A stretch of 64,000 bases of DNA. It comes from Elusimicrobiota bacterium (GTDB lineage: Bacteria; Elusimicrobiota; Elusimicrobia; UBA1565). The notes under the pieces were generated by a model. The model ran no database searches, had not been told where the DNA came from, and saw only the letters and a program-made list of their open reading frames with translations. Of this stretch, positions 1 through 64,000 are shown piece by piece (the stretch's first letter is position 1; each line of letters opens with the position of its first letter). The DNA lies in assembly GCA_016196755.1 (NCBI GenBank), contig JACPXC010000007.1, positions 310,001-374,000 on the forward strand, in the 5' to 3' direction. A program made the position numbers and the translations under genes.

Positions 1-488
1 TCGAGCGTGTAGGACTCGTCGGCCACCGCGGCCGCCGCCAGCTCGGCGCGCCGCTCCCAGAGCGAGGCGAACGCCGCGTCGACCTCGGCGTGGAGCTGGT
101 CCTCGCTCAGGCGAAAGGCGTCGTCGGCGCCCTCCTCCTCGTCCTCTGTCTGGCCGTGGCCGTACTGCTTCAGATACTCACGGCCCAACTCGGCCTTGAG
201 GAGCAGCCAACGCGCCGGCCAGAGGCCATCCCCGGGGAGCTTGCTCCCCCGCAGGCGCTCATAGGCCGACCCATAGCGGAACAGGAGCGCCTCGGACTCA
301 CAGGCGCGCCACAGCGCGCTGGGACGGTCGGCCGCGGTGCCGCTGGAGAGGACGGCGTCGTAGAGCGCCAGGGCCTCCTGGTAGAGGTTCTTGGCGAACT
401 TGGCGTCGGCGTCCTTGAGGGTGGGGGGCATGGCGGAGACCTCGGTGGCGGCTAGCGGCAATAGCAGGGAGAGCAGCGCGGCGATCAT
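1..488 (-). CDS. Exported TPR-like protein, N-terminal part (cut by window edge)
   Basis: Reading leftward from an ATG at 488, the frame stays open to the window edge, giving about 162 residues. It begins with a signal peptide (MIAALLSLLLPLAATEVSA). A helical stretch FAKNLYQEALALYDAVL follows, which reads like one TPR unit, then an acidic linker (QTEDEEEGADDAF). The ATG overlaps the TGA of the upstream 118-aa gene (ATGA), so it is the last visible gene of the cheY/cheC-like operon. The function is unknown; a large envelope protein with repeats is possible, but the C-terminus is not visible. Confidence 0.75.
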   Translation of the reverse strand, partial: MIAALLSLLLPLAATEVSAMPPTLKDADAKFAKNLYQEALALYDAVLSSGTAADRPSALWRACESEALLFRYGSAYERLRGSKLPGDGLWPARWLLLKAELGREYLKQYGHGQTEDEEEGADDAFRLSEDQLHAEVDAAFASLWERRAELAAAAVADESYTL

Positions 489-841
489 GGTCTCCCCCCG
501 TCGTGGGCGGCGATCTGCGCCAGCAGGCCGCGCAGGCGCGCGGCCCCCCGCTCGTCGCCGAGCTTCACATAGATGTCGAGGCTGCCCTCGGCCAGGGCCA
601 CCGCGCTGTCGAAGGATTTCTCGCTGACCGCCGCCAGGGCCAGCAGGTTCAGAGCCTCCGCCGCCCCGGCCTCGTCGCCGCCCTCACGGGCCGCCGACAG
701 CGACTGCAGGGCCTTCTGCATGATGAGCGCGGCGCGGTCCTGCTGGGTCGCGAGGCGCGGCAGGGACTCCAGGCACTCGGCGGCCACCGCCCCGCCGCCC
801 GCGGCCGCCGCCGCCAGCCCCTCAGCCAGCGGGTCGGCCAC
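485..841 (-). CDS. Small helical (TPR-like) protein of unknown function
   Basis: This 118-residue protein has no signal peptide. It is alanine-rich and helical, with two paired-helix segments (around 33-70 and 70-105) containing AEALNLLALAAV and DSAVALAEGSLDIYVKLGD, typical of TPR packing. The start is a GTG at 841 that overlaps the TAG stop of the CheC-like gene by one base, so translation is probably coupled. It sits third in the cheY-cheC-like operon. A scaffold or adaptor role for the signalling pair is inference; no catalytic motif is visible. Confidence 0.7.
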   Translation of the reverse strand: MADPLAEGLAAAAAGGGAVAAECLESLPRLATQQDRAALIMQKALQSLSAAREGGDEAGAAEALNLLALAAVSEKSFDSAVALAEGSLDIYVKLGDERGAARLRGLLAQIAAHDGGRP

Positions 842-1440
842 TAGACCGGCTGGGCCCGGACCAGCATGCGCAGGGCCTCGGAGTCCACGGCCAGCACCAT
901 CGAGCAGTCGGCCGCCAGGTCGTTGGAGTAGAGCTCCACGTGCGACATCAGCAGGACGTCCTTACGGCCGTCGTAGCCTTCCAGAGCCGCGGCCACGATC
1001 TCGGCCTTGGGGCCGCGCCGGACCTGGGGGACCGACAGGATCACCGTGCGGCCGAACTGGTCGGCCAGGGCCCCGATGACGCTCTGGGCGAGGATGTTCG
1101 AGATCTCGCCGATGGTCAGCTCGACGAGGTCGGGCAGGGCCTTCATCCTCTCGGCCCAAGGCCGGGTGACGGCCTCGCTGAGCGCGGCGGCCCCCTTGAC
1201 CGAGAAGACCATGACCGCCTGGGTGGGGATGTCCTGTACGGCGCTCAAGGCCGCGGCCAGATGCTCGTCGGAGGAACGGCTGAACCACGACAGGAGCCGC
1301 ACGACGGGGATCTCGTTGGTCGACGAGGACATCACGCCCCATTGCGTGCGCGAGAGCTTCCCGAGGCGGTCGGCCGAGCGCGTCACGCCCTCCTCGATGA
1401 GGCCCTGGATGCGCTCTTTCTCGGCCAGCGTGAGGTTCAT
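841..1440 (-). CDS. CheC/CheX-like chemotaxis phosphatase family protein
   Basis: This 199-residue protein has the family signature E112-x2-N115 followed 22 residues later by P138 (GEISN ... VP). In CheC/CheX/FliY proteins that Glu-Asn pair attacks phospho-CheY. The usual D/S four residues before the Glu is Leu108 here, and I see no second active site, so it resembles a single-site CheX or a degenerate CheC. The ATG at 1440 overlaps the TGA of the receiver gene as TGATG; a TTG one codon earlier is possible but less likely. Its position directly after a stand-alone receiver suggests it dephosphorylates that receiver. A paralogue with the same motif lies at 34932-35537. Confidence 0.75.
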   Translation of the reverse strand: MNLTLAEKERIQGLIEEGVTRSADRLGKLSRTQWGVMSSSTNEIPVVRLLSWFSRSSDEHLAAALSAVQDIPTQAVMVFSVKGAAALSEAVTRPWAERMKALPDLVELTIGEISNILAQSVIGALADQFGRTVILSVPQVRRGPKAEIVAAALEGYDGRKDVLLMSHVELYSNDLAADCSMVLAVDSEALRMLVRAQPV

Positions 1441-1805
1441 CAACGCTTGGCGGCTTTCTCCAGCATCGCGGCCAACTCGACGCCGTCGAAGGGCTTATGG
1501 AGCACCCCGAGGGCCCGGAGCTGCAGCGCCTTGTCCGACACCGCCTTCTGGTCGTTGCCGGTGACGACGATGACGCGCGCCGCGGGGTCGATGCGGCGCA
1601 GCTTCTCGAGCACTTGGAGTCCGTTCTCGTCGGGCAGGGAGATGTCGAGGGTGACGAGGTCGGGCTTGAGCTCTCGGAAGGCCTTGATGCCCGCGGCGGC
1701 GCAATCGGCCTCCCCCGCGATCGTATGGCCCAGCGACTGGAGCATCTCCGAGAGCATGATGCGCAGCACCGGAGAGTCGTCGATGATCAGGACCTTTAAA
1801 GCCAT
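1440..1805 (-). CDS. CheY-like single-domain response regulator
   Basis: This 121-residue protein is a complete receiver domain with no output domain. The acidic pocket is D9/D10, the phosphoacceptor is D54 (TLDISLP), the switch threonine is T82 (VVTGN) and the conserved lysine is K104 (HKPF). The ATG at 1805 has a GGAGG Shine-Dalgarno about 8 nt upstream and a promoter at 1824-1852. It leads an operon with a CheC-like phosphatase. No histidine kinase or flagellar gene is next to it, so the target is unknown; pilus- or motility-linked signalling is plausible given the two pilT genes elsewhere in the window. Confidence 0.92.
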   Translation of the reverse strand: MALKVLIIDDSPVLRIMLSEMLQSLGHTIAGEADCAAAGIKAFRELKPDLVTLDISLPDENGLQVLEKLRRIDPAARVIVVTGNDQKAVSDKALQLRALGVLHKPFDGVELAAMLEKAAKR

Positions 1806-1823
1806 TTGTGAGCCTCCGGCCTG

Positions 1824-1852
1824 AGTTTAGCGGGTATTCAAGGAACCGGCAA
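1824..1852 (-). promoter_or_regulatory. Sigma70-type promoter of the cheY-cheC operon
   Basis: On the minus strand TTGCCG (1852-1847), a 17-nt spacer and TAAACT (1829-1824) form a good sigma70-like pair. The transcript would have a leader of about 12-18 nt carrying a GGAGG ribosome-binding site, unlike most promoters in this window. Confidence 0.5.
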
Positions 1853-1875
1853 GGGCGGAAATATGAACGGAGTTC

Positions 1876-3051
1876 TCAGCCCTTCTTAGGCGCCGGGTAG
1901 TCCTTGAGGACGTCGAGCGAGACGGCGTGGGAGGAATCCCAAAGCCGGGCATGGACCGCCGCGGCCTGAGTCGCCAAGGCCGGCTCGCGCGCCACGATCT
2001 CCAAGTTCCGCGAGTTATCCAGGTACCCGCCGCTCCAGTTGCTCGTGCCGAGCCAGAGGGTCTTGCCGTCCACCACCATGAACTTGGCGTGGTTGACGCG
2101 AGCGAACGGGATGAAGCCTTCCTTGGCCTCGGGGACGGTCAACACTTTTACGGCGACACCAGGCACCAGGCTCAGACTCTTGAGCCAGTCGATCCCGGGC
2201 TTAGCGGTGTTCCAATGCGAGACCAGGAGCTTGATCTTCACGCCCCTGGCGGCGGCCTCGCGCAGGGCGTTGTCTATGGGGGGGTAGAACCGCCCCTTGC
2301 GGGTCAACGGGGCGTAGTCGAGCAGCTCTATGGCGATGTCCTTCTCGGCCGAGGCGATGAGGCGCGTCAGCTCGCGCTCGGAATCCCCCACCCCGTCCGG
2401 GCAGAACGCCCACGGGCTGGCCACCAGGACCACGCGCGGCTCCGTCGACGCCAGGAGCGGCTCGGAGCGGAGCGCCGCCGCCTTCCCCTCGACCGCCTTC
2501 CAGTCGTGCTCGAAGATGGCCGCCATCCCCGCCACCACCGAGGGCTCCGTCACGCGCAGGCCGAGCTCGTGGATGTGCTTGAGCGAGCGCCAGTCGAAGT
2601 TCTGGCTGCCGAGATAGCCCTCGCGGCCGTCCACGACGAAGAACTTGGCGTGGATGATCCCGTCGTCCTTGACCTTGGAGAATTCGAGGACCCGGAGCTC
2701 GAGGTTCGGGATGGCCTTGAGCCTGGGCAGGCTGTCGGAGGAGTTCTTCTCGAACTTCTTCTCTATGAGGAAACGTACCTTGACCCCGCGCTCGCCGGCG
2801 CGCTTGAGGGCGGCGATGACCCCGTCCAAGGGCTCCCCCTCCTTGGCCGTCACGTAGAACTGCTCGACGTCGACGTACTTCCCCGCCTTGTCGATCATCT
2901 CCACCCAGACGTCGGCGGCCGAGCGCAGGGCCGGGTCGGCCAGGTCTGTCTCGACCGGCGCGCTCTGGACCAGCTCGAGGTCCAGGGGCAGCGAAGGCTC
3001 CGCCGAGAACGCGGCGGCGGCGAAAAGCGAAAGCAGCGCGGAAATAATCAT
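1876..3051 (-). CDS. Exported phospholipase D-fold protein resembling PLD3/PLD4
   Basis: This 391-residue protein has a signal peptide (MIISALLSLFAAAAFSA) and two HKD motifs: H134-x-K136-x4-D141 followed by GSQNFDWR, and H321-x-K323-x4-D328 followed by GTSNWSGG. The segments FCPDG (217-221), DYAPL, FYPPIDNALREAA and IPFARVNHAK match the layout I know from the eukaryotic PLD3/PLD4 and poxvirus F13-like branch more than classical bacterial PLD or cardiolipin synthase. The start at 3051 is chosen because it gives the signal peptide and lies 7 nt after a TATACT box. It is divergent from the pdh operon. A secreted phosphodiesterase or nuclease, or a phospholipase, is likely; the substrate is unknown. 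Confidence 0.85.
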   Translation of the reverse strand: MIISALLSLFAAAAFSAEPSLPLDLELVQSAPVETDLADPALRSAADVWVEMIDKAGKYVDVEQFYVTAKEGEPLDGVIAALKRAGERGVKVRFLIEKKFEKNSSDSLPRLKAIPNLELRVLEFSKVKDDGIIHAKFFVVDGREGYLGSQNFDWRSLKHIHELGLRVTEPSVVAGMAAIFEHDWKAVEGKAAALRSEPLLASTEPRVVLVASPWAFCPDGVGDSERELTRLIASAEKDIAIELLDYAPLTRKGRFYPPIDNALREAAARGVKIKLLVSHWNTAKPGIDWLKSLSLVPGVAVKVLTVPEAKEGFIPFARVNHAKFMVVDGKTLWLGTSNWSGGYLDNSRNLEIVAREPALATQAAAVHARLWDSSHAVSLDVLKDYPAPKKG

Positions 3052-3058
3052 GGGCCCG

Positions 3059-3064
3059 AGTATA
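3059..3064 (-). promoter_or_regulatory. -10 box of the PLD-like gene, near-leaderless
   Basis: TATACT reads on the minus strand and ends 7 nt before the ATG at 3051, so transcription would begin at or next to the start codon. No good -35 hexamer is visible. Confidence 0.4.
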
Positions 3065-3070
3065 CCACTT

Positions 3071-3106
3071 GCTTGATTCCGACCCCCCAAAATCGGAGAA
3101 TCAAGC
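3071..3106 (+). promoter_or_regulatory. pdh promoter overlapped by an inverted repeat
   Basis: GCTTGATTCCGA (3071-3082) and TCGGAGAATCAAGC (3093-3106) form an inverted repeat, perfect apart from a 2-nt bulge. The repeat contains TTGATT (3073-3078) and GAGAAT (3096-3101) spaced by 17 nt, a reasonable -35/-10 pair for pdhA, whose ATG at 3126 has a GGAGAG ribosome-binding site. A repressor bound here could control pdhA and perhaps the divergent PLD-like gene. The operator role is inference; an RNA hairpin is the alternative. Confidence 0.4.
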
Positions 3107-3125
3107 GCTCGCCGCGGAGAGAAAA

Positions 3126-4253
3126 ATGCCCCTCACCACCGTCCACGAAGCCAAGACCCAGCGCCTGGAGATCCTCGACCCCGAAGGCCGGGTCGACGCC
3201 GCCCTGGAGCCCAAGGCCCCGAAGGAAAAGCTCCTCGAGCTCTACAAGAAGATGACGGAGATCCGCGTCTTCGACGAGCGCGCCCTCAAGCTCCAGCGCC
3301 AAGGCCGCCTCGGCACCTACCCCCAGATCATCGGGCAGGAAGCCACTCAGATCGTCCCGGCCTGCTGCCTCGAGCCCAAGGACTGGCTGGTCCCCACCTA
3401 CCGCGGCCAAGGCGCCTACTTCGCGCGCGGCATGCAGCTGCGCTACAGCCTGCTCTACTGGGGCGGCGACGACCGCGGCGTGAAGTTCCCGGCCGAGAAC
3501 AACGACCTCATCTTCGCGATCCCGGTCGGCTCGCACATGACCCAGGCCGCCGGCCTGGCCTGGGCCGAGAAGCTCAAAAAAACCAACGCCGTGGCGTTGT
3601 GCTGGCTCGGCGACGGCGCCTCCTCCAAGGGCGACTTCCACGAGGCCCTGACCTTCGCCGGCGTCCACAAGCTCCCGCTCATCATGCTCATCGAGAACAA
3701 CCAATGGGCGATCTCCCTGCCGCGCGCCCAACAGTGCGCCGCCGAGACTCTGGCCCAGAAAGCCTGGGGCTACGGCGCCCACGGCATCCAGGTCGACGGC
3801 AACGACCCGCTGGCCGTTTACCGCGCGGTCAGCGAGGCCGTGGCCCGCGGCCGCAAGGGCGAAGGCCCGTCGGTCGTCGAGTGTCTGACCTACCGCATGG
3901 GCCACCACACCACGGCCGACGACGCCAGCCGCTACCGCACCGCCGCCGAGGTCGACGGCTGGAAGGCCAAGGATCCGCTGGCGCGCTACACCAAGTACCT
4001 CAAGGCCAAGGGCCTCCTCGACGACGCGGCCATCGCCGCCACGCTCAAGGACGCCGAAGCCATGGTGGCCGACGAGGTGAAGGCCTACGAGGCCTTCCCC
4101 AAGCCCAGCCCGCTCGACATGTTCGCCAACAACTACGACAAGGCCCCCTGGATGCTCGTCGAGCAGCGCGCCGAGCTGGCCGAGGTGCTCAAGGAGAAGG
4201 CCTCGCGCAACGAGATCGCCGAGGTCCCGCCGGCCGAGGGACGCTTCCCCTGA
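3126..4253 (+). CDS. pdhA: Pyruvate/2-oxoacid dehydrogenase E1 component, alpha subunit
   Basis: This 375-residue protein is full length for the family. The thiamine-diphosphate motif runs from G162-D163-G164 to N191-N192, with KGDFHEAL and ENNQWAIS in between. Other family segments are GRLGTYPQIIGQEA, the YRGQG loop and VGSHMTQAAG. It decarboxylates pyruvate (or a branched 2-oxoacid) and passes the acyl group to lipoate on E2 with the beta subunit. The ATG at 3126 has a GGAGAG site; upstream in-frame starts would fall inside the promoter. Genes for E1-beta and split E2 follow; no E3 gene is in the window. Substrate choice between pyruvate and branched-chain acids cannot be read from sequence alone. 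Confidence 0.93.
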   Translation: MPLTTVHEAKTQRLEILDPEGRVDAALEPKAPKEKLLELYKKMTEIRVFDERALKLQRQGRLGTYPQIIGQEATQIVPACCLEPKDWLVPTYRGQGAYFARGMQLRYSLLYWGGDDRGVKFPAENNDLIFAIPVGSHMTQAAGLAWAEKLKKTNAVALCWLGDGASSKGDFHEALTFAGVHKLPLIMLIENNQWAISLPRAQQCAAETLAQKAWGYGAHGIQVDGNDPLAVYRAVSEAVARGRKGEGPSVVECLTYRMGHHTTADDASRYRTAAEVDGWKAKDPLARYTKYLKAKGLLDDAAIAATLKDAEAMVADEVKAYEAFPKPSPLDMFANNYDKAPWMLVEQRAELAEVLKEKASRNEIAEVPPAEGRFP

Positions 4254-4264
4254 GGGATAAAACC

Positions 4265-5251
4265 ATGGCACAGAAGAACCTCCTGCAGGGCATCAACGAC
4301 GGGCTCCGGCAAGCCATGGAGAAGGACCCCAAGGTCCTCGTCCTCGGCGAGGACGTGGGTCTCAACGGCGGCGTGTTCCGCGTCACCGAGGGCCTCCAGA
4401 AGGCCTTCGGCGCCGAGCGCGTCGTCGACACGCCGCTGGCCGAGCTCGGCATCGTCGGGGCCTCGGTGGGCCTGTCCTTGGCCGGCATGCGCCCGGTCTG
4501 CGAGATCCAGTTCGACGGGTTCCTGCCCGCCGTCATGGACCAGGTCATCTGCCACATGGGCCGCATGCGCAACCGCTCGCAGGGCCGCAACAGCCTGCCG
4601 ATGGTCCTGCGCGCCCCGCACGGCGGGCTGATCCACGCCCCCGAGCATCACTCCGAGAGCCCCGAGGCCTACTTCACCCACACCCCGGGCATCAAGGTCG
4701 TCATCCCCTCGACCCCCGAGGACGCCAAGGGCCTCATCATCGCGGCCATCAACGACCCCGACCCCGTGGTCTACTTCGAGCCCAAGCGGCTCTACCGGAC
4801 CGTGAAGGGCGAGGTGCCCGACGCCTACTACGAGACCCCGATCGGCAAGGCCCGGATCGCCAGGGCGGGCACGGACCTCACCCTCATCAGCTGGGGGGCG
4901 ATGGTCCACACCTGCCTCAAGGCCGCCGAGGAGCTCGAGACCGACGGCGTCTCCGTCGAGATATTGGACCTCCGGACCCTGACCCCGCTCGACTGGGACG
5001 CGATCTCGGCCTCGGTGGAGAAGACCGGCCGCGCGCTGATCGCCCACGAGGCGCCCAACACCGGCTCCTGGGCCGCGGAGATCTCCGCCCTCATCCACGA
5101 GCGACTGCACTACAAGCTCAAGGGGCCTGTCCAGCGCGTCGGCGCCTGGGACATCCGCCAGCCGCTCTTCCAGCTCGAGAAGTACTACATCCCCGACGCC
5201 CACCGCGTGGTGCGCGGGGTCAAGAAGGCTTTGAACCGCCAGCCGGTCTGA
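4265..5251 (+). CDS. pdhB: Pyruvate/2-oxoacid dehydrogenase E1 component, beta subunit
   Basis: This 328-residue protein is typical of E1-beta. It starts MAQKNLLQGINDGL, then carries the VLGEDVGLNGGVFRVTEGL segment and the DTPLAELGIVGASVGLSLAG block that contributes the ThDP-activating glutamate. RAPHGG, PEHHSESPEAYF and the C-terminal VEILDLRTLTPLDWD and TGRALIAHEAPNTG segments follow. It forms the heterotetramer with PdhA. The ATG lies 11 nt after the pdhA stop. Confidence 0.93.
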   Translation: MAQKNLLQGINDGLRQAMEKDPKVLVLGEDVGLNGGVFRVTEGLQKAFGAERVVDTPLAELGIVGASVGLSLAGMRPVCEIQFDGFLPAVMDQVICHMGRMRNRSQGRNSLPMVLRAPHGGLIHAPEHHSESPEAYFTHTPGIKVVIPSTPEDAKGLIIAAINDPDPVVYFEPKRLYRTVKGEVPDAYYETPIGKARIARAGTDLTLISWGAMVHTCLKAAEELETDGVSVEILDLRTLTPLDWDAISASVEKTGRALIAHEAPNTGSWAAEISALIHERLHYKLKGPVQRVGAWDIRQPLFQLEKYYIPDAHRVVRGVKKALNRQPV

Positions 5252-5262
5252 GGAGAGACACC

Positions 5263-5496
5263 ATGTTCGAATTCAAGCTGCCCGACCTGGGCGAAGGGCT
5301 CGAGGAAGGCGAGATCGTCTCCTGGCTCGTGAAGGAAGGCGACATCCTGGCCGAGGACCAGCCGATGGTCAAGGTCCTGACCGACAAGGCCGAGGTCGAG
5401 ATCCCCGCCCCCAAGGCGGGCAAGGTCCACAAGCTCCACGCCAAGGACGGCGACAAGGTGAAGGTCGGGGCCGTCATCGTCGAGATCGATGGCTGA
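5263..5496 (+). CDS. Stand-alone lipoyl domain of the dehydrogenase E2
   Basis: This 77-residue protein is a single biotinyl/lipoyl domain: it starts FEFKLPDLGEGLEEGEIVSW, and the lipoylation site is K42 in LTDKAEVEIP. It ends at the last strand (VIVEID) with no linker, no peripheral-subunit-binding domain and no catalytic core. An ATG 11 nt after pdhB follows a GGAGAG site. Its last 8 nt overlap the ATG of the E2 catalytic gene in the +1 frame. It would act as a diffusible acyl carrier between E1, E2 and E3, like a GcvH-type protein, unless a +1 frameshift at its UGAC stop joins the two parts. Confidence 0.9.
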   Translation: MFEFKLPDLGEGLEEGEIVSWLVKEGDILAEDQPMVKVLTDKAEVEIPAPKAGKVHKLHAKDGDKVKVGAVIVEIDG

Positions 5497-6208
5497 CGCG
5501 CCGGCCGAGACCCTCCCCGAGGAGCGCGTGCGCTTCGTCGGCATCCGGCGCAAGACCGCCGAGAAGATGCTGCAGTCGGCGCGCGCCATCCCGCACGTCA
5601 CGCACTTCGAGGAAGCCGACCTCACCGAGCTAGAGGCCCTGCGCGCCGAGCTCAAGGACGAGGCCGAGAAGCACGGGGTCAAGCTCAGCCCGCTGGCCTT
5701 CGTCTGCAAGGCGCTCTGCGGGGCGCTCGCCGAGTTCCCGGCCCTCAACGCCGTGCTCGACGAGGAGAAGCAGGAGATCGTCCACAAGAAGTACTACAAC
5801 CTCGGCATCGCCGTCTCGGCGCCCCAGGGGCTCTACGTCCCGGTCGTCAAGCGCGCCGAGACCAAGGACCTCTGGACCGTCGCCGGTGAGATCGGCGTCC
5901 TGGCCGCCAAGGTCCGCGACAACAAGGTCCAGCTCTCCGACCTCTCGGGCGGCACCTTCACGGTGACCAACATCGGTCCCATCGGCGGCCTCTTCGCCAC
6001 GCCGATCATCCTCCATCCGCAGACCGCCATCCTCGGACTCATGAAGATGCAGCCCCGGCCGGTGGTGCGCGACGGGCAGATCGTCATCCGCACGATGATG
6101 AACCTGGCGCTATCCTTCGACCACCGGGTCTTAGACGGCGCCGAGGCCGCGCGCTTTACGACCAGCCTCGTCAAGCGGCTCGAAGCGCCGCGCGCCCTAC
6201 TCGGCTAG
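5489..6208 (+). CDS. 2-oxoacid dehydrogenase acyltransferase (E2), catalytic domain only
   Basis: This 239-residue protein is the CoA-dependent acyltransferase domain alone. It opens with a short linker (MADAPAETLPEE), then the GIRRKTAEKML start of the fold, GGTFTVTNIGPIGG and the active site D211-H212-RVL-D216-G. Normal E2 chains have one to three lipoyl domains and a subunit-binding domain before this core; here the lipoyl domain is the separate upstream gene and I find no E1/E3-binding domain. The ATG overlaps the upstream gene by 8 nt (ATGGCTGA). Confidence 0.9.
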   Translation: MADAPAETLPEERVRFVGIRRKTAEKMLQSARAIPHVTHFEEADLTELEALRAELKDEAEKHGVKLSPLAFVCKALCGALAEFPALNAVLDEEKQEIVHKKYYNLGIAVSAPQGLYVPVVKRAETKDLWTVAGEIGVLAAKVRDNKVQLSDLSGGTFTVTNIGPIGGLFATPIILHPQTAILGLMKMQPRPVVRDGQIVIRTMMNLALSFDHRVLDGAEAARFTTSLVKRLEAPRALLG

Positions 6209-6224
6209 GCCGGGCTCCGCCCCG

Positions 6225-6770
6225 CTAGTCGCCGGACACGCCGCCGGTCAGAAACACCACGGGGTCGACCGCGCCGCCGAACTGGCGGTTGGTCGAGCCC
6301 ACGCGCAGCTCGGTGACCTTCACCTGCGGCGCGGCCGGCGGGGGCTCGGAGCTCACCCCCGCGGCGTTCTTCGATGGGAAAGACGCGTCGGCGCCGATGA
6401 AGACCAGCGGGGTCTCCTTGCGCAGCTCGGCCGGGGCGGTCGAGACGTAGCCGAGGGTCCTACGGCGGTCGAAGGCCGGCGTCGGCGTGCCGGCGGGAGG
6501 GGTCAGGCGCGGGCCGGTTTCGCCAGAGACAGGTACGTCGGCCTGCAGGGCGGCTGCAGGTGCCGCCGGCACGGCCGCGGCGACGGCGTAGGAGCCCCCG
6601 CCCAGGGAGCGCATCCCCCCCATATAGGGAGCGGCGACCCGGCGCGCGTTCATCGCCGACGGCTGGGCCGAAGCCCGCCGAGCGGCCATCGCGTTCATCT
6701 GCGGCCGGTCGCGGTCCATGGCCCGGACGCCGGTCGAGGAGAGCAAAAGCGCGGCCAGCAAGGTTCTCAT
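6225..6770 (-). CDS. Exported protein of unknown function, low complexity
   Basis: This 181-residue protein has a signal peptide (MRTLLAALLLSSTGVRA). It continues with Met/Ala/Arg-rich and then Pro/Ala-rich low-complexity sequence, and the last 60 residues look more ordered (PLVFIGADASFPSK, VKVTELRVGSTNRQFGG). I recognise no family. A GAGAGG ribosome-binding site precedes the ATG, with a TACAAT box about 17 nt upstream of the start. It is convergent with the pdh operon, with 16 nt between the two stops, and divergent from the FKBP lipoprotein. Confidence 0.6.
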   Translation of the reverse strand: MRTLLAALLLSSTGVRAMDRDRPQMNAMAARRASAQPSAMNARRVAAPYMGGMRSLGGGSYAVAAAVPAAPAAALQADVPVSGETGPRLTPPAGTPTPAFDRRRTLGYVSTAPAELRKETPLVFIGADASFPSKNAAGVSSEPPPAAPQVKVTELRVGSTNRQFGGAVDPVVFLTGGVSGD

Positions 6771-6814
6771 AAAGACCTCTCGCGGATATTGTAACCCGGA
6801 AAGGTTTCAAAGAC

Positions 6815-6843
6815 TTGGCCGGTAGGTAAGGATTAGGTAAAGT
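6815..6843 (+). promoter_or_regulatory. Promoter of the FKBP lipoprotein gene, near-leaderless
   Basis: TTGGCC (6815-6820), 17-nt spacer, TAAAGT (6838-6843), then 7 nt to the ATG at 6851. The expected transcription start is at the start codon and no Shine-Dalgarno is visible. Confidence 0.5.
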
Positions 6844-6850
6844 CGTCCCT

Positions 6851-7354
6851 ATGAACCTCCGAATACCCGTCCTCCTCGCCGTCGCCGCTTTCGCCGCCTG
6901 CGCCAAAGGGGCTCCCTCGATCGAGAGCGGCTCCGAGGTCAAGATGCACTACACCCTCAAAGTCGACGGCCAAGTCGTCGATTCCTCCGCCGGCGGCGAG
7001 CCGCTGGGCTACACGCACGGCACCGGCCATCTCGTCCCCGGGCTCGAGACCAAGATGCTCGGCCGTAAGGCCGGGGAGAAGTTCGAGGTCACCGTCGCCG
7101 CCAAGGACGCTTACGGCGAGCGCAACCCGGACGGGCTGCGCCAGGTGACTTGGGCCGCCTTCGGCGGCAAGAAGGAAGGCCTCAAGGTGGGCGACATGGT
7201 CAGCGGCCAGGCCAACGGCCGGCCCTTCCAGGCCAAGGTGGCCGAGATCGGCAAGACCGGACCCACCATCGACCTGAACCACCCGCTTGCCGGCAAGACC
7301 CTGGACTTCGCCATCGAGGTCGTCGAGATCAAGGCCGGCGCCAAGGCCGGCTGA
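6851..7354 (+). CDS. SlyD-like FKBP peptidyl-prolyl isomerase, lipoprotein
   Basis: This 167-residue protein has a lipoprotein signal (MNLRIPVLLAVAAFAAC, lipobox FAAC, Cys17). An FKBP domain of the SlyD type follows: VKMHYTLKVDGQVVDSS, GTGHLVPGLETKMLGRKAGE, an inserted flap-like segment around 90-130, and the signature LNHPLAGKTLDF. SlyD proteins are usually cytoplasmic, so a lipid-anchored version should act as a folding helper in the periplasm or at a membrane face. It precedes a receiver-protein gene; no operon is obvious because that gene has its own -10 box. Confidence 0.9.
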   Translation: MNLRIPVLLAVAAFAACAKGAPSIESGSEVKMHYTLKVDGQVVDSSAGGEPLGYTHGTGHLVPGLETKMLGRKAGEKFEVTVAAKDAYGERNPDGLRQVTWAAFGGKKEGLKVGDMVSGQANGRPFQAKVAEIGKTGPTIDLNHPLAGKTLDFAIEVVEIKAGAKAG

Positions 7355-7356
7355 GC

Positions 7357-7362
7357 TATAAT
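7357..7362 (+). promoter_or_regulatory. -10 box of the receiver gene at 7376
   Basis: A consensus TATAAT lies 13 nt before the ATG at 7376, giving a leader of about 6 nt. No convincing -35 is present. Confidence 0.4.
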
Positions 7363-7375
7363 AACCAAGGCCTCT

Positions 7376-7825
7376 ATGACCCAAGAGCTCGCCGACCCCA
7401 AGAACAAGCTCATCCTCGTCGTCGACGACGACGGCCCCACCCGCGACCTCCTGGAAATGACGGTCAAGAACGAGGGCTTCCGTGTCGACACCGCGGCCTC
7501 GGGGACCGAGGCGCTCAAGAAGGCCGACGCCCAGGCCCCCGACCTCATCATCCTCGATTTCATGCTCCCCGGCTCGGGCGGCTACGAGGTCGCCAAGGAG
7601 CTCCAGATGGGCGACGCCCGCTCCGTACCGATCATCATCGTCACCGGGCGCCGGCTCGACCGCAACACGACGACGATGCTCCGAGCCGAGCCCAACATCA
7701 AGGAGTACGTCGAGAAACCGGTCAAGACCCCGGTCCTCGCCACGATGATCCACCGGATCCTCGGCACCCAGCCCCCGACCGTCAACCGCAAGCAGGACCG
7801 CGGTCCGCTCTCCTCGAGCTGGTAG
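7376..7825 (+). CDS. Single-domain response regulator
   Basis: This 149-residue protein has a receiver domain from about residue 11 to 130: acidic residues D17-D19, phosphoacceptor D61 (IILDFMLPG), the switch region IIIVTGRR and the lysine in YVEKPV. The last 20 residues (TVNRKQDRGPLSSSW) are an unstructured tail. No output domain is present, so it probably acts by protein contact or as a phosphorelay intermediate. The partner kinase is not adjacent. Confidence 0.9.
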   Translation: MTQELADPKNKLILVVDDDGPTRDLLEMTVKNEGFRVDTAASGTEALKKADAQAPDLIILDFMLPGSGGYEVAKELQMGDARSVPIIIVTGRRLDRNTTTMLRAEPNIKEYVEKPVKTPVLATMIHRILGTQPPTVNRKQDRGPLSSSW

Positions 7826-7836
7826 CCCCCCGCGCC

Positions 7837-8154
7837 GTGATCTTCCCGTTCTTCTACTGGGTCGTCCTCCCGCTCCTGGCCGGCTGGGGCCTGGTGACCC
7901 TCATCAAGCGCTCGCCGCGGCCGGTGGCGCCCGACGTGGCCGCGCTGGTAGCCAAGGAGCCGCTGACCAAGGACGCCTACGCCGCGGCGCGGCGAGACGC
8001 CGAAGGACTGCATCCGCTCGGTGTCTTCGAGAAGCTCATCGAGGCCTCCGACGCCGCGTACCGGGACCGGGCCGACTCGCTTAAATCCGGACGGAAGGCC
8101 GCCTTCCTGGTCTTCGGCGCCGACGGCGTCGTCGTCGAGCAGATCGACTCTTGA
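7837..8154 (+). CDS. Small single-TM membrane protein, unknown
   Basis: This 105-residue protein starts at GTG 7837. An N-terminal transmembrane helix (about residues 3-22, FPFFYWVVLPLLAGWGLV) is followed by a soluble, alanine-rich domain with LTKDAYAAARRDAEGLHPLG. The GTG is 11 nt after the receiver gene's stop, and the end overlaps the BtuF-like gene (TTGA), so the three are probably cotranscribed. No family recognised. Confidence 0.6.
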   Translation: MIFPFFYWVVLPLLAGWGLVTLIKRSPRPVAPDVAALVAKEPLTKDAYAAARRDAEGLHPLGVFEKLIEASDAAYRDRADSLKSGRKAAFLVFGADGVVVEQIDS

Positions 8155-8987
8155 GCCGGACCCTGCGGGCTAGTCTGCCCCGTCGCGTCGTCTGCCTCAC
8201 CGAGGAGTCCGTCGAGACCCTCTACCTGCTCGGCCGCGAGGACCTCGTCGTCGGCGTCTCGGGCTACGCGCGCCGACCTCCCGCCGCCCGCCTCAAGCCC
8301 AGGGTCTGCGCCTACGTCACCGCCGATATCCCGAAGATCCTGGCCCTTGAGCCCGACTTGGTGCTCGGCTTCTCGGACCTGCAGGCCGGCATCGCCAAGG
8401 ACCTGATCTCGGCGGGCCTCGACGTGGCGGTCTTTAACCAGCGCAGCCTGAGCGAGATCCTGGGCGTCGTGCGCATGACCGGGGCCCTGGTCGGCGCCGC
8501 GACCGCCGCCGAGAAACTGGCCGCGCGGCTGGCCGCCGGCGTGGAACGGGCCGCCCGGAGGTCGCGCCGCTTGCCGGCCCGCCCGAAGGTCTACTTCGAG
8601 GAGTGGGACGCGCCGCTCATCTCGGGGATCCGCTGGGTGGAGGAGCTCGTGGAGGCGGCCGGCGGCAAGCCGGTCTTCCCGGAGTTGCGAGGTAAGGGGC
8701 TGGCCAAGGAGCGCGTCGTCGAGCCCGCCGAGGTCGCGCGCCGCGACCCCGACCTCATCCTGGCCTCGTGGTGCGGCAAGAAGGCCGACCTGGCGGCCAT
8801 CTCCCGACGCCCAGGCTGGGAGGCCGTCTCGGCCGTGCGCCGGGGGCTCCTGCGCGAGGTCCCTTCCACCATCATCCTCCAGCCGGGACCAGCCGCGCTG
8901 ACCGACGGCCTGGCCGCGCTCGAGCGCCACGTCGCCGAAGCCGCGCGAGTCCTGTCTCAGGCCGCTTCGAAGACGAAGCGGGTGTAG
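8151..8987 (+). CDS. BtuF-like cobalamin/iron-chelate binding protein (class III solute-binding fold)
   Basis: This 278-residue protein shows the periplasmic-binding-protein class III pattern: RRVVCLTEESVETLYLLGREDLVVGVS at the N-terminus, then IPKILALEPDLVLGFSDLQ, a long central helix, and the second lobe with ARRDPDLILASW and VSAVRRGLLREVP. That layout is typical of BtuF/FepB-like proteins (COG0614). No signal peptide is visible from the TTG start at 8151, which overlaps the preceding stop (TTGA). No BtuC/BtuD transporter lies nearby, so a cytoplasmic cobalamin-binding role or a missed upstream start remain open. Confidence 0.75.
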   Translation: MSRTLRASLPRRVVCLTEESVETLYLLGREDLVVGVSGYARRPPAARLKPRVCAYVTADIPKILALEPDLVLGFSDLQAGIAKDLISAGLDVAVFNQRSLSEILGVVRMTGALVGAATAAEKLAARLAAGVERAARRSRRLPARPKVYFEEWDAPLISGIRWVEELVEAAGGKPVFPELRGKGLAKERVVEPAEVARRDPDLILASWCGKKADLAAISRRPGWEAVSAVRRGLLREVPSTIILQPGPAALTDGLAALERHVAEAARVLSQAASKTKRV

Positions 8988-9253
8988 CCGACCGCGAAGG
9001 AGCCGCCCGCGGCCAACTCGAAGGACTGAAGGCTCTCGCCGTCGCGCAGGAGGAGCCCCTCCGGCGCCAGCCGGGCCACCCGCAGGACGACACCGCTCAA
9101 ACGGACCGTGGCGTGGCGCTTGCCGAGCTGGGGCTCGTCGGGGACGCAGACCTCGGCCTCGGCCGCGCGGCCCACCGTGTAGAGCGGGCCCTCGTTGAGC
9201 GACACGATGCGGTCCGGGACGCCTTGGCGGCGGATGATGAGACGGGCGGGCAC
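8957..9253 (-). CDS. Small FHA-domain protein
   Basis: This 98-residue protein is essentially one forkhead-associated domain: YTVGRAAEAEVCVPD, then the phosphothreonine-binding loop region LGKRHATVRL and later strands. FHA domains bind phosphothreonine, and this window encodes three Ser/Thr kinases (38-44 kb), so a link to that signalling is plausible but unproven. The GTG start at 9253 is fixed by a TATAAT ending 6 nt upstream. Its last 31 nt overlap the 3' end of the BtuF-like gene on the other strand. Confidence 0.85.
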   Translation of the reverse strand: MPARLIIRRQGVPDRIVSLNEGPLYTVGRAAEAEVCVPDEPQLGKRHATVRLSGVVLRVARLAPEGLLLRDGESLQSFELAAGGSFAVGYTRFVFEAA

Positions 9254-9259
9254 GGGCAG

Positions 9260-9265
9260 ATTATA
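9260..9265 (-). promoter_or_regulatory. -10 box of the FHA gene, leaderless spacing
   Basis: TATAAT on the minus strand, exactly 6 nt before the GTG start at 9253; the -35 is weak. Confidence 0.5.
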
Positions 9266-9355
9266 CGGGAATTCCCTGGGTTACCATCTTAAGCGGGACT
9301 TCATTGGCCGCTTGACGGCGCCACCGCCATACTGAGACTGTAGGGTGGAGGGGTC

Positions 9356-9400
9356 ATGGCGAGCCTAGCGGATCCTTGGTGTCAGGTGTTGACTTGTTGA
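9356..9400 (+). pseudogene. Possible 5' gene remnant cut by the repeat locus
   Basis: An ATG with a GGAGGGG ribosome-binding site opens a 14-codon frame that ends with TGA inside the first repeat copy. The strong translation signal and abrupt end suggest the start of a former gene into which the repeat inserted, or a leader peptide. Evidence is thin. Confidence 0.2.
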
Positions 9401-9551
9401 CTTATCGGAAGCGCCAGCATTCGGTGCCAGTTGTTGACTTGTTGACTTTCTGGCCAGTCCGACAGGTCAACAAGTCAACAACTGGCACCGCACTTTCTGG
9501 CCAGTCCGACAGGTCAACAAGTCAACAACTGGCACCGCACTGGCACCGCAC
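9376..9551. repeat. Composite inverted and tandem repeat locus
   Basis: A 24-bp arm at 9423-9446 (GGTGCCAG followed by two GTTGAC boxes) is repeated in perfect inversion at 9466-9489 around a 19-nt loop. A 47-bp unit (9447-9493) is then exactly duplicated in tandem (9494-9540), followed by an 11-nt partial copy (9541-9551). A diverged forward copy sits at 9376-9403. This locus fills most of the 371-nt gap between the FHA gene and osmC; no gene is visible in it. It resembles a REP/MITE-type element, not an operator array. Confidence 0.85.
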
Positions 9552-9624
9552 TACTATTGACGCTCCTTCGGTCTGGGACTAGACTCATACTTCCTATGCG
9601 AACCATAACTGTCGCCGGCGCCGC

Positions 9625-10020
9625 ATGAACCCCGTCGAAGCCGTTTCCAGCGCGGACGGCCTCTCGGCCGAGGTCGCGGCGGGCCCGCACCGGTTCAAGG
9701 CCGGGGCGGGCGCCGGGGTGCCGGGCGGCGACGCCGGCGTCGAGCCGCACGAGCTCCTGGCCGCGGCGTTGGCCGCCTGCGGGGCGATGACTGTGACGCT
9801 CTACGCCAAGCGCAAGGGCTGGAAGCTCGAGAATGCGTCGGTTACCGTGACCGCGGAGGCCGGGCCCGAAGGGTTCAACCTCCGCAAGACCGTCACGCTG
9901 TCGGGGACGCTCAGCGTCGAGGAAAAGGAGCGCCTGCTCCAGGTCGCCGACCGCTGTCCGGTGCATAAGACGCTAGGGGAATCAATCCGGATCGTGACGA
10001 CGCCCTTAGACGAGGACTAG
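9625..10020 (+). CDS. OsmC/Ohr-family protein
   Basis: This 131-residue protein has the two redox cysteines of the family, C52 (ALAACGAMT) and C111 (RCPVHKTL), and the VEPHELLAAALAACGAMT block. OsmC/Ohr proteins reduce organic hydroperoxides or act as related thiol-dependent detoxifiers. C-terminal HKTL and the spacing favour the OsmC/YhfA-like branch. It is a lone gene between the repeat locus and an exported unknown protein; no clear promoter is visible because the repeat lies upstream. Confidence 0.9.
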   Translation: MNPVEAVSSADGLSAEVAAGPHRFKAGAGAGVPGGDAGVEPHELLAAALAACGAMTVTLYAKRKGWKLENASVTVTAEAGPEGFNLRKTVTLSGTLSVEEKERLLQVADRCPVHKTLGESIRIVTTPLDED

Positions 10021-10166
10021 CGTCGAGCCGTCTTTACCCCCCGTTAAGACCGGGAATTGCTACAGAAAATATCCATATAAGTACGCTATTTTTTTATTAA
10101 GCATCCCATCATTAGCCCCCCCGCGGCCCGCCGCGCATCCTAGGGAAAGACGCAGCGGGGGGGGAA

Positions 10167-10769
10167 ATGAAAAAGTTGATACTGGGTAGGATGGTCTTGG
10201 CGGCGGCGACCCTACTTCTGACGGGGCTAGCCCATGCATACGAAGGGTATGGTTCGACACCGACGGTCCATGGGTCGACACCCACGATCGCTGGGTCGAA
10301 GTCCGCCCTGACGGAGACGGAGCGCCAGGCGATTGTCCAAGAGGCCCTTCAGACCCGGCTGAGGCCCATGCTCGCCGCTCTGATAGGGAATGAACGCGAG
10401 GACCTCGTAAACTATGAGGAGCGAGTCTGGCGCGAGATGCTCGGCAACCTGCCCGACTCCCGCTTGTTGGCCATAAACCGCGGAATGAGGAAGGGTTCCC
10501 CCGTGGATTTCGGGAGCGCTCTCCCGCCCGGGCTCCGGCTGAGGCTGCAGACCACCCTCACCTCCGGTCTCGACCTGCGCGGCGCCCCCGATATGAGCCT
10601 GGAGCAGTGGCAACACACCATGAACGAGCGCATGGTCGGCGCCGGCTCCCCCCGCGCGACATCGGGCGGAGGAGGAGGAGGAGCGCCGTCCCCGCGCAGG
10701 CTGGAAGGCTCGCAGACTGCGGTCGGCGGCGTCCTCGGCCGCATCGACGTGAGCTGGGCCGGGCTTTAG
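10167..10769 (+). CDS. Exported protein of unknown function
   Basis: This 200-residue protein has a signal peptide (MKKLILGRMVLAAATLLLTGLAHA). A repeated GSTPT segment (GSTPTVHGSTPT), a helical middle region (about 45-150) and a Gly-rich C-terminal tail with SGGGGGG follow. The ATG is preceded by a G-rich ribosome-binding stretch. The 146-nt gap upstream contains the most A/T-rich stretch of this part of the window (about 10050-10105, with TATAAG at 10076-10081 and a T7 run), probably its promoter region. No family recognised. Confidence 0.65.
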   Translation: MKKLILGRMVLAAATLLLTGLAHAYEGYGSTPTVHGSTPTIAGSKSALTETERQAIVQEALQTRLRPMLAALIGNEREDLVNYEERVWREMLGNLPDSRLLAINRGMRKGSPVDFGSALPPGLRLRLQTTLTSGLDLRGAPDMSLEQWQHTMNERMVGAGSPRATSGGGGGGAPSPRRLEGSQTAVGGVLGRIDVSWAGL

Positions 10770-10774
10770 GGGCT

Positions 10775-11005
10775 TCAGCGCCGCGTTCGCGCCACGGCCT
10801 TCTTGAGGTCGCGCGCGAACGCGGCGGGGTCGGGGACGGCGTGGTAGGAAGCGGCCTTCTCGGGCGTCGAGCCCAGCGTGATGACGCAGCCCGAGCAGAC
10901 CTGCACCCCGTGCTTGTGCAGGACGGCGATGGCCTTGGGGTTCCGCCGCAGGATCTCGCCCAGGGACGGGCCGGCCGGAGCGGCAGCCTTATGCTTTCGC
11001 GCCAC
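10775..11005 (-). CDS. DUF1858-like small protein with CxxC
   Basis: This 76-residue protein matches the pattern of DUF1858 proteins: LGEILRRNPKAIAVLHKHGV, C37-S-G-C40, then a helix and VPDPAAFARDLKKAV. These small proteins are often linked to redox or metal-cluster systems. It overlaps the 3' end of the hydroxyacyl-CoA dehydrogenase gene by 17 nt and is the last gene of the catabolic operon. Confidence 0.75.
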   Translation of the reverse strand: MARKHKAAAPAGPSLGEILRRNPKAIAVLHKHGVQVCSGCVITLGSTPEKAASYHAVPDPAAFARDLKKAVARTRR

Positions 11006-12065
11006 TCTTCCCCCAAGCGAACGGCCCTTTCGGGAAATTCATCGCCAGCGTCACCGCCAGGTCGATATCTTTCGACGACGCCACGCCGCCTTGGACCATG
11101 AGCTCGGCCTCGGCCGCGACGGCGGCCATGACCCGCGCGAAGACCTCCTCCGGCGGGAGCGGTTTCTTGAAGCGCGGCACCAGCGACACCGCGGCGGGGT
11201 TCTCGGCGTCCTTGCGGCCCTGGAGGTAGAGATAGAAGCCGGCCGCCGACTTGACGCCCTTAAAGCCCATACCGACCAGCTTCTCCTGAAGCCAGTGAGG
11301 CGCCAGGCGCTCGGGCGAGCCCAAGCCCGCGAAGATCGACTTGGTGATGGCGAGGTTCACTTCCAGGCCGATGAAGTCCATCAGCGTGAAGGGCCCCATC
11401 GGCAGGCCCTGGGCGGTCAGCGCGGCGTCGAGCTCCGTGAAGGTCCCCGCCCCCTCGCCGGCCAGGCGCTGGGCGACGAGATAATAGGGGCGCACCACGC
11501 GGTTGACGAGGAATCCCGGCCCGTCCTTGACCGCCACCGGCTCGCGCCCGAGTTCGAGGGCCAGGTCCCAGGCCGCGCTCAAGGCCTTCTCGCCGGTGCC
11601 CGGGTGGCGCACGACCTCGACGAGCTTCATCGCCACCGGCGGGTTGAAGAAGTGCAGGCCCACGAGGCGCTCGGGGGCTTCCATCCCCTCGGCCACCTGC
11701 GAGACCAGGAGCGAGGACGTGTTGGTGGCCAGGGTCACCGGCGCCGGCACGAGCCGCTCGAGCTCGGCAAGGAGCCGGCGCTTGAGGGCCAGGTCCTCGA
11801 ACACCGCTTCGACGACCAGGTCGCAGGCCGCCAGGTCGCTCAGGGCTCCCGCGGTGACGAGACGGCCCAAGGCCGCGTCGGCCGAAGCCTGCGTCAGCTT
11901 GCCCTTGGCGACCGCGCGGCCGAGGCTCTCCCGGATGGAAGCCTTGGCTCGGGTCAGGGCCGCGGGGTCCGCGTCGTTTAAGAGGACGCGCAGGCCGTTC
12001 TGAAGCCCCAACTGGGCGATGCCGCGGCCCATCGTCCCGGCGCCGACGACGCCGAGGGTCCTCAC
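10989..12065 (-). CDS. 3-hydroxyacyl-CoA dehydrogenase (PaaH/HbdA type)
   Basis: This 358-residue protein opens with the Rossmann motif LGVVGAGTMGRGIAQLG. It then has VVEAVFEDLALKRRLLAELE, the active-site region LATNTSSLLVSQVA and VGLHFFNPPVAMKLVEVV, and GPGFLVNRVVRPYY. It oxidises 3-hydroxyacyl-CoA to 3-oxoacyl-CoA with NAD. At 358 residues it is longer than the roughly 290-aa single-domain enzyme; the extra C-terminal helices look like a second 3HCDH half. The GTG at 12065 overlaps the TGA of the PaaA-like gene (GTGA). Confidence 0.9.
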   Translation of the reverse strand: MRTLGVVGAGTMGRGIAQLGLQNGLRVLLNDADPAALTRAKASIRESLGRAVAKGKLTQASADAALGRLVTAGALSDLAACDLVVEAVFEDLALKRRLLAELERLVPAPVTLATNTSSLLVSQVAEGMEAPERLVGLHFFNPPVAMKLVEVVRHPGTGEKALSAAWDLALELGREPVAVKDGPGFLVNRVVRPYYLVAQRLAGEGAGTFTELDAALTAQGLPMGPFTLMDFIGLEVNLAITKSIFAGLGSPERLAPHWLQEKLVGMGFKGVKSAAGFYLYLQGRKDAENPAAVSLVPRFKKPLPPEEVFARVMAAVAAEAELMVQGGVASSKDIDLAVTLAMNFPKGPFAWGKSGAKA

Positions 12066-12892
12066 CCGGGGATGAACGGCTCCTCGGTCATCTTCTTCTC
12101 CTCGGGCGTCCAGGCCGGGGCCTTGAGGCCGTACTCGGCGCACTTCTTGGCGATGTCGGCCGCGAAACTCTGGCGGACGTCGTCGTTGTCGCGCTTCTTG
12201 AGGCCGTACTTGCGGTAGAGGGCGTTCTTCTTGGAGCCGCGGCGGCCGAAGATGTTCATCGTCCGCGGGTACCAGGTCTCGAGCGCCTTCTGGGTCTCGT
12301 CCTTGGTCTTGGGGTCGGCGGCCAGGCGCTTGACCCACTGGTCGCCGTGGGCCATGTGCATGGTCTCTTCCTTGAAGATCCCCTCCATCGTGTCGCACCA
12401 GGGCTTGTAGGAGCAGTCCAGCGAGTCCTCGAGCTGGTGCCCCGCGCCGCGGTCCATGCAGAAGTTGAACATGATGAAGTCGTACCAGGTCTCGATCGGG
12501 TAGTAGAAGATGTTGACCCGCTTGTCGTCGGCGACGCGCTCGGTGCCGATGTCGGCCGAGTCGGACACGCGCAGGCTGAAGTTGTGCTTGCCGAAGTACT
12601 CGTCGACGTCGACGCCCATCCCCTCGAGAAGGCGATACATGACCCGCGCATGGCGGATCTCGTCTTTGACGATCTGGCTGACCACCAGGGTCTCGCGGAT
12701 GTCGGGGGACTTCATGATCCACGGCACGTAGCCGTAGCCGCCCGCCAGCTCGGAGTCCGCCTGCATCATCATGAGGTTGGTCAGGAGTTCGCGGTACTCG
12801 GGCGTCATCTCCGAGACCGAGACGATCTTCTCGCCCTTGGCGAGCTTGGCCATCAGGCGCTCTTCTTTCTCAGCATCGGTCATGTTCGCCAT
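12062..12892 (-). CDS. PaaA-like diiron monooxygenase component
   Basis: This 276-residue protein resembles the catalytic subunit of phenylacetyl-CoA epoxidase. Candidate diiron ligands are E48, the pair E78-x2-H81 (KDEIRHARVMY) and E176-x2-H179 (EETMHMAHG), with DRGAGHQLED/DCSYKPW between them as in PaaA. The helical segment WYPRTMNIFG and the C-terminal region also agree. The epoxidase normally needs PaaB, PaaC, PaaD and PaaE; none is next to this gene. Adjacent crotonases and a hydroxyacyl-CoA dehydrogenase support an aromatic or other acyl-CoA pathway. The ATG at 12892 overlaps the paaG-like stop (TGATG). Confidence 0.8.
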   Translation of the reverse strand: MANMTDAEKEERLMAKLAKGEKIVSVSEMTPEYRELLTNLMMMQADSELAGGYGYVPWIMKSPDIRETLVVSQIVKDEIRHARVMYRLLEGMGVDVDEYFGKHNFSLRVSDSADIGTERVADDKRVNIFYYPIETWYDFIMFNFCMDRGAGHQLEDSLDCSYKPWCDTMEGIFKEETMHMAHGDQWVKRLAADPKTKDETQKALETWYPRTMNIFGRRGSKKNALYRKYGLKKRDNDDVRQSFAADIAKKCAEYGLKAPAWTPEEKKMTEEPFIPG

Positions 12893-13710
12893 CACTCCCC
12901 CTTGAACCGAGGCGCCCGCCCCTCGAGGAAGGCGTTGACGCCCTCGAGGTGGTCCTTGGTCTTGCCCAAGACCTCTTGGAGCTGGGCCTCGTACTCGAGC
13001 ATAGCGTCGAAATCGGCGTCCGCCGCGCGGTTAAACGAGCGCTTGGTTACCGCCAAGGCCCGCGGCGCGGCGGCCAGGAGCTTGTCGACCAAGGTCCGGA
13101 CCTCCGAGCGCAGCTCCTCGGCGGGCACCACCTTGTTGACCAGCCCCCAGCGCTCGGCCTCGGTGGCGAGGATGGGCTTGCCGGTCCAGGCGTGCTCCAA
13201 GGCGACCGAGCGCCCCATCGCGCGGACCAGCATGTGGGTGAAGCCGGAGTCCGGGGCCAGCCCCACCGCGCCGAAGGCGGCGATGAACTTGGCGGTCGGG
13301 GCGCAGATCTTCACGTCGGCGGCGAGGATGAGGCTGGCCCCGGCGCCGGCGGCCAGGCCGTTGACGGCGCCGACGACCGGCTTCTCCATGCGGCGGAGCT
13401 GGGCGATCATCGGATTGAACCAGCGGCGCAGCTGACCGCCCAAAGACGGGACCACGCCCTCGCGATAGCCCTTCTTCAAGTCTTCCAAGTCGGCGCCGGC
13501 GCAGAACGCGCGGCCCGCGCCGGTCAGGACGACGACCCGCACCGAGGGGTCCTTCTCGGCCTTCTTGAGCGCGGCGAGCAGGCCCTCCATCATCCCGTGG
13601 GTCAGGGCGTTGAGGACCTTGGGGCGGTTCAGCGTAAGAGTGAGGACGGCGCCGTCCTGCTCGACGAGCAGTTCGGCCTCCACCGCGGTCTCGGTCTTGG
13701 TCTCAGGCAT
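12892..13710 (-). CDS. Crotonase, PaaG-like isomerase
   Basis: This 272-residue crotonase has the oxyanion-hole segment GRAFCAGADL and a second one around NGLAAGAGASL. Where hydratases have a Glu in the GTIPGAGG loop, this protein has LAPDSGF, the Asp arrangement known from PaaG, which isomerises the ring epoxide of phenylacetyl-CoA to the oxepin and also shifts double bonds. The position beside a PaaA-like gene supports that reading. TGATG overlaps at both ends indicate tight coupling. Confidence 0.8.
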   Translation of the reverse strand: MPETKTETAVEAELLVEQDGAVLTLTLNRPKVLNALTHGMMEGLLAALKKAEKDPSVRVVVLTGAGRAFCAGADLEDLKKGYREGVVPSLGGQLRRWFNPMIAQLRRMEKPVVGAVNGLAAGAGASLILAADVKICAPTAKFIAAFGAVGLAPDSGFTHMLVRAMGRSVALEHAWTGKPILATEAERWGLVNKVVPAEELRSEVRTLVDKLLAAAPRALAVTKRSFNRAADADFDAMLEYEAQLQEVLGKTKDHLEGVNAFLEGRAPRFKGE

Positions 13711-14492
13711 CAGTTCCCCGTGAACTCGGCGCGGCGCTTCTCGCGGAAGGCCTTCATGCCTTCCTTCTGGTCGGCGCTGGCGAAGGTGAGGTAGAAGAGC
13801 TTGCGCTCGTAGTCGAGCGCGGCCTCGAGGCTCAGGTCGGCGCCGCGCGTGAGCGCTTCCTTGGCGAGGACTGCGGCCAGCGGCGCCTTCTTGGACACGG
13901 TCCGGGCCAAGGCCAGCGCCTCGTCGTAGAAGGCTTCCGTCGGGACGACCTTGTTGACCAGGCCGTAGGCCAGCGCCTCGCGGGCGCTCAGCTTGCGCCC
14001 GGCGAGGATGACCTCCATCGCCACCGCCTTACCGACCGCGCGGGCCAGGCGCTGGGTGCCGCCGGCGCCGGGTATGGTGCCGATCTCGATCTCGGGCTGG
14101 CCGAAGACGGCGCTCTCGGAGGCCACGATCATATCGCAGGTCATCGCCAGCTCGCAGCCGCCGCCCAGGGCGAAGCCGCTGACCGCGCCGACAAGCGGCT
14201 TGCGCAGGCGGCGCAGGCGGTCCCAGCGCTCCATCTGACCGGTGCGCGTCATCTCGACGGGAGTCGCGGACTCGAGTTCCTTGATGTCGGCGCCGGCCGC
14301 GAAGGCGCGCTCGGACCCGGCCAGGAGCAGGCAGCGGACCTCGGGGTCCTGGTCGTGGGCCTCGAGCGCCGCGACGAGACGCTCCATGACCGCGTAGCTC
14401 AGCGCGTTTAAGACCTGCGGGCGGTTGATGCGCACCACGCCGACCGCGCCGTCGCGCTCGGAGAGGACCTCGTCTAAGACTGCGGTCTCCAT
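13710..14492 (-). CDS. Enoyl-CoA hydratase
   Basis: This 260-residue crotonase has both catalytic glutamates in their usual settings: the GGGCELAMTCD block and the EIEIGTIPGAGGTQRL loop. The oxyanion-hole segment is ERAFAAGADI. It should hydrate enoyl-CoA thioesters, as PaaF/EchA do, feeding the 3-hydroxyacyl-CoA dehydrogenase in the same operon. The ATG lies one base after the stop of the aldehyde dehydrogenase gene. Confidence 0.9.
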   Translation of the reverse strand: METAVLDEVLSERDGAVGVVRINRPQVLNALSYAVMERLVAALEAHDQDPEVRCLLLAGSERAFAAGADIKELESATPVEMTRTGQMERWDRLRRLRKPLVGAVSGFALGGGCELAMTCDMIVASESAVFGQPEIEIGTIPGAGGTQRLARAVGKAVAMEVILAGRKLSAREALAYGLVNKVVPTEAFYDEALALARTVSKKAPLAAVLAKEALTRGADLSLEAALDYERKLFYLTFASADQKEGMKAFREKRRAEFTGN

Positions 14493-14493
14493 C

Positions 14494-16002
14494 TCAGTTC
14501 AAGTCCACCCAGACGCTCTTGACCTGGGTGTAGCCCTCGATGGCGTAGGGGCCCTTCTCGCGGCCGTAGCCGGACTGCTTGACGCCGCCCCACGGGGCGG
14601 CCGCGTCGACGAACTGGTAGCAGTTGAGCCAGACCACGCCGGCCTTGAGGCCCTGGGCCATGCGGAAGGCGCGCTTGATGTCCTTGGTCCACACCCCGGC
14701 CACCAGGCCGTAGGGCGTGCCGTTGGCGCGGGCCAGGACCTCGGCCTCGTCCTCGAAGGGCATGACGGCCACGACGGGGCCGAAGATCTCCTCCTGGGCG
14801 ATGCTCATGGAATCCTTGACGTCGGTGAAGACCGTGGGCTGCACGAACCAGCCGCCCAGCCCGGCCGCGCGCTCGCCGCCGGCCAGGAGCTTGGCCCCGT
14901 CCTTCTTGCCGGCTTCGATGTAGCCCAGCACGCGCTTCATCTGGGTCTCGCTGACCAACGGGCCCATGCGGGTCGTCGGGTCGATGCCGGGGCCCTGCCG
15001 GATCTTCTTGGCGCGCTCGGCCAAGGCGGAGACCAGGCCGTCGAACTTAGACTTGTGCACGAACACCCGGGAGCCGGCCGAACAGGTCTGCCCCTGGTTA
15101 TAGAAGATGCCCATGAACATGCCTTTGGCCGCGGCGTCGAGATCGGCGTCGTCGAAGACGATGTTGGGCGACTTGCCGCCCAGCTCCAAGGACACCTTCT
15201 TGAGGTTGCCGGCCGAGGCCTTCACGACCGCGCGGCCCGTCTCGGTCGAGCCCGTGAAGGTGATCTTGTCGACGTCCATGTGGGCGGCCAAGGCCGCGCC
15301 GGCGGTGGGACCGAAGCCGGGAATGACGTTGACCACGCCCGGCGGGATGCCGGCCTCGAGGACCAGCTCGCCCAGGCGCAGGGCGCTGAGCGGGGTCTGC
15401 TCGGCGGGCTTGAGGACGAGGACGTTGCCGCAGGCCAGGGCCGGCGCCAGACGCTCGACGGCCATCAGCAGCGGGAAGTTCCACGGGATGATGGCGCCGA
15501 CGACGCCGATCGCCTCGCGGACGGTGTAGTGGAGGAATTTGGCGCCCGGGTAATAAGGGACGCTGACCGGGGTGGTCTCGCCGGCGATCTTGGTCGTCCA
15601 GCCCGCGAAGTAGCGCAGCAGGTCCGAGCAGAGCGGCAGGTCGCCCTTCATGGCCTCGCCGATGATCTTGCCGTTGTCGAGCGTCTCGAGCTGGGCCAAC
15701 TCCTCGGCGTGGGCGTCGACGAGGTCAGCCAGCTTGTTGAGGAGCTTCCCGCGCTCCGACGGCGTCACCTTGGACCAGGGCCCCTCGAAGGCGGCGCGGG
15801 CGGAGGCCACCGCGGCGTCGACGTCGGCCTTGTCGGCCTCGGAGACCGCGCCGAGCGTCTCGCCGGTGGCGGGGTTCGTGGTCAGGAAGGTCTTGCCGGA
15901 GGCGGCGTCGACCGCCTTGCCGTCGATCAGGAGCTTGTGGACCTTGCGGTCGAGGAACCGGCGCGCGTCGGGGTTGAGCTGGGGGGCCGTCGCTGTGGTC
16001 AT
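14494..16002 (-). CDS. NAD(P)-dependent aldehyde dehydrogenase
   Basis: This 502-residue class 1/2-type aldehyde dehydrogenase has the cofactor motif FTGSTETGRAV, the general-base glutamate in LELGGKSPN, the nucleophile cysteine in NQGQTCSAGSR and the C-terminal PWGGVKQSGYGRE block. It leads the catabolic operon, so it may oxidise phenylacetaldehyde (FeaB-like) or a ring-cleavage semialdehyde; specificity cannot be read here. A GGAGG site precedes the ATG. Transcription is probably from the 16003-16058 gap, divergent from the cytochrome gene. Confidence 0.92.
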   Translation of the reverse strand: MTTATAPQLNPDARRFLDRKVHKLLIDGKAVDAASGKTFLTTNPATGETLGAVSEADKADVDAAVASARAAFEGPWSKVTPSERGKLLNKLADLVDAHAEELAQLETLDNGKIIGEAMKGDLPLCSDLLRYFAGWTTKIAGETTPVSVPYYPGAKFLHYTVREAIGVVGAIIPWNFPLLMAVERLAPALACGNVLVLKPAEQTPLSALRLGELVLEAGIPPGVVNVIPGFGPTAGAALAAHMDVDKITFTGSTETGRAVVKASAGNLKKVSLELGGKSPNIVFDDADLDAAAKGMFMGIFYNQGQTCSAGSRVFVHKSKFDGLVSALAERAKKIRQGPGIDPTTRMGPLVSETQMKRVLGYIEAGKKDGAKLLAGGERAAGLGGWFVQPTVFTDVKDSMSIAQEEIFGPVVAVMPFEDEAEVLARANGTPYGLVAGVWTKDIKRAFRMAQGLKAGVVWLNCYQFVDAAAPWGGVKQSGYGREKGPYAIEGYTQVKSVWVDLN

Positions 16003-16046
16003 GGCAAAAACCTCCGGGGTCCTTAGATTACAAAATGCGGAAGCGC

Positions 16047-16052
16047 TATACT
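16047..16052 (+). promoter_or_regulatory. -10 box that sets the start of the cytochrome gene
   Basis: TATACT ends 6 nt before a GTG at 16059. The in-frame ATG at 16035 lies upstream of this box, so the GTG is the better start and the mRNA is probably leaderless. Confidence 0.45.
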
Positions 16053-16058
16053 CCGGAC

Positions 16059-16715
16059 GTGCGCGCGCTCCTAATTACCGCCCTGCTGGCCGCCCCCGCG
16101 GCGGCTTTCGACGGCGCGGCCGCCGCCGGCTTGAAGGACTGGCGGCTCTACTGCGCGGCCTGCCACGGCGACGACGGCCGCGGCAAGCGCGGCCTCGAAG
16201 AGCTCCAGAAGCTCTCCCCCGGCACGCTCGACCTCACCAACCGCGACTTGGACGGCTGGCCCGACGCCGCGCTCGAGGCCGCCATCGCCCAGATGGCCAG
16301 GCTCCGGCCCGGCCTGAAGGAGTCCCACTCGCTCTCGAGCGGCACGGTGGCCGGCCTCGTCGCCTACCTGCGCATCGTCGGCCGCGGCGACGCGGTGGCG
16401 ATCAGCACCCAAGCCTGGTCCGAGGTCAAGGACCCCGGCGAACGCGCCTACCTCCGCGCCTGCGCCCCCTGTCACGGGCGCTCGGGCTCGGGGATCTTCG
16501 ACACCGGCTGGTCGTCCACCCCCGAGTCCGGCGTCGTCGACTTGCGCCCGCCGCTGCCCAAGAGGAAGGTCCGCAAGACCAAGAGCATCAAGGCGGAGTG
16601 GATCTCGTTTGAAGGCGAGCTGACGAAAGCGGAGACCTCGGGCCTGCTGCATTATCTCGAGATGCTCGAGGCCAAGGAGCGCGCCCGCTCCGAGCTCCCA
16701 CGGAGAAAACGATGA
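16059..16715 (+). CDS. Exported diheme c-type cytochrome
   Basis: This 218-residue protein from GTG 16059 starts with a clean signal peptide (RALLITALLAAPAAAFDG); the alternative ATG at 16035 would add eight charged residues before it. Two heme-binding motifs are present, CAACH (YCAACHGDDGRG) and CAPCH (CAPCHGRSGSG), each in its own cytochrome-c fold. It should carry electrons in the periplasm. The stop overlaps the ATG of the DUF885 gene (ATGA), so the two are coupled; no terminal oxidase or reductase gene is adjacent. Confidence 0.88.
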   Translation: MRALLITALLAAPAAAFDGAAAAGLKDWRLYCAACHGDDGRGKRGLEELQKLSPGTLDLTNRDLDGWPDAALEAAIAQMARLRPGLKESHSLSSGTVAGLVAYLRIVGRGDAVAISTQAWSEVKDPGERAYLRACAPCHGRSGSGIFDTGWSSTPESGVVDLRPPLPKRKVRKTKSIKAEWISFEGELTKAETSGLLHYLEMLEAKERARSELPRRKR

Positions 16716-18385
16716 GACTGCTGGCACTGCTGTTCGCCTTCGCCGTCCCGGCACGCGCCGGCGAGCCGAGGCTGGCCGACCTGAAGATCCCGGGGACCGC
16801 GGCCTTCGCCGTCGTCGCCCGGGACGTCATGGCCGTCCGGGTCGAGCTCGACCCCTCGGTCGCCTCGGGCAACGGCCTCTTCGACGACTCGGCCCGCGTG
16901 CCTTCGTTCTCGCCCGAGGCCGCCGCCCGGCTCGTCGCGCGCCTCGACGCCGACCTGGCCGCGCTCAAGAAGCTCCCTTGGCGCTCCTGGGACATCGACC
17001 GCCAAGTCGATTGGCGCTGGGTCTACGCCAACGCCGAGGACGTCCGCCGCCAACTCGCAGTCGAGAAGCTCTTCCTGCGCCGCCCGTCGGCGTGGCTCGA
17101 GCCCTTAGCCAACAACCTGATCGCCCTGGCCACCTACGCCCCCGAGCGCGCGGATGTCCGGGCCGAGATCACCGCCTCGATCCCGGGGATGGTCGCCGAG
17201 ATGCGCCGCGTGGCCGTCGCCCCCACGGCGCGCGACGCCGCGATCGCCGACGGCGTCGCGCAGGGCGTACTGACCATGCTCCGCGGCGAGCCGGCCGGCC
17301 CGGCCCGCGACGAGGCTCTCAAGACGCTCAGCGCCTATCTCGACGAGCTCAAGGCGCTCAAGGGCCTCCGGGACTACGCCGTGGTCGGCGCCGAGAACTA
17401 CGCCTGGCGTCTCAAGAACGTCCTGCTCCTGCCCTGGCAGCCGCGCCAACTCGTCGCCCTCGCCCTCAAGGAGCTGACCGAGGTCGACGCGGCCCTGGCC
17501 GCCCTGCCGCCCAAGACCGCCGGCGCGCCCTCCCCGGCCTCGGCGGCCATCGCCAAGGACCTCGACCAGGCCAAGCTCCTGGGCCTCTACGACGCCATCG
17601 TCGTGGAGGACATGAAGTTCCTCGAGTCGGGCTCCATCCTGAGCATCCCCGCCGGCGTGGGGCCGATCCGCACGCGCCCGACGCCGGAGGCGATGATCCC
17701 CCTGACCGGCGACGGCGGCAGCATGAACCCGCCTCCCACCTTCGGCGCCTCGAACGTCGGCTGGTGGAACGTCGAGCACTTCAAGCCCGAGTGGACGGAA
17801 GCCAAACGCCTTGAGATGGTGACGGCGGCCGTCGAGCACAAGACCACCGACATGGGCCCCTACGCCGTCCACGAGGGCGTGCCGGGCCACCACCTCCAGC
17901 TCTCGATCGCGCGGCTCAATCCCAACCCCCTGCGCAACGTCTTGTGGGACAACGGCCTCGTCGAGGGCTGGGCGCTCTACGCCGAGGACATCTTCTGGCG
18001 CGCCGGCGGCCTGGGCCCCTCGAAGGAGGCCGAGCGCCAGACCCTGGAGTCCTGGCGCTTCCGCGTCCGGCGGGTGTTCTACGACGTCAACGTGGAGTCC
18101 GGCGACTGGAGCCTGCAGAACGGCGCCGACTTCAAAGACCTGGCCCGGCGCGGCCAGGGCCAGGTCGTCGAGGACATCCTGCGCACGATCAACTGGCCCG
18201 CCCAGCTCATCGGCTACTTCACGGGCAAGATGCAACTCGTCGAGCTGCGCGAAGAGTATAAAAAGAAGGTCGGAGCCGCTTACAGCGACCGCGCCTTCCA
18301 CGACGCCGTCCTGGCCGAAGGCTCGATCCCCGTCGCCCTCATCCGCGCGAAGCTGCTCGGCGAGCCCGTTCCCAGCATAGACTGA
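16712..18385 (+). CDS. Exported DUF885-family protein (putative metallopeptidase)
   Basis: This 557-residue protein has a signal peptide (MRLLALLFAFAVPARA). The DUF885 hallmarks are present: H387-E388 and H392-H393 in HEGVPGHHLQL, and E418 in EGWALYAE, arranged like the zinc site of gluzincin peptidases. The upstream half is the usual long helical region of the family. The start overlaps the cytochrome gene by 4 nt. The substrate is unknown; a periplasmic peptidase or carboxypeptidase is inference from the family. Confidence 0.88.
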   Translation: MRLLALLFAFAVPARAGEPRLADLKIPGTAAFAVVARDVMAVRVELDPSVASGNGLFDDSARVPSFSPEAAARLVARLDADLAALKKLPWRSWDIDRQVDWRWVYANAEDVRRQLAVEKLFLRRPSAWLEPLANNLIALATYAPERADVRAEITASIPGMVAEMRRVAVAPTARDAAIADGVAQGVLTMLRGEPAGPARDEALKTLSAYLDELKALKGLRDYAVVGAENYAWRLKNVLLLPWQPRQLVALALKELTEVDAALAALPPKTAGAPSPASAAIAKDLDQAKLLGLYDAIVVEDMKFLESGSILSIPAGVGPIRTRPTPEAMIPLTGDGGSMNPPPTFGASNVGWWNVEHFKPEWTEAKRLEMVTAAVEHKTTDMGPYAVHEGVPGHHLQLSIARLNPNPLRNVLWDNGLVEGWALYAEDIFWRAGGLGPSKEAERQTLESWRFRVRRVFYDVNVESGDWSLQNGADFKDLARRGQGQVVEDILRTINWPAQLIGYFTGKMQLVELREEYKKKVGAAYSDRAFHDAVLAEGSIPVALIRAKLLGEPVPSID

Positions 18386-18387
18386 CC

Positions 18388-18990
18388 GTGCGTCTTCCCG
18401 CGCGCCAGACTTACTTCGGCGTCTCCGCCCGGGCGCTGCGCTGTCCGACCATCCTCTTCATGCTCGTCTCCCTGCCGATGTACGCGGGGCTCATCGCGGT
18501 GGCAGGGCATCGATTATTCGGAGAGCCCGGCGACACCCTCCGCGACGCCGGCTGGTACGCGGCCATCGCCGTCCCCGGGGCGGCGGCTTGGCTCCTCTAC
18601 CTCATCGGCCGGCTCGAGCTCATCGATGTCATGCCCGACGCGAGCCCCATCAGGGTCTCCGAGCATCCGACCCTGTCGCTGCCGGACGGCGGCCCCGCCG
18701 ACAGCCTGCGCCCGACGGCGACTCCGCCCGCCCGCCGGGCGCCGCGTCATCTTCGGCTCGAGGGCGTCTGCTTCCTCATCGGCCTCGGCTGCCTGGTCAC
18801 GGCGGGAGCCCTGGCCGCCGGGGGACCGCTCCTGGCTTCCCAAATCGCCCTGGCGCTCGACCTCGATTTCGGCAACGACGCGCTCGACGGCCTGGCCCAG
18901 ACATTCACCGGGCTGGGCCTGGCCGGCCTGGCCTCCGCCGCCGCCGGCTTCTGGCTCCTGCTCCGCCGCGTCAACCGCCTAGAGGATTAG
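18388..18990 (+). CDS. Integral membrane protein, unknown
   Basis: This 200-residue protein from GTG 18388 has about four transmembrane helices: 21-42 (ILFMLVSLPMYAGLIAVAG), 53-75, 125-150 and 170-190. A cytoplasmic or periplasmic Pro-rich loop lies around residues 82-118. It starts 2 nt after the DUF885 stop. Its stop TAG overlaps the convergent gene's TAA as TTAG. No family recognised. Confidence 0.65.
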   Translation: MRLPARQTYFGVSARALRCPTILFMLVSLPMYAGLIAVAGHRLFGEPGDTLRDAGWYAAIAVPGAAAWLLYLIGRLELIDVMPDASPIRVSEHPTLSLPDGGPADSLRPTATPPARRAPRHLRLEGVCFLIGLGCLVTAGALAAGGPLLASQIALALDLDFGNDALDGLAQTFTGLGLAGLASAAAGFWLLLRRVNRLED

Positions 18991-19430
18991 GGGCCGGCGA
19001 TGCCGGCCCAGTCGGGCTTGCCGAACGTCAAGGCAAGGTGGGCGATGCCGTCGGGGTCCCGGGTCAGAGCGTACGACGGATTGCGCGTAGGCGCGACGAT
19101 CCAGAAATTCATGCGCCCTTCGGCGGGTTGGAGCCAGATTCGGGCGCTGCTGGGCTCTACCCAGTTCCATACGCCGTAGAGCCTGACTCCCACGAATTCG
19201 CGGTAATTGTTGATCAAGGTGACCCGGAGGGGAACCGTGCTAGCCGCGACCCCCTCGCGCGAGTCCTTTCGCCGCGATTCCACGCTCTCCCTCTGCTCGC
19301 GCAGGGTCTGCATCAACGCCTGTCCTTGCCGCAGCCACAGAGCGTCGCCTCCGAGACTGTCGAGAATCTCGGCCGAGGCTAGCGAGCCTAAAGCGGACAT
19401 GCAGAGCGCGGCCAAAAGCGCGGCTTTCAT
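18987..19430 (-). CDS. Exported protein of unknown function
   Basis: This 147-residue protein has a signal peptide (MKAALLAALCMSALGSLASA). A helical, charged stretch (LMQTLREQRESVESRRK) is followed by a beta-rich C-terminal domain with VTLINNYREFVGVRLYGVWN. A GAGAGGA site precedes the ATG. No family recognised. The 169-nt gap to the amidase gene holds GGACC/GGTCC dyads around 19494-19514 and the amidase promoter. Confidence 0.6.
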   Translation of the reverse strand: MKAALLAALCMSALGSLASAEILDSLGGDALWLRQGQALMQTLREQRESVESRRKDSREGVAASTVPLRVTLINNYREFVGVRLYGVWNWVEPSSARIWLQPAEGRMNFWIVAPTRNPSYALTRDPDGIAHLALTFGKPDWAGIAGP

Positions 19431-19587
19431 CGTTTCCTCTCTTCCGGCATAGGCAGAGTACTCCCCTACGGCCTAGGCCATACAGGTCCGAAGGACCGGG
19501 CGCCGGGGTCCCCTTACGGACTGCGTTCGTTGTGGGCCTTATGCGAGGAGGAATTGGGCCACCCTGGCACTTAATGCAGCACGGCCA

Positions 19588-19593
19588 TATAAT
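19588..19593 (+). promoter_or_regulatory. -10 box of the amidase gene, leaderless spacing
   Basis: Consensus TATAAT, 6 nt before the ATG at 19600. A poor -35 candidate TGGCAC lies 17 nt upstream (19565-19570). Confidence 0.5.
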
Positions 19594-19599
19594 CTGGCG

Positions 19600-21147
19600 A
19601 TGTGCGGGCCCTTCCTCCTGCTGGCCGGGACCTTGGCCTTCGCGGGGCCGCCCCTAAGCATCGAGGCCCGGGTCGACGAGGGGCCGTGGCTGGCCCACAG
19701 CGTCAGTCCCCTCAAGCGGCAGATGGTCCGCCTGCGCGTCACGCCGGCAGCCGGGGGCGCCATCCGCTGGTACCAGGTCATCCCCGACGTCTCCAAGATG
19801 TACAAGAACGCCAATTTCCCCTGGGAGCGCGACGCCTACCGCTGGGTCGGGTTGACGCGCATCGCCTACGACAAGGAGGAGCTCACCGAGTTCCGCGGCC
19901 GCTGGGAGGTCCCGCTCTTCGGGCCGGACGGGCCCACGCGCTGGACCGCGCGCTACGCCAGCGCCCAGGTCTCCTCGCCCTACTATCACCCCGACGTGGG
20001 CAGCTTCTGGTTCCAAGCCGAGGTGACGGGACCCGGCGGCGCGCGGCGCTCCCCCGGTCCCGAGGACGCCGACCGTCACGGTCTGCCGGCCTCGGTGATG
20101 CGCGTCTCGGTGCGCGGGGGTCCCGGCTTCCTCGGGCACCTCAGCTCGTTCTTCAACGTGCCCGGCCTGTTCGGCTCGGTGCCCCTCCAGAGCAACAACT
20201 ACCTGGGCTCCGACTGCGCCGACACCTTGGTCGCCGCGCGCGGCAAGTGGCTGGGCAGGGAGAGCGACCGCAACTATAACGTGGCGGCGCTGGTGACCGA
20301 GCTGCCGCGCGTGGCCGAGTTCGACTTGGCGGGCGGCACCTTCTCCAAGCGCGTCGAGTGGGGCCGGCCGGTCCTCCCGGGAGATTTCGTCGCGGTGCGC
20401 TACAAGGGCGCGCGCTCCTATCAGCACGTGGGCGCGCTGACCGGCGACACCGACGGCGACGGCGTGCTCTCGGGCGAGGACACGACCTACCAGGCCGGTC
20501 CGTGGCCGCTGGCCGAGACGCCGCTGAATGCCGGCCCGTTCGACGGACACGTCGTCGTCCTGCGGCCGTCCTCGCCCATCAAGGAGAAGCCCATCGCATT
20601 CGGCGAGAAGCGCCGCAAGGCCTCGGCCGACTACTCCGAGCGCCACTACGGCACCGGCGCGGGGACGACGGTGACGCCGCGGGTCGTGGTCCTGCATTGG
20701 ACCAACACCGCCACGCTCAAGGCCGCGTTCAACGCCTTCGACAAGGAGGAGCTCGAGGGCCGGCCCGACATCGCGGCCGGCGGGACGCTCAACGTCTCCG
20801 CGCACTTCCTCGTCGACCGCGACGGGACGATCCATCGCCTCATGCCCGAGACACGCATGGCGCGCCACGTCATCGGGCTCAACCTCGTCGCCGTCGGCAT
20901 CGAGAACGTCGGCGCCGACAACCTCACCGAGGACCAAGTCCGGGCGAACGCCTGGCTGGTGCGCGACCTAAAGGAGCGCTATCCGACGATCACGCACCTC
21001 ATCGGGCATCACGAGCACCAGCGCCTCGAGGGCACGCCGCTCTGGACCGAGCGCGAGGCGGGCTACCGGACGGTCAAGCCCGACCCGGGCCCGGGCTTCA
21101 TGAAGAAGGTCCGCGGCCTGGTCGCCGATCTGGGTCTAGTTCCTTGA
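19600..21147 (+). CDS. Exported N-acetylmuramoyl-L-alanine amidase with an extra NlpC/P60-like domain
   Basis: This 515-residue protein has a short signal-like N-terminus (MCGPFLLLAGTLAFAG). The C-terminal 160 residues are an Amidase_2/PGRP domain with zinc-ligand candidates H366 (VVLHWTN), H470 (LIGHHEH) and D495 (KPDPGPGF), plus HFLVDRDGTIHRLMPE and VGIENVG. The preceding part (about 195-320) has C206 in SDCADTLVAA and H276 in YQHVGAL, the Cys-His spacing of NlpC/P60-type peptidases. Residues 25-190 are beta-rich and unassigned. It would cut peptidoglycan stem peptides or the amide bond in the periplasm. Confidence 0.85.
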   Translation: MCGPFLLLAGTLAFAGPPLSIEARVDEGPWLAHSVSPLKRQMVRLRVTPAAGGAIRWYQVIPDVSKMYKNANFPWERDAYRWVGLTRIAYDKEELTEFRGRWEVPLFGPDGPTRWTARYASAQVSSPYYHPDVGSFWFQAEVTGPGGARRSPGPEDADRHGLPASVMRVSVRGGPGFLGHLSSFFNVPGLFGSVPLQSNNYLGSDCADTLVAARGKWLGRESDRNYNVAALVTELPRVAEFDLAGGTFSKRVEWGRPVLPGDFVAVRYKGARSYQHVGALTGDTDGDGVLSGEDTTYQAGPWPLAETPLNAGPFDGHVVVLRPSSPIKEKPIAFGEKRRKASADYSERHYGTGAGTTVTPRVVVLHWTNTATLKAAFNAFDKEELEGRPDIAAGGTLNVSAHFLVDRDGTIHRLMPETRMARHVIGLNLVAVGIENVGADNLTEDQVRANAWLVRDLKERYPTITHLIGHHEHQRLEGTPLWTEREAGYRTVKPDPGPGFMKKVRGLVADLGLVP

Positions 21148-21172
21148 CGGGACCGACGAGGGTAGATATATT
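21144..21172 (+). promoter_or_regulatory. Promoter of the receiver gene at 21179, leaderless
   Basis: TTGACG (21144-21149), 17-nt spacer, TATATT (21167-21172), then 6 nt to the ATG. This is one of the clearest leaderless sigma70-type promoters in the window. Confidence 0.65.
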
Positions 21173-21178
21173 ATCGGT

Positions 21179-21547
21179 ATGCCCAAGACCATCCTGATCG
21201 CCGACGACGAGCCCGACATGGCGGACTTCCTGCGCACCGCGCTCGAGTCCGAGGGGTTCCTCGTCGAGTCGGCCGCCTCGGCCGAAGCCATCGTGGCCAA
21301 GCTCAAGACGGTCACGCCCGACCTCATCCTCCTCGATATGGGCATGCCCGGCCTCAACGCCACCACCCCCGCCCAGATGATCCGCGACAAGACCCGCACC
21401 AAGGCCAAGATCCTCATTATGACCGGGCGCGACATCGACAAGGAGCAGAAGGAAGGCCACCTCAAGGGCTCCGACGGCGCGCTCCAGAAGGGCGCCGGCA
21501 TGGACCTCATCCTCACCAAGGTCAAGGAAGCGGTCGGAGCCGCCTAA
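21179..21547 (+). CDS. Single-domain response regulator
   Basis: This 122-residue protein is a receiver domain only: D9/D10, phosphoacceptor D53 (ILLDMGMPG), the MTGRD switch segment and K104 (ALQKGAG). The region around K104 lacks the usual KP pair. It has its own promoter with no leader. Its stop overlaps the convergent DUF1015 gene by 4 nt (CTAA). The partner kinase is not adjacent. Confidence 0.88.
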   Translation: MPKTILIADDEPDMADFLRTALESEGFLVESAASAEAIVAKLKTVTPDLILLDMGMPGLNATTPAQMIRDKTRTKAKILIMTGRDIDKEQKEGHLKGSDGALQKGAGMDLILTKVKEAVGAA

Positions 21548-22719
21548 AGGTCGAGGTCGAAGGCCCGGAAGACCAGGCCGGTGGGGATCTTCGGGTAGAA
21601 GTAGGTCGACTTCTGAGGCAGGAGCCCCGCGCGTCCCACGGCGCGCCGGATGTCCCCCACCGAGAAGTCCTTGAGGATGATGGCCATCCTCCCCGAGCGT
21701 CGGGACTCCGCCGCGGCCTCCGCGGCGTCATGGAAATAAGCGATGTCGTGCGGGTCCACCCCGGCCAGGACGCGCTGGGCCAGCCAGTCGGTGGCGAAGC
21801 CGCTTTTCACCCCCGGAGCCCGCGGCGTCAGCACGGCGTACTCGCCGTCGACGAGCCCCATCGCGTAGGGCGAGCTCTCCTTCTCCAAGGCCGCTTCCAG
21901 CGCCGCCAGGTCCCTGACCGGCCGCAGGCGGCAGGCCTTGGCCAGGTCCAGCCGCAAGGCCGGGGTCCCTTCCACCACGCGATGGGTCGGCAGCACCACG
22001 AGGCCCGGGTCGCGCTCGGAGACCAGGAAGGCCAGGAGCCGTCCGGCGCCGCGCTGACGGCTGGCCTCCCAATGCGCGCGTCCCACGGCGTAGCGGTGGT
22101 GCCCGTCGGCGATGAGCAGGGTCTCGCGTGCGAGGGCCGACTCGAGGCGGGACAGCGCGCGCGGGTCATTCAACCGCCAAAGGCGCAAGCCCAGCCCGCC
22201 GGAGTCCTTGCCCGAGGCCAGCGGCTTGGCCTTCTTGGCCGCGGCCAAGAGGCGCGTCACGGCCCCCGAACGGTCGGCGAAGACGCCAAAGATCGGGCTC
22301 GTGTTGGTCTTCACCGCGCGGATGAGCTTCTGGCGGTCCTTCTTGTGCTTCGAGAGGGTGCGCTCGTGGGCGAGGACGCGCGCGGCCGTGGCCTTGTCGA
22401 GCCCCAGGGCCGCCAGCACCCCGGTGCGGCGCAGGAGCTTCCCGCGCACGCGGTAGGACTGCTCGACGACGTAGTACGCCGGGACGTCCTCGGCCGCCAG
22501 CACACCGGACTTGCGCCAGCGCGCGAACAGGGCGGCCGCGGCCTTGTAGGGGTCGGCCCCGCGCGGCAGCTCGACATGGACGGCGTTGGTCCGGCCGCGG
22601 CGCAGGCGCGCGTCGAGCTCCCCGCGTATGACGTCATAGGGTGGACAGACCGCGGCGGTCAGCGACGTGCGCCGGAAATCGTAGCGCAGGCCGCGGAAGG
22701 GACGGACGGTGAGGGCCAT
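21544..22719 (-). CDS. DUF1015 family protein
   Basis: This 391-residue protein has the DUF1015 pattern: VRPFRGLRYD at the N-terminus, then CPPYDVI, the central VLAHERTLSKHKKDR, and the strongly conserved LLIADGHHRYAVG. The biochemical role of the family is not established. The ATG at 22719 is chosen because upstream codons fall in the divergent promoter region. It is divergent from nadD. Confidence 0.85.
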   Translation of the reverse strand: MALTVRPFRGLRYDFRRTSLTAAVCPPYDVIRGELDARLRRGRTNAVHVELPRGADPYKAAAALFARWRKSGVLAAEDVPAYYVVEQSYRVRGKLLRRTGVLAALGLDKATAARVLAHERTLSKHKKDRQKLIRAVKTNTSPIFGVFADRSGAVTRLLAAAKKAKPLASGKDSGGLGLRLWRLNDPRALSRLESALARETLLIADGHHRYAVGRAHWEASRQRGAGRLLAFLVSERDPGLVVLPTHRVVEGTPALRLDLAKACRLRPVRDLAALEAALEKESSPYAMGLVDGEYAVLTPRAPGVKSGFATDWLAQRVLAGVDPHDIAYFHDAAEAAAESRRSGRMAIILKDFSVGDIRRAVGRAGLLPQKSTYFYPKIPTGLVFRAFDLDL

Positions 22720-22728
22720 CGAGGGAGC

Positions 22729-22740
22729 ATCATATATAAT
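22729..22740. promoter_or_regulatory. Abutting divergent -10 boxes between DUF1015 gene and nadD
   Basis: TATGAT on the minus strand (22734-22729) and TATAAT on the plus strand (22735-22740) lie back to back. Each ends 9 nt before its start codon (22719 and 22750). The two promoters cannot be occupied at once, so the genes may be reciprocally expressed. Confidence 0.45.
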
Positions 22741-22749
22741 CACCCGTCC

Positions 22750-23895
22750 GTGGAAACCATCCTCTTCGGCGGCACCTTCGACCCGCCGCACGCCGGGCAC
22801 CTGGCCCTGCTGGCGGCGGCCCTGCGCCGCCATCCCAAGGCCCGCGCCGTCGTCTCGCCGGCCTGGCGCTCGCCGCTCAAGGGCCTGCCTGCGGCCTCGG
22901 CCGCCGACCGCCTGGCCATGACGACGGCCGCCCTGCGTTCCCTACCGGCGGCATCGCGCCTCAGGACCACGCTCGACCCCTGGGAATCCCAGCGCGACAC
23001 GCTCACCTACAGCTGGGAAGCCCTGCGCCGGTTGAAGACCGCGCTGCCCGGCGCGGAGCTTTTGTTCCTCGCCGGCGCCGACTCCTGGGAGACCCTGCCG
23101 CGCTGGAAGCGCGTCCCCGAGCTGGCCCGACTCTGCAGATTCCTCGTCGGCCGGCGCCCTGGGGCTCCGGCGCCGAAGGCCGTCGCCGGCCTGCCCCCCC
23201 TCGAGCTTCTGCCCGGGACCTTCCCCGACCTCTCCTCCACCGGCCTGCGCGCGCGGCTCTTGTGCGGCGCCGAACCGCGCGAGCTGCTCCCGGCCGTGCG
23301 TCGGCTCATCGCCCGCCGCGGCCTCTACGGCGGGACCCTGCGCGCGAAGCTGGCGCGGGCCCTCTCTCCCGAGCGCTGCGGCCACACCCTGGCCGTCGCC
23401 GAGATGGCGCGCGGGCTGGCCCTGCGCCACGGTCTCGACGCCGAGCGCGCGGCCCTGGCCGGCCTGCTCCACGACTGCGGCCGCGCCATCCCCGTCCCCG
23501 CCTTGGCCGCCTTCGCCAAGGCCCGCCGCCTGGACGTCCCGGCCCGGGCCGCGACCGCGGCACGCGCGCCGCTCTTGTTCCACGCCTACGCCTCCGAGGA
23601 ATTGGCGCGCACCGAGTACGGCGTCAGCGACCCGGCCGTGCTCTCGGCGGTGCGCAAGCACACCTTGGGGGACGTCGCAATGTCCCCCCTCGACCGCCTC
23701 CTCTATACCGCCGACGCCTGCTCGGCCGACCGCACCTACCCCGGGGTCGCGGACATCCGGCGCGCGGCGCGCCGAGGCCTGGACGCCGGCTTCCTTGAGG
23801 CCCTGCGCGTCAAGCATGCCTGCGTCCTGCGCGAGGGCGGCTGGCTGCACCCGACGGCCTCGGCGGTCTGGAACGCCGCGCTGGAGGACGCCTGA
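22750..23895 (+). CDS. nadD: NadD-YqeK fusion: nicotinate-nucleotide adenylyltransferase plus HD hydrolase
   Basis: This 381-residue protein from GTG 22750 starts ETILFGGTFDPPHAGH, the nucleotidyltransferase T/HxGH motif, and carries the SSTGLRARL motif near 165. From about residue 195 an HD domain of the YqeK type follows: ERCGHTLAVAEMA, LLHDCGRAI, LLFHAYAS, KHTLG and LYTADACSADRTYPGV. NadD makes NaAD in NAD synthesis; YqeK-type domains hydrolyse diadenosine tetraphosphate. It starts a cluster running to argS. Confidence 0.92.
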   Translation: METILFGGTFDPPHAGHLALLAAALRRHPKARAVVSPAWRSPLKGLPAASAADRLAMTTAALRSLPAASRLRTTLDPWESQRDTLTYSWEALRRLKTALPGAELLFLAGADSWETLPRWKRVPELARLCRFLVGRRPGAPAPKAVAGLPPLELLPGTFPDLSSTGLRARLLCGAEPRELLPAVRRLIARRGLYGGTLRAKLARALSPERCGHTLAVAEMARGLALRHGLDAERAALAGLLHDCGRAIPVPALAAFAKARRLDVPARAATAARAPLLFHAYASEELARTEYGVSDPAVLSAVRKHTLGDVAMSPLDRLLYTADACSADRTYPGVADIRRAARRGLDAGFLEALRVKHACVLREGGWLHPTASAVWNAALEDA

Positions 23896-24905
23896 ACGCT
23901 CGGGGCCTCGCCGCCGCCCTGGCCCTGCTCTGCGCCGGCGCCGCCTGGCTCGACGCCCACGCCCACGCCCCCCGGGCCCTGCGCGAACGCCGGCCGGTCT
24001 GGGGCCTGACCGCACTGCGCTTCGCGGGCCAAGCCGCCGTCGTTCCCCCGGCCCTTTACCTGCTCGTCCACGACCCGCGCCGCGGCACCCTGGACCTGGT
24101 CCTCGTCCCCGCCGGCACCGCCGCGCCGAGCTCGCGGACTCTGGCCGACGCCTACGGGGACGCGCTCCGCGCGGGCGCCTCGCCCGAGGCGGCCGGCCGG
24201 GCGCTGGCCGACGCCGCGGCGGCGGCTTTGCCGCGGGCCCCGGGCTGGCCCGCCGAGGCCGGGGAGCCGCTGTTCACCACGCTCCTGAGCTTGGGCGCCT
24301 CCGCGCGGCCGGCGGCCCCCATCGAGACCCGGCGCCGGCTGGCCGCCGCGCTCTCCGACCCGTTCCTATGGCCGCGCGCCCCGCTGTATTGGCTAAGGGC
24401 GGGCCGGCCGGCGGGTCTGGGGGCCTGGGACGCCGCGGCGCTCCTGCGCGCCGCGCGGGGTCTGGCTCCCGAGGCCCTGCGCGCCTCGCGCTGGCCGGCT
24501 CCGGAGCTGGCGGCCCCCTTCACGGCCTGGCTCTTCGAGGGCCAGGGCAAGGGAGACGCGCGCGGTATCGGCACGGTGTCGGTGCTCAACGCCGGCGCGG
24601 CCCCCGGAGTCGCCCTCAAGGCGACGAAAGTATTAAGATGGGCGGGCTTGGATGTGGTCCATTTCGGCAACGCCCCGGGGCCCCAAGCCGAGACCGGCGC
24701 CGTCGACTTCGTGGGTCGGCCCGAGACCGCGCGCGCGGCCTTGGCCGCCCTGGGCTGCCGGAAGGCCGAGACGCTGACGGCCCTGGAGCCGAGCCCGATG
24801 ACGATGGCCTCGGTGTCGATCGGACGGGATTGGGACTCGTGCGCCCGGCTGACGGGCGCGGGACGCGGGACGGAGGAGGAGCATGGAACTCGTCGAGATC
24901 CTTAA
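23892..24905 (+). CDS. LytR_C-domain protein starting at CTG
   Basis: This frame of 337 residues has no ATG, GTG or TTG near its beginning. A CTG at 23892 overlaps the nadD stop (CTGA) and sits after a GGAGGA site at 23883-23888, so CTG is the likely start. The product opens with a TM-like helix (LAAALALLCAGAAWL). It then has YLLVHDPRRGTLDLVLVPAG and LADAYGDALRAG, reminiscent of a degenerate LCP core, and ends in a LytR_C domain (GTVSVLNAGAAPGVALKATK ... VDFVG). Such proteins take part in cell-wall polymer attachment or its regulation. Its 3' end overlaps pilT by 23 nt. Confidence 0.75.
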   Translation: MNARGLAAALALLCAGAAWLDAHAHAPRALRERRPVWGLTALRFAGQAAVVPPALYLLVHDPRRGTLDLVLVPAGTAAPSSRTLADAYGDALRAGASPEAAGRALADAAAAALPRAPGWPAEAGEPLFTTLLSLGASARPAAPIETRRRLAAALSDPFLWPRAPLYWLRAGRPAGLGAWDAAALLRAARGLAPEALRASRWPAPELAAPFTAWLFEGQGKGDARGIGTVSVLNAGAAPGVALKATKVLRWAGLDVVHFGNAPGPQAETGAVDFVGRPETARAALAALGCRKAETLTALEPSPMTMASVSIGRDWDSCARLTGAGRGTEEEHGTRRDP

Positions 24906-25971
24906 GACGGCGGTGGGCTCGGGGGCCAGCGACATCCACCTGGTCATCGGCCGGCCGCCCATGATGCGCGCCGACGGCCACATCCAGGAGATCCCGGGCT
25001 TTCCGGTCCTCAGCGCCGACGAGTCCAAGCGCCTTATCTACTCGATCCTCTACGAGGAGCAGCGCGCCAAGTTCGAGGAGAACTGGGAGCTGGACTGCTC
25101 CTTCGCGGTGACCGGCTTCGCGCGCTTCCGCGTGAACGTCCTGGTGCAGAAGAACGGCGTCGAGGCCGTCATGCGCGTCATCTCCTCGAAGATCCCCACC
25201 CCCGAGCAGCTGCGCCTCTCCCCCGCCGTCGTCGCCTTCTCGACCTTGCCGCGGGGACTCGTCCTCGTCACCGGCCCCACCGGCTCGGGCAAGTCGACCA
25301 CCCTCGCCGCCGTCGTCGAACTCATCAACCAGTCCCAGGCCCACCACATCTTGACCATCGAGGACCCCATCGAGTTCGTCTACGACTCGAAGAAGTCCAT
25401 CGTCCGCCAGCGCGAGGTCGGGCAGAACACCAAGAGCTTCGCCAACGCGCTCAAGGGCGCTTTGCGCCAGGACCCCGACGTCATCCTGGTCGGCGAGATG
25501 CGAGACCTCGAGACCATCGCCCTGGCCATCACCGCCGCCGAGACCGGCCACCTCTGCCTCGGCACCCTGCACACCAAGGACGCCCCGTCGACGATCGACC
25601 GCATCATCGACGTCTTCCCGCCCCACCAGCAGACCCAGATCCGCGTCCAGCTGGCCGTCGCCCTGCAAGGTGTCGTCAGCCAGATCCTCATCCCGCGGCT
25701 CGACGGCGCGGGCCGCGTGGCCGCGCGCGAGATCATGATCATGACCCCCGCCATCTCGAACCTCGTCCGCGAGGGCAAGACGCACATGATCTACGGCGCC
25801 GTCGACACCGGCGCGAAGTTCGGCATGCAGTCCATGGACCAATCCCTGGGCCACCTGGTCAAGCAGGGGCTCATCGACATGGACGAGGCCGCCAAGCGCT
25901 GTCACAACCTGGCCACGCTCGAGACGCTGACCGGACGCAAGGCCGGCAAGGCCTCGCAGGCGATCGGTTAA
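24883..25971 (+). CDS. pilT: PilT twitching-motility ATPase, first paralogue
   Basis: This 362-residue retraction ATPase has an N-terminal PAS-like domain with GASDIHLVIGRPP, the Walker A motif GPTGSGKST (about 131-139), the Asp box LTIEDPIEFVY, Walker B VILVGEMRD, the His box GHLCLGTLHTKDAPSTIDR and the PilT-specific AISNLVREGK. It depolymerises type IV pili. No pilin, pilB or pilC is in the window. The ATG lies inside the end of the LytR_C gene. Confidence 0.94.
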   Translation: MELVEILKTAVGSGASDIHLVIGRPPMMRADGHIQEIPGFPVLSADESKRLIYSILYEEQRAKFEENWELDCSFAVTGFARFRVNVLVQKNGVEAVMRVISSKIPTPEQLRLSPAVVAFSTLPRGLVLVTGPTGSGKSTTLAAVVELINQSQAHHILTIEDPIEFVYDSKKSIVRQREVGQNTKSFANALKGALRQDPDVILVGEMRDLETIALAITAAETGHLCLGTLHTKDAPSTIDRIIDVFPPHQQTQIRVQLAVALQGVVSQILIPRLDGAGRVAAREIMIMTPAISNLVREGKTHMIYGAVDTGAKFGMQSMDQSLGHLVKQGLIDMDEAAKRCHNLATLETLTGRKAGKASQAIG

Positions 25972-25975
25972 GGCC

Positions 25976-26887
25976 ATGGCCGACAAGACCACGCTCCTCA
26001 AGTCGCTCAAGCTCCTGGCCGGGATCCCGGAGGCCGAGCTCGCCAAGCTCGGGGAGTATCTCGCTCCCCGGGAGTTCGCCGACGCCCAGCCGGTCTTCGA
26101 GGAGGGCTCGACGGGCTCGAGCCTGTTCTTCATCACCGACGGGCATGTGCGCATCGCCAAGAAGCTGCGCTCCTCGGCCGCTCAGACGGCGGCCTACAAG
26201 GAGCTCGCCGTCCTCGGCCCGGGCGACTGCTTCGGCGAGATGGCCCTCATCGAGGCCGCCACCCCGCGCTCGGCCAGCGCGATCGCCACGGGCGCGACGC
26301 TGCTCTTCGAGCTCAGCCGCGACGACCTGAACCGCTGGCTGGGGGCCAACCCCACGCTGGCCATGGGCTTCTTCTCGCGCCTGGTGCAGACCCTCTCGGG
26401 CCGCCTGCGCCGCTCCTCCAACGAGCTCACCCTTCTCTTCGACCTCTCGAACCTCCTGCTCGAGCCGTTCACCAACGCCACGCACATGTTCGACAAGGCG
26501 ATGCCGCGCATCATGCAGTACCTGGAGGGCGATTGGGTCGCCGGCGCCTACCTCTACAACCAGTTCAACGACGAGATGGACTTAGCCGACACGGAGGGCG
26601 ACTTCAAGTCCGCCCTCGAGCGCCTCAAGGTGGACCCCGCCGCCGCGAAGAACGCCTGGCTCGACGACTCCACCTACCAGGTGGTGTTCCCCGGCAAGAA
26701 GCGGCCCATGGGCTCGATCGTGTTCCACCGCTCCAAACCACTCGAGAACGAGGAGATGAACGAGACGGGGCGCACGCTGACCACCTCGGCGCGCCTGATC
26801 GCCTCCGCGCTCGAGAACATCTCCTGGCGCGCCGAGGACGACATGCGCTCGCGGCTCAAGAAGAACATCCAAGCGGGGCCCTATTGA
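25976..26887 (+). CDS. Cyclic-nucleotide-binding-domain protein with a C-terminal sensor-like domain
   Basis: This 303-residue protein has an N-terminal cNMP-binding fold (about 10-140): FEEGSTGSSLFFITDGHVRI, and GPGDCFGEMALIEAATPRSASAIA, the phosphate-binding cassette region. It lacks the Crp helix-turn-helix; instead residues 150-290 look like a GAF-type domain (VAGAYLYNQFNDEMDL, GSIVFHRSK). It sits between two pilT genes, so control of pilus retraction by a nucleotide is a reasonable inference. The ATG follows the pilT stop by 4 nt. Confidence 0.85.
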   Translation: MADKTTLLKSLKLLAGIPEAELAKLGEYLAPREFADAQPVFEEGSTGSSLFFITDGHVRIAKKLRSSAAQTAAYKELAVLGPGDCFGEMALIEAATPRSASAIATGATLLFELSRDDLNRWLGANPTLAMGFFSRLVQTLSGRLRRSSNELTLLFDLSNLLLEPFTNATHMFDKAMPRIMQYLEGDWVAGAYLYNQFNDEMDLADTEGDFKSALERLKVDPAAAKNAWLDDSTYQVVFPGKKRPMGSIVFHRSKPLENEEMNETGRTLTTSARLIASALENISWRAEDDMRSRLKKNIQAGPY

Positions 26888-27273
26888 TGACCACCGAAGC
26901 CAACGCCCTCGCACAGGGACGCTACTACAAGAAGCTGGCCGTGCAGGCGGCGCGCGCGGCCGACGACAAGAAGGCCGAGCAGATCGTCCTGCTCCACGTG
27001 GCCGCCTTGACCGGGGTGGCCGACTACGTGATGATCGCCTCCTGCGCCTCGGTCCCCCAGCTCGAGGCGGTCGAGGACCATATCAAGAAGACCTTCAAAG
27101 ACGACGGCCTCCTCATGCACCATCGCGACGGGCGGCTCTCCGAAAAGTGGCGCGTGCTCGATTACGGGGGCCTGCTCATCCACCTCATGCACCCCGCCGC
27201 GCGCGAGCACTACCGGCTGGAGACGATATACCAGGGCGCCAAGAAGGTGCGTTGGGAGGCCTCGGGTGCCTGA
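26887..27273 (+). CDS. rsfS: Ribosome silencing factor RsfS
   Basis: This 128-residue protein has the RsfS pattern: KKAEQIVLLHVAALTGVADYVMIASC, VEDHIKKTFK, EKWRVLDYGGLLIHLMHP and the C-terminal YRLETIYQGA. It binds uL14 on the large subunit and blocks subunit joining. Linkage to nadD is common in bacteria; here two genes of the pilus system are inserted. The ATG overlaps the previous stop as TGATG. Confidence 0.93.
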   Translation: MTTEANALAQGRYYKKLAVQAARAADDKKAEQIVLLHVAALTGVADYVMIASCASVPQLEAVEDHIKKTFKDDGLLMHHRDGRLSEKWRVLDYGGLLIHLMHPAAREHYRLETIYQGAKKVRWEASGA

Positions 27274-28333
27274 GCTCGTCGACATCCTCAAGGCTGCAGT
27301 CCAGATGGGTGCTAGCGACGTCCACGTCACCGCCGGCCGGCCCCCGCTGGCGCGCGTGCGCGGCGAGGTCCACCCGGTGCCCGGCGGCGCGACCCTCACC
27401 GACGAGGAGTCCCGGCGCCTGGTCTACTCGATCCTCTTCGAGGACCAGCGCGCGCGCTTCGAGGCCGACCTCGAGCTCGACTGCTCCCTGCAGGTCCCCG
27501 GCCTCTCGCGCTTCCGCGTCAACGTCTACAACCAGCGCCGCGGCGTGGGTGCGGTCCTGCGCGTCATCCCCTCCCACATCCCCACCCCGGCCGAGATCGG
27601 GCTCATGCCCTCGGTGGTCAAGCTAGCCGACCTGCCGCGCGGCCTCGTGCTCGTCACCGGCCCGACCGGCTCCGGCAAATCGACCACCCTGGCCGCGCTC
27701 ATCGAGACGATCAACGCCAGCCGCAAGCGCACGATCCTCACCATCGAGGACCCCATCGAGTTCGTCTACGAGGACAAGCAGTCGCTCATCCTCCAGCGCG
27801 AGGTCGGCCAGCAGACCAAGTCCTTCGCCGAGGCCCTGCGCCACGCCCTGCGCCAGAACCCCGACGTGATCCTGGTCGGCGAGATGCGGGACTTGGAGAC
27901 CATCTCCCTGGCCATCTCGGCCGCCGAGACCGGGCACCTCTGCTTCGGCACCCTGCACACCCAGGACGCCCCGACCACGGTCGACCGCATCATCGACGTC
28001 TTCCCGCCCGGCCAGCAGCAGCAGGTCCGCATCCAGGTCTCCACGGTCCTGCAGGCCGTGGTCAGCCAGATCCTCCTGCCGCGCAAGGACGCCCAGGGCC
28101 GCGTGGCCTCGCGCGAGGTCATGGTGGCCACCCCGGCGGTCGGCAACCTCATCCGCGAGGGCAAGACCCACATGCTCTACGGGGCTATCGAGGCTGGCGC
28201 GAAGTTCGGCATGATCACGATGGACCAGCACCTCGCCTTCCTCGTCAAGTCCAACATGGTCGGCCTCGAGGACGCGCTGGCCAAGGCTCGCGACCCCGAG
28301 GGCCTCAAGGCCCTCATCAGCCTGGGGCGCTGA
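27266..28333 (+). CDS. PilT twitching-motility ATPase, second paralogue
   Basis: This 355-residue protein is a close paralogue of the 24883 gene: GASDVHVTAGRPP, Walker A GPTGSGKST (about 132-140), LTIEDPIEFVYE, VILVGEMRD, GHLCFGTLHTQDAP and AVGNLIREGK. Two PilT-like ATPases often split into a main retraction motor (PilT) and an accessory one (PilU); which is which cannot be told here, since both retain all catalytic motifs. The GTG start overlaps rsfS by 8 nt. Confidence 0.93.
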   Translation: MPELVDILKAAVQMGASDVHVTAGRPPLARVRGEVHPVPGGATLTDEESRRLVYSILFEDQRARFEADLELDCSLQVPGLSRFRVNVYNQRRGVGAVLRVIPSHIPTPAEIGLMPSVVKLADLPRGLVLVTGPTGSGKSTTLAALIETINASRKRTILTIEDPIEFVYEDKQSLILQREVGQQTKSFAEALRHALRQNPDVILVGEMRDLETISLAISAAETGHLCFGTLHTQDAPTTVDRIIDVFPPGQQQQVRIQVSTVLQAVVSQILLPRKDAQGRVASREVMVATPAVGNLIREGKTHMLYGAIEAGAKFGMITMDQHLAFLVKSNMVGLEDALAKARDPEGLKALISLGR

Positions 28334-30027
28334 TGCTCGTCGAAGAGCTGCGCGCCGAAGTCGAGAGGCGCCTCAAGGCCTGGACCCGCGAGCACGGCGC
28401 CGAGGCCCCGGCCGTCACGCTGACGCAGGCGCCGGCCCACGTCAAGGCCGACGTCTCCCTGCCCTGGCCGCTGGCCGCCGCCAAGCTCCTGCGCCGCCGC
28501 CCGCTCGAGGTCGCCGGCGAGGCCGCGGCACTCCTCAAGGACATCCCCGGCGTCGGCGCGGCCGAGCCCGCCCCACCGGGCTTCGTGAACCTGACATTCT
28601 CCACCGCCGCCCTGGGTGCCGACCTGGCCGCCGTGCTGGCCGAGCCCGCATCGGCGGGCCGTTCCCCGCTCGAGGCCCCGCGCGAGATCCTTCTCGAGTA
28701 CGTCTCGGCCAACCCGACCGGGCCGGTCCACTTGGCCACGAGCCGCGCGGCGACTTTGGGCGACAGCCTGGCGCGCATCCTGCGCCGCCGCGGCCACGCG
28801 GTACGCACCGAGTACTACGTCAACGACGCAGGCAAGCAGGTCGAGCTCCTCGGCCAATCCGTGCAGGCGCGTTGGGAGCAGCTCCACGGCAAGGACACCC
28901 AGGTCCCCGAGAAAGGCTACCGGGGCGAGTACATCGTCGACATCGCCAAGGCCGCCCCTTCGGAAGCCAAGTCCTGGGGCCCCGCCGAGTTCGCCAAGCT
29001 GGCCATCGAGGCCATGCTGGCCCAGCACCGTGCCGACACGGAGCTCTTCGGCGCACACTTCGACCGCTGGTACCGCGAGTCCGAGCTCCACGCCGCGGGA
29101 GCCGTCGAGAAGACCATGGCCAAGCTCAAGGCCATGGGCAAGGCCTACGAGAAGGACGGCGCGCTCTGGCTAGGGACTTCCTCCGACGAAGGCGAGGACG
29201 ACAAGGACCGCGTGCTGGTGCGCAAGGACGGCGTCCCCACTTACTTCCTGGCCGACATCGCCTACCACGAGGACAAGTACTCCCGCGGCGCCACGGAGCT
29301 CATCGACATCTGGGGCGCCGACCACCACGGCTACGTGCCGCGCATGAAGGCCGCCGTCGCAGCCCTAGGCCACCCCCCCGAGTCCTTCCACGCCATCGTC
29401 CACCAACTCGTACACATGATCAAGAAGGAGGACTTCGAGAAGGTCGTGATGAAGATGTCCAAGCGCAAAGGGGAATTCATCACCCTGCGCGAACTCGTGT
29501 CGGTCGTCGGCGTCGACGCCTGCCGCTTCTTCTTCGCCCTGCGCACGCCCAACACCCACATGCAGTTCGACTGGGAGCTGGCCCAGAAGAAGACCAACGA
29601 CAACCCGGTCTTCTACGTCCAGTACGTCCACGCGCGCATCGCCTCGATCTTCCGCGAGGCCGCCTCCATGGCCCCGGAGGCGGCACTTCCTCGCGATAAC
29701 GCTCGGTCGGCCGCCGCGCAGGGCCTGGGCCAGGGCGCGCCCGACTGGTCCCTCCTAACCGCTCCCGATGAGCGCGCCCTGCTCATCAAGGCCGCCTGGC
29801 TGCCCGAGACCCTCAAGGCCTGCGAGCGCGAGCTCTCGCCGCACCCCCTGGCCGTCTACCTCATGGAGCTGGCCGGCCTCTACCACAAGTTCTACGAGCA
29901 TTGCCGCGTCCTCGACTCGACCGAACCAGCCCTGACCGCCACCCGGCTCGCCCTATGCCGCGGCGTGCAGACCGTCATCGCCGAGGGGCTGGAGCTCCTG
30001 GGCGTGTCGGCGCCGCAAGAGATGTAA
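28333..30027 (+). CDS. argS: Arginyl-tRNA synthetase
   Basis: This 564-residue class I synthetase has the N-terminal Add1 domain, then YVSANPTGPVHLATSR with H133-LAT in place of the usual HIGH or HVGH tetrad, WGADHHGYVPRMKAA, and K374-MSKRKGEFITL as the KMSKS loop. The DALR anticodon-binding domain follows (about 440-564). It charges tRNA-Arg. The ATG overlaps the pilT2 stop (TGATG), so it is translated with the pilus/rsfS cluster. Confidence 0.94.
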   Translation: MLVEELRAEVERRLKAWTREHGAEAPAVTLTQAPAHVKADVSLPWPLAAAKLLRRRPLEVAGEAAALLKDIPGVGAAEPAPPGFVNLTFSTAALGADLAAVLAEPASAGRSPLEAPREILLEYVSANPTGPVHLATSRAATLGDSLARILRRRGHAVRTEYYVNDAGKQVELLGQSVQARWEQLHGKDTQVPEKGYRGEYIVDIAKAAPSEAKSWGPAEFAKLAIEAMLAQHRADTELFGAHFDRWYRESELHAAGAVEKTMAKLKAMGKAYEKDGALWLGTSSDEGEDDKDRVLVRKDGVPTYFLADIAYHEDKYSRGATELIDIWGADHHGYVPRMKAAVAALGHPPESFHAIVHQLVHMIKKEDFEKVVMKMSKRKGEFITLRELVSVVGVDACRFFFALRTPNTHMQFDWELAQKKTNDNPVFYVQYVHARIASIFREAASMAPEAALPRDNARSAAAQGLGQGAPDWSLLTAPDERALLIKAAWLPETLKACERELSPHPLAVYLMELAGLYHKFYEHCRVLDSTEPALTATRLALCRGVQTVIAEGLELLGVSAPQEM

Positions 30028-30031
30028 GCCG

Positions 30032-32707
30032 CTGGCTTGGCACAGCCTGTCCCCTGAGGACGCCCTCGCGAAGGTCCGCTCGACCTTGCAGGGGCTCTCG
30101 TCTGCGGAGGCGGCGCGGCGGCTCGCGGCCGACGGCCCCAACGAGCTCAAGGAAGGCCCCCGCGTCACCGCGCTGCAGCTCCTCCTTGGGCAGTTCAAGA
30201 GCCTCATCGTCTGGCTCCTCATCGTCGCGGGGGTCGTGTCCGGCGCTTTGGGCGAGACGCAGGACGCCGTGGCCATCCTCGCCATCGTCGTCCTCAACGC
30301 GGCCATCGGGTTCGCGCAGGAGTACAACGCGGAGAAGTCCATCGCCGCCTTAAAGAAGCTGTCCGCGCCCCGGGCCAAGGTCCGCCGCGACGGGCGCACC
30401 GACTCGGTACCGACCTCGGGGGTGGTCGTCGGCGACATTTTGGTCCTCGAGGCGGGAGACCTGGTCGCGGCGGACGCCCGGCTCCTCGAGGCCGCCTCGC
30501 TCAAGTGCGGCGAGGGCGCGCTGACCGGCGAGTCGGAGGCGGTCGAAAAACGGTCCGGCGCCTTGACGGCGGACGAGGTGCCCCTGGGCGACCGCGCGAA
30601 CATGGTCTTCATGGGGACGAGCGTCGCTACGGGGGCCGGCATGGGTGTGGTCGTCGCCGCCGGGATGGGGACCGAGCTCGGGCGCATCGCCGGCCTCATC
30701 GCGGAGGCAGGCGCCGACGAGGCGACCCCGCTCCAGCGCAAGCTCGACGCCTTCGGGCGCGTCCTCGTCTGGGCCTCCTTGTCCGTCGTCGTCCTCCTTT
30801 TCGCGCTGGGGCTCTGGCGCGGGACGGAGCCCTTCGAACTCTTCATGACCGCGGTCAGCCTGGCGGTGGCCGCGGTGCCCGAAGGCCTGCCGGCCGCGGT
30901 CACCGTAGCGCTGTCGTTGGGGGTGATGCGCATGTCCCGCCGCCGGGCGCTCGTGCGCCGGCTGCCGGCGGTGGAGACGCTGGGCTCCACGACGGTCATC
31001 TGCACCGACAAGACCGGCACCCTCACGGTGGGCGAGATGACCGTCCAGGCGCTATGGGTGGCGGGCCGCAGCTATGAGGTCACCGGCGAAGGCTATGGAC
31101 CGCAGGGCGAAGTCCGCTTCGAGGGGAAAAAGGCGCAGGGCGAGCACGAGGCGCCGCTGCGCGAGTTGGCATCGGTCCTCGTCGGCTGCAACACCGCCCG
31201 CTTGGCCCGGGAGGGGGCCGTCTGGACGACGGTCGGCGACCCCACCGAAGGCGCCCTGCTCGCGGCGGCGGCGAAGGCCGGGCTGGACCAGGAGCAGGCC
31301 GACCGCGAGAGGCCCCGGAGGGGCGAGGTGCCGTTCGACTCCGACCGCAAGCGCAAGTCCGTCATCCGGGCCATGCCGGACGGCCGTCTGCGGGCCTTCG
31401 TCAACGGCGCCCCCGACGTCCTGCTTGGACTCTGTACGCGCCTCTACACCGCCGCCGGCGCGCGGCCTCTGAGCGACGAGGACCGCCGGGAGGCCGCGGC
31501 CCGCATCTCGGCGCTGGCCGAGCGCGGGCTGCGTGTGCTGGGCTCGGCCACGCGGGATCTCGAAGGCCCCGCCTCGGACTACGCCGCCGACGCGGTGGAG
31601 CGCGACCTGACGTTCGTGGGCCTCTCGGGGATGCACGACCCGCCCCGTCCCGAGGCCAAGGAGGCCGTGGCGCGGTGCCGCGCGGCGGGCATCGGGGTGG
31701 TGATGATCACGGGCGACCACCCGAGCACCGCCGCGGCCATCGCCCGCGAGGTCGGCATCTCCGAGGGCGGCGACGCGGCCGTGGCGGGGACGGAGCTCGA
31801 CGCGCTGGGCGAGGCGGAGCTCCGGGAGCGCGCGCCCAAGACCGTCGTCTACGCCCGGGTGAGCGCCGAGCACAAGCTGCGCATCATCCGCGCCTGGAAG
31901 GCCAACGGGGCGGTGGTCGCGATGACGGGCGACGGGGTCAACGACGCCCCGGCCATCAAGGGGGCCGACATCGGGATCGCGATGGGCCGCACCGGCACCG
32001 AGGTCACCAAGCAGGCCTCCGACATGGTCATCACCGACGACAACTTCGCCACCATCGTCGCCGCCGTCGAGGAGGGGCGCGGCATCTACGACAACATCCG
32101 CAAGACCCTGCAGTACCTGCTGGCGGGGAACACCGGGGAGCTCTTGCTGATGACGGTCTGCGTGGCGGCCGGGCTCCCGACCCCGCTTTTGCCCATCCAC
32201 CTCCTGTGGATCAACCTCGTCACCGACGGCCTCCCGGCGCTGTGCCTCGCCGCCGACCCCATCGACCCCGACGTGATGACGCGTCGGCCGCGGCCCCCTT
32301 CCGAGAGCATCGCCGACGCGGGCTTTCTCAGGACGATGCTCTTCACCGGCGCCCTGACGGCGGGGGCGGCGCTCGCCGCCTACCTGAGCGCGCTGCGCGC
32401 GGGGACGCCGGAGGAGGCGCGCACGCAGGCCTTCGCCGTCCTGGTCTTCGCCGAGCTCCTGCGCGCTTTCGGCGCGCGCAGCGAGACGAAGCCGGTCTGG
32501 CGCATCCCGCTGACCACGAACCTCGGTCTCGCCCTCGTGGTCTGCGCCTCGTTCGGCCTGCAGTTGTGGAGCCAGCACGGTCCCGCGTTCGGACGCTTCT
32601 TGAAGACGACCCACGTCCCCTGGGGCGAGCTTCCCGCGCTCCTGGCTTTGGGGGCCATCCCCCTGACGGTCCTCGAAGCCGCTAAGCTCGTCCGTTTGAG
32701 ACGCTAG
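30032..32707 (+). CDS. Calcium-type P-type ATPase (P2A)
   Basis: This protein of about 891 residues from a CTG at 30032 is a complete P2-type cation pump: ALTGES actuator loop, PEGLPAAVTVALSLG in M4, phosphorylation site D326 in CTDKTGTLT, TGDGVNDAPAIKGADIG hinge, and WINLVTDGLPA in M6. The M4 and M6 motifs favour Ca2+. The conserved cation N-domain start (WHSLSPEDAL) lies upstream of the first TTG (30086), so translation must begin earlier; CTG at 30032 is the only near-start codon after the argS stop. The stop overlaps the convergent gene (CTAG). Confidence 0.9.
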   Translation: MAWHSLSPEDALAKVRSTLQGLSSAEAARRLAADGPNELKEGPRVTALQLLLGQFKSLIVWLLIVAGVVSGALGETQDAVAILAIVVLNAAIGFAQEYNAEKSIAALKKLSAPRAKVRRDGRTDSVPTSGVVVGDILVLEAGDLVAADARLLEAASLKCGEGALTGESEAVEKRSGALTADEVPLGDRANMVFMGTSVATGAGMGVVVAAGMGTELGRIAGLIAEAGADEATPLQRKLDAFGRVLVWASLSVVVLLFALGLWRGTEPFELFMTAVSLAVAAVPEGLPAAVTVALSLGVMRMSRRRALVRRLPAVETLGSTTVICTDKTGTLTVGEMTVQALWVAGRSYEVTGEGYGPQGEVRFEGKKAQGEHEAPLRELASVLVGCNTARLAREGAVWTTVGDPTEGALLAAAAKAGLDQEQADRERPRRGEVPFDSDRKRKSVIRAMPDGRLRAFVNGAPDVLLGLCTRLYTAAGARPLSDEDRREAAARISALAERGLRVLGSATRDLEGPASDYAADAVERDLTFVGLSGMHDPPRPEAKEAVARCRAAGIGVVMITGDHPSTAAAIAREVGISEGGDAAVAGTELDALGEAELRERAPKTVVYARVSAEHKLRIIRAWKANGAVVAMTGDGVNDAPAIKGADIGIAMGRTGTEVTKQASDMVITDDNFATIVAAVEEGRGIYDNIRKTLQYLLAGNTGELLLMTVCVAAGLPTPLLPIHLLWINLVTDGLPALCLAADPIDPDVMTRRPRPPSESIADAGFLRTMLFTGALTAGAALAAYLSALRAGTPEEARTQAFAVLVFAELLRAFGARSETKPVWRIPLTTNLGLALVVCASFGLQLWSQHGPAFGRFLKTTHVPWGELPALLALGAIPLTVLEAAKLVRLRR

Positions 32708-33666
32708 CGCGCGTCCAACTCGGCCGTCTCCGCCCAGAGCCGCAGGGCCTTAAGGGCCCGCTCGTCGGCCGCGCGGCCCTGCGCGGTCAAGAGGGTCTCC
32801 CCAGCCGTCAGCGTGCCGAGGATCAGGATATCCGTGCCGCCGGGGCAATCGAACAGGCGGAACATCCACCCCCAGGCGTCCTTGGAGACCGGCATCATGC
32901 CCCGAGACTTGCACCGGGAGCCGTCGACCACGGAGCCCGGGGCCTTGGCGTTGAGAAAATCGCTTTCCCGCCGGTCGCGCGCGGGACCGGGCGGGCCCAG
33001 GCCCCTGCCGTCGATATGGATCTTCACGCCATGGCCTTTCACGAGCAGCCCGTCGCCTTCCACGGGAGTCAAGGCGTAGCCCGCCGTCGTCCCCAGGAAC
33101 CGGCCGCTCAGCGGGCCCAGCCTCCAGTCTTCCTTCGGCAAGGCGGCGATCACGGCGTTGGCGGCGGTGGAACGGGAAGGGCCGCCCTTGCCGAGGAACG
33201 CGAAGCCGTTGAAGATCTGGCCAAGGGTCTCGTTGGACCCGTTGTTCAGGATGAAGGAATAGGACGTCCGCGGGCCGACGATGTAGCCCTGCAGCGTGTC
33301 GCCGCCGCGGCCCGCCACGCTAAAGAAGCAGCCCGATCGGCCCTTGCCTTGGAACATGGAGATCGGCTTAGGCGCCTTGCCGAGCTTGGCCAGGCTGGCG
33401 CGCTCAGTCTTCAGGCGGGCGCAAGCCGCGCCCAAGCCGGACTGACCCTCGGCCAAGGCCAGCGAAAACATCGACGCGCCTTTGGCCATCTCGAACACGT
33501 TCTCGCCCGTCAGGGCGCGCTCCACCGTCCAGCCCGGGGGCGCCGTGACCTCGGCTCCGCCGTCTTTGGTCCGGTAGGCGCCGGCCGCGTCGGCCGTCGC
33601 AAGGAGGAGGACCAGGAAGAAGAGGCAGGCCGAGCCGGCGCTGAGCCAGGCGCGGTCTAAATACAT
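32704..33666 (-). CDS. Exported or membrane-anchored protein, unknown
   Basis: This 320-residue protein from ATG 33666 has an N-terminal hydrophobic helix (SACLFFLVLLLATADAAGA), either signal peptide or anchor. The mature part starts YRTKDGGAEVTAPPGWTVE, a pattern seen in small periplasmic domains that fit a membrane-interaction or stress fold. Six cysteines suggest disulfides (for example CARLK, GCFFSV, RCKSRG, FDCPGG). No family recognised. A TATCCT box lies 5 nt upstream of the ATG, supporting this start over the TTG two codons earlier. Confidence 0.65.
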   Translation of the reverse strand: MYLDRAWLSAGSACLFFLVLLLATADAAGAYRTKDGGAEVTAPPGWTVERALTGENVFEMAKGASMFSLALAEGQSGLGAACARLKTERASLAKLGKAPKPISMFQGKGRSGCFFSVAGRGGDTLQGYIVGPRTSYSFILNNGSNETLGQIFNGFAFLGKGGPSRSTAANAVIAALPKEDWRLGPLSGRFLGTTAGYALTPVEGDGLLVKGHGVKIHIDGRGLGPPGPARDRRESDFLNAKAPGSVVDGSRCKSRGMMPVSKDAWGWMFRLFDCPGGTDILILGTLTAGETLLTAQGRAADERALKALRLWAETAELDAR

Positions 33667-33671
33667 GCCCA

Positions 33672-33677
33672 AGGATA
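33672..33677 (-). promoter_or_regulatory. -10 box of the 32704-33666 gene, leaderless spacing
   Basis: TATCCT on the minus strand ends 5 nt before the ATG at 33666; the -35 is weak. Confidence 0.4.
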
Positions 33678-33795
33678 GAAAATTTGTTCTGGCGCCCGCC
33701 GTGCAGGATCATGGGCCCGGCGACCCAAAAGCGCAGGGGGCGTTTGACGCCTCAGAACCGTCTCGACGGCCCGGGTCGAACTCCCTCGTCCCGGC

Positions 33796-33801
33796 TATCC
33801 T
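33796..33801 (+). promoter_or_regulatory. -10 box of the 33808 gene, leaderless spacing
   Basis: TATCCT ends 6 nt before the first ATG at 33808; no clear -35. A second ATG follows directly at 33811. Confidence 0.4.
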
Positions 33802-33807
33802 GTATAC

Positions 33808-34935
33808 ATGATGCGAGCCGCCTTCCTCCTCGTCCTACTGACCCTGCCGACCGTCCCGTCCCGCGCCGCGGTCCGCGCCGTCCCGCCAGCGGGCCCGGCG
33901 CTGGCCGCCTCGCCGATGGGAGGCTGGACCGCCTCGATCTCCGGATTTCTCGCCGGCGGCTCCCTCGGCGCCCCGCAGCTGATGGCCGCCCTGCCGAACC
34001 TGGCCAGATTCGACATCGCCAACCCGGCCCAGCAAGGCTACTACGCCCCGATGGTCCACGCGCTCCAGACCAGCAAGGCCCATGACCCCGCTGTCTTCGC
34101 CAAGATGACCGACCCCGCCCAGCAGCTCGAGACCCTGCGCTGGGCATGGCTCGAGGGCGAGGCGGCCGTCCGCCGCCGCGCCCAAGCGGTCATCGCCACG
34201 GTGGCCGACGCCAAGGCCCCGGACGCCTCCGTCCAGAAGGCCCTCCAGGACCTCTTCATCATGCGGACCATGTTCGCCATCTACCTCGAGCCACCCCAGC
34301 GCGAGCAGGTCGAGGCCGCCTATAAGTCGGCCCTGAGCAGGGTCGACGGCCGTCGCCGCCGGAAGGTCTCGGCCCTCATAGCCGGCGCCGCCGCCCAGGA
34401 CCCGATAGCTGCGGCCGAAGCGGGGCTGGGTGTCCCGAAGTATTCGATCGACACGCGAAGATCCCCGTTCGCGGAGCAGCGGGAGAGGGTCAAGGAACTG
34501 ACGGGCGCCTCCCCCGTCTGGCGCGGCGAGAACCGGATAGCCCAGTTCCTCCCCGTGCCGGAACCGGAGGTCCAGACCTCGCCCCGCCACGCCCCCGCGT
34601 CACCGCGCGCGCTGTCGCTCGAGAAGGAGCTCCTGGCCGCCAAGGCGGCGGAGACCGACTCGGAAACCGAGCCCGGCCCCTGGCGGTCGGTCATGAACCT
34701 GGCCATGCATCCCGAGGTCCTGGAGTCCGGACGCGACGAGATCCTGCCCTGGCTAGGAGCGGCCGACCTGCGCCGCGTCTCGGAGCTGGCCGAGTACTAC
34801 CGCGTCAACGGGGCGCGCAACGGCGAGATGGGAGAGAAGCGGGCGCTCTGGCGCCTGCGCAACCCTCTGCCCCAGGACGAGCTCATCGACACCCTCATCC
34901 AGGCCCGGGCCTTCTTCGAGCCTCCGCTCCCCTAG
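33808..34935 (+). CDS. Exported helical protein of unknown function
   Basis: This 375-residue protein has a signal peptide (MMRAAFLLVLLTLPTVPSRA). The mature protein is mostly helical (for example PAQQLETLRWAWLEGEAAVR, QREQVEAAYKSALS) with a Pro-rich linker near 250-270 and a C-terminal helical region (LRRVSELAEYYRVNGARNGEMG). No catalytic motif or family recognised. It is convergent with the CheC-like gene, sharing CTAG. Confidence 0.65.
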   Translation: MMRAAFLLVLLTLPTVPSRAAVRAVPPAGPALAASPMGGWTASISGFLAGGSLGAPQLMAALPNLARFDIANPAQQGYYAPMVHALQTSKAHDPAVFAKMTDPAQQLETLRWAWLEGEAAVRRRAQAVIATVADAKAPDASVQKALQDLFIMRTMFAIYLEPPQREQVEAAYKSALSRVDGRRRRKVSALIAGAAAQDPIAAAEAGLGVPKYSIDTRRSPFAEQRERVKELTGASPVWRGENRIAQFLPVPEPEVQTSPRHAPASPRALSLEKELLAAKAAETDSETEPGPWRSVMNLAMHPEVLESGRDEILPWLGAADLRRVSELAEYYRVNGARNGEMGEKRALWRLRNPLPQDELIDTLIQARAFFEPPLP

Positions 34936-35537
34936 CGTCCCTTCTGCAGGGTGCTCAGGAGCTTGCGGAAGAGCTCCGAGTTGACGATGACGACCATGCT
35001 GCAGTCGGCCGAGAGCCTCTCCGAGTAGATGTCGACCTGCGAGATGAGCAGGGTATCCTTGCGCCCGTCGTAGCGGCTAAACGAGCGCGCCAGGAGCTGG
35101 GCCTTGGGCCCCACGAGGACTTCCGGGGGCTTGAGGATGATCATCACGTTGAACTCGTCGGCGATGACGGTCAGGACGCTCTGGGCCAGATAGTTGGAGA
35201 CCTCGCCCACGGTCAGGCTCAGGAGGTCCGGGGTCTCCTTCATGCGCGCCGCGAAGGGCTTGATGACGGCTTTGGCCAGCGCGGCCGCGCCTTGGGTCGA
35301 GAAGGTGATCAGGAACTCGAGCGGCACCATCGAGCTCGACTGGAAGTAGGAGCCGACGCAGTCCTCCTTGCCGCGGCTGAAGGCCTGTAGGAGGCGCACC
35401 GGCTGGACCTCGCGCACGCTCGAGGACATGATGCCCCACTTGCCGCCGCAGAGCTTCTCCAAGCGCTCCATCGTGCGCAGGACGCCGCGCCGCAGCAGGC
35501 CGTCCACGATCTCCCGTTCCTTGGGTTCGAGGCTCAT
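34932..35537 (-). CDS. CheC/CheX-like phosphatase family protein, second paralogue
   Basis: This 201-residue protein aligns along its length with the 841-1440 protein: KLCGGKWGIMSSS versus KLSRTQWGVMSSS, GAAALAKAVIKPFAARMK and YDGRKDTLLISQVDIYS. The active-site pair E112-x2-N115 and P138 is kept, and position 108 is again Leu in place of D/S. Unlike the first copy it is a single-gene unit with its own promoter and no adjacent receiver. Confidence 0.75.
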   Translation of the reverse strand: MSLEPKEREIVDGLLRRGVLRTMERLEKLCGGKWGIMSSSVREVQPVRLLQAFSRGKEDCVGSYFQSSSMVPLEFLITFSTQGAAALAKAVIKPFAARMKETPDLLSLTVGEVSNYLAQSVLTVIADEFNVMIILKPPEVLVGPKAQLLARSFSRYDGRKDTLLISQVDIYSERLSADCSMVVIVNSELFRKLLSTLQKGR

Positions 35538-35543
35538 GGCGCT

Positions 35544-35549
35544 AGGATA
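35544..35549 (-). promoter_or_regulatory. -10 box of the second CheC-like gene, leaderless spacing
   Basis: TATCCT on the minus strand, 6 nt before the ATG at 35537. The upstream region 17 nt away falls in the dispersed repeat at 35563-35582. Confidence 0.45.
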
Positions 35550-35562
35550 ACAGGCCCCCTGA

Positions 35563-35582
35563 TTCGGTGCCAGATATAGAGA
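35563..35582 (+). repeat. 20-bp dispersed repeat, left copy
   Basis: TTCGGTGCCAGATATAGAGA matches the copy at 36387-36406 in 19 of 20 positions. The two flank the exported-protein gene at 35590-36273 in direct orientation. The first 11 bases also occur in the 9.4-kb locus. Confidence 0.75.
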
Positions 35583-35589
35583 TCCGGGG

Positions 35590-36273
35590 CTAGCGCGCGA
35601 GGAACGGGTTCGTCCCCAGGAACCCTTTGACCGCGCCGGCGCCGCGTGCCACGGCCGCCGACGTCCGCTCCACGGCCTCGGACGCCGACTCGGTGCTCGA
35701 GATCGGCGTGGGGGGCACGGTGCCGCGCCCGTCGCGCGCCACCGTCACCCGGCACGACGAGCGCCCCGGTCCTCTCTCCACCACCGTGCAACTCATCGCC
35801 GCGCCGGCCCGGGTCCGCGACCCGCCGTTCACGGTCTCGGCCACTCCCGACATCGAGTTATAGACGCCCTCGACGACGCGACGCGAGGCGCCGGTGATCC
35901 GCGAATTGAGGAAGGTGAGGGTGAGGCCGTCGGGGGCCGCGCCGACCTCGACGTAGCATTGCGTCCCCACGTTCGTACCGGTGTACTGGGCCAGGGCCCC
36001 ATCGGTCGTCATCGCCACGGAGCACCCCCATATCCCCGAGCCGGTCCAGCAGGTCATGTGCGCCCCTTCTTTTATGACGCCCGAACCTGCGGAACGTGCC
36101 GGAACGTCCGCCATGGCGTCGAAGATGAACCTGGACGGATCCTGCTGGAACCTGACGGACAAGAACCCGCCCGCGGCGTCCCAATGCACGCCGCAATAGG
36201 CCCGGGCCGGCGCCGCCGCGGACAAAACCAACCCCAACGCCCCCACGCACGCCGCAATCGTCTTCAGGTTCAT
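35590..36273 (-). CDS. Exported protein of unknown function, cysteine-containing
   Basis: This 227-residue protein has a signal peptide (MNLKTIAACVGALGLVLSAAAPARA). The mature part is beta-rich with five cysteines (YCGVHW, MTCWTGSGIWGCSV, TQCYVEV, MSCTVVERGPGRSSCRV), probably disulfide-bonded. The C-terminal 50 residues are low-complexity and helical. A GGGGGAG ribosome-binding stretch precedes the ATG. The gene lies between two 20-bp direct repeats, so it may have been gained or duplicated as a unit. No family recognised. Confidence 0.6.
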   Translation of the reverse strand: MNLKTIAACVGALGLVLSAAAPARAYCGVHWDAAGGFLSVRFQQDPSRFIFDAMADVPARSAGSGVIKEGAHMTCWTGSGIWGCSVAMTTDGALAQYTGTNVGTQCYVEVGAAPDGLTLTFLNSRITGASRRVVEGVYNSMSGVAETVNGGSRTRAGAAMSCTVVERGPGRSSCRVTVARDGRGTVPPTPISSTESASEAVERTSAAVARGAGAVKGFLGTNPFLAR

Positions 36274-36386
36274 CGCTCCCCCGTGATCATCAAGCTATGA
36301 TGTGATGGCTCGGGATGAAGGTGCAGGTCCGAGCTGCCCAGGCCGGACCCGGCCTTAGGGCCGAACATCAACGTGGGACTCGCCGC

Positions 36387-36406
36387 TTCGGTGCCAGACA
36401 TAGAGA
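36387..36406 (+). repeat. 20-bp dispersed repeat, right copy
   Basis: TTCGGTGCCAGACATAGAGA, 19/20 identical to 35563-35582. It lies 26-46 nt upstream of the cyclophilin-HEAT gene, in its promoter region. Confidence 0.75.
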
Positions 36407-36421
36407 AACTAGAGAAGTCGG

Positions 36422-36427
36422 TATAAT
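36422..36427 (+). promoter_or_regulatory. -10 box of the HEAT-cyclophilin operon
   Basis: Consensus TATAAT ending 5 nt before the ATG at 36433. Any -35 contact would fall in the repeat copy just upstream. Confidence 0.5.
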
Positions 36428-36432
36428 CGCTC

Positions 36433-38124
36433 ATGATCCTCGCCGCGCTGCTGGCCCTCCTCGCCTTTCCGGCCCGGGCCGTCCCCATCCTGACCCCCGC
36501 CGAGGCTTTCTCCCTCGGCCAGGTCGGCCTAGTCGAGTCCCCTGACGGCACGGTCGAGTCCGCCGCCTCCGTCTCCTCGCGCGCCGCCGCGGCCGCGCTC
36601 CTGGCTCCCGCCCTGCTCGACGGCCACCCGGACCTGCGCCGCGCCGCCGTCGAGGCGTTAGGCAAAGTGGGCGCTCCCTCCGACGAGGCTTCCTTGATAA
36701 GCGCGGCCGCCGACCCCGAGCCGGCCGTCCGCGGCGAGGCCGCCTTGGCGCTGTTCCGGCTGGTCTTCCTCAAACGCATCCCCCGATATTCCCCTGCCGC
36801 CATCGCCCGCCTCTCGCTTCTGGCCGGCGATCCCGACCCCGAGGTGCGCTGGCGCACGGTCTACGCGGCCTCGCGCTGGCCGGAGCCGCGCCTGAGCGAG
36901 GTGCTGCCCAACGCCGCGCGCGACGCCGACTGGCGGACCCGCCTCTTCGCGGTCCGTTCCCTGGCGAAGCTCGGGTTTGCCCCCGACCCCGACCTGCTGG
37001 CCGACCCCGAGCCGTACGTCCGCGCCGAGGCGGTGGCGGCGTTCTCCGCGGCCAAGGCCTGGATCAGACTTCCCGACGCCCTCTTCGGCGACCCCTCCAG
37101 CCACGTCCGCGCCGCGATGGCCGACGCCGCGGCAGCTTCGGGTGACGCCGCGCGCTTCGTACCGCTCCTCGAGCGCCTCGCCGCCGGGCCGGGGACTCTG
37201 GCCGAGGGCCGTGCACTCCTCGCGCTGGCCAAGCTCCTCGGCGGGGCCTCCGCCAAGGTCCTGGCCGAGGCGCGCCAGGACCGCCGCTGGTGGCTGCGCT
37301 GCCGCGCCTACGAGGCCAGCGCCGGGCTCGCCGACGGGCCGGCCATCCTGCTCGCCGGCGCCCGCGACGCCGACCCGCGCGTCGCCGCCCAGTCCCTGGA
37401 GACGCTGGCCGCGTCGAGCCCGACCGCGGCTCTGCCCGAGCTCCAGCGCCTCCTGCGCCGGCCCGACGCCCCGCTCGAGCTCTTGGGCGCCGCCGTCGAC
37501 GCGGCGGGCCAGCGCAAGGACCCCGCCCTGCTCGCGGGCCTCTTGGCCGCCACGCGCTCCAAGGCGGCCAAGGCCTCCCCGGAGCTGCGCGGCTCGATCC
37601 GCAACGCGCTGGCAGCACTCGGGCCCGGCAAGGCCGCGGCGGCCTTCAAGAGCTTCCCACCCTTCGTCGATAAGCCGCGGTCCTTTCCCGCGCTGAGGGC
37701 GCCCGCCGTAATCGAGCTCGAGACCGCGAAAGGGACCTTCGTCATCGCCCTGGCCTCCGGCGCCGAGGCCTCCGTCCACGCCGCGGCGGTCGCCGACGGC
37801 GTCGCGCGCGGACTCTACGACGGCCTCAACTGGCACCGGGTCGTCACCGCCTTCGTGGTCCAAGGCGGCGACCCGCGCGGCTCGGGCTGGGGCGACGCCG
37901 GCTGGCGCCTGGCCGACGAGGACACGCGCCGCCCCTTCCTGCGCGGGACGGTGGGGGCGCCGAAGGCGGGCAAGGACACCGCGGGCTGCCAGCTCTTCGT
38001 GAGCCTCGTGCCCATCCCGCACCTCGACGGCCGCTACACCGCCTTCGGGACCGTGATCTCAGGCCTACATGTGCTCGACCTCCTCGAGCCCGGCGATCTT
38101 ATCGTTAGAGCGCGCTTGCGATGA
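36433..38124 (+). CDS. Exported HEAT-repeat protein with C-terminal cyclophilin domain
   Basis: This 563-residue protein has a signal peptide (MILAALLALLAFPARA). About 370 residues of HEAT-like helical repeats follow (for example HPDLRRAAVEALGKVGAPSD, DPEVRWRTVYAASRW, DPRVAAQSLETLAA). The last 150 residues are a peptidyl-prolyl isomerase of the cyclophilin type: YDGLNWHRVVTAFVVQGGDPRG, GCQLFVSLVPIPHLDGRYTAFG. It should be a periplasmic folding factor that uses HEAT repeats to hold clients. Its stop overlaps the first TPR-kinase ATG (ATGA), which ties it to kinase signalling. Confidence 0.88.
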   Translation: MILAALLALLAFPARAVPILTPAEAFSLGQVGLVESPDGTVESAASVSSRAAAAALLAPALLDGHPDLRRAAVEALGKVGAPSDEASLISAAADPEPAVRGEAALALFRLVFLKRIPRYSPAAIARLSLLAGDPDPEVRWRTVYAASRWPEPRLSEVLPNAARDADWRTRLFAVRSLAKLGFAPDPDLLADPEPYVRAEAVAAFSAAKAWIRLPDALFGDPSSHVRAAMADAAAASGDAARFVPLLERLAAGPGTLAEGRALLALAKLLGGASAKVLAEARQDRRWWLRCRAYEASAGLADGPAILLAGARDADPRVAAQSLETLAASSPTAALPELQRLLRRPDAPLELLGAAVDAAGQRKDPALLAGLLAATRSKAAKASPELRGSIRNALAALGPGKAAAAFKSFPPFVDKPRSFPALRAPAVIELETAKGTFVIALASGAEASVHAAAVADGVARGLYDGLNWHRVVTAFVVQGGDPRGSGWGDAGWRLADEDTRRPFLRGTVGAPKAGKDTAGCQLFVSLVPIPHLDGRYTAFGTVISGLHVLDLLEPGDLIVRARLR

Positions 38125-39659
38125 GGATCCTCCTTGTCCTGCTCGCCTCCGCGGCGCTCTGTCGCGCCGACCAGGCTTCCGACACGCGGTCCCTGGCCCT
38201 TACTGACGACGCCGAGCAACTGCTCAAGATGCGTGATGCCGATGGGGCGGCCCGCCTAGCCGAGGAGGCCGCCGAACTCAAGCCTGACAATATGCGCGCG
38301 CTCTGGGCGCTCTTTGAAGCCCGCCGCGCCGCGAAGCGTTACAGCGACGCCCTCGAAGCTCTCGACCGCGCGCTGCGCGTGGAGCCTCGACGAGCCAAGC
38401 TCCTCAACGCACGCGCCGAGACCCTGAACCGTCTGGGCCGCAGCCGTGAGGCCTTGGCCGCTGCCGAAGCCACGCTCGCCGCCGCAGATCCGAAGTACGC
38501 GGTCGCGGCGCATGTCAACCGGGCGCTGGCGCTCGACGGCCAGGGTCAGCGCGCCGCGGCGCTCGAGGCCTTGGCCCCCGCCGGCCGACTGCGGCCCGAC
38601 CTCAGGCCCAAGCTCGACGAGGCCAACGCCCTTGCGCCCGACACCCCGCTGAGCGCGGTCTTCGAGGGCGGGGCCAAGCCCCGCTCCCCGCGCGCGCCGC
38701 CCACGAAGTCGCCTTCGGCGCTGACGCTGGCCTTGGGGCTCGGAGCCCCGCTCCTCATCGTCGCGGGCTGGCGGACGTTCCGACCCCGCCGGCGGGCGTT
38801 TACGCCCATGCCCGAGCCGCCCCCCACGCCGCCCGCAACGCCCGCCGGCGGCCTAGCGGGCGCGGGCATCACGCTCGGGCGCAAGATCGGCCAGGGCGGC
38901 ATGGGCATCGTCTATGAGGGCCTAGACGTCAAGCTCAACCGGCGCGTCGCGCTCAAGAAGATGCGCTCGGAGATCCGCTCCGACCCCCGCGAGCGCGAGC
39001 GCTTCGTGCGCGAGGCCAAGACCGTGGCCGCCCTGCGCCATCCCAACATCGTCGAGATCTACGCCATCATCGAGGACGGCTCGGACGTCTTCCTGGTCTT
39101 CCAGTTCGTCTCCGGCAAGACCGTCCATGAGCTGCTAGGCGAGAAGGGACGCCTGCCCTTCGCCTACACGGCGGCCCTCATCAAGGCGGTCGGCGCGGCG
39201 CTCGACTACGCCCACGGCATGGGCGTCGTCCACCGCGACCTCAAGCCCGCCAACATAATGGTCGAGGACAGCGGGATGGTCAAGGTCATGGACTTCGGCG
39301 TGGCGCGCCAGGCCAAGGACGCGCTCTCGCGCATGTCGGTGACCAACACGGTGGTCGGCACCCCTCCCTATATGGCCCCCGAGCAGGAGCAGGGCGTCGT
39401 ATGCCCGGAGTCCGACGTGTTCGCCCTGGGAGTCTGCGGCTACGAGATGCTGACGGGCGAGCTGCCCTACCAGGGCATCGGCGCGGGGATGCTGATGGCC
39501 AAGCTCAAGGGCGCCTACGTCCCGGCGTCGGGCCTGACGCCCGGCTGTCCCCCGGGGCTCGACGCGGCGCTGGCCCGCGCCCTCGACCCCGACCCCGAGC
39601 GCCGCTACCCCAGCGGCTCCGAGTTCGCCGCCGCCCTGGCCGCCCTAAGCGCGAATTAG
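38121..39659 (+). CDS. Membrane Ser/Thr kinase with extracytoplasmic TPR region (kinase 1)
   Basis: This 512-residue protein has a signal-like start (MRILLVLLASAALCRA), TPR-like helices (about 28-170), a TM helix (about 199-216), a Pro-rich linker and a Hanks-type kinase (about 249-510). The kinase has GQGGMG, K279 in VALKKM, D373 in HRDLKPANIM, D391 in MDFG, and MAPEQ. All catalytic residues are present. The order puts the sensor outside and the kinase at the C-terminus inside, the reverse of PknB. It is coupled to the HEAT-cyclophilin gene. Confidence 0.88.
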   Translation: MRILLVLLASAALCRADQASDTRSLALTDDAEQLLKMRDADGAARLAEEAAELKPDNMRALWALFEARRAAKRYSDALEALDRALRVEPRRAKLLNARAETLNRLGRSREALAAAEATLAAADPKYAVAAHVNRALALDGQGQRAAALEALAPAGRLRPDLRPKLDEANALAPDTPLSAVFEGGAKPRSPRAPPTKSPSALTLALGLGAPLLIVAGWRTFRPRRRAFTPMPEPPPTPPATPAGGLAGAGITLGRKIGQGGMGIVYEGLDVKLNRRVALKKMRSEIRSDPRERERFVREAKTVAALRHPNIVEIYAIIEDGSDVFLVFQFVSGKTVHELLGEKGRLPFAYTAALIKAVGAALDYAHGMGVVHRDLKPANIMVEDSGMVKVMDFGVARQAKDALSRMSVTNTVVGTPPYMAPEQEQGVVCPESDVFALGVCGYEMLTGELPYQGIGAGMLMAKLKGAYVPASGLTPGCPPGLDAALARALDPDPERRYPSGSEFAAALAALSAN

Positions 39660-39695
39660 GGCCGGTCGTCCCTGGCGCGCAGACGGTATTGCCTC

Positions 39696-39701
39696 TATCC
39701 T
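39696..39701 (+). promoter_or_regulatory. -10 box of kinase 2
   Basis: TATCCT ends 9 nt before the GTG at 39711, giving almost no leader. It lies in the 51-nt gap after kinase 1. Confidence 0.35.
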
Positions 39702-39710
39702 TATGGCACG

Positions 39711-42200
39711 GTGGTGCGCCTACGCCCGGGGCCGTTTTCGCTGGCCTTGGTCCTGTCGCTAGGGGCCGTCCTGGTCTATGCCCACGGTCCGGGAGGAGGA
39801 GGCCCCTCCGGCGGTGGAAGCGGCGACGGACGAGGCAACAGACCCCACCGCACCCCGCGGGGAGCGGGTGGCGCCGATCCCGGCCGCCGCACGCCCGCTG
39901 GCGAGCGCGCCCGAAACATCGGACACAGCCATCGCGGCCTCAGCCAGGGCGCGTCGGGCGCCGCGGTCCAGCGCGCGAACTCGCTGCCTCCACAAGGCCA
40001 GGATCAGTTCTTCATCGCGCTCGAGAGCTACCTCCTGCGCGGCGTCCCCATCACCTCGGACAACGACCTGCAGTACATCCAGAACCACATGGGCGGGCCG
40101 GACGGCCCCTACGCCGCGCCCGACGGCGCCCTCCAGAAGGCCGCCGGCGGCAAGCGCCTTGGCGCCACCGCGCAGGACGCAGGCGGCGGCACCGAGCTGG
40201 CGGGGCCGGGCCAGGGAGCGGCGCCTTGGGAGGTCGGGGTCTCGAAGAAGCTCATCGACGCCGACCTCGACATGAGCTCCAACGACCGCTACGCCTTGCG
40301 CGTGGGCGGGATCCAGGACTCCTTCAACGCCGACTATCGCGCCGGCTTCAGCCAGCTGGGCAAGGCCATCGGCGCCGGCATGCGCGACCCCACCGCCCTG
40401 GCCTTCGGCGCGCTGGCCGCCTTCCACCGCAACGACATGAAGGCCGCCGCCAAGTGGGCCAAGGCCTCGCTCGACAAGGCCCCCAAGGGGCCGTGGGCCG
40501 AGATGTCGGACTCGGTGCTGCACCTGACCAAGAAGAACGTGGCCCACGCCTCGGCGCCGCCCAAGCCCAAGCCGCTCAGCATGCCGCAGAGCGGCGGCGA
40601 ACAGCCCGGCGGCGCCGTGGGCCCGGCGCTCTTCCCTCAAAAGACCGGCGGCGAGGCCGGCGGTAAGGAGGCCGCGGAGACTCTGCGCGCGGCCCAGCGC
40701 GCGCTGGCCGTGCGCGACTATCCTCTGGCCGAGGAGTTGGCCCGCAAGGTGCTTTTCGACGACCCGCGCAATCCCGAGGCCCTTAAGGTCAGCGTCTCGG
40801 CCTCCCTTCGCATGGGCCGCTACGCCCCGGCTTACGAGGACGCCGGGCTCGGGCTGGCCGACCAGCCGGCCGACGCCGAGCTCCTGCGCGCCCACGGTGT
40901 GGCGGCCGGGCGCACGGGCCGCTACGAGGCTGCCCTCTCCGACGCGCTGACCATGCTGCGCACCGACGCGCACAGCTCGGCGGGCCTACGCCTCCGGGCC
41001 TTCGCCGAGGCCGGCCTGGGCGACCGGGCCGCCATGCGCCAGGCGCTCGAGCGCGCGGCCGCCTCCGACGCGGCGGGCGCCGAGCTGCTGCGCCGAGCCA
41101 GCGCACTGCCCGAGGGCGCCGACCCGATGGCGCTCTTCTCCGACTCCTTGCTGCTCGACGATGAGGCCGCCCCCGCGCCGGCGACCGCCGGCGCGCCGCC
41201 GCCGCTCGAGGGCGCCGTCAGCGGCCGGGTGCTCGGCCTGGGCTTCCTTGCCCTGCTCGGGCCCTTGGCCGGCCTCTGGGCCCTCAAGTCGCTGCGCGGC
41301 GGAGGAGCCGGCCTCCCGCGCCGCACCTCTCTCGACCTGTCCGGCCTCATGCGCAAGAGCGGGCTCACCCCGGCCGCGCGCGCGGTCACGCTCCCGGCCC
41401 ACGTCGGCCCCTACCAGGTGCTGGAACCGGTCGGCCATGGCGGGATGGGCGTCATCTACAAGGCCAAGGACACCGGTCTCGACCGTCTTGTGGCGCTCAA
41501 GAAGATGCGCGAGGAGATCGCCGCCGACCCCCGCGAGCGCAAGCGCTTCCTCAAAGAGGCGAACATCGTCTCGGGGTTGGAGCACCCGGGCATCGTGCGC
41601 ATCTACGCGGTGCACGAGTCGCCGGAGGGCGACTACCTGGTCTTCGAGTTCGTCGACGGCAAGACCTTGGCCCAGCACCTGAGCGAGCGCGGCCGACTGC
41701 CTTTCCGGGAGGCGCTCGGGCTCTTGGCCCAAGCCGCCGAGGCCGTCGCCTACGCTCACGGAAGGGGCATCGTCCACCGCGACCTAAAGCCGTCGAACAT
41801 CATGCTCGACGTGAAGGGCCGCGTACGGGTCATGGACTTCGGCGTGGCCCGCGCGTCGAAAGACGCCATCACGCGCTTGACCGCCCAAGGGGCGACGACC
41901 GGCACGCCCGCCTACATGGCTCCCGAGCAGGAGGACGGCAAGGCGTCGCCGGCTTCCGATATCTATGCGCTGGGGGTCTGCCTCTACGAGCTCCTGACCG
42001 GGCGTGCCCCCTACGAGGGGACGGGGCTGGCGCTCTATCAGGCCAAGCGCGCCGGAGCCCCGCCGCCGCTGGCCTCCGTCCTGGGCCCCGACGCCCCGGC
42101 CGCGCTCGACGAAGTGTTGGCCAAGGCCTTGGACGCCGACCCCTCCAAGCGCTACGCCTCGGCGCGTGAGCTGGCCGCGGCCCTCGCCGTTCCAAAGTGA
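39711..42200 (+). CDS. Membrane Ser/Thr kinase with extracytoplasmic repeat region (kinase 2)
   Basis: This 829-residue protein from GTG 39711 (a second GTG follows directly) has an N-terminal signal/anchor (FSLALVLSLGAVLVYA). A long Gly/Pro-rich and then helical region follows, holding a block shared with kinase 3 (WEVGVSKKLIDADL ... GGIQDSF, about residues 168-280) and TPR-like helices (320-480). A TM helix lies near 505-523 and a Hanks kinase near 565-825, with GHGGMGVIYKAKD, VALKKM, D691 in HRDLKPSNIM, MDFGVA and MAPEQE. The kinase is intact. Confidence 0.87.
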   Translation: MVRLRPGPFSLALVLSLGAVLVYAHGPGGGGPSGGGSGDGRGNRPHRTPRGAGGADPGRRTPAGERARNIGHSHRGLSQGASGAAVQRANSLPPQGQDQFFIALESYLLRGVPITSDNDLQYIQNHMGGPDGPYAAPDGALQKAAGGKRLGATAQDAGGGTELAGPGQGAAPWEVGVSKKLIDADLDMSSNDRYALRVGGIQDSFNADYRAGFSQLGKAIGAGMRDPTALAFGALAAFHRNDMKAAAKWAKASLDKAPKGPWAEMSDSVLHLTKKNVAHASAPPKPKPLSMPQSGGEQPGGAVGPALFPQKTGGEAGGKEAAETLRAAQRALAVRDYPLAEELARKVLFDDPRNPEALKVSVSASLRMGRYAPAYEDAGLGLADQPADAELLRAHGVAAGRTGRYEAALSDALTMLRTDAHSSAGLRLRAFAEAGLGDRAAMRQALERAAASDAAGAELLRRASALPEGADPMALFSDSLLLDDEAAPAPATAGAPPPLEGAVSGRVLGLGFLALLGPLAGLWALKSLRGGGAGLPRRTSLDLSGLMRKSGLTPAARAVTLPAHVGPYQVLEPVGHGGMGVIYKAKDTGLDRLVALKKMREEIAADPRERKRFLKEANIVSGLEHPGIVRIYAVHESPEGDYLVFEFVDGKTLAQHLSERGRLPFREALGLLAQAAEAVAYAHGRGIVHRDLKPSNIMLDVKGRVRVMDFGVARASKDAITRLTAQGATTGTPAYMAPEQEDGKASPASDIYALGVCLYELLTGRAPYEGTGLALYQAKRAGAPPPLASVLGPDAPAALDEVLAKALDADPSKRYASARELAAALAVPK

Positions 42201-44236
42201 CGCGTCCCCTAGCGCTGGCTATGCTCCTGACGCTGGGCGCGGCCCCTGCCCGCGCCTCTGATGCCGACGTTCGGTACATCCAAGAGCGCGCCGGAAAGCG
42301 CGGCTCCGACGCCGGCGAGGCGCGCAAGGCGTCGCCGTGGGAAGCCGGGGTCTCCAAGAAGCTCATCGACGCAGACCTTGCGCGAGACCCCGGCGACCGT
42401 CATGCCCTGCGGGTCGGGGGCATCCGGGATTCCTTCCATTCCGACTATCCGGAGGCCCTGCGCAAGCTCGACAAGGCCATGGCGGCCGGCGTGCGCGACC
42501 CGACGACGCTGGCCTTCGCGTCGCTGGCCGGTTTCCATCACGGGCGGATGAAAGACGCGGCGGCCTGGTCCAAGGCCTCGCTCGAGGCGGCCCCCGACGG
42601 GCCCTGGGCCAAGATGGCCGACGCCGTCCTCCACCTGACCAAGGAGAACCTCTCCCGAGTCTCGGACCCGCAGAAACCCAAGCGTTTCGGACTGCCGCCC
42701 GTCAGTCGCAAGGCTGAGGAGCCGCAAGGAGCGGTCGGCCCCGCGCTGTTCCCGCAGCCGGACGCCGCGAAGGAAGGCGCCGGCGGGGGTTCGGCGGAGA
42801 TCTTGCGCGCGGCGCGGCGCGCCTGGACGGTCCGCGACTACTCCGGGGCCGACGCGCTGGCCCGCAAAGTCCTCGCGGAGCGTCCCGGCGACCCCGAGGC
42901 CCTGACCCTAGCCGCCGCCGCGGCACTGCGCCGCGGCCGGTATCAGCAGGCGATCGCCGACGCTCTGGCTCTGCCGCTCTCCGGCGCGGGCAGCGCCGCC
43001 GGCGCGCGGCTCTTGGCCTACTCCCAAGCCGGCCTCGGCGACCGGGCCTCGATGCTCAAGACCTTGGAGCGCGGGGCGCGCGGCGACCCGGCTACCGCCG
43101 AGCTGCTGCACCGCGCCCGCGCGCTGCCCGAGGGCGCCGACCTGACGGCGCTCTTCACGGACGCGCCGCTCCTCGACGACGAGACGTTGCCGTCCGCCCC
43201 GGAGCAAGCCCCCGCCGTGCCCGTAAAGGTCGCGGGATCAGGACGAGTCTTCCTCCTGGGCCTGCTCGCCCTCCTGGGGCCGCTGGCCGGACTCTGGGCG
43301 TTCCGGCGCCTGCGCGGCGGCGGGGCCGACCTGCCGCGCCGGACCTCGCTCGACGTGGAGCTCCTCAAGCGCCGCTCCGGCCTGACCCCGGCCGCGCGGC
43401 CGGTCAGCATGCCGACGCGCGTCGGCCCGTACCGCGTGCTCGGGCCCGTGGGCCACGGGGGGATGGGCGTGATCTACAAGGCCAAGGACACCGCCCGGGA
43501 CCGCCTCGTGGCGCTCAAGAAGATGCGCTCGGAGATCGCCGCCGACCCGCGCGAGCGCGAGCGCTTCTTAAAGGAAGCGCGCTTGGCCGCGGCGCTCGAG
43601 CATCCCGGCATCGTGCGGCTCCACGAGGTCTACGAGGCGGCCGCCGGAGCCTACCTGGTCTTCGAGTATGTCGACGGCAAGACCCTCGCCCAGTACCTGC
43701 TCGAGCGCGAGCGCCTACCCTACCGCAAGGCGCGCCGGGTCATACTCTCGGCCGCCGCGGCCGTCGCCTACGCCCACGAGCACGGCGTCGTCCACCGGGA
43801 CTTGAAGACCACCAACATCATCGTCGACGTGAAGGGCGCCGTGCGGGTCATGGACTTCGGCGTGGCGCGCGCCTCCAAAGACGCCATCACGCGCCTGACC
43901 CAGGGCGCGCCGGTGGCCGCGCAGGGGCACCTTGCTCCCGAGCAGGAGGACGGCGGCGCCTCCACGGCGCTCAGCGACGTCTACGCGCTGGGCGGCTGCC
44001 TCTACGAGCTTCTAGCCGGCAGGCCGCCGTACGCGGGAACCGGCCTCGAGCTCTACCAAGCCAAGCGCGCCGGCCCGCCGCCGCCGCTGGGAGAGCTCCT
44101 CGAAGCCGAGGACCCCGCGGGCGTCGACGCCCTGCTGGCCAAGGCTTTGGCCGCCGGCCCGTCCGCGCGGTTCGCCTCGGCGGGCGATTTCGCCGCGGCG
44201 CTCAAGGCTCACTCCAGCCGGAAGATGATGACCTGA
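42197..44236 (+). CDS. Membrane Ser/Thr kinase with extracytoplasmic repeat region (kinase 3)
   Basis: This 679-residue protein is a shorter tandem paralogue of kinase 2. It has a signal peptide (MTRPLALAMLLTLGAAPARA), the shared block WEAGVSKKLIDADL ... VGGIRDSF (about 48-140), TPR-like helices, a TM helix near 350-368 and a kinase near 415-675. The kinase has GHGGMGVIYKAKD, VALKKM, D535 in HRDLKTTNII and MDFGVA. The activation segment ends LAPEQE, and the DFG-APE stretch differs most from kinase 2. GTG 42197 overlaps the kinase 2 stop (GTGA). Its last 28 nt overlap tonB on the other strand. Confidence 0.87.
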   Translation: MTRPLALAMLLTLGAAPARASDADVRYIQERAGKRGSDAGEARKASPWEAGVSKKLIDADLARDPGDRHALRVGGIRDSFHSDYPEALRKLDKAMAAGVRDPTTLAFASLAGFHHGRMKDAAAWSKASLEAAPDGPWAKMADAVLHLTKENLSRVSDPQKPKRFGLPPVSRKAEEPQGAVGPALFPQPDAAKEGAGGGSAEILRAARRAWTVRDYSGADALARKVLAERPGDPEALTLAAAAALRRGRYQQAIADALALPLSGAGSAAGARLLAYSQAGLGDRASMLKTLERGARGDPATAELLHRARALPEGADLTALFTDAPLLDDETLPSAPEQAPAVPVKVAGSGRVFLLGLLALLGPLAGLWAFRRLRGGGADLPRRTSLDVELLKRRSGLTPAARPVSMPTRVGPYRVLGPVGHGGMGVIYKAKDTARDRLVALKKMRSEIAADPRERERFLKEARLAAALEHPGIVRLHEVYEAAAGAYLVFEYVDGKTLAQYLLERERLPYRKARRVILSAAAAVAYAHEHGVVHRDLKTTNIIVDVKGAVRVMDFGVARASKDAITRLTQGAPVAAQGHLAPEQEDGGASTALSDVYALGGCLYELLAGRPPYAGTGLELYQAKRAGPPPPLGELLEAEDPAGVDALLAKALAAGPSARFASAGDFAAALKAHSSRKMMT

Positions 44237-45006
44237 GGCAGAGAGACGGCGATCGGCCTCGCCTCGAGCGTCGCCGGCGAGAAGCGCATGCGCTTGGCGA
44301 CGTCCTTGGCGCCCTTGTCGAAGGCCGCCCCGCCCGATTGGACGATGTCGACCGACTCGACGGCGCCTGAGACCCCGATGAGGAGCTTCACCATGACCCG
44401 GCTCTCGCGCCCGGCCCGCCGCTCCGCCTCCGGATAGAAGCGCCGCAGGTTGTCGAGCACCTCGCTCTGGTTGAGCAGCCGCGGCGGGACCGGCTTGACG
44501 GTCCGCGCGCCGGGTCCGGTGCCGCCGCCGCCGCTGGCGGTCGGATCGCCCGCCGCGCTGCCCGAGGGGTTGCCCAGGGGCCCGGGTCCCGAGCCGGCGC
44601 CCGCGGGCGAGGCCGGGACCGCGGACGGAAGGACCGCGGCGCTCGTCGCCACGGCCGGTTCGGGCGCGGCCGGCGCCGGCTTCGGGTCGGCGACCGGGAT
44701 GGGCGCCGGCTCGGGAGCGGGCTCGACCGGAGCCGGGACCGGGCTCGGCGCGGGAGCCCTATCGACGGGAACCGGGGCGGGGACGGGAGAGGGCAGCGGC
44801 ACGCCGACCCGGCCGAGCTTGCCGGGCGGCGGCGAGGCCTTGGGGCCGAGCGGCAGGCTCAGGTCGACGACCATGTCGTGGGCCGGGAAGGTTGGAAGCC
44901 GCGCCTCGCGCAGGTTCCCGATGATCAACAGACCGAAATGGAAGGCCGCCGACGCCGCCAGGCAGCGCGCGAGCAGTCCGTCGTAGACGCGCCAGTCAGA
45001 GCCCAC
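44209..45006 (-). CDS. TonB-family energy transducer
   Basis: This 265-residue protein from GTG 45006 has an N-terminal TM helix (LLARCLAASAAFHFGLLIIG), a long Pro/Ala-rich spacer (about 65-160) able to cross the periplasm, and a TonB C-terminal domain (about 175-265) with RESRVMVKLLIGVSGAVESVDIV and FDKGAKDVAKRMRFSPA. It transmits ExbBD-derived energy to outer-membrane partners. It overlaps exbD by 11 nt. No TonB-dependent receptor gene is in the window, so its partner may be one of the HEAT proteins of the same operon. Confidence 0.88.
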   Translation of the reverse strand: MGSDWRVYDGLLARCLAASAAFHFGLLIIGNLREARLPTFPAHDMVVDLSLPLGPKASPPPGKLGRVGVPLPSPVPAPVPVDRAPAPSPVPAPVEPAPEPAPIPVADPKPAPAAPEPAVATSAAVLPSAVPASPAGAGSGPGPLGNPSGSAAGDPTASGGGGTGPGARTVKPVPPRLLNQSEVLDNLRRFYPEAERRAGRESRVMVKLLIGVSGAVESVDIVQSGGAAFDKGAKDVAKRMRFSPATLEARPIAVSLPQVIIFRLE

Positions 45007-45400
45007 CCTTGACCTCCAGGCTGATCTTGCGCAGCCCGGTGCCCCTGAGAAGGTCCAAGACGCCGACGATCTCGCCGTAGGGCAGGGCCCGGTCGGCGGA
45101 AAGGATGACGCGCAGCTCGGGGTCGCCGCCCAGGCGCTCCTTGAGCGCGCGGACCAGGGTCTCGCGGCTGAGCGCCTTCCCGGCCAGCCGCAGCTCGCGG
45201 GTCGTGTCGAAGGTGACCTCGAGCGCCTCGAGCCCGGCACGCTCGGTGTGCTTGGCGGCGGGGACGTCGACGCGCACGGCCTTGCGGTCCATGAGCGGCG
45301 CGGTGGCCATGAAGATGATTAGGACGACGAGGATGATGTCGACGAGCGGCGTGACGTTGATCTCGGTGATCGCCCGCGAGCCCGGGGTCAGGCTTTTCAT
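44996..45400 (-). CDS. exbD: ExbD/TolR-family proton channel subunit
   Basis: This 134-residue protein has the family TM helix with the essential aspartate D21 in INVTPLVDIILVVLIIFM, then a periplasmic domain ending in FDLLRGTG-like sequence (GVLDLLRGTGLRKISLEV). It pairs with the upstream ExbB-like protein to use the proton gradient. The ATG follows the exbB stop by 13 nt. Confidence 0.92.
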   Translation of the reverse strand: MKSLTPGSRAITEINVTPLVDIILVVLIIFMATAPLMDRKAVRVDVPAAKHTERAGLEALEVTFDTTRELRLAGKALSRETLVRALKERLGGDPELRVILSADRALPYGEIVGVLDLLRGTGLRKISLEVKGGL

Positions 45401-45413
45401 CGCCGCCGCCCGC

Positions 45414-46025
45414 TCAGGCCCCGGAGGCCAGCAGGCGCCGCGACAGCGACTCGACGCCGGAGAGGATGTCGGCGACCTTCTTCTGCAGGTAGTTGTAGGC
45501 CACGACGCTGGGGATGGCGACGAAGAGGCCGACGGCCGTGGCGATCAAGGCCTCGGAGAGGCCGCGCATGACGACCTCCGGTCCGGCGCCGGCGTTCTGA
45601 GAGAGGTCGTGGAAGGCCCGGATGACGCCGAGGACGGTGCCGAAGAGGCCCACGAACGGCGCGTTGCTGCCGAGGGTCCCCAGGACGAGCAGGCGCGACT
45701 CTAGATAGCGCCGCTCGTCGAGGGTCACGGCGGCCAACCGGTCCTCGGCGGCCGCGCGGTTTCCCGGCTCGACGCAGGCGGAGAGGATGCGGCCCGCGGC
45801 GGCGCCGGCCGCGCCCTTGATCGCGCCCTCGGCCGCCTTCCGGTCCCCGGCCTGGAGCGGGCCGGCCAGGCTCTCCTTGAGGCGCTCGAGGCCGTCGGTC
45901 TCGCGGGCCAGCAGGATGGCGCGCTCGAGCATGACGCCGAGCGCCGCCACCGAGCTCGCCAGAAGGGCGTAGATCACCCAGTCGCCCCCCGAAAGGGCGA
46001 AGGTCTTGATGAAGTCCAGGCTCAC
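45414..46025 (-). CDS. exbB: ExbB/TolQ/MotA-family proton channel subunit
   Basis: This 203-residue protein has three TM helices: about 15-35 (DWVIYALLASSVAALGVMLE), then NAPFVGLFGTVLGVIRAF, then GLSEALIATAVGLFVAIPSVVAYN, the last two carrying the family's pore residues. GTG 46025 overlaps the stop of the HEAT gene (GTGA). With ExbD and TonB it forms an energised envelope motor. Confidence 0.92.
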   Translation of the reverse strand: MSLDFIKTFALSGGDWVIYALLASSVAALGVMLERAILLARETDGLERLKESLAGPLQAGDRKAAEGAIKGAAGAAAGRILSACVEPGNRAAAEDRLAAVTLDERRYLESRLLVLGTLGSNAPFVGLFGTVLGVIRAFHDLSQNAGAGPEVVMRGLSEALIATAVGLFVAIPSVVAYNYLQKKVADILSGVESLSRRLLASGA

Positions 46026-46840
46026 TTGAATCTCTCCAGCCGGATCAGGGCCAGGGTGAGCTCGGCCCGGACGATGAGGTCCTTCTCGCGGTCCATGAGG
46101 TTGAGGAGCCTGCGGTACTCGTCGCCCCTGCCGAGCCGGCCGAGCTGGTAGATGGCGTTGGCGCGCACGTACCAGTCGGCGTGCTCGGCCAAGAGGAGCA
46201 GCATCTCGCGGCCGGCGAGGTTGCCTCTCTGCCAATAGGCGGCGGCGGCCATCACCTTGACCGTGAAGGAGGCGTCGCCCTGGGCCGCCTCGGCGATCGA
46301 GAACTCGGCGGCCGATGAATCCATGATGATCAGCGACTCGAGCGCGCCCAGGCGCACCGTGAGGCTCGGATCACGGATGGCCGTCTGGAACAGCCCCAAG
46401 AAGCGCGAATCCTTGGTGTAGGCCAGGGCCACCATGGCCCCGGCGCGCATCTGTGGGTTCTTGCCGGAGCGCACGATCCGCTCGAGCTCGCTTTGGATTT
46501 GGAAGTCCTGCGAGCCGGCCAAGCCCTCGGTCAGGAGGAAGCCGAGCTCGCTGTAGCGCATGCTCATCGTATGCCCGGTCAAGGTCGTCAACTCGCTGAA
46601 CACCTCGGCTGAGGCGTTCTGTCCCGCGACCTGGTCCGGCCGCAGGTCGGCGCGCTGCTGGAGGAGGCGCAGGAGCAGGGAGTTGATGCGCGGGTCGATC
46701 TGGCGCGCCGCGGGGATCTTGTTGCGCGGCGCCGTGATGACGATGGGCTCGAGCATGAAGTCCATGTCCACGGTCAGCGGCTCGGCGGCCTGGCTAGCCA
46801 TGGCGGGAAGGAGCAGGGAGAGAGCGAGCAGCCGGGTCAT
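46022..46840 (-). CDS. Exported HEAT-repeat protein with TonB-box-like N-terminus
   Basis: This 272-residue protein has a signal peptide (MTRLLALSLLLPAMASQAA). Just after it, residues 31-38 read EPIVITAP, close to the TonB box (acidic, x, hydrophobic, V/I, x, T, A) of TonB-dependent receptors. The remainder is HEAT-like: KNPQMRAGAMVALAYTKDSR, PSLTVRLGALESLI, ADWYVRANAIYQLGRLG. It is paralogous to the lipoprotein encoded just upstream (both have an INSLL/VNSLF ... DLRP/DMRP block). It overlaps that gene by ATGA and exbB by GTGA. Confidence 0.8.
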   Translation of the reverse strand: MTRLLALSLLLPAMASQAAEPLTVDMDFMLEPIVITAPRNKIPAARQIDPRINSLLLRLLQQRADLRPDQVAGQNASAEVFSELTTLTGHTMSMRYSELGFLLTEGLAGSQDFQIQSELERIVRSGKNPQMRAGAMVALAYTKDSRFLGLFQTAIRDPSLTVRLGALESLIIMDSSAAEFSIAEAAQGDASFTVKVMAAAAYWQRGNLAGREMLLLLAEHADWYVRANAIYQLGRLGRGDEYRRLLNLMDREKDLIVRAELTLALIRLERFK

Positions 46841-47697
46841 GGCTTCTTCCCGAAGAGCTTGAGCGCCGCGATGGCGTACTCGGCCGCGACGAAGTCGTTG
46901 GTCCCTTCGGCGCCGAGGCGGTCGAGGAGAAGGTCGTAGTCCGGCGCCTCGCCGTAGTCGCCCAGGTAGCGCGCGGCCATGGCCCGGGTCGCCCAATCGG
47001 GGCTATTAAGGAACGCGCGGAGCTTGGCGAGGCCGTCGGGGCTGCCCAGGCGGGCCATGCCGCCCGCCGCGTAGACCCGGAGCAGGGGCTGGGGGTCGTT
47101 CTCCGCGGCCAGCTTGAGGAGGGGAGCGGCCTTCTCGGGGCGGCCCCAGGCGAGCATCGCCTCCATGGCGCCGAAGCGGACGGCCGGCTTGCGGTGAGCC
47201 ATCGCCTCGTGGAGTATGCGTTCATCCTTGCTGTCCTTGAGCCGGGCCAGCGCCACGAGGGCCGTGCCGCGCACCTCGTCGGAACGTTCCCAGCGGGCCA
47301 GGGTCTCGAGCCGTTCCCGGAAGGCGGGGTCGGGGTCGAGGGCCAGGGCCTCCGCCAATGGGACACCGGGATGGAGGTAGCGGTTCCGCAGCTGGAACGC
47401 CGCCGGGGAGCCCACGCTCAGGAGCTCCTCGAACGGGGTCCCGGCCAGGTTGGCGATGTTGGGCCGCATGTCATCGGACTTCTCGAGCAGGTCGAAGAGC
47501 GAGTTGACGATGAGGGGGTCGGTCTTCGGGGCCGGCCCGCCGGGCGCGGGGTCCCCGATCTGGACCCTCGGGGGCTGGAGCAGCTCGGGGGGCAGGTTCA
47601 AGGCGGCCTTCTCGGCCGGGGTGAGCTCCACGCAGCCCGCCAGAAGCAGGGCCGCGCCCAGGGCCAAGAATCGCGCTTGATTGTTCCGAGGTGCCAT
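46837..47697 (-). CDS. HEAT-repeat lipoprotein
   Basis: This 286-residue protein has a lipoprotein signal ending LLAGC (Cys22). A Pro-rich stretch is followed by HEAT-like repeats: RSDEVRGTALVALARLKDSK, KPAVRFGAMEAMLAWGR, PLLRVYAAGGMARLG, DWATRAMAARYLGDYG. It heads the operon with the second HEAT protein, ExbB, ExbD and TonB, and probably sits on the inner face of the outer membrane or the outer face of the inner membrane. The ATG at 47697 is 11 nt from a TATACT box. Confidence 0.82.
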   Translation of the reverse strand: MAPRNNQARFLALGAALLLAGCVELTPAEKAALNLPPELLQPPRVQIGDPAPGGPAPKTDPLIVNSLFDLLEKSDDMRPNIANLAGTPFEELLSVGSPAAFQLRNRYLHPGVPLAEALALDPDPAFRERLETLARWERSDEVRGTALVALARLKDSKDERILHEAMAHRKPAVRFGAMEAMLAWGRPEKAAPLLKLAAENDPQPLLRVYAAGGMARLGSPDGLAKLRAFLNSPDWATRAMAARYLGDYGEAPDYDLLLDRLGAEGTNDFVAAEYAIAALKLFGKKP

Positions 47698-47703
47698 CGT
47701 ACT

Positions 47704-47716
47704 CTTAGAGTATAGA
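47704..47716. promoter_or_regulatory. Overlapping divergent promoters around a palindrome
   Basis: The 22-nt gap between the HEAT lipoprotein gene and the 47720 gene contains TACTCTTAGAGTA, an odd-centred perfect palindrome. The minus strand reads TATACT (47714-47709) 11 nt before its ATG. The plus strand reads TAGAGT (47706-47711) 8 nt before its ATG. Both -10 boxes share the same bases. Confidence 0.4.
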
Positions 47717-47719
47717 CCT

Positions 47720-48814
47720 ATGGACCCCCGAAAGACCACCCCCCTGCTCCTCTCCCTGGCGCTCTGGGCCGCCCCGGCCGGCGCGGAGTTCAAGGTCTGC
47801 GCCTCGACCCCCTCGCTCGGCCTAGCGGCGAACGCCGACCTCGACGCCGAGGTTTGGCAAGAGGCGGACGGCGAGAAGCATCAGTTCAGCGACGACGTAT
47901 ACGGCACCCTCAAGGATTATCTCGACCGCGCGCGGCTCTCCCTGGCCCGCCCGGTGCCCAGTCTCGCCGGCTTCGCCGAGATCACCTCGAGCGAGGTCGC
48001 CAGGCTGCCCGTGACGTTCAAGACCCAGGGGATCGCCTTCGACGGGGCTACGCCGCTCTTCTCGTGGCGCTACGGGCTCCAGCGCACCGACGCGCGCTAC
48101 AAAGAGACCTTGACCCGCCCGCTGGCCATCCCGCCCGACATCCAGGCCGCGCACTACGACCCCGCGCGCAGGAACGGCTTCAGCCACATCGGCGACATCG
48201 ACGTGGCGGGCGGCAGGCTCCTGGCGCCGATCGAGGACGAGGACAACCGCACCAAGCCCTTCATCGCCCTCTTCGACCCCAAGACCCTCGAGTACACGGG
48301 AGAGAAGCATCTTTTGCCCGTCGACAAGCTGCCGCACGGGGTGCCGTGGGTGGCCGCCGACGCCGAGCGGCGGCTCTTCTACACGATGAACTGGAATTCC
48401 CAGGACCTCCAGGTCTTCTCGCTCGACGACTTTCGCTGGCTCCGGACCGTGCCGCTCAGCGTGGTGCGGGGGACCTCACCGGTCGTGCGGGTGCAGGGCG
48501 GCAAGGTGCACGAGGGGATGCTCTACCTTTCGAGCGACGCACCGGGCCGCAAGCGGGTCTACAAGGTCGACCCCGACGGCGGCGGCGCCTTGGAGCTCTT
48601 CGGTTTCGACGAGCCCGAGAAGGCCGCCTCCCAAGGGCTGGCCTTCGGCCCCGACGGCTCGCTGCACATCCTGGTCCTGGCGCCGTACTCCTACGACGAG
48701 GTCTTCGGCCCCCAGTACGAGATCAACGGCGACGACTGGAACCCGGCCTCGAAGCTGCTGCACTTCACGCGCGTGAAAGCGCCGCTGCGCCAACGACTCT
48801 GCGCCAGTCCCTGA
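47720..48814 (+). CDS. Exported beta-propeller-like protein, unknown
   Basis: This 364-residue protein has a signal peptide (DPRKTTPLLLSLALWAAPAGA). The mature chain has repeated beta-blade-like segments: HIGDIDVAGGRLLAPIED, LFDPKTLEYTGEKHLLP, GVPWVAADAERRLFYTMNW, QVFSLDDFRWLRTVPL, GLAFGPDGSLHILVL. No catalytic motif. The start at 47720 sits 8 nt after a -10 box and gives the signal peptide. It is divergent from the TonB operon; any functional link is a guess. Confidence 0.72.
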   Translation: MDPRKTTPLLLSLALWAAPAGAEFKVCASTPSLGLAANADLDAEVWQEADGEKHQFSDDVYGTLKDYLDRARLSLARPVPSLAGFAEITSSEVARLPVTFKTQGIAFDGATPLFSWRYGLQRTDARYKETLTRPLAIPPDIQAAHYDPARRNGFSHIGDIDVAGGRLLAPIEDEDNRTKPFIALFDPKTLEYTGEKHLLPVDKLPHGVPWVAADAERRLFYTMNWNSQDLQVFSLDDFRWLRTVPLSVVRGTSPVVRVQGGKVHEGMLYLSSDAPGRKRVYKVDPDGGGALELFGFDEPEKAASQGLAFGPDGSLHILVLAPYSYDEVFGPQYEINGDDWNPASKLLHFTRVKAPLRQRLCASP

Positions 48815-48819
48815 TGCGG

Positions 48820-49296
48820 TCAAGGCCGTCCCATGCCCCAACTCAGCAGGGACTTCTCGCTGGGCTCGGCCTCGTCGGATAGCGCCTCGCGGACCAGCCC
48901 CAGGCCTGGAGCGTAGAACCGTTCCCCGGAGCCCGCGTCGCCCCCGGCGATGAGGACGACGACCCGCAGGCAGCCCTCGAAGCGCCCGGCCGGGGTTTCG
49001 ACCACGGCGTCGTCGTCGGCGATGCGCAGGGCCTCGTTGGCCGTCGCCCACGAGGCCCCCACCGCGGGCGGCTCGGGCAGTTCGACGACGCCCTCGACGC
49101 GGACCGAGGAGGCGTCGGCCACGACGCTGAAGTCGAGCCACGGGCGCTCATCGACGCGGCTGCGGCAGGCGGCCCGCGTGCTCCCCGCGAAGGACTCCGC
49201 CGACACCACCTCGACGCGGATGACCTTCCGGCCGCGCGGCGTCTCAACCTCGTAGGTCCAGAACCGGCCGGCCTCGAGCGGGAAGTAGTCCGCCAT
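48820..49296 (-). CDS. Small beta-rich protein, unknown
   Basis: This 158-residue protein without a signal peptide begins MADYFPLEAGRFWTYEVETPRG and ends ERFYAPGLGLVREAL. This is the pattern of a lipocalin- or DUF-type beta domain often found in putative lipoproteins (a LRFW-to-Y.PGVGLV layout). The ATG overlaps the stop of the glycosyltransferase gene (TGATG), making it the last gene of the hem operon. Confidence 0.6.
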   Translation of the reverse strand: MADYFPLEAGRFWTYEVETPRGRKVIRVEVVSAESFAGSTRAACRSRVDERPWLDFSVVADASSVRVEGVVELPEPPAVGASWATANEALRIADDDAVVETPAGRFEGCLRVVVLIAGGDAGSGERFYAPGLGLVREALSDEAEPSEKSLLSWGMGRP

Positions 49297-51476
49297 CAGA
49301 GCCCCTGCCGGGCCAGCACGTCGACCACGACGCCAAAGGAGTTGAGCGGTCCCGGCCCCGCCGCGGGCTCCGCGCGCAGGGCGTAGACCGTCAGCCAGCG
49401 CGGCTCCTCCCCGCCGTCCTCGCGCGTCTCCCAGAGCTTGTCGAGCCAGCGGCTCACGAAGCGGTCGACCACGACGCCGCCCGCCGTCTCTCGCGGCAGG
49501 ACGGCCGGCGAGTCGTGCCGGAAGTAGAGCCCCCGCACGCTGACGAGCAGGTGGGTCACGCCCATGCCGGCCAGCCGACGCCGCAGCTCGTCGTCGTCGG
49601 AGGCCGCCGCCGCGGCGGTCCAGAAGGGATTGGCGTCGTAGACCGTGGCGGCGACGAAATCCCGCTCGAGATGGAAGCCGCGCGACTCGCCGACCAGGAG
49701 GACCTTGGCGCCGGCGGGGGTGTTCGCGTTGATCCAGGCCGCCGCGGGATACGGCGGGAGGCCGTAGGTCACGCGCTGGCGCGAGAGGTATTCCGCGCGG
49801 GTCCCCGGACCGCGCAGGAAGTTCCACTGCCCGATCCCATAACCCTGCCGGTACACGCACTGCAAGGCCAGGAGCGAGCCGACCAGGGCGGCGCCCCAGG
49901 CCGCGCGCTTCATGCCCGCGGGCCAGGCGGCCTTCTCGACGGCCAGCGCGACAGCCGCGGCCAGAAGCGGCAAGGAGGGGACGACGTAGCGCACCAGGTT
50001 GGAGGCAAGCGCCCAGGCCGCCATGCCGGCCGCCGCCGTCCCCGCGATGAGCCGCCAGGCGTCCGGCGCGACGTCGTTGCGCCATCGCGCGACCAGCACG
50101 AACGGGAGCAGGGCGATGAAGACCGGGCCCGGCCAATCGCCCAGGGGCCAGTCCCCCAGCGTGCAGCGCAGCGGCAGGGAGACGAGGTCGAGGAAGCCCT
50201 GCCGCGTGGTCAGCGCCGCGCCGAGGTCGCGCGAGCCGGCCGCCTCGAGGAAGCCCTTCCAGTCGGCGGGACGCAGGGTCCCCAGGCGCCCGTGGAGGAA
50301 CGGATAGAACGGGTTCCCATAGTGGAAGGCGTTCTTCACGAACCACGGGCTGGCCGCCGCCGCCGCGACGGCGGCCATGACGGCGGTCTCGCGCCAGGGG
50401 CGGCCGGCGCGGCGACCCAGCCAACCGTGGCCGAGGACGAGCAGGCCCGCGGCCGGAAGGGTGTTGAACTTGGTCCCCACCGCGAAGCCGGCGAGGAGCC
50501 CGGCCAAGGCCGCGGGTCCCATCCCGCCCGCGGTCCCGGTCAGGACGCAGAGCGTCGCGGCCACATAGAACGCCGAGGCCAGATCGACCCCGCAGGCCCA
50601 ACTAGCGTAGTCGACCAGCGGGCAGAGATAGAAAAGTAGGGTGGCCAAGGCCGCCGTCCGAGGTCCGGCCAGCCGCCGCAGGCAGGCGAACACCGCCGCC
50701 GCCGCGGCCATGCCGAACCCGGCGTGCAGGAACCCCGCCAGGTCCTCGCCCGAGACGGCCAGGGCCAGCCCGTAGAGCAGTTGGACGCCCAGCGGCAGGC
50801 CGGCGTAGATGTTCTCAGGCGTGGCGATGACCGCGCCGCGCATGAGGTAGAGGCTGGGCAGAGACAGGTGGTAGACCAGCGAGTCATAGAAGACCTCGGG
50901 GGCCGCCGCCGCTAGGACGTTGAGGGCGGCGGCCAGCGCCACGACGGCCAGAGCCGTCCAGCCGAGCAGACCCAACGGCTCGCGGCCGGTCTCCTCGGGT
51001 CTTTGGCCGCGGAACTCGCGCCAGAGCAGGGCCGTCCCTCCCAAGGCCGCGGTCCAGTAGACGGCGCGCAGGGCGGCCGGGGTGAAGACTCCCGCGCCCC
51101 CGAGGCACAGAAGGAGCAGAGAAAGGGTCCCCAGTCCCAGCCCCGCGTCGACGAGCACGGTCTCGAGGCCGCGCGGCCGCGCGCCGACCAGCGCCCGGCG
51201 CAGGACCCCGCCCAGCCCGGCCGCGCCCGCCCACAGCAAGGCCAAGAGCGCGAGGTCGCGGGCCAGGACTCCGGCGAGGAGCCGCGGCGCGCGCGCCAGG
51301 AGGTCGGCCATGTCGAGCCAATCGCCGGAAGCGAAGAACAGCCGCTTCTTGGCGTAGCAGGCGGCCACGAAGGCCAGCCAGAGCCCGGCCGCCAGCGCGG
51401 CGGCGGGGACGGGAAGGAGGAGCCCCAGCGACGGCTCGGAGGGCGGGACGGTCTTCTTGGTCCGCGCCTTGCTCAA
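49296..51476 (-). CDS. Multi-TM glycosyltransferase (GT39/GT-C-like)
   Basis: This 726-residue membrane protein has about 12 TM helices. After the second group of helices, the loop AAPEVFYDSLVYHLSLPSLYLMRG holds the acidic residue expected in the first luminal loop of GT-C enzymes, and SWACGVDLASAFY follows. The last 180 residues are soluble (for example VLLVGESRGFHLERDFVAATVYDAN). It would move a sugar from a lipid-phosphate donor to protein or glycan. TTG 51476 overlaps the hemL stop (TTGA). Confidence 0.78.
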   Translation of the reverse strand: MSKARTKKTVPPSEPSLGLLLPVPAAALAAGLWLAFVAACYAKKRLFFASGDWLDMADLLARAPRLLAGVLARDLALLALLWAGAAGLGGVLRRALVGARPRGLETVLVDAGLGLGTLSLLLLCLGGAGVFTPAALRAVYWTAALGGTALLWREFRGQRPEETGREPLGLLGWTALAVVALAAALNVLAAAAPEVFYDSLVYHLSLPSLYLMRGAVIATPENIYAGLPLGVQLLYGLALAVSGEDLAGFLHAGFGMAAAAAVFACLRRLAGPRTAALATLLFYLCPLVDYASWACGVDLASAFYVAATLCVLTGTAGGMGPAALAGLLAGFAVGTKFNTLPAAGLLVLGHGWLGRRAGRPWRETAVMAAVAAAAASPWFVKNAFHYGNPFYPFLHGRLGTLRPADWKGFLEAAGSRDLGAALTTRQGFLDLVSLPLRCTLGDWPLGDWPGPVFIALLPFVLVARWRNDVAPDAWRLIAGTAAAGMAAWALASNLVRYVVPSLPLLAAAVALAVEKAAWPAGMKRAAWGAALVGSLLALQCVYRQGYGIGQWNFLRGPGTRAEYLSRQRVTYGLPPYPAAAWINANTPAGAKVLLVGESRGFHLERDFVAATVYDANPFWTAAAAASDDDELRRRLAGMGVTHLLVSVRGLYFRHDSPAVLPRETAGGVVVDRFVSRWLDKLWETREDGGEEPRWLTVYALRAEPAAGPGPLNSFGVVVDVLARQGL

Positions 51477-52750
51477 AGCCGTCGGATGGCGCGGGCGGCG
51501 GCGTCGAGCGTGCGCTCGAGGTCCAGCGTGCTATGGGCGGAGGACAGCATCGCCGCCTCGAACTGCGCGGGCGGGAAGTAGACGCCGCGCTCGAGCAGGC
51601 CGTGGAAGAAGCGCGCGTAGGCCTTGGTGTCCGAGGTCTTGGCGCTGGCCATGTCGCGGACATGCGTCTCGGTGAAGAACACCGTGAACATCGAGGCCAC
51701 GTGGTTGACCTGCAGCGGCAGGCCCTTGAAGCGCCCCATCCCGCGCAGCTCGGTGACGATGACGCGCGTCATCTCGGCCATGCGCGCGTAGGGCCTCTCG
51801 CGGCGCAGGACGTCGAGCGTGGCCAGGCCCGCCGCCATCGCCACCGGGTTGCCCGAAAGCGTGCCGGCCTGATAGACCGGCCCCTGCGGCGCCACGAGGT
51901 CCATGACCTCGCGGCGGCCGCCGTAGCAGCCCACCGGGAAGCCCCCGCCGACGATCTTGCCGAGGGTCGTGAGGTCGGGCGTGATGCGCATCCCGGTCTG
52001 GGCGCCGCCGTAGAAGAACCGGAAGCCGGTGATCACCTCGTCGAAAATGAGCAGCGTCTTGGACTTCTTGGTCAGCTCGCGCAGGGTCTCGAGGAACGGC
52101 GGCTCGGGCGCCACCACGCCCATGTTGGCCGCCACCGGCTCCACGATGACCGCGGCGATCTTGCGGCCGTGGCGGCGGAAGGCCTCCCGCACCGCCGGGA
52201 TGTCGTTATAAGGGAGGCAGAGCGTGGTCTTGGCCCAGGCGGCGGGAACGCCGGCGGAGTCGGGCCGTCCCAGCGTGGTGGCCCCGGAGCCCGCGGCGAC
52301 CAGCAGGCTGTCGGCATGGCCGTGGTAGCCGCCGACGAACTTCACGATGAGCTCGCGGCCGGTATAAGCGCGGGCCAGGCGCAGGGCGCTCATCACGGCC
52401 TCGGTGCCCGAGCTCGTAAAGCGCAGGCGCTCCATCGAGGGCAGAGCCGCGCGCACGGCCTCGGCGAGCCGGAGCTCCTCCTCGGTCGGCGCGCCGAAGC
52501 TAGAGCCTTTGCGCAGGGCGCGCTCGGCCGCGCGGACCACGGCGGGGTGGGCGTGGCCCAGGATCATCGGACCCCAGGAGAGCACGTAGTCGACGTAAGA
52601 TTTTCCGTCGGCGTCGGTCAGATGCGCCCCGGCGCCCGAGCGCATGAAGACCGGGTCCCCGCCCACCGCGCGGAAGGCGCGTACCGGGGAATCCACCCCG
52701 CCCGGCAGGACCTTCTTGGACGCCGCAAACAGCGCCTTGGACTTTCGCAT
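51473..52750 (-). CDS. hemL: Glutamate-1-semialdehyde 2,1-aminomutase
   Basis: This 425-residue class III aminotransferase-fold enzyme begins SKALFAASKKVLPGGVDSPVRAF, typical of HemL. It has RFTSSGTEAVMSALRLARA, GGYHGHAD, D237 in IFDEVITGFR and the PLP lysine K265 in TTLGKIVGGGFPVG. It converts glutamate-1-semialdehyde to 5-aminolevulinate in the C5 heme pathway. It follows hemB (TGATG). Other hem genes are not in the window. Confidence 0.95.
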   Translation of the reverse strand: MRKSKALFAASKKVLPGGVDSPVRAFRAVGGDPVFMRSGAGAHLTDADGKSYVDYVLSWGPMILGHAHPAVVRAAERALRKGSSFGAPTEEELRLAEAVRAALPSMERLRFTSSGTEAVMSALRLARAYTGRELIVKFVGGYHGHADSLLVAAGSGATTLGRPDSAGVPAAWAKTTLCLPYNDIPAVREAFRRHGRKIAAVIVEPVAANMGVVAPEPPFLETLRELTKKSKTLLIFDEVITGFRFFYGGAQTGMRITPDLTTLGKIVGGGFPVGCYGGRREVMDLVAPQGPVYQAGTLSGNPVAMAAGLATLDVLRRERPYARMAEMTRVIVTELRGMGRFKGLPLQVNHVASMFTVFFTETHVRDMASAKTSDTKAYARFFHGLLERGVYFPPAQFEAAMLSSAHSTLDLERTLDAAARAIRRL

Positions 52751-53736
52751 CACGCCCCCAGCCAGCGCGCGGCGTCGAGCGCATGGTATGTCAGGATGAA
52801 ATCGGCGCCGGCGCGCTTGATGCCGGTCAGGACCTCGAGCGCGGTGCGCTTCTCGTCCATCCAGCCCTTCTCGGCCGCCGCCTTGACCATGGCGTACTCG
52901 CCTGAGACGCTGTAGGCCGCGGTGGGCAGGCCGAAGCGCCGGCGGACCTCGAGCAGGACGTCGAGGTAGGCCATGGCGGGCTTGACCATCAGCATGTCGG
53001 CGCCCTCCTCGACGTCGAGCGCCGCCTCGCGCAGGGCCTCGTCGCGGTTGGCCGGGTCCATCTGGTAGGTCGAGCGGTCGCCGAAGGCGGGGGGCGACTC
53101 GGCGGCATCGCGGAACGGCCCGTAGAAAGCGCTCGAGTACTTGACCGCGTACGCCAGGATCGGCGTGTCTCGGTGGCCGGAGGCGTCGAGGGCCTTGCGG
53201 ATGACCCCGACCTGCCCGTCGGCCATCCCGCTCGGGGCCACGACGTCGAAGCCGGCCTCGGCCTGGCTGCGCGCGGTCTTGGCCACGAGCTCGAGGGTGG
53301 CGTCGTTGTCGAGGATAAACGAGTCCCGCGACTTGCGGATGACCCCGCAGTGGCCGTGGTCGGTGTACTCGCAGAAGCAGAGGTCGGCGATGACGACGAG
53401 GCCCGGGACGGCTTCCTTGACCGCGCGGGCGGCGCGCTGGACGATGCCGTCTTTGGCGTAGGCCCCCGAGGCGCGCGCGTCCTTCTTGTCGGGGATGCCG
53501 AAGAGGATGACGGCCGGCACGCCCAGGCGAGCGGCCTCGCGCGCCGGACCAACCACGGTGTCGACCGACCACTGGTAGACGCCCGGCATCGACCGGATCG
53601 GGCGCTTCTCCCCTTTGCCGGGACGGACGAAGAGCGGCAGGACGAGGTCCCGGGGGGTCAACTCGGTCTCGCGGACCATGGCCCGCAGGCCGGCGGAGGC
53701 GCGCAGGCGGCGCAGGCGCTGGGTCGGGAAGGCCAT
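52750..53736 (-). CDS. hemB: Delta-aminolevulinic acid dehydratase (porphobilinogen synthase)
   Basis: This 328-residue enzyme has the catalytic zinc cysteines C120, C122 and C130 ([14 protein letters not shown]) and the two active-site lysines K199 ([14 protein letters not shown]) and K252 ([11 protein letters not shown]). It condenses two 5-aminolevulinate molecules. The ATG at 53736 is 6 nt from a TATACT box, so the operon message is probably leaderless. Confidence 0.95.
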
Positions 53737-53742
53737 GGGCGG

Positions 53743-53762
53743 AGTATACAAGGTTGTATAAT
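53743..53762. promoter_or_regulatory. Divergent promoters between hemB and the 53803 gene
   Basis: On the minus strand TATACT (53748-53743) ends 6 nt before the hemB ATG. On the plus strand TATAAT (53757-53762) serves the 53803 gene, with a leader of about 34 nt and a GGAGGAA site. The two boxes are 8 bp apart. Confidence 0.45.
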
Positions 53763-53802
53763 ACCCCTCACAGGGTTGCGGTTGACGCCCCCCGGAGGAA
53801 CC

Positions 53803-54192
53803 ATGGCAGTTCGCAAGCGCAAGACCGAAAAGACCCAGCTCTCGCCCGTCGAAGTCCTGGCCGTCACCGGCGCCAAGCCCAAGAAAGCCCGCAAGGCGCC
53901 GAAAGCCGCGAAGGCGCCCGCCGTCCTGCTGGACTACCCCCAGGAAGGCGAGGCCGTCCTCCCCGGCTCCTACACGATCCGCGTCGCCGCCGGCTGCGAG
54001 CACAAGGTCGAGCTTTCGATCGACGGCGGCCCCTGGACCGAGTGCCGGCAGTCGGTCGGCTACTACTGGTACGACTGGAACCCCAGCGCGCCCGGCGAGC
54101 ACCGCCTCGTGGCGCGGGCCAAGAACGGCGGGCCGCGTTTTATGACCTCCGAAGAGCGGGTCTGCCTGGTCCTTCCCCCCTCGGCCAATTAG
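53803..54192 (+). CDS. Small protein with Ig-like or carbohydrate-binding-like fold, unknown
   Basis: This 129-residue protein has a strong GGAGGAA site. Residues 1-38 are Lys/Ala-rich and probably disordered ([14 protein letters not shown]). Residues 40-125 look like a beta-sandwich: [37 protein letters not shown] and [12 protein letters not shown]. No signal peptide. The TAG stop overlaps the methyltransferase GTG (TAGTG), so the pair is coupled. Its role is unknown. Confidence 0.65.
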
Positions 54193-54818
54193 TGCCCGAC
54201 GCGGTCAAGGGCCTCGTCGAGCAGCTCGGCGGCTGGGACGGGGTCTACAAGACCGTCAAGCCGGAGGAGCTGCCCTGGAACGCGGGCTTCCCGGACTCCG
54301 ACCTCAGGCGCTTGGTCGAGGCTTCCCGCCTGCCGCTCGGGCGGGCGCTCGACGCCGGGACCGGACCCGGGCATGACGCGGCCTACCTGGCCTTGAACGG
54401 CTGGGACGTCCTGGCCGTCGACGTCTCCCCGGCGGCCTTGGCGCTGGCGGCGCGCACCGTGCGCGCCGCCTACGCCGAGGGCCGCGTCACGCTGCGCCAG
54501 GCCGACGTTCTGACGCTGCGCGAGCCCGCGGAATCCTTCGCCTTGGTCCACGACCGCGGCTGCTTCCACACCCTCGACGCGAAGGACCGCCCGCGCTACG
54601 TCGCGCTGGTCGAGCGTCTGCTCGGCCCCGGGGGCAAGGTAGTCCTGAGGACCTTCAGCGACAAAGAGCCCGCCGGGCCGGGGCCGCACCGCTTCCCCAA
54701 GGCCGAGCTCGAGACCGCCTGGTCGTCCGGCTTCGTGTTCGAGGAGCTCCGCGAGGGGATCTTCGAGGGCCCCCGCAAGCCGAAAGCCTGGCTCGCTCTC
54801 CTTAGAAAAAGGAGCTAG
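54192..54818 (+). CDS. Class I SAM-dependent methyltransferase
   Basis: This 208-residue protein from GTG 54192 has [16 protein letters not shown], then motif [18 protein letters not shown] (51-67), motif [27 protein letters not shown] and the post-motif region [22 protein letters not shown]. The PWN/pattern around 28-36 resembles thiopurine-methyltransferase-like and TehB-like small-molecule methyltransferases. The substrate is unknown. It is convergent with the 54815 gene, sharing CTAG. Confidence 0.82.
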
Positions 54819-55222
54819 AGCTTCTCCTCGAGCATCTTCTGGATGCCGGTCGTCCGCTCCCCGACATCGTCGATGTTCGAGCAGGGCTGGTGGTCGATCG
54901 TCAGCGTGCCGCCCTCGAAGCTGAAGCTGGAGCACGAGAAGCCTTCCTTCGTGTTCGCCACCAGGACCTTCTTCAAGCCGCCCTTGAGCGCGTCCTTGCC
55001 CATCTGGTCGACGGCGATGGCCTTCACCGCGTCGCGCAGCGGCACGAAGTAGACTTTCGGGAAGGCGTCGGCGTAGAGGTGGCTGTAGCCCTCGGCGGCC
55101 AGGGTGTCCCACTGCACCTCGAGGGGCACGTCGAACCCGGCGGCCTGGTCGATCTCCTGCTTAAGAGCGGGGAACTGCTTGTCCTTGAACTCCTCAACGG
55201 CGCGGCGCTCGGCTAAGCCCAT
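54815..55222 (-). CDS. Cytoplasmic protein of unknown function
   Basis: This 135-residue protein has no signal peptide. Helical N-terminus (AERRAVEEFKDKQFPALKQEI) followed by an alpha/beta region with LEVQWDTLAAEGYSHLYADAFPKVYF and a C-terminal FEGGTLTIDHQP. I have a sense of a conserved hypothetical family but cannot name it. A strong AAAGGAGG site precedes the ATG at 55222. Confidence 0.65.
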   Translation of the reverse strand: MGLAERRAVEEFKDKQFPALKQEIDQAAGFDVPLEVQWDTLAAEGYSHLYADAFPKVYFVPLRDAVKAIAVDQMGKDALKGGLKKVLVANTKEGFSCSSFSFEGGTLTIDHQPCSNIDDVGERTTGIQKMLEEKL

Positions 55223-55243
55223 ACAGCCTCCTTTGCGGCTTTC

Positions 55244-55879
55244 TTAAAGAGCCTGCTCCAACGCGGCCTTGGCCGCGGCCTCAAGGCCGGACGGCAGGGC
55301 GCGCGACAGGTCGACCGACACGACTATCCCGCCGTCAACGGCCGCGGCCGAGAGAAGTGCCCCGGTCCTATGGACGAGCTTGACGGCCTTCACCTTGGAC
55401 CAGGCTTCGCGGCCCATCGGGTCGGACGCGCTGGCGGCGACCGCAGGCGCCAGAGCGCGGGCCAAGTCGCGGATGTTTAGGTTCGCGTCGCCGCTCTCCG
55501 GGATGTCTTCCCAGACGGGCTCGATGGCCGGAGAACTCCCGGCCAACTCGCGGCGCAGTTCGAGACGGGTCGGCGGCGTCTCGCCCGGCGTCCGCAGCGT
55601 CCCGCCGGAGAGCGCTCCCGCGAAGCGCAGGTGGTTGCGCACGACGACTCCGGCCACCTCGCCCAGGCCGGTGAAGAAGACGCCGCCGTCGTCGAGGCTC
55701 AGCACGACGCCCTTCTCCTCGACCCGGAGGAGCAGCCCTCCGATCGACTGGCCCTGGCGCGTGAGCAGCTGAAGGGAGGGCCGTTCCGCCCCCTTGTCGG
55801 CGGCCTCGGCGAGCCGGCGCAGCAGGGCCGGCGGCTCGGCGGCGGGATACTGCAGCGCCACCCTCAGCGTTTCGTCCAT
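55244..55879 (-). CDS. Cytoplasmic protein of unknown function
   Basis: This 211-residue protein without a signal peptide shows a beta-rich central part (SIGGLLLRVEEKGVVLSLDDGGVFFTGLGEVAGVVVRNH), reminiscent of an Sm- or PilZ-like barrel that could bind a ligand. A helical domain and a C-terminal segment (GGIVVSVDLSRALPSG) follow. It has a near-consensus leaderless promoter and is followed after 21 nt by the 54815 gene. No family recognised. Confidence 0.65.
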   Translation of the reverse strand: MDETLRVALQYPAAEPPALLRRLAEAADKGAERPSLQLLTRQGQSIGGLLLRVEEKGVVLSLDDGGVFFTGLGEVAGVVVRNHLRFAGALSGGTLRTPGETPPTRLELRRELAGSSPAIEPVWEDIPESGDANLNIRDLARALAPAVAASASDPMGREAWSKVKAVKLVHRTGALLSAAAVDGGIVVSVDLSRALPSGLEAAAKAALEQAL

Positions 55880-55887
55880 CGTCGCTG

Positions 55888-55916
55888 AGTGTAGCCCCCG
55901 TCCCCAACCCTGTCAA
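55888..55916 (-). promoter_or_regulatory. Near-consensus leaderless promoter of the 55244-55879 gene
   Basis: On the minus strand TTGACA (55916-55911), a 17-nt spacer and TACACT (55893-55888), then 8 nt to the ATG at 55879. The -35 is a perfect consensus. Confidence 0.65.
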
Positions 55917-55973
55917 TGTTGCGTTCGGGGTCAGACCTCGATGTTGCGCTTCTAGAAGCGCAACATCGAGGTC
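55917..55973. repeat. 40-bp perfect palindrome with repeat-family head
   Basis: Positions 55934-55973 are a perfect 40-bp palindrome with no spacer, centred on TCTAGA at 55953/55954. Just before it TTCGGGGTCAGAC (55924-55936) resembles the TTCGGTGCCAGAC repeat heads at 9.4, 35.6 and 36.4 kb. ATGTTGCG at 55917-55924 is repeated directly inside the palindrome at 55941-55948. The palindrome overlaps the last codons of the squalene/phytoene synthase gene. Confidence 0.85.
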
Positions 55974-56950
55974 GAGTGCTCGTAGCGGCGGCGGAACCGG
56001 TTGTCGGTGGAGAGGGTCCAGGGCGTGCCGGCCAAGAGCCGGTAGACCTCGCCGCGACCCACCTTGACGCCGGGACCGGACTCCAGCAGCCGAGGAGAGC
56101 GTCCGACCAACTCGAGCGTCCGCAGCGAGAGGATGAGCGGCCAGCCCGCGGCGGCCTTCAGACGCATGCTCGGCATCTGGACCACATAGCCGCGCCCTTG
56201 GTCGAGCTGACCTAGCCCCCAGGCCAGCCATTTCTTAAGGACGGGGCGGAGCCGCGGCGCCGTCTTAGGATCTAGCAGGTCGCCGGGCTTAAGCTCCGCC
56301 GCGGCCAGCTCGGGCTCGGGCAGGTAGCAGCGCCCCAGGCGCAGGTCCTTGGGGATGTCGCGCAGGATGTTGGTGATCTGCAAGCCCTTGCCCATCGCAA
56401 ATCCCTGCTCCTCGAGCCGCGCGGGGGCGTCGGACAGCTCCGGGACGTGGAGCCGCAGCAAGCGGGTCCAGAACCGCCCCGGCCCGCCGCCGATGAAGCC
56501 GCAGTAGCGGTCGAGGTCGTCCTCCGACGCGAACGCGCGCAGGCCGGCCTCATCGTCGGCCGGGAAGCGCTCCAGGTCCATGCGCATGCCGTCGACGACC
56601 GAGAACACGACCTCGGAGAGCAGCACGCGCTCGGCCTCCGGCCGTCCGGCCCAGAGCGCGGCGCACTCGCCCAGGCGGTTGAGGAGCTCGAGCTCGGAGG
56701 CGTTGGCCTGGTGGCGGGCGAACTCCGAAGCGGGGTGGAGCGCCGGCGCCGAGGCCCCCATGAAGGCCGCGCGGTAGGCCTCGAGCGCGCCGCGGCGCTC
56801 GGCGTTTGAGACCAGGCGCGTGTCGGCGATGGTGTCGGCCGCGCGGCAGAGCAGGTAGCCCAGCCCCATCCCCGGCCGCACGGCCTCCGGGAGGACGCGC
56901 AGGCTCAGGTACATCGAGCGCGAGACGCGCTTGAGGAGGTCCCAGTCCAA
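55952..56950 (-). CDS. Squalene/phytoene synthase family protein
   Basis: This 332-residue trans-isoprenyl synthase has both aspartate motifs: D39-TIA-D43 and D198-IPK-D202 in NILRDIPKDLRLGRCYLP. GGGPGRFW and GKGLQITNIL also fit. It joins two prenyl diphosphates head to head to make squalene or phytoene; no desaturase or cyclase gene is adjacent. The TTG start at 56950 is used because no ATG lies nearby. The last six codons (STSMLRF region) and the stop are inside the 40-bp palindrome, so the native C-terminus may have been replaced. Confidence 0.88.
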   Translation of the reverse strand: MDWDLLKRVSRSMYLSLRVLPEAVRPGMGLGYLLCRAADTIADTRLVSNAERRGALEAYRAAFMGASAPALHPASEFARHQANASELELLNRLGECAALWAGRPEAERVLLSEVVFSVVDGMRMDLERFPADDEAGLRAFASEDDLDRYCGFIGGGPGRFWTRLLRLHVPELSDAPARLEEQGFAMGKGLQITNILRDIPKDLRLGRCYLPEPELAAAELKPGDLLDPKTAPRLRPVLKKWLAWGLGQLDQGRGYVVQMPSMRLKAAAGWPLILSLRTLELVGRSPRLLESGPGVKVGRGEVYRLLAGTPWTLSTDNRFRRRYEHSTSMLRF

Positions 56951-56955
56951 GCGCC

Positions 56956-57927
56956 CTACCGCGGCCCCGTGAAGAGCGCCTCGCGCCCCGGCTCGGAGTC
57001 GAACATGTCCCCCGCATCGTGGCCCGTCTTGGGGACCATCATCAGGCGCGTGAAGTGCCCGGGCAGGGCCTCCTCGAGATAGCGGAAATAGGCCTCGCCG
57101 CGCGCGCGACGGTTGGGTCCCTGCATCATCGCCCCACAGGACATGTCGAGGTACTCCTCGAGGACGTCCGTCTCGCCGAGGAGCAGGATGTGGTCGGCGG
57201 CCCGCGCGTTGGCCTCGCGGACGGCCGGCGCCCGCGCTTCGACGACCCGCGGGCTCTTCTCGAAGCCGTACTGGTACTCGTCAAAGTCGAGGCAGGTCGT
57301 CGACGCCGGCACCGAGAACGCGCCGCCCGCGTCGGGACGACGCCTGTCGAGGTAGAGGTAGGTGCTGGGATTGGCCGTGATGTAGCGGACCGAGGCGGCC
57401 GGAGACGGCGCCGAGCCGCGCACGACCACGTAGCGCGACACGAACTGCCCGCCCGCCGAGTGCCCCGCCACGACGACCTGGCGCAGGGCCGGGTAGCGCG
57501 CCTTGTCGAGCCGCGACAGCAGCGCGTCGACGACCTCGAAGGAACTCACCGCCGCCGGACCGACCGCGTCGCGCCCCACCTTCCAGCCGGAGGTCCAGGC
57601 CAGTTCCCCGGGCTCGGCGGGCTTGTCCTCGGGGCCGCGGAAGCGCGGGGCGAGGACCAGGGTGGTGTCGCGCCGGCCGGCCTTCTTAGCGGCCTTGGCG
57701 GTCAGCTTGAAGTAGCGGTCGGCGTCGCGCAGGACCCCATGGATCATGATGACCGCCGTGTCGAGCTCGGGATGGGCGTCCTCGAGCGGGTGGCTGGCGT
57801 AGTAGGCAACCTTGCCGCCCTGCGGCGGGAAGACCCAGGACAGGCAGGAGGCCTTCGGGCTGGCGCAGGGGCCGCCCCAGGCCGAGGCGGCCTGAGCGGC
57901 CCAGAGCAGGAGGAGGAGGGTCTTCAT
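56956..57927 (-). CDS. Exported alpha/beta-hydrolase (lipase/esterase-like)
   Basis: This 323-residue protein has a signal peptide (MKTLLLLLWAAQAASA). The hydrolase core is clear: oxyanion region MIHGVLRDADRY (61-72), nucleophile S157 in AGHSAGGQF, an acidic candidate D254 (GETDVLEEY) and H303 in KTGHDAGDMF. Six cysteines suggest disulfides. The substrate is unknown. It lies 5 nt upstream of the synthase TTG start, so both are in one unit with the GNAT and regulator genes. Confidence 0.82.
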   Translation of the reverse strand: MKTLLLLLWAAQAASAWGGPCASPKASCLSWVFPPQGGKVAYYASHPLEDAHPELDTAVIMIHGVLRDADRYFKLTAKAAKKAGRRDTTLVLAPRFRGPEDKPAEPGELAWTSGWKVGRDAVGPAAVSSFEVVDALLSRLDKARYPALRQVVVAGHSAGGQFVSRYVVVRGSAPSPAASVRYITANPSTYLYLDRRRPDAGGAFSVPASTTCLDFDEYQYGFEKSPRVVEARAPAVREANARAADHILLLGETDVLEEYLDMSCGAMMQGPNRRARGEAYFRYLEEALPGHFTRLMMVPKTGHDAGDMFDSEPGREALFTGPR

Positions 57928-57932
57928 CGGAT

Positions 57933-58796
57933 TCACCACCAGTCGCAGAGCTGCGGGTCGAGGAACGCGGCGGGGGAGCCGGACAGCCGCGCCATCGGGC
58001 ACTCCGCCTTGCCCTCCCCCTGACCCCAATAAACCATTTTGGGCAGACCCAGGCTTCCGGCCGCCGCGTGGAGCACGTCGAGCCGCGGGCCGCTGCGCCA
58101 CAGGACGTCGACGCGGCCGAGCAGCCAGTGCGGGACTGCGAAGACCCAGTCGGCCCCGTCGCGCCAGAAGCAGGTCTTCGGGAAGGACCGGCCGGCGGCG
58201 TCGGCGAAATGCCGATAGCGCTCGAGCTGCCAGTCGACGAACTCGGGGTCGGGCGCCAGCGCCAAGGCCGGCCCCGGAGCGGCGGCCAGGGCCTCGAGCC
58301 GGGCCTTCGCGATGACCGCCAGCCCCTCCGCTACGGGGACCGGGCGCAGGCGGGCGGCCGACGGCTCGACGGCGGCGCTCAGGGCCTTCATCGGCGACTC
58401 GAGGAAGCCGAAGCGCCGATAGAAGGCGGGTGCTATGTCCGAGTAGAGCACGCCCGACGCGCCCGGCCGGGCGGCGAAATAGGCCTCGAGCATCGCGCTG
58501 GCGCAGCCGCGGCCGCGGTGCTCGGGCGGCGTCACGACGCTGGCGATGAGGAACCCCGGCACGCCCACGCTCGTCCCGCCCTTGACGAGCAGGCGCACCT
58601 GCAGCGCGTCCATCGAGCTGACGACCTCCCCCCCGACGCGCCACAGCCAGGTCTCGACGCGGGCGCGCCCGAACGGATGCCGATAGAGCCTGTCGTTGCG
58701 CTCGAGGAACGCCGCGGTCCCGACCGCCCCGGCCCACTCCGCGGCGCGCTGGGGGCCCAGCGCGGCGCGTGCGGCCGCGTCGGCGTGCTCGAGCAC
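57933..58796 (-). CDS. GNAT-family N-acetyltransferase
   Basis: This 287-residue protein has an acetyl-CoA-binding motif A in VVTPPEHRGRGCASAMLEAYF (about 88-108) and the second GNAT strand region VLYSDIAPAFYRRFGF. The C-terminal half (150-287) is a second domain. The whole resembles Eis-like or enhanced-survival GNATs. GTG 58796 lies one base after the hybrid-kinase stop. The substrate is unknown. Confidence 0.82.
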   Translation of the reverse strand: MLEHADAAARAALGPQRAAEWAGAVGTAAFLERNDRLYRHPFGRARVETWLWRVGGEVVSSMDALQVRLLVKGGTSVGVPGFLIASVVTPPEHRGRGCASAMLEAYFAARPGASGVLYSDIAPAFYRRFGFLESPMKALSAAVEPSAARLRPVPVAEGLAVIAKARLEALAAAPGPALALAPDPEFVDWQLERYRHFADAAGRSFPKTCFWRDGADWVFAVPHWLLGRVDVLWRSGPRLDVLHAAAGSLGLPKMVYWGQGEGKAECPMARLSGSPAAFLDPQLCDWW

Positions 58797-58797
58797 C

Positions 58798-60006
58798 CTA
58801 GGCCCCCGCCGCCAGCGGGATGTCGACGCTGAACCGGCTGCCTTTGCCGAGCTCGCTCTCGACGGAGACCCGGCCGCCGTGGAGCTCGGCTAAGTCCTTG
58901 GCGATCCGCAGCCCGAGTCCCAAGCCCTTGAAGGGACGCGACAAGGAGGCGTCGACCTGATAGAAGCTCTCGAAGATGCGCTTCAAGTGCCCCGGCGCGA
59001 TGCCGGGACCGGTATCGGCGACGACAAAGCGCACGCGCGAGCCGTCGCGCTCCGCCGAGAGCTCGACGGAGCCGCCGCGCGGCGTGTACTTGCAGGCGTT
59101 GCCGGCCAGGTTGGCGAGTATCTGGAGCACCCTCCCTCGGTCGCCGCGCAGGCGCAGGCCGCCGATCTCCTCCCGAACGGCGAGGGCCAGCCCCCCCGCG
59201 TCGGCCTGCGGCCGCAGCAGCTCGGCGCACTCACGGACGACGTCGGCGACCGGGAAATCCGTCAGGTCGAGCTTGAGCGTCCCCGAGGTCAGCGCCGCCG
59301 CCTCGACGAGCTGGCCGATCAGGTGCTCGACATGGGCCATCGCCTTGTGCGCCTTGGCCAGGCAGGCGCTCTGCTCGGGCGTGAGGTTCCCGCTTTGCCC
59401 GTCGGTCAAATAGCCCAGGTAGCCGCGGATCGTCGTGACCGGGGTGCGCAGGTCGTGGGAGACGTTGTCGAGGAACTCGGTCTTGAGCTCGTCGACTTCC
59501 TTGAGGCTGGCCATCTCGTTGAGCATGCGGTCATTGAGCCCCTGCAGCTCCTCGGTGGCCTTGCGGACGCGCTCGTCGAGCTCGGCGTTGAGGGCCGAGA
59601 GGTCGTGGTTGCGCTGGCGCAGTTCCTTGGTCAGGCGCTGCTTCTCGAGGCCGCGCGCGACGCAGTGGCGGAAGGCCGCGGCGTCGCAGGGCTTGAGCAG
59701 GTAGCTGTAGGCGCCCGCGGCCAGCGCGTCCATCGCCCCGTCGAGCGAGCCGAAGCTCGTCATCACGATGCAGATGGCCTCCGGATTCGCCTTGACCGCC
59801 GCCTTGACGACCTCGAAGCCCGAGGCCCCGGGCATCACCAGGTCGGTGATGACGAGGTCATAGCGGCCGGCCTCGAGCATCTCGATAGCGCCGGTGCCCC
59901 AGTGGGCCGTGCGCACCGCCAGCCCCTCGTCGCGCAGCAGCCGGGCGTGGAACTCCCGGTCCGGCTCGTGGTCGTCGGCGACGAGGCAAAGCTCCGGCTC
60001 GATCAT
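58798..60006 (-). CDS. Hybrid: receiver domain fused to histidine kinase
   Basis: This 402-residue protein begins with a receiver domain (D11/D12, phosphoacceptor D55 in [10 protein letters not shown]106 in LLKP), then a coiled coil (about 115-175), a HisKA domain with H185 in [10 protein letters not shown] and an HATPase domain (N-box GNACKY, G1 DTGPGIA, G2 GLGLGL). The order is receiver first, so phosphorylation from another kinase could control this one. No TM helix, so it is cytoplasmic. The ATG at 60006 is only 6 nt after the RNase P RNA 3' end. Confidence 0.92.
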
Positions 60007-60012
60007 AGTGTT

Positions 60013-60386
60013 TGGGACGGCCTGTACCCCGGATTCTGTCCACGGCCCGAAGGCCGCTGGAGGACCATTTCTCTGATGCAGCTACCGGACGGTTCCCGGC
60101 CTACGCCGGGGCGCGGACCGCGCATGCCGCCCTATGCCTTGCTCCCGGTGGGGTTTGCCTAGCCCCCGGGGTCGCCCCCGGAGCGGTGAGCTCTTACCTC
60201 GCCTTTTCACCCTTACCCCGGAAGCGGCAAGCCGCGGCCGGGGCGGTATGTTCTCTGTGGCACTTTCCATCACGCCGGGCTTGCGCCCGGCGCGTCCCGG
60301 CTTTCGACGGGCACCGCGTCCTATGGAGTCCGGAAGTTCCTCCCCCGGGCCCGTACGGGCCCGGAGGCGGCCCCCCGACCGTCCCA
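60013..60386 (-). ncRNA. rnpB: RNase P RNA, bacterial type A
   Basis: The minus-strand transcript of about 374 nt begins GGGACGG and ends CCGTCCC, which pair as P1. Conserved regions are visible: GAGGAACUUCCGGACUCC near the 5' end (the usual form is GAGGAAAGUCCGGGCUCC), AAGGGUGAAAAGGCGAGGUAAGAGCUCACCG in the middle (in two halves here: GGGTGAAA and GGTAAGAGC), and GACAGAATCCGGGG near the 3' end. The change from CCGGG to CCGGA is matched by TCCGG on the other strand. It lies 3 nt after rnhA and 6 nt before the hybrid kinase gene. Confidence 0.9.
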
Positions 60387-60389
60387 AAT

Positions 60390-60836
60390 CTAGAAAAGCA
60401 GCCCCTGGCTGGCGGGGCCGGGGAGCGGCTGGTCGTCGCGCCGCCCGTCCAAGGCCTCGTTGGCCAGGCGGTCGGCGTCGCCGTTGAGCTCGCGCCGCAC
60501 GTGAACGAGGCGCACGGCCTTGAAGCCCTTCATGAGCGCCAGGGCCTGGGCCTTGAGGCCTTGGAGCGCGGCGTTCTTGACCTTGTACTTCCCGGCGATC
60601 TGCTCGACGAGGAGCAGGGAGTCGGAATGGACCAGGACCTCGTCGGCGCCCAGGCTCTTGGCGATCCGCAGGGCGTCGAGGAAGGCGGTGTACTCGGCCA
60701 CGTTGTTGGTCGCCGTCCCCAGGGTCCGGCCGTGCTCACGCAGGGTCTCCCCGGATTGGCCGCGGACGATGACCCCGACCGAGGCCGGGCCGGGGTTCCC
60801 CCGGCTGGCGCCGTCGATGTACGCCGAGACGGTCAC
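60390..60836 (-). CDS. rnhA: Ribonuclease HI
   Basis: This 148-residue protein from GTG 60836 has the catalytic acids D8 (AYIDGASRGNPG), E48 (NNVAEYTA), D72 (VHSDS) and D122 (GDADRLAN). It removes RNA from RNA-DNA hybrids. It overlaps the zinc-ribbon gene as GTGA, a pairing of genes common in bacteria (zinc-ribbon protein with RNase H). The stop is 3 nt from the RNase P RNA 5' end. Confidence 0.93.
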   Translation of the reverse strand: MTVSAYIDGASRGNPGPASVGVIVRGQSGETLREHGRTLGTATNNVAEYTAFLDALRIAKSLGADEVLVHSDSLLLVEQIAGKYKVKNAALQGLKAQALALMKGFKAVRLVHVRRELNGDADRLANEALDGRRDDQPLPGPASQGLLF

Positions 60837-61567
60837 GCCGGGGTGGAGGAGACGGTGGCGATGTCGTGAAGGATGCGCTGACAGGAGCCGCAGAACTCCA
60901 GCTGGTGGCCCTTCTTCACGTTGAGGACGGACTGCGGCGGGAGGATCATCCGGCACTCGGTGCAGAGGTTTCCCTCGACGCGCGAGAGGCCGACGCCCTG
61001 GCGGCGCTGACGGGTCTTCTCGTAGGTGTCGCAGAGCGCGGCGGGCACGCTCTCGAGGCAGGCTTTGCGCCGCGCCTCGGCGGCGGCCAGCGAGACCTCG
61101 AGTTCCGCGGCGCGCGCCTCGAGCCCCTTGATCAGCTCGCCCTGCTTGGCCTCGAAGGCCTTGAAGTCCACCTGGGCGGCCTTCTCGGCCTTCGTGGCGA
61201 TGTCGCCCTCGTCCATCAAGGTCAGGACGACGGTCTCGCTCTCGGAGACGGCCTTCTTGGCCTCCTCGATCTCCTTAAGGAGCGCCTTGAAGGCCTCGTT
61301 GGTCTTCACCGCGTTGAGGTCGGTCTGGTGCTTCTTGATGGCGCCTTCCTTCTGGGCCATCTCCAGTTCCTTCTCCTTGCGCCGCAGGGAAATCTCAACC
61401 GACTTCTTCTTGGCGGCCTCCATGGCGGACTTGCCGGCCTCGATATCGGCGCGGATGGCGGCGATGTCCTCGGGGACCTGGGCGAGGCGCTTCTTGAGGC
61501 CGTCGACCTCGCGGTCCTGGGCCTGCACGAGGAGGAGCTTCCCGAGGTCGTCTTTGGTGATGTCCAT
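60833..61567 (-). CDS. Coiled-coil zinc-ribbon protein (DUF164/CT398 type)
   Basis: This 244-residue protein has a long antiparallel coiled coil (about 5-185, KDDLGKLLLVQAQDREVDGL ... KAEKAAQVDFKAFEAK) and a C-terminal zinc ribbon with CTEC and CGSC pairs. Proteins of this type are often linked to RNase H and have been described in type III secretion and DNA-related roles; a general function is not settled. A TAGAAT box lies 13 nt upstream of the ATG at 61567. Confidence 0.88.
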   Translation of the reverse strand: MDITKDDLGKLLLVQAQDREVDGLKKRLAQVPEDIAAIRADIEAGKSAMEAAKKKSVEISLRRKEKELEMAQKEGAIKKHQTDLNAVKTNEAFKALLKEIEEAKKAVSESETVVLTLMDEGDIATKAEKAAQVDFKAFEAKQGELIKGLEARAAELEVSLAAAEARRKACLESVPAALCDTYEKTRQRRQGVGLSRVEGNLCTECRMILPPQSVLNVKKGHQLEFCGSCQRILHDIATVSSTPA

Positions 61568-61604
61568 GGCGGGTGTGGCGATTCTAGCACTTCCGGACGG
61601 AAGG

Positions 61605-62084
61605 CTACTCGTCGAGCGGCTCCCCCGGCGTCCCCGGCGCGGCCGGGGACTTCTTCGGACCCGCGGCCTTGCCGGGCTTGACCGGGACGCGCCGGTGCTT
61701 GGCGTCATAGGCGAAGCGGGCCTTTACGCCGACCTTATGGATGACGACCTCCTCGACGGTCATGTCCGTGCCCTCTCCGGAGACCGTGAAGTCCAGGTCG
61801 AGCAGCTGGGAGTTCTTGGCGTCCTCGCCCTTGAAGTCCACGCAAGCGATCACGCGCCCGTCCGGCAGCCGGCGGAGCGACTCGGTATGGACCAGTATGA
61901 GCTTGGCCTCCCAGGTCTTGGAGAGGAGCTCGTCCTCCACGGCGAAGGAGCCTTCCTCCTCGAGCTGGTCGCTGACGTAGGAGCGGATGGTCCGCTCGAC
62001 GTTGGGATCGATCGGGGGCGGACCGGACTTCTTGGCGGCGCCGGCGAGCGCCGCGGCGGCGAGCAGCGTCAGGAGGATGCGCAT
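61605..62084 (-). CDS. Exported protein of unknown function
   Basis: This 159-residue protein has a signal peptide (MRILLTLLAAAALAGA). The mature part has a beta-rich domain: AKLILVHTESLRRLPDGRVIACVDFKG, LLDLDFTVSGEGTDMTVEEVVIHKV, then a Lys/Pro-rich tail. A TTCCG-TC-CGGAA dyad follows the stop (61589-61602), without a U-tract. The start is fixed by a consensus promoter 6 nt upstream. Confidence 0.68.
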   Translation of the reverse strand: MRILLTLLAAAALAGAAKKSGPPPIDPNVERTIRSYVSDQLEEEGSFAVEDELLSKTWEAKLILVHTESLRRLPDGRVIACVDFKGEDAKNSQLLDLDFTVSGEGTDMTVEEVVIHKVGVKARFAYDAKHRRVPVKPGKAAGPKKSPAAPGTPGEPLDE

Positions 62085-62090
62085 GCCGCC

Positions 62091-62119
62091 ATTATCCCAC
62101 CGGGGGACCGCCCTGTCAA
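62091..62119 (-). promoter_or_regulatory. Leaderless promoter of the 61605-62084 gene
   Basis: On the minus strand TTGACA (62119-62114), 17-nt spacer, GATAAT (62096-62091), then 6 nt to the ATG at 62084. Confidence 0.7.
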
Positions 62120-62124
62120 CGTGG

Positions 62125-62130
62125 TAGGAT
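62125..62130 (+). promoter_or_regulatory. -10 box of the 62137 gene, leaderless spacing
   Basis: TAGGAT ends 6 nt before the GTG at 62137; no good -35, which would overlap the divergent promoter. Confidence 0.4.
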
Positions 62131-62136
62131 TGCTCC

Positions 62137-63249
62137 GTGCCCGCGCTGCTCCTGATGCTCTCGTTGGCCCTGCCCGCCTCGGCCGAAGGGGCCGCGACGT
62201 ACTCCGCCGCGCTAAACCTCGGCGAGGACGGACTCCTGCGCGTGGTCGAGACCCTGCGCCCCGTGGGCGAGCTGGGCGCGCTCTGCGGCCCGGTCGAGCG
62301 CGAGCTCCCCGCCAAACGACTCCGCCTCGACGGCCTCCGCCGCCTGGTCGCGGTGCGCGTGAAGGCGGTCTTCCGGGGCGCCGGGGCCGGGCTGACTCCG
62401 GCGGCCTGGACCCTGCGCCGCTCGGCGCGCGGGGCGCGGCTCGCCGCCGCCGCCGCGCCGGGACTCGACTGCACGCTGACCCTGACCTACGAGACCGAGC
62501 CCCTGCTTGCCGGCGGCAGCCTGCGCTTCCCGCTGCCCGGGCCGGAGCTCGGCGCGGCGCTGGCCGGCGTCACGGTATCCTTGGGCGGGCCGGCCGTCCC
62601 GGTGCGGCTGACCAAGGCCGGCGACGGTGCCGCTCTGGCCGAGGGCCGCGGCTCACTGACCCTGCCCGCGGGGCTGAAGGAAGGGACGCGGCTGGTCTTC
62701 ACCGCCGACCTCGAGACCTTGCCGCCGGTTCCCCCCGCCGGCGGGACCCGGCGCCTGCTCACCGACAACCTGCACGTGGCCGCGGGGGCGGCCGGCTTCA
62801 TCCTCCTGGTCCTGCTCTACGCAGTCCTCCCGACCCCGGATTCCTTCGACGGACGGCCCTGGTCCCTGCTGGCCAAGGGCGGGGCGCTCTCGGCCGGGAC
62901 CGCGGCCGCCATGCGCCTGGCCGAGGACCCCGCGTCGATCGGCGCGCCGGCCGCGGCCTGGGCCCTGGGCGCCGGAGCGGCGGCGGCGGCGGTGGGCGCG
63001 CTGGCCTTGGCTTTCTGCGGCGCCACGGTCGTGCTGCTGCGCTCGGCCTCGCGGCCCGACGCCCCGCGGCCCGCGCTCATAGCGCTGGCCGCCTCGGTCT
63101 GCGCCTTCGTCTCCTTCGGGGTCACGACGCTGGCCGCCGACGCCCTGACCCGTCTGGTCGGCGACGCCTCCCCGGCGGTCGTGGCCTGCGGCGCCCTGCA
63201 CCTGGCCGCCCACGCCGCGGCGTTCGCCCTCAAGCGTTCAAACTCGTAG
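62137..63249 (+). CDS. Membrane protein with extracytoplasmic N-terminal domain, unknown
   Basis: This 370-residue protein from GTG 62137 has a signal peptide (PALLLMLSLALPASA). A beta-rich domain of about 200 residues (YSAALNLGEDGLLRVVETLRP, LDCTLTLTYETEPLL, GGSLRFPLPGPELG) is followed by about five TM helices from residue 210 on. This is the layout of DUF2207-type (YciQ-like) proteins, but conservation is too weak to be sure. Its end abuts the ABC exporter gene. Confidence 0.68.
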   Translation: MPALLLMLSLALPASAEGAATYSAALNLGEDGLLRVVETLRPVGELGALCGPVERELPAKRLRLDGLRRLVAVRVKAVFRGAGAGLTPAAWTLRRSARGARLAAAAAPGLDCTLTLTYETEPLLAGGSLRFPLPGPELGAALAGVTVSLGGPAVPVRLTKAGDGAALAEGRGSLTLPAGLKEGTRLVFTADLETLPPVPPAGGTRRLLTDNLHVAAGAAGFILLVLLYAVLPTPDSFDGRPWSLLAKGGALSAGTAAAMRLAEDPASIGAPAAAWALGAGAAAAAVGALALAFCGATVVLLRSASRPDAPRPALIALAASVCAFVSFGVTTLAADALTRLVGDASPAVVACGALHLAAHAAAFALKRSNS

Positions 63250-63252
63250 AAT
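63247..63252 (+). promoter_or_regulatory. -10 box of the ABC exporter gene, leaderless spacing
   Basis: TAGAAT overlaps the stop codon of the upstream gene and ends 6 nt before the ATG at 63259. Confidence 0.45.
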
Positions 63253-63258
63253 CATCTC

Positions 63259-64000
63259 ATGCCGCCCGCACGCGACGCGGGAGCGGCCCCCGCCGGGCTG
63301 TCCTCCCTCACGCGCCTCATCCCGTACGCCGCCAAGCACCGGCGGCGCTACGCGTCGGCGCTCGGCCTGGTCCTCACCTCGACCCTGCTCGCGGTGGCCA
63401 GCCCGGCCCTGGTCAAGCGCGCGATGGACGCCGTCGAGTCGGGGACGGGCGGCCGGGCCTTGGGACTGCTTGCCGCGGCGCTGGCGGCGGCGGGTGTGGC
63501 CCGGGCCTTCCTCGTGTTCCGCGGCCGCTACGGACTCATCGCCGCCTCACGGATGATCGAGAACGACCTGCGCGCCGAGCTCTTTGCCAAGCTCCTGCGC
63601 CTGCCGGCGCGCTTCTTCGACGAGAACTCCTCCGGGGACATCGCCTCCCGGGTCATCAACGACGTCGAGGGCGTGCGCATGGTGGCCGGCATCGCCCTCA
63701 TGATGGTGGTCTCGAGCGGCTTCCTGTTCGTCTTGAGCCTCGGCTCGATGTTCCTCATCGACCACCGCCTGACCCTCCTGGCCCTGGCGCCCCTCCTGCT
63801 CGTGAGCGCCTGCACCTGGCTCCTGACCGGCCGCATCTACGCTCAGTCCGAGACCGTCCAGGAGCGACTCTCCGATATCTCGACGATCGCCCAGGAGAAC
63901 TTCAGCGGGGCGCGCGTCATCCGCGCCTTCACGCGCGAGACCGCCGAGAACGCGCGCTTCGAGGGGAGCGCGCGCGCCTACCTCGAGGCGAACCTGTCGC
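63259..64000 (+). CDS. ABC exporter (MsbA-like), N-terminal part (cut by window edge)
   Basis: The frame is open to the right edge, giving about 247 residues: the transmembrane domain of a type IV ABC exporter. Visible segments are RRRYASALGLVLTSTLLAVASPALVKRAMDAV, LRAELFAKLLRLPARFFDENSSGDIASRVINDVEGV (the coupling region) and the later TM helices to RVIRAFTRE. The nucleotide-binding domain lies outside. Lipid A flippase (MsbA) is the likeliest role, but drug or peptide exporters look alike here. Confidence 0.88.
   Translation, partial: MPPARDAGAAPAGLSSLTRLIPYAAKHRRRYASALGLVLTSTLLAVASPALVKRAMDAVESGTGGRALGLLAAALAAAGVARAFLVFRGRYGLIAASRMIENDLRAELFAKLLRLPARFFDENSSGDIASRVINDVEGVRMVAGIALMMVVSSGFLFVLSLGSMFLIDHRLTLLALAPLLLVSACTWLLTGRIYAQSETVQERLSDISTIAQENFSGARVIRAFTRETAENARFEGSARAYLEANLS

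Follow-up and report, generated by a model that had tools for sequence, protein, structure and literature searches.

This locus raises the question of how a PaaA-type diiron protein could work where PaaB, PaaC and a conserved PaaE are not found. The protein (stand-alone PaaA-like diiron protein, PaaAL) is encoded in an Elusimicrobiota genome, within the window, which is the whole stretch of 64,000 nucleotides that was analyzed.

Operon organization

The operon runs in the order ALDH, PaaF-like, PaaG-like, PaaA-like and PaaH-like:

14494..16002, minus strand: aldehyde dehydrogenase (ALDH), first operon gene (profile and pairwise comparison)
13710..14492, minus strand: PaaF-type enoyl-CoA hydratase (profile models, residue alignment)
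12892..13710, minus strand: PaaG-like isomerase (profile models, residue alignment)
12062..12895, minus strand: PaaAL, 277 residues, GTG start, PF05138
10989..12065, minus strand: PaaH-like 3-hydroxyacyl-CoA dehydrogenase (HADH), GTG start (profile models)

Adjacent genes are separated by 1 base at one junction and overlap by 1-4 bases at the remaining three; the GTG start of HADH and the end of PaaAL share 4 bases. The operon is confirmed as it was read in the initial annotation, namely a PaaA-like protein with crotonases, a hydroxyacyl-CoA dehydrogenase and an aldehyde dehydrogenase. The best NCBIfam model for the PaaG-like crotonase is PaaG TIGR02280 (246.8 bits, not reaching the cut-off of 345). 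The PaaF model ranks third for the hydratase and the PaaH model second for HADH, both below their equivalog cut-offs, and HADH is 42% identical to E. coli PaaH over aligned columns. Residues E114 and E134 of the hydratase align with E109 and E129 of E. coli PaaF, a numbering checked by alignment. The PaaG-like protein carries S126 and F146 at the hydratase glutamate positions, comparable to T116 and F136 in PaaG, and has a PD motif in common with PaaG. The resemblance to PaaF, PaaG and PaaH is thus clear, with all scores below equivalog cut-offs, and the residue patterns agree with it. ALDH is 43.7% identical to E. coli FeaB (phenylacetaldehyde dehydrogenase) versus 25.9% to PaaZ over 294 aligned columns; its top-scoring models are StyD, below cut-off.

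PaaAL is not a chance open reading frame, because 45 of 97 genomes carry the protein (the window's own counted; the others at 61-92% identity) and its operon neighbors recur.

Fold and diiron site

PaaAL scores above the PF05138 (PaaA_PaaC) cut-off (129.4 versus 28.5 bits) and below that of the PaaA equivalog model TIGR02156 (105.8 versus 280 bits). Its diiron ligands are complete (E49, E79, H82, D148, E177 and H180), the E. coli PaaA ligands being listed in PMC4498308 as E42, E72, H75, D126, E155 and H158. All six are kept in 36 of 36 PaaAL-family rows of the alignment; the loss of iron ligands that the initial annotation had considered is not seen.

The AlphaFold2 model of PaaAL (pLDDT 91.7) has PaaA chains as its best PDB structure matches (Z 28.5 over 247 residues). 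E. coli PaaA of the PaaABCE phenylacetyl-CoA 1,2-epoxidase (PDB 3PVR, 3PW8) is only 22-25% identical in structure alignments but has the same fold, the six ligands and the substrate-orienting Phe108, retained as F130 in PaaAL. As in the paa pathway of E. coli, PaaG-, PaaF- and PaaH-like genes lie alongside. In contrast, PaaAL has Y56/I75 at the positions of the E. coli PaaA lysine bridge, E49/K68, a change seen in 36 of 36 rows, and the C-terminus is ~49 residues shorter. BoxB, the benzoyl-CoA 2,3-epoxidase (PDB 3PER, 3PM5), also has this fold (Z 22.3), with ~470 residues versus 277; some Rokubacteria genomes encode both BoxB and a PaaAL-family protein. The best PDB sequence match is SSO1313 of Sulfolobus solfataricus (PDB 4MUD; E 2.2e-18), which is similarly short and ~25% identical, and whose locus name was not found in the open-access literature searched.

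PaaAL is one PaaA-fold domain of 277 residues, without a reductase or ferredoxin domain. The earlier suggestion of a self-sufficient oxygenase is at odds with this architecture, and electrons must therefore come from another protein.

Phylogeny

The phylogeny proposed in the initial annotation separates PaaAL from PaaA, PaaC and BoxB-like proteins. The tree comprises 66 rows, with long branches that may join among the non-family rows, and includes 35 relatives; 110 relatives had been found and 80 kept. All 36 PaaAL-family rows group in a single clade (support 100/99), separate from PaaA, PaaC and the other rows and outside the PaaC clade (support 99/97), and two BoxB-like proteins are placed on a different branch. 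Twenty-one further ORFs were extracted: three are of the Thermus-like PaaA/PaaC type, L200, L201 and L203 were dropped as poorly delimited, and 15 others were left. Four more extracted ORFs and SSO1313 stand outside the tree.

An identity with PaaC was rejected on the TIGR02158 score (44.3 versus 133.35 bits) and the tree position, and one with BoxB on TIGR03225 (35.9 versus 499.1 bits) and the tree. An additional 'Phenylacetic acid catabolic protein' in the paa clusters of the proteobacterial loci L164 and L165 was rejected as a second stand-alone form; it lies beside paaABCD and a paaE-type gene, branches separately in the tree and shows altered ligands.

That PaaAL is a remnant or a repurposed diiron protein without epoxidase activity, serving for instance in structure or regulation as a PaaC-like protein, is highly improbable. 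The six ligands are invariant throughout the family and mean column identity is 69% over 38 PaaAL sequences from several phyla (37 of the 80 kept relatives entered the structure alignment), whereas at least one ligand is missing in five of the six PaaC rows. The exception, Haloferax PaaC, keeps all six columns, and ligands alone are therefore no proof of catalysis. The lack of a dedicated reductase and the lost lysine-bridge residues would also suit a remnant, but Thermus/Chloroflexi-type PaaA (L166, L213, L169) likewise has Tyr and Ile at the bridge positions. The latter proteins form a separate tree branch and, unlike PaaAL, have a PaaC-like protein nearby (L166 and L213).

Search for partner proteins

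The window's genome, in 67 contigs, is rated 100% complete and 2.74% contaminated. A genome-wide PF05138 search, which would reveal PaaC or a second PaaA, gave PaaAL itself as the single match, and PF06243 (PaaB) gave none. The best genome-wide scores were 126.8 bits for PaaE (TIGR02160, cut-off 420.8) and 78 bits for PaaK (TIGR02155, cut-off 646); the best PaaK match (L198/L217) lies within a much longer ORF, is weakly similar and was discarded. The description of a lone PaaA-type protein thus holds genome-wide for PaaB, PaaC and a conserved PaaE, a difference from E. coli PaaA; the search for PaaD covered related loci, by tblastn. The genome search that had been suggested for the remaining paa genes adds the absence of PaaK and locates a PaaJ-type thiolase elsewhere, on C44.

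A PaaE-like reductase with FAD, NAD and Fer2 domains is encoded ~25 kb from PaaAL, and among 96 other genomes two have a similar protein at E<=1e-20 (29-33% identity). It was rejected as a dedicated partner because both same-genus relatives have PaaAL and lack this reductase; no conserved electron donor for PaaAL was found in these comparisons. No oxepin hydrolase was identified in the genome, as the sole MaoC-type match (C62) is unlinked to the operon and the operon ALDH is FeaB-like, not PaaZ-like. The genes around the C62 match look unrelated by eye.

Distribution and gene neighborhoods

Members of the PaaAL family occur in Elusimicrobiota, Rokubacteria/Methylomirabilota, Melainabacteria-type, Chloroflexi and Acidobacteria bins, with identities of 57-92%. 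In the 97 genomes, kinship ignored, each of the 45 PaaAL carriers has a COX1 match, 44 of them over cut-off, compared with 31 of the 52 non-carriers; such a pattern would be expected if the enzyme uses O2. PaaB (PF06243) is missing from all 41 genomes searched, the window's own and the 40 behind the distant loci L122-L161. Queries with E. coli PaaB, PaaC, PaaD and PaaE by tblastn matched none of 80 loci. In five control paa loci they recovered PaaB in 3/5, PaaC in 3/5, PaaD in 4/5 and PaaE in 2/5 and missed the Thermus-type PaaC; the absence of PaaC is therefore carried by the profile counts.

Those counts bear on whether PaaAL still works in a complex, with the place of PaaC/PaaB taken by an unrelated or strongly diverged subunit from elsewhere in the genome and that of PaaE by a shared reductase. 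We consider this quite unlikely. PF05138 does detect a PaaC-type protein in Chloroflexi G332 (122.8 bits), yet in Elusimicrobiota it matches in 34 of 294 genomes, with exactly one copy in each. The 40 distant genomes hold 103 PF05138 matches, of which 40 were taken as PaaAL and 25 ORFs were looked at among the other 63, so that some of these genomes may still encode a PaaC; 11 of them have just a single match. Where PaaK adjoins PaaAL in five genomes (G317, G326, G333, G348 and G353), there is one further match each, three being BoxB (857-862 bits, cut-off 499) and two BoxB-like (212-221 bits). Each of these retains the six ligands; therefore there is no PaaC in these five genomes. Two gene clusterings, which would miss short or very diverged proteins, revealed no unassigned gene recurring beside PaaAL in more than one phylum-level group. 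A hidden complex does draw some support from canonical PaaA, reported in PMC4498308 as insoluble without PaaC, and from the failure of tblastn in two of the five control loci, by which diverged partners can escape. Two small family-less ORFs also recur in Rokubacteria, just upstream of PaaK or of PaaAL (cluster 13 in 10 of 26 loci, cluster 19 in 6 of 26), and could be unrecognized PaaAL partners.

Neighborhood clustering took in 18 of the related carriers. Of 26 Rokubacteria/Methylomirabilota loci, 20 have a PaaK match, which in 18 lies directly upstream of PaaAL; none of 40 Elusimicrobiota-type loci has one. Three of three PaaK copies scored beside PaaAL relatives reach 511-600 bits, below the cut-off of 646. 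Locus L159 has the order PaaX-like (254 bits versus 264.55), PaaK-like (600 versus 646), ECH, PaaF type, PaaAL and PaaH type, and PaaX-like genes are present in two Rokubacteria/Methylomirabilota operons. The adjacency to PaaK, with PaaX-like genes in two operons, points to phenylacetyl-CoA or a near analogue as the substrate in this branch. With PaaK missing from the window's genome, a substrate can be named only tentatively there; in this genome and in the Elusimicrobiota-type loci the CoA ester must arise another way. Seven loci labelled Melainabacteria, Tanganyika or Cyanobacteria match PaaF, PaaG and PaaH, and six of them PaaJ too. The acidobacterial neighbors differ (a LigB-type dioxygenase, a DHDPS-like enzyme, a Phenol_Hydrox-type protein and a ferredoxin), and substrates may therefore differ.

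Since the window's genome has no PaaK, the substrate there could be a non-aromatic acyl-CoA, as had been suggested, but the PaaK/PaaX-like linkage in Rokubacteria/Methylomirabilota speaks for an aromatic ester in that branch. More broadly, Elusimicrobiota PaaAL might oxidize some other CoA ester (aryl-, aryl-alkyl- or unsaturated acyl-CoA); the crotonases and the dehydrogenase would then perform ordinary beta-oxidation, and phenylacetyl-CoA would be used only in the Rokubacteria/Methylomirabilota branch. The absence of PaaK, the FeaB/StyD-like ALDH and the acidobacterial context fit such a split. It is nevertheless rather unlikely, given the retained F130, the PaaG/PaaF/PaaH-like set in Melainabacteria-type operons and the PaaF/PaaH-like genes in PaaK-linked L159, and 57-61% identity of PaaAL to ten PaaK-linked sequences in the structure alignment.

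Proposed function

The best explanation, with a probability of roughly 0.55, is that PaaAL is the oxygenase of a Paa-type ring-epoxidation pathway without PaaB, PaaC or a dedicated PaaE, acting on an aryl-acetyl-CoA with a general electron donor. Its computed support consists of the operon, the absence of the tested partners, the intact ligands, the PaaA fold, the separate clade and the PaaK/PaaX linkage elsewhere. PaaAL would bind aryl-acetyl-CoA, most likely phenylacetyl-CoA, and would activate O2 at its complete diiron site to form the ring 1,2-epoxide, which the adjacent PaaG-like enzyme may isomerize. ALDH, the PaaF-like hydratase, the PaaH-like dehydrogenase and the unlinked PaaJ-type thiolase would complete degradation. 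A PaaAL homo-oligomer may stand in place of PaaC, and electrons would presumably come from a general ferredoxin or ferredoxin reductase.

BoxB is not known to need a PaaC-like subunit. Tentatively, and with the odds somewhat against it, PaaAL may stand for a third class of enzymes that epoxidize the ring of CoA esters, in addition to PaaABCE and BoxAB: a PaaA-type oxygenase of several phyla that replaces PaaABC(D)E as a single subunit, lacks the lysine bridge proposed in PaaE electron transfer and takes electrons from a general ferredoxin. The open-access literature searched (subscription papers and preprints lie outside this scope) gave no report of PaaA acting without PaaC. A 2026 phenylacetate pathway survey (PMC13186573) has a 'partial' class that is still PaaA plus PaaC.

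A PaaK-type ligase beside a PaaA relative that lacks PaaB, and in the five checked genomes also PaaC, with a PaaX-like gene in two loci, means that surveys relying on marker genes would overlook or misinterpret such organisms. PaaAL offers a natural test of the role of PaaC, PaaB and the lysine bridge, as it appears to manage without them. The family suggests that Elusimicrobiota and Melainabacteria-type bacteria degrade aromatic compounds aerobically.

The operon and its PaaA-like protein

PaaAL, a stand-alone PaaA-like diiron protein of 277 residues, is encoded in a tight operon (window positions).

14494-16002 (-), aldehyde dehydrogenase (ALDH), operon head
13710-14492 (-), crotonase 1, PaaF-like, with glutamates at both positions of the PaaF pair
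12892-13710 (-), crotonase 2, PaaG-like, without the glutamate pair, as PaaG
12062-12895 (-), PaaAL
10989-12065 (-), 3-hydroxyacyl-CoA dehydrogenase (HADH), PaaH-like

Crotonase 2 shares 40.5% identity with E. coli PaaG and the HADH 42% with PaaH (aligned columns), and the ALDH is nearer FeaB (43.7%) than PaaZ (25.9%). None of the four enzymes flanking PaaAL reaches the cut-off of any listed NCBIfam model, and the names thus denote resemblance. Elsewhere in the window, 38121-44236 (+) encodes three large consecutive proteins with protein kinase domains.

The six diiron ligands of E. coli PaaA, as named in PMC4498308, are kept in 36/36 PaaAL family rows, and Phe108 is retained. In contrast to E. 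coli PaaA, the lysine-bridge residues E49 and K68 are replaced by Tyr and Ile in all 36 rows, and ~49 C-terminal residues are missing. The six ligand columns are also intact in one of six PaaC rows (Haloferax), which counts against a simple ligand argument. The AlphaFold2 model (mean pLDDT 91.7) matches PaaA best (Z 28.5), followed by SSO1313 (26.7), PaaC (23.8) and BoxB (22.3). In a 66-row tree the PaaAL family forms one clade (support 100/99), separate from canonical PaaA (4 rows), Thermus/Chloroflexi PaaA (3), PaaC (6), extra proteobacterial homologues (2) and others (15). The extra homologues, of 251-253 residues, follow a paaE-type gene in proteobacterial paa clusters with the full complex alongside (L164:8004-8765, L165:7971-8726); their ligand set is altered (K and S or G) and they form a branch of their own.

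Paa components in the genome

Genome-wide profile searches of the 4.59 Mb assembly (67 contigs, completeness rating 100%) gave a single match to PF05138, the PaaA_PaaC superfamily profile, none to the PaaB profile PF06243, and no PaaK (best 78 bits, cut-off 646). The single reductase of note with the PaaE profile (126.8 bits, cut-off 420.8; G000:C37:296467-297723, L034:6468-7727) has FAD, NAD and 2Fe-2S domains and an N-terminal hydrophobic stretch. It is nearly unique to this genome, and its presence in only 3/97 genomes, own included, at E<=1e-20 rules it out as a conserved PaaAL partner. A PaaJ-type thiolase on contig C44, unlinked to the operon, is 53.6% identical to E. coli PaaJ and scores 515 bits with the pcaF model (cut-off 597).

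Distribution and neighbours

PaaAL is carried by 45/97 genomes, own counted. PF05138 matched in 34/294 genomes of the phylum, exactly once each, one match being a fragment under the cut-off. COX1 matched in 45/45 carriers (44 above cut-off) versus 31/52 non-carriers (Fisher p = 4e-7, uncorrected for kinship).

A scan of named genomes gave 110 relatives, of which 80 were retained (40 Elusimicrobiota-type loci and 40 others). Labels among the 80 are Elusimicrobiota, Rokubacteria/Methylomirabilota, Vampirovibrio and further Cyanobacteria-labelled bins, Tanganyikabacteria, Chloroflexi and Acidobacteria. E. coli PaaB, PaaC, PaaD and PaaE queries matched in 0/80 loci (tblastn; control paa loci 3/5, 3/5, 4/5 and 2/5, respectively). 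The Elusimicrobiota-type loci, several on contigs that end early, contain both crotonases (40/40), HADH (35), ALDH (34) and thiolase (4); the E. coli PaaK query matched in none. PaaK matched in 20/40 non-Elusimicrobiota loci, that is 20/26 Rokubacteria/Methylomirabilota loci, and lies directly upstream of PaaAL in 18/20 (matched stretches 5-82 bases apart). The Methylomirabilota locus L159 reads PaaX-like, PaaK-like, ECH, PaaF type, PaaAL, PaaH type; L154 gave the same matches. In some Rokubacteria, small conserved ORFs without Pfam or NCBIfam matches in the copies tested (cluster 19, L127:9109-9396, 6/26 loci; cluster 13, L127:9407-9739, 10/26) lie between a glycosyltransferase and the PaaK or PaaAL gene, on the upstream side of the latter, recurrent neighbours worth considering as candidate partners.

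PaaF, PaaG and PaaH matched in seven Vampirovibrio/Tanganyika/Cyanobacteria-labelled loci and PaaJ in six of these. An EthD-domain protein is encoded upstream of the operon at five loci of Melainabacteria-type genomes (L149:6581-6919, L161:548-877). In Acidobacteria/Blastocatellia (L125:5664-14145, by clustering; L126:10001-18484, annotated) the neighbours are a DHDPS-like enzyme, two ALDHs, a Phenol_Hydrox-type protein, a 2x4Fe-4S ferredoxin, a LigB-type dioxygenase and a thiolase. These genes may encode a different aromatic pathway.

The 40 genomes behind the more distant loci (L122-L161) all lack a PaaB profile match and hold 1 to 6 PF05138 matches each (total 103; a single match in 11). 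Five PaaK-linked genomes have one further match, which is BoxB in G317, G326 and G333 (857-862 bits, cut-off 499) and BoxB-like in G348 and G353 (212-221 bits), with six ligands complete in each; because this is their sole further match, these genomes combine a BoxB-type protein and PaaAL without PaaC. Chloroflexi G332 and G352 have a Thermus-like PaaA set besides PaaAL. Fifteen further homologues sampled from the 40 genomes fall on branches other than PaaAL and PaaC. Rokubacteria-type genomes hold several more uncharacterised superfamily branches (L202, L204-L210, L212), ligands mostly kept.

According to PMC13186573, all 825 PaaK-bearing proteomes retain PaaA and PaaC, and partial modules comprise PaaA with PaaC; its main text contains no words starting 'elusimicrob' or 'rokubacter'. 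No description of a PaaC-free PaaA was found in the open-access literature searched.

Possible function

Judged by its ligands, modelled fold and neighbours, PaaAL is probably an oxygenase acting on an aromatic CoA ester, and the PaaK linkage points to phenylacetyl-CoA as the substrate of some family members at least. In Elusimicrobiota, the FeaB-like ALDH could yield an arylacetate that another ligase would then activate. The 4Fe-4S ferredoxin with two such motifs, in the same gene run as PaaAL in L126, is a possible donor type, and BoxA, the reductase of BoxB, might serve PaaAL where BoxB is present. That PaaB, PaaC and a conserved PaaE are missing, and the lysine bridge as well, fits an oxygenase that needs no partners and takes its electrons from a general donor.
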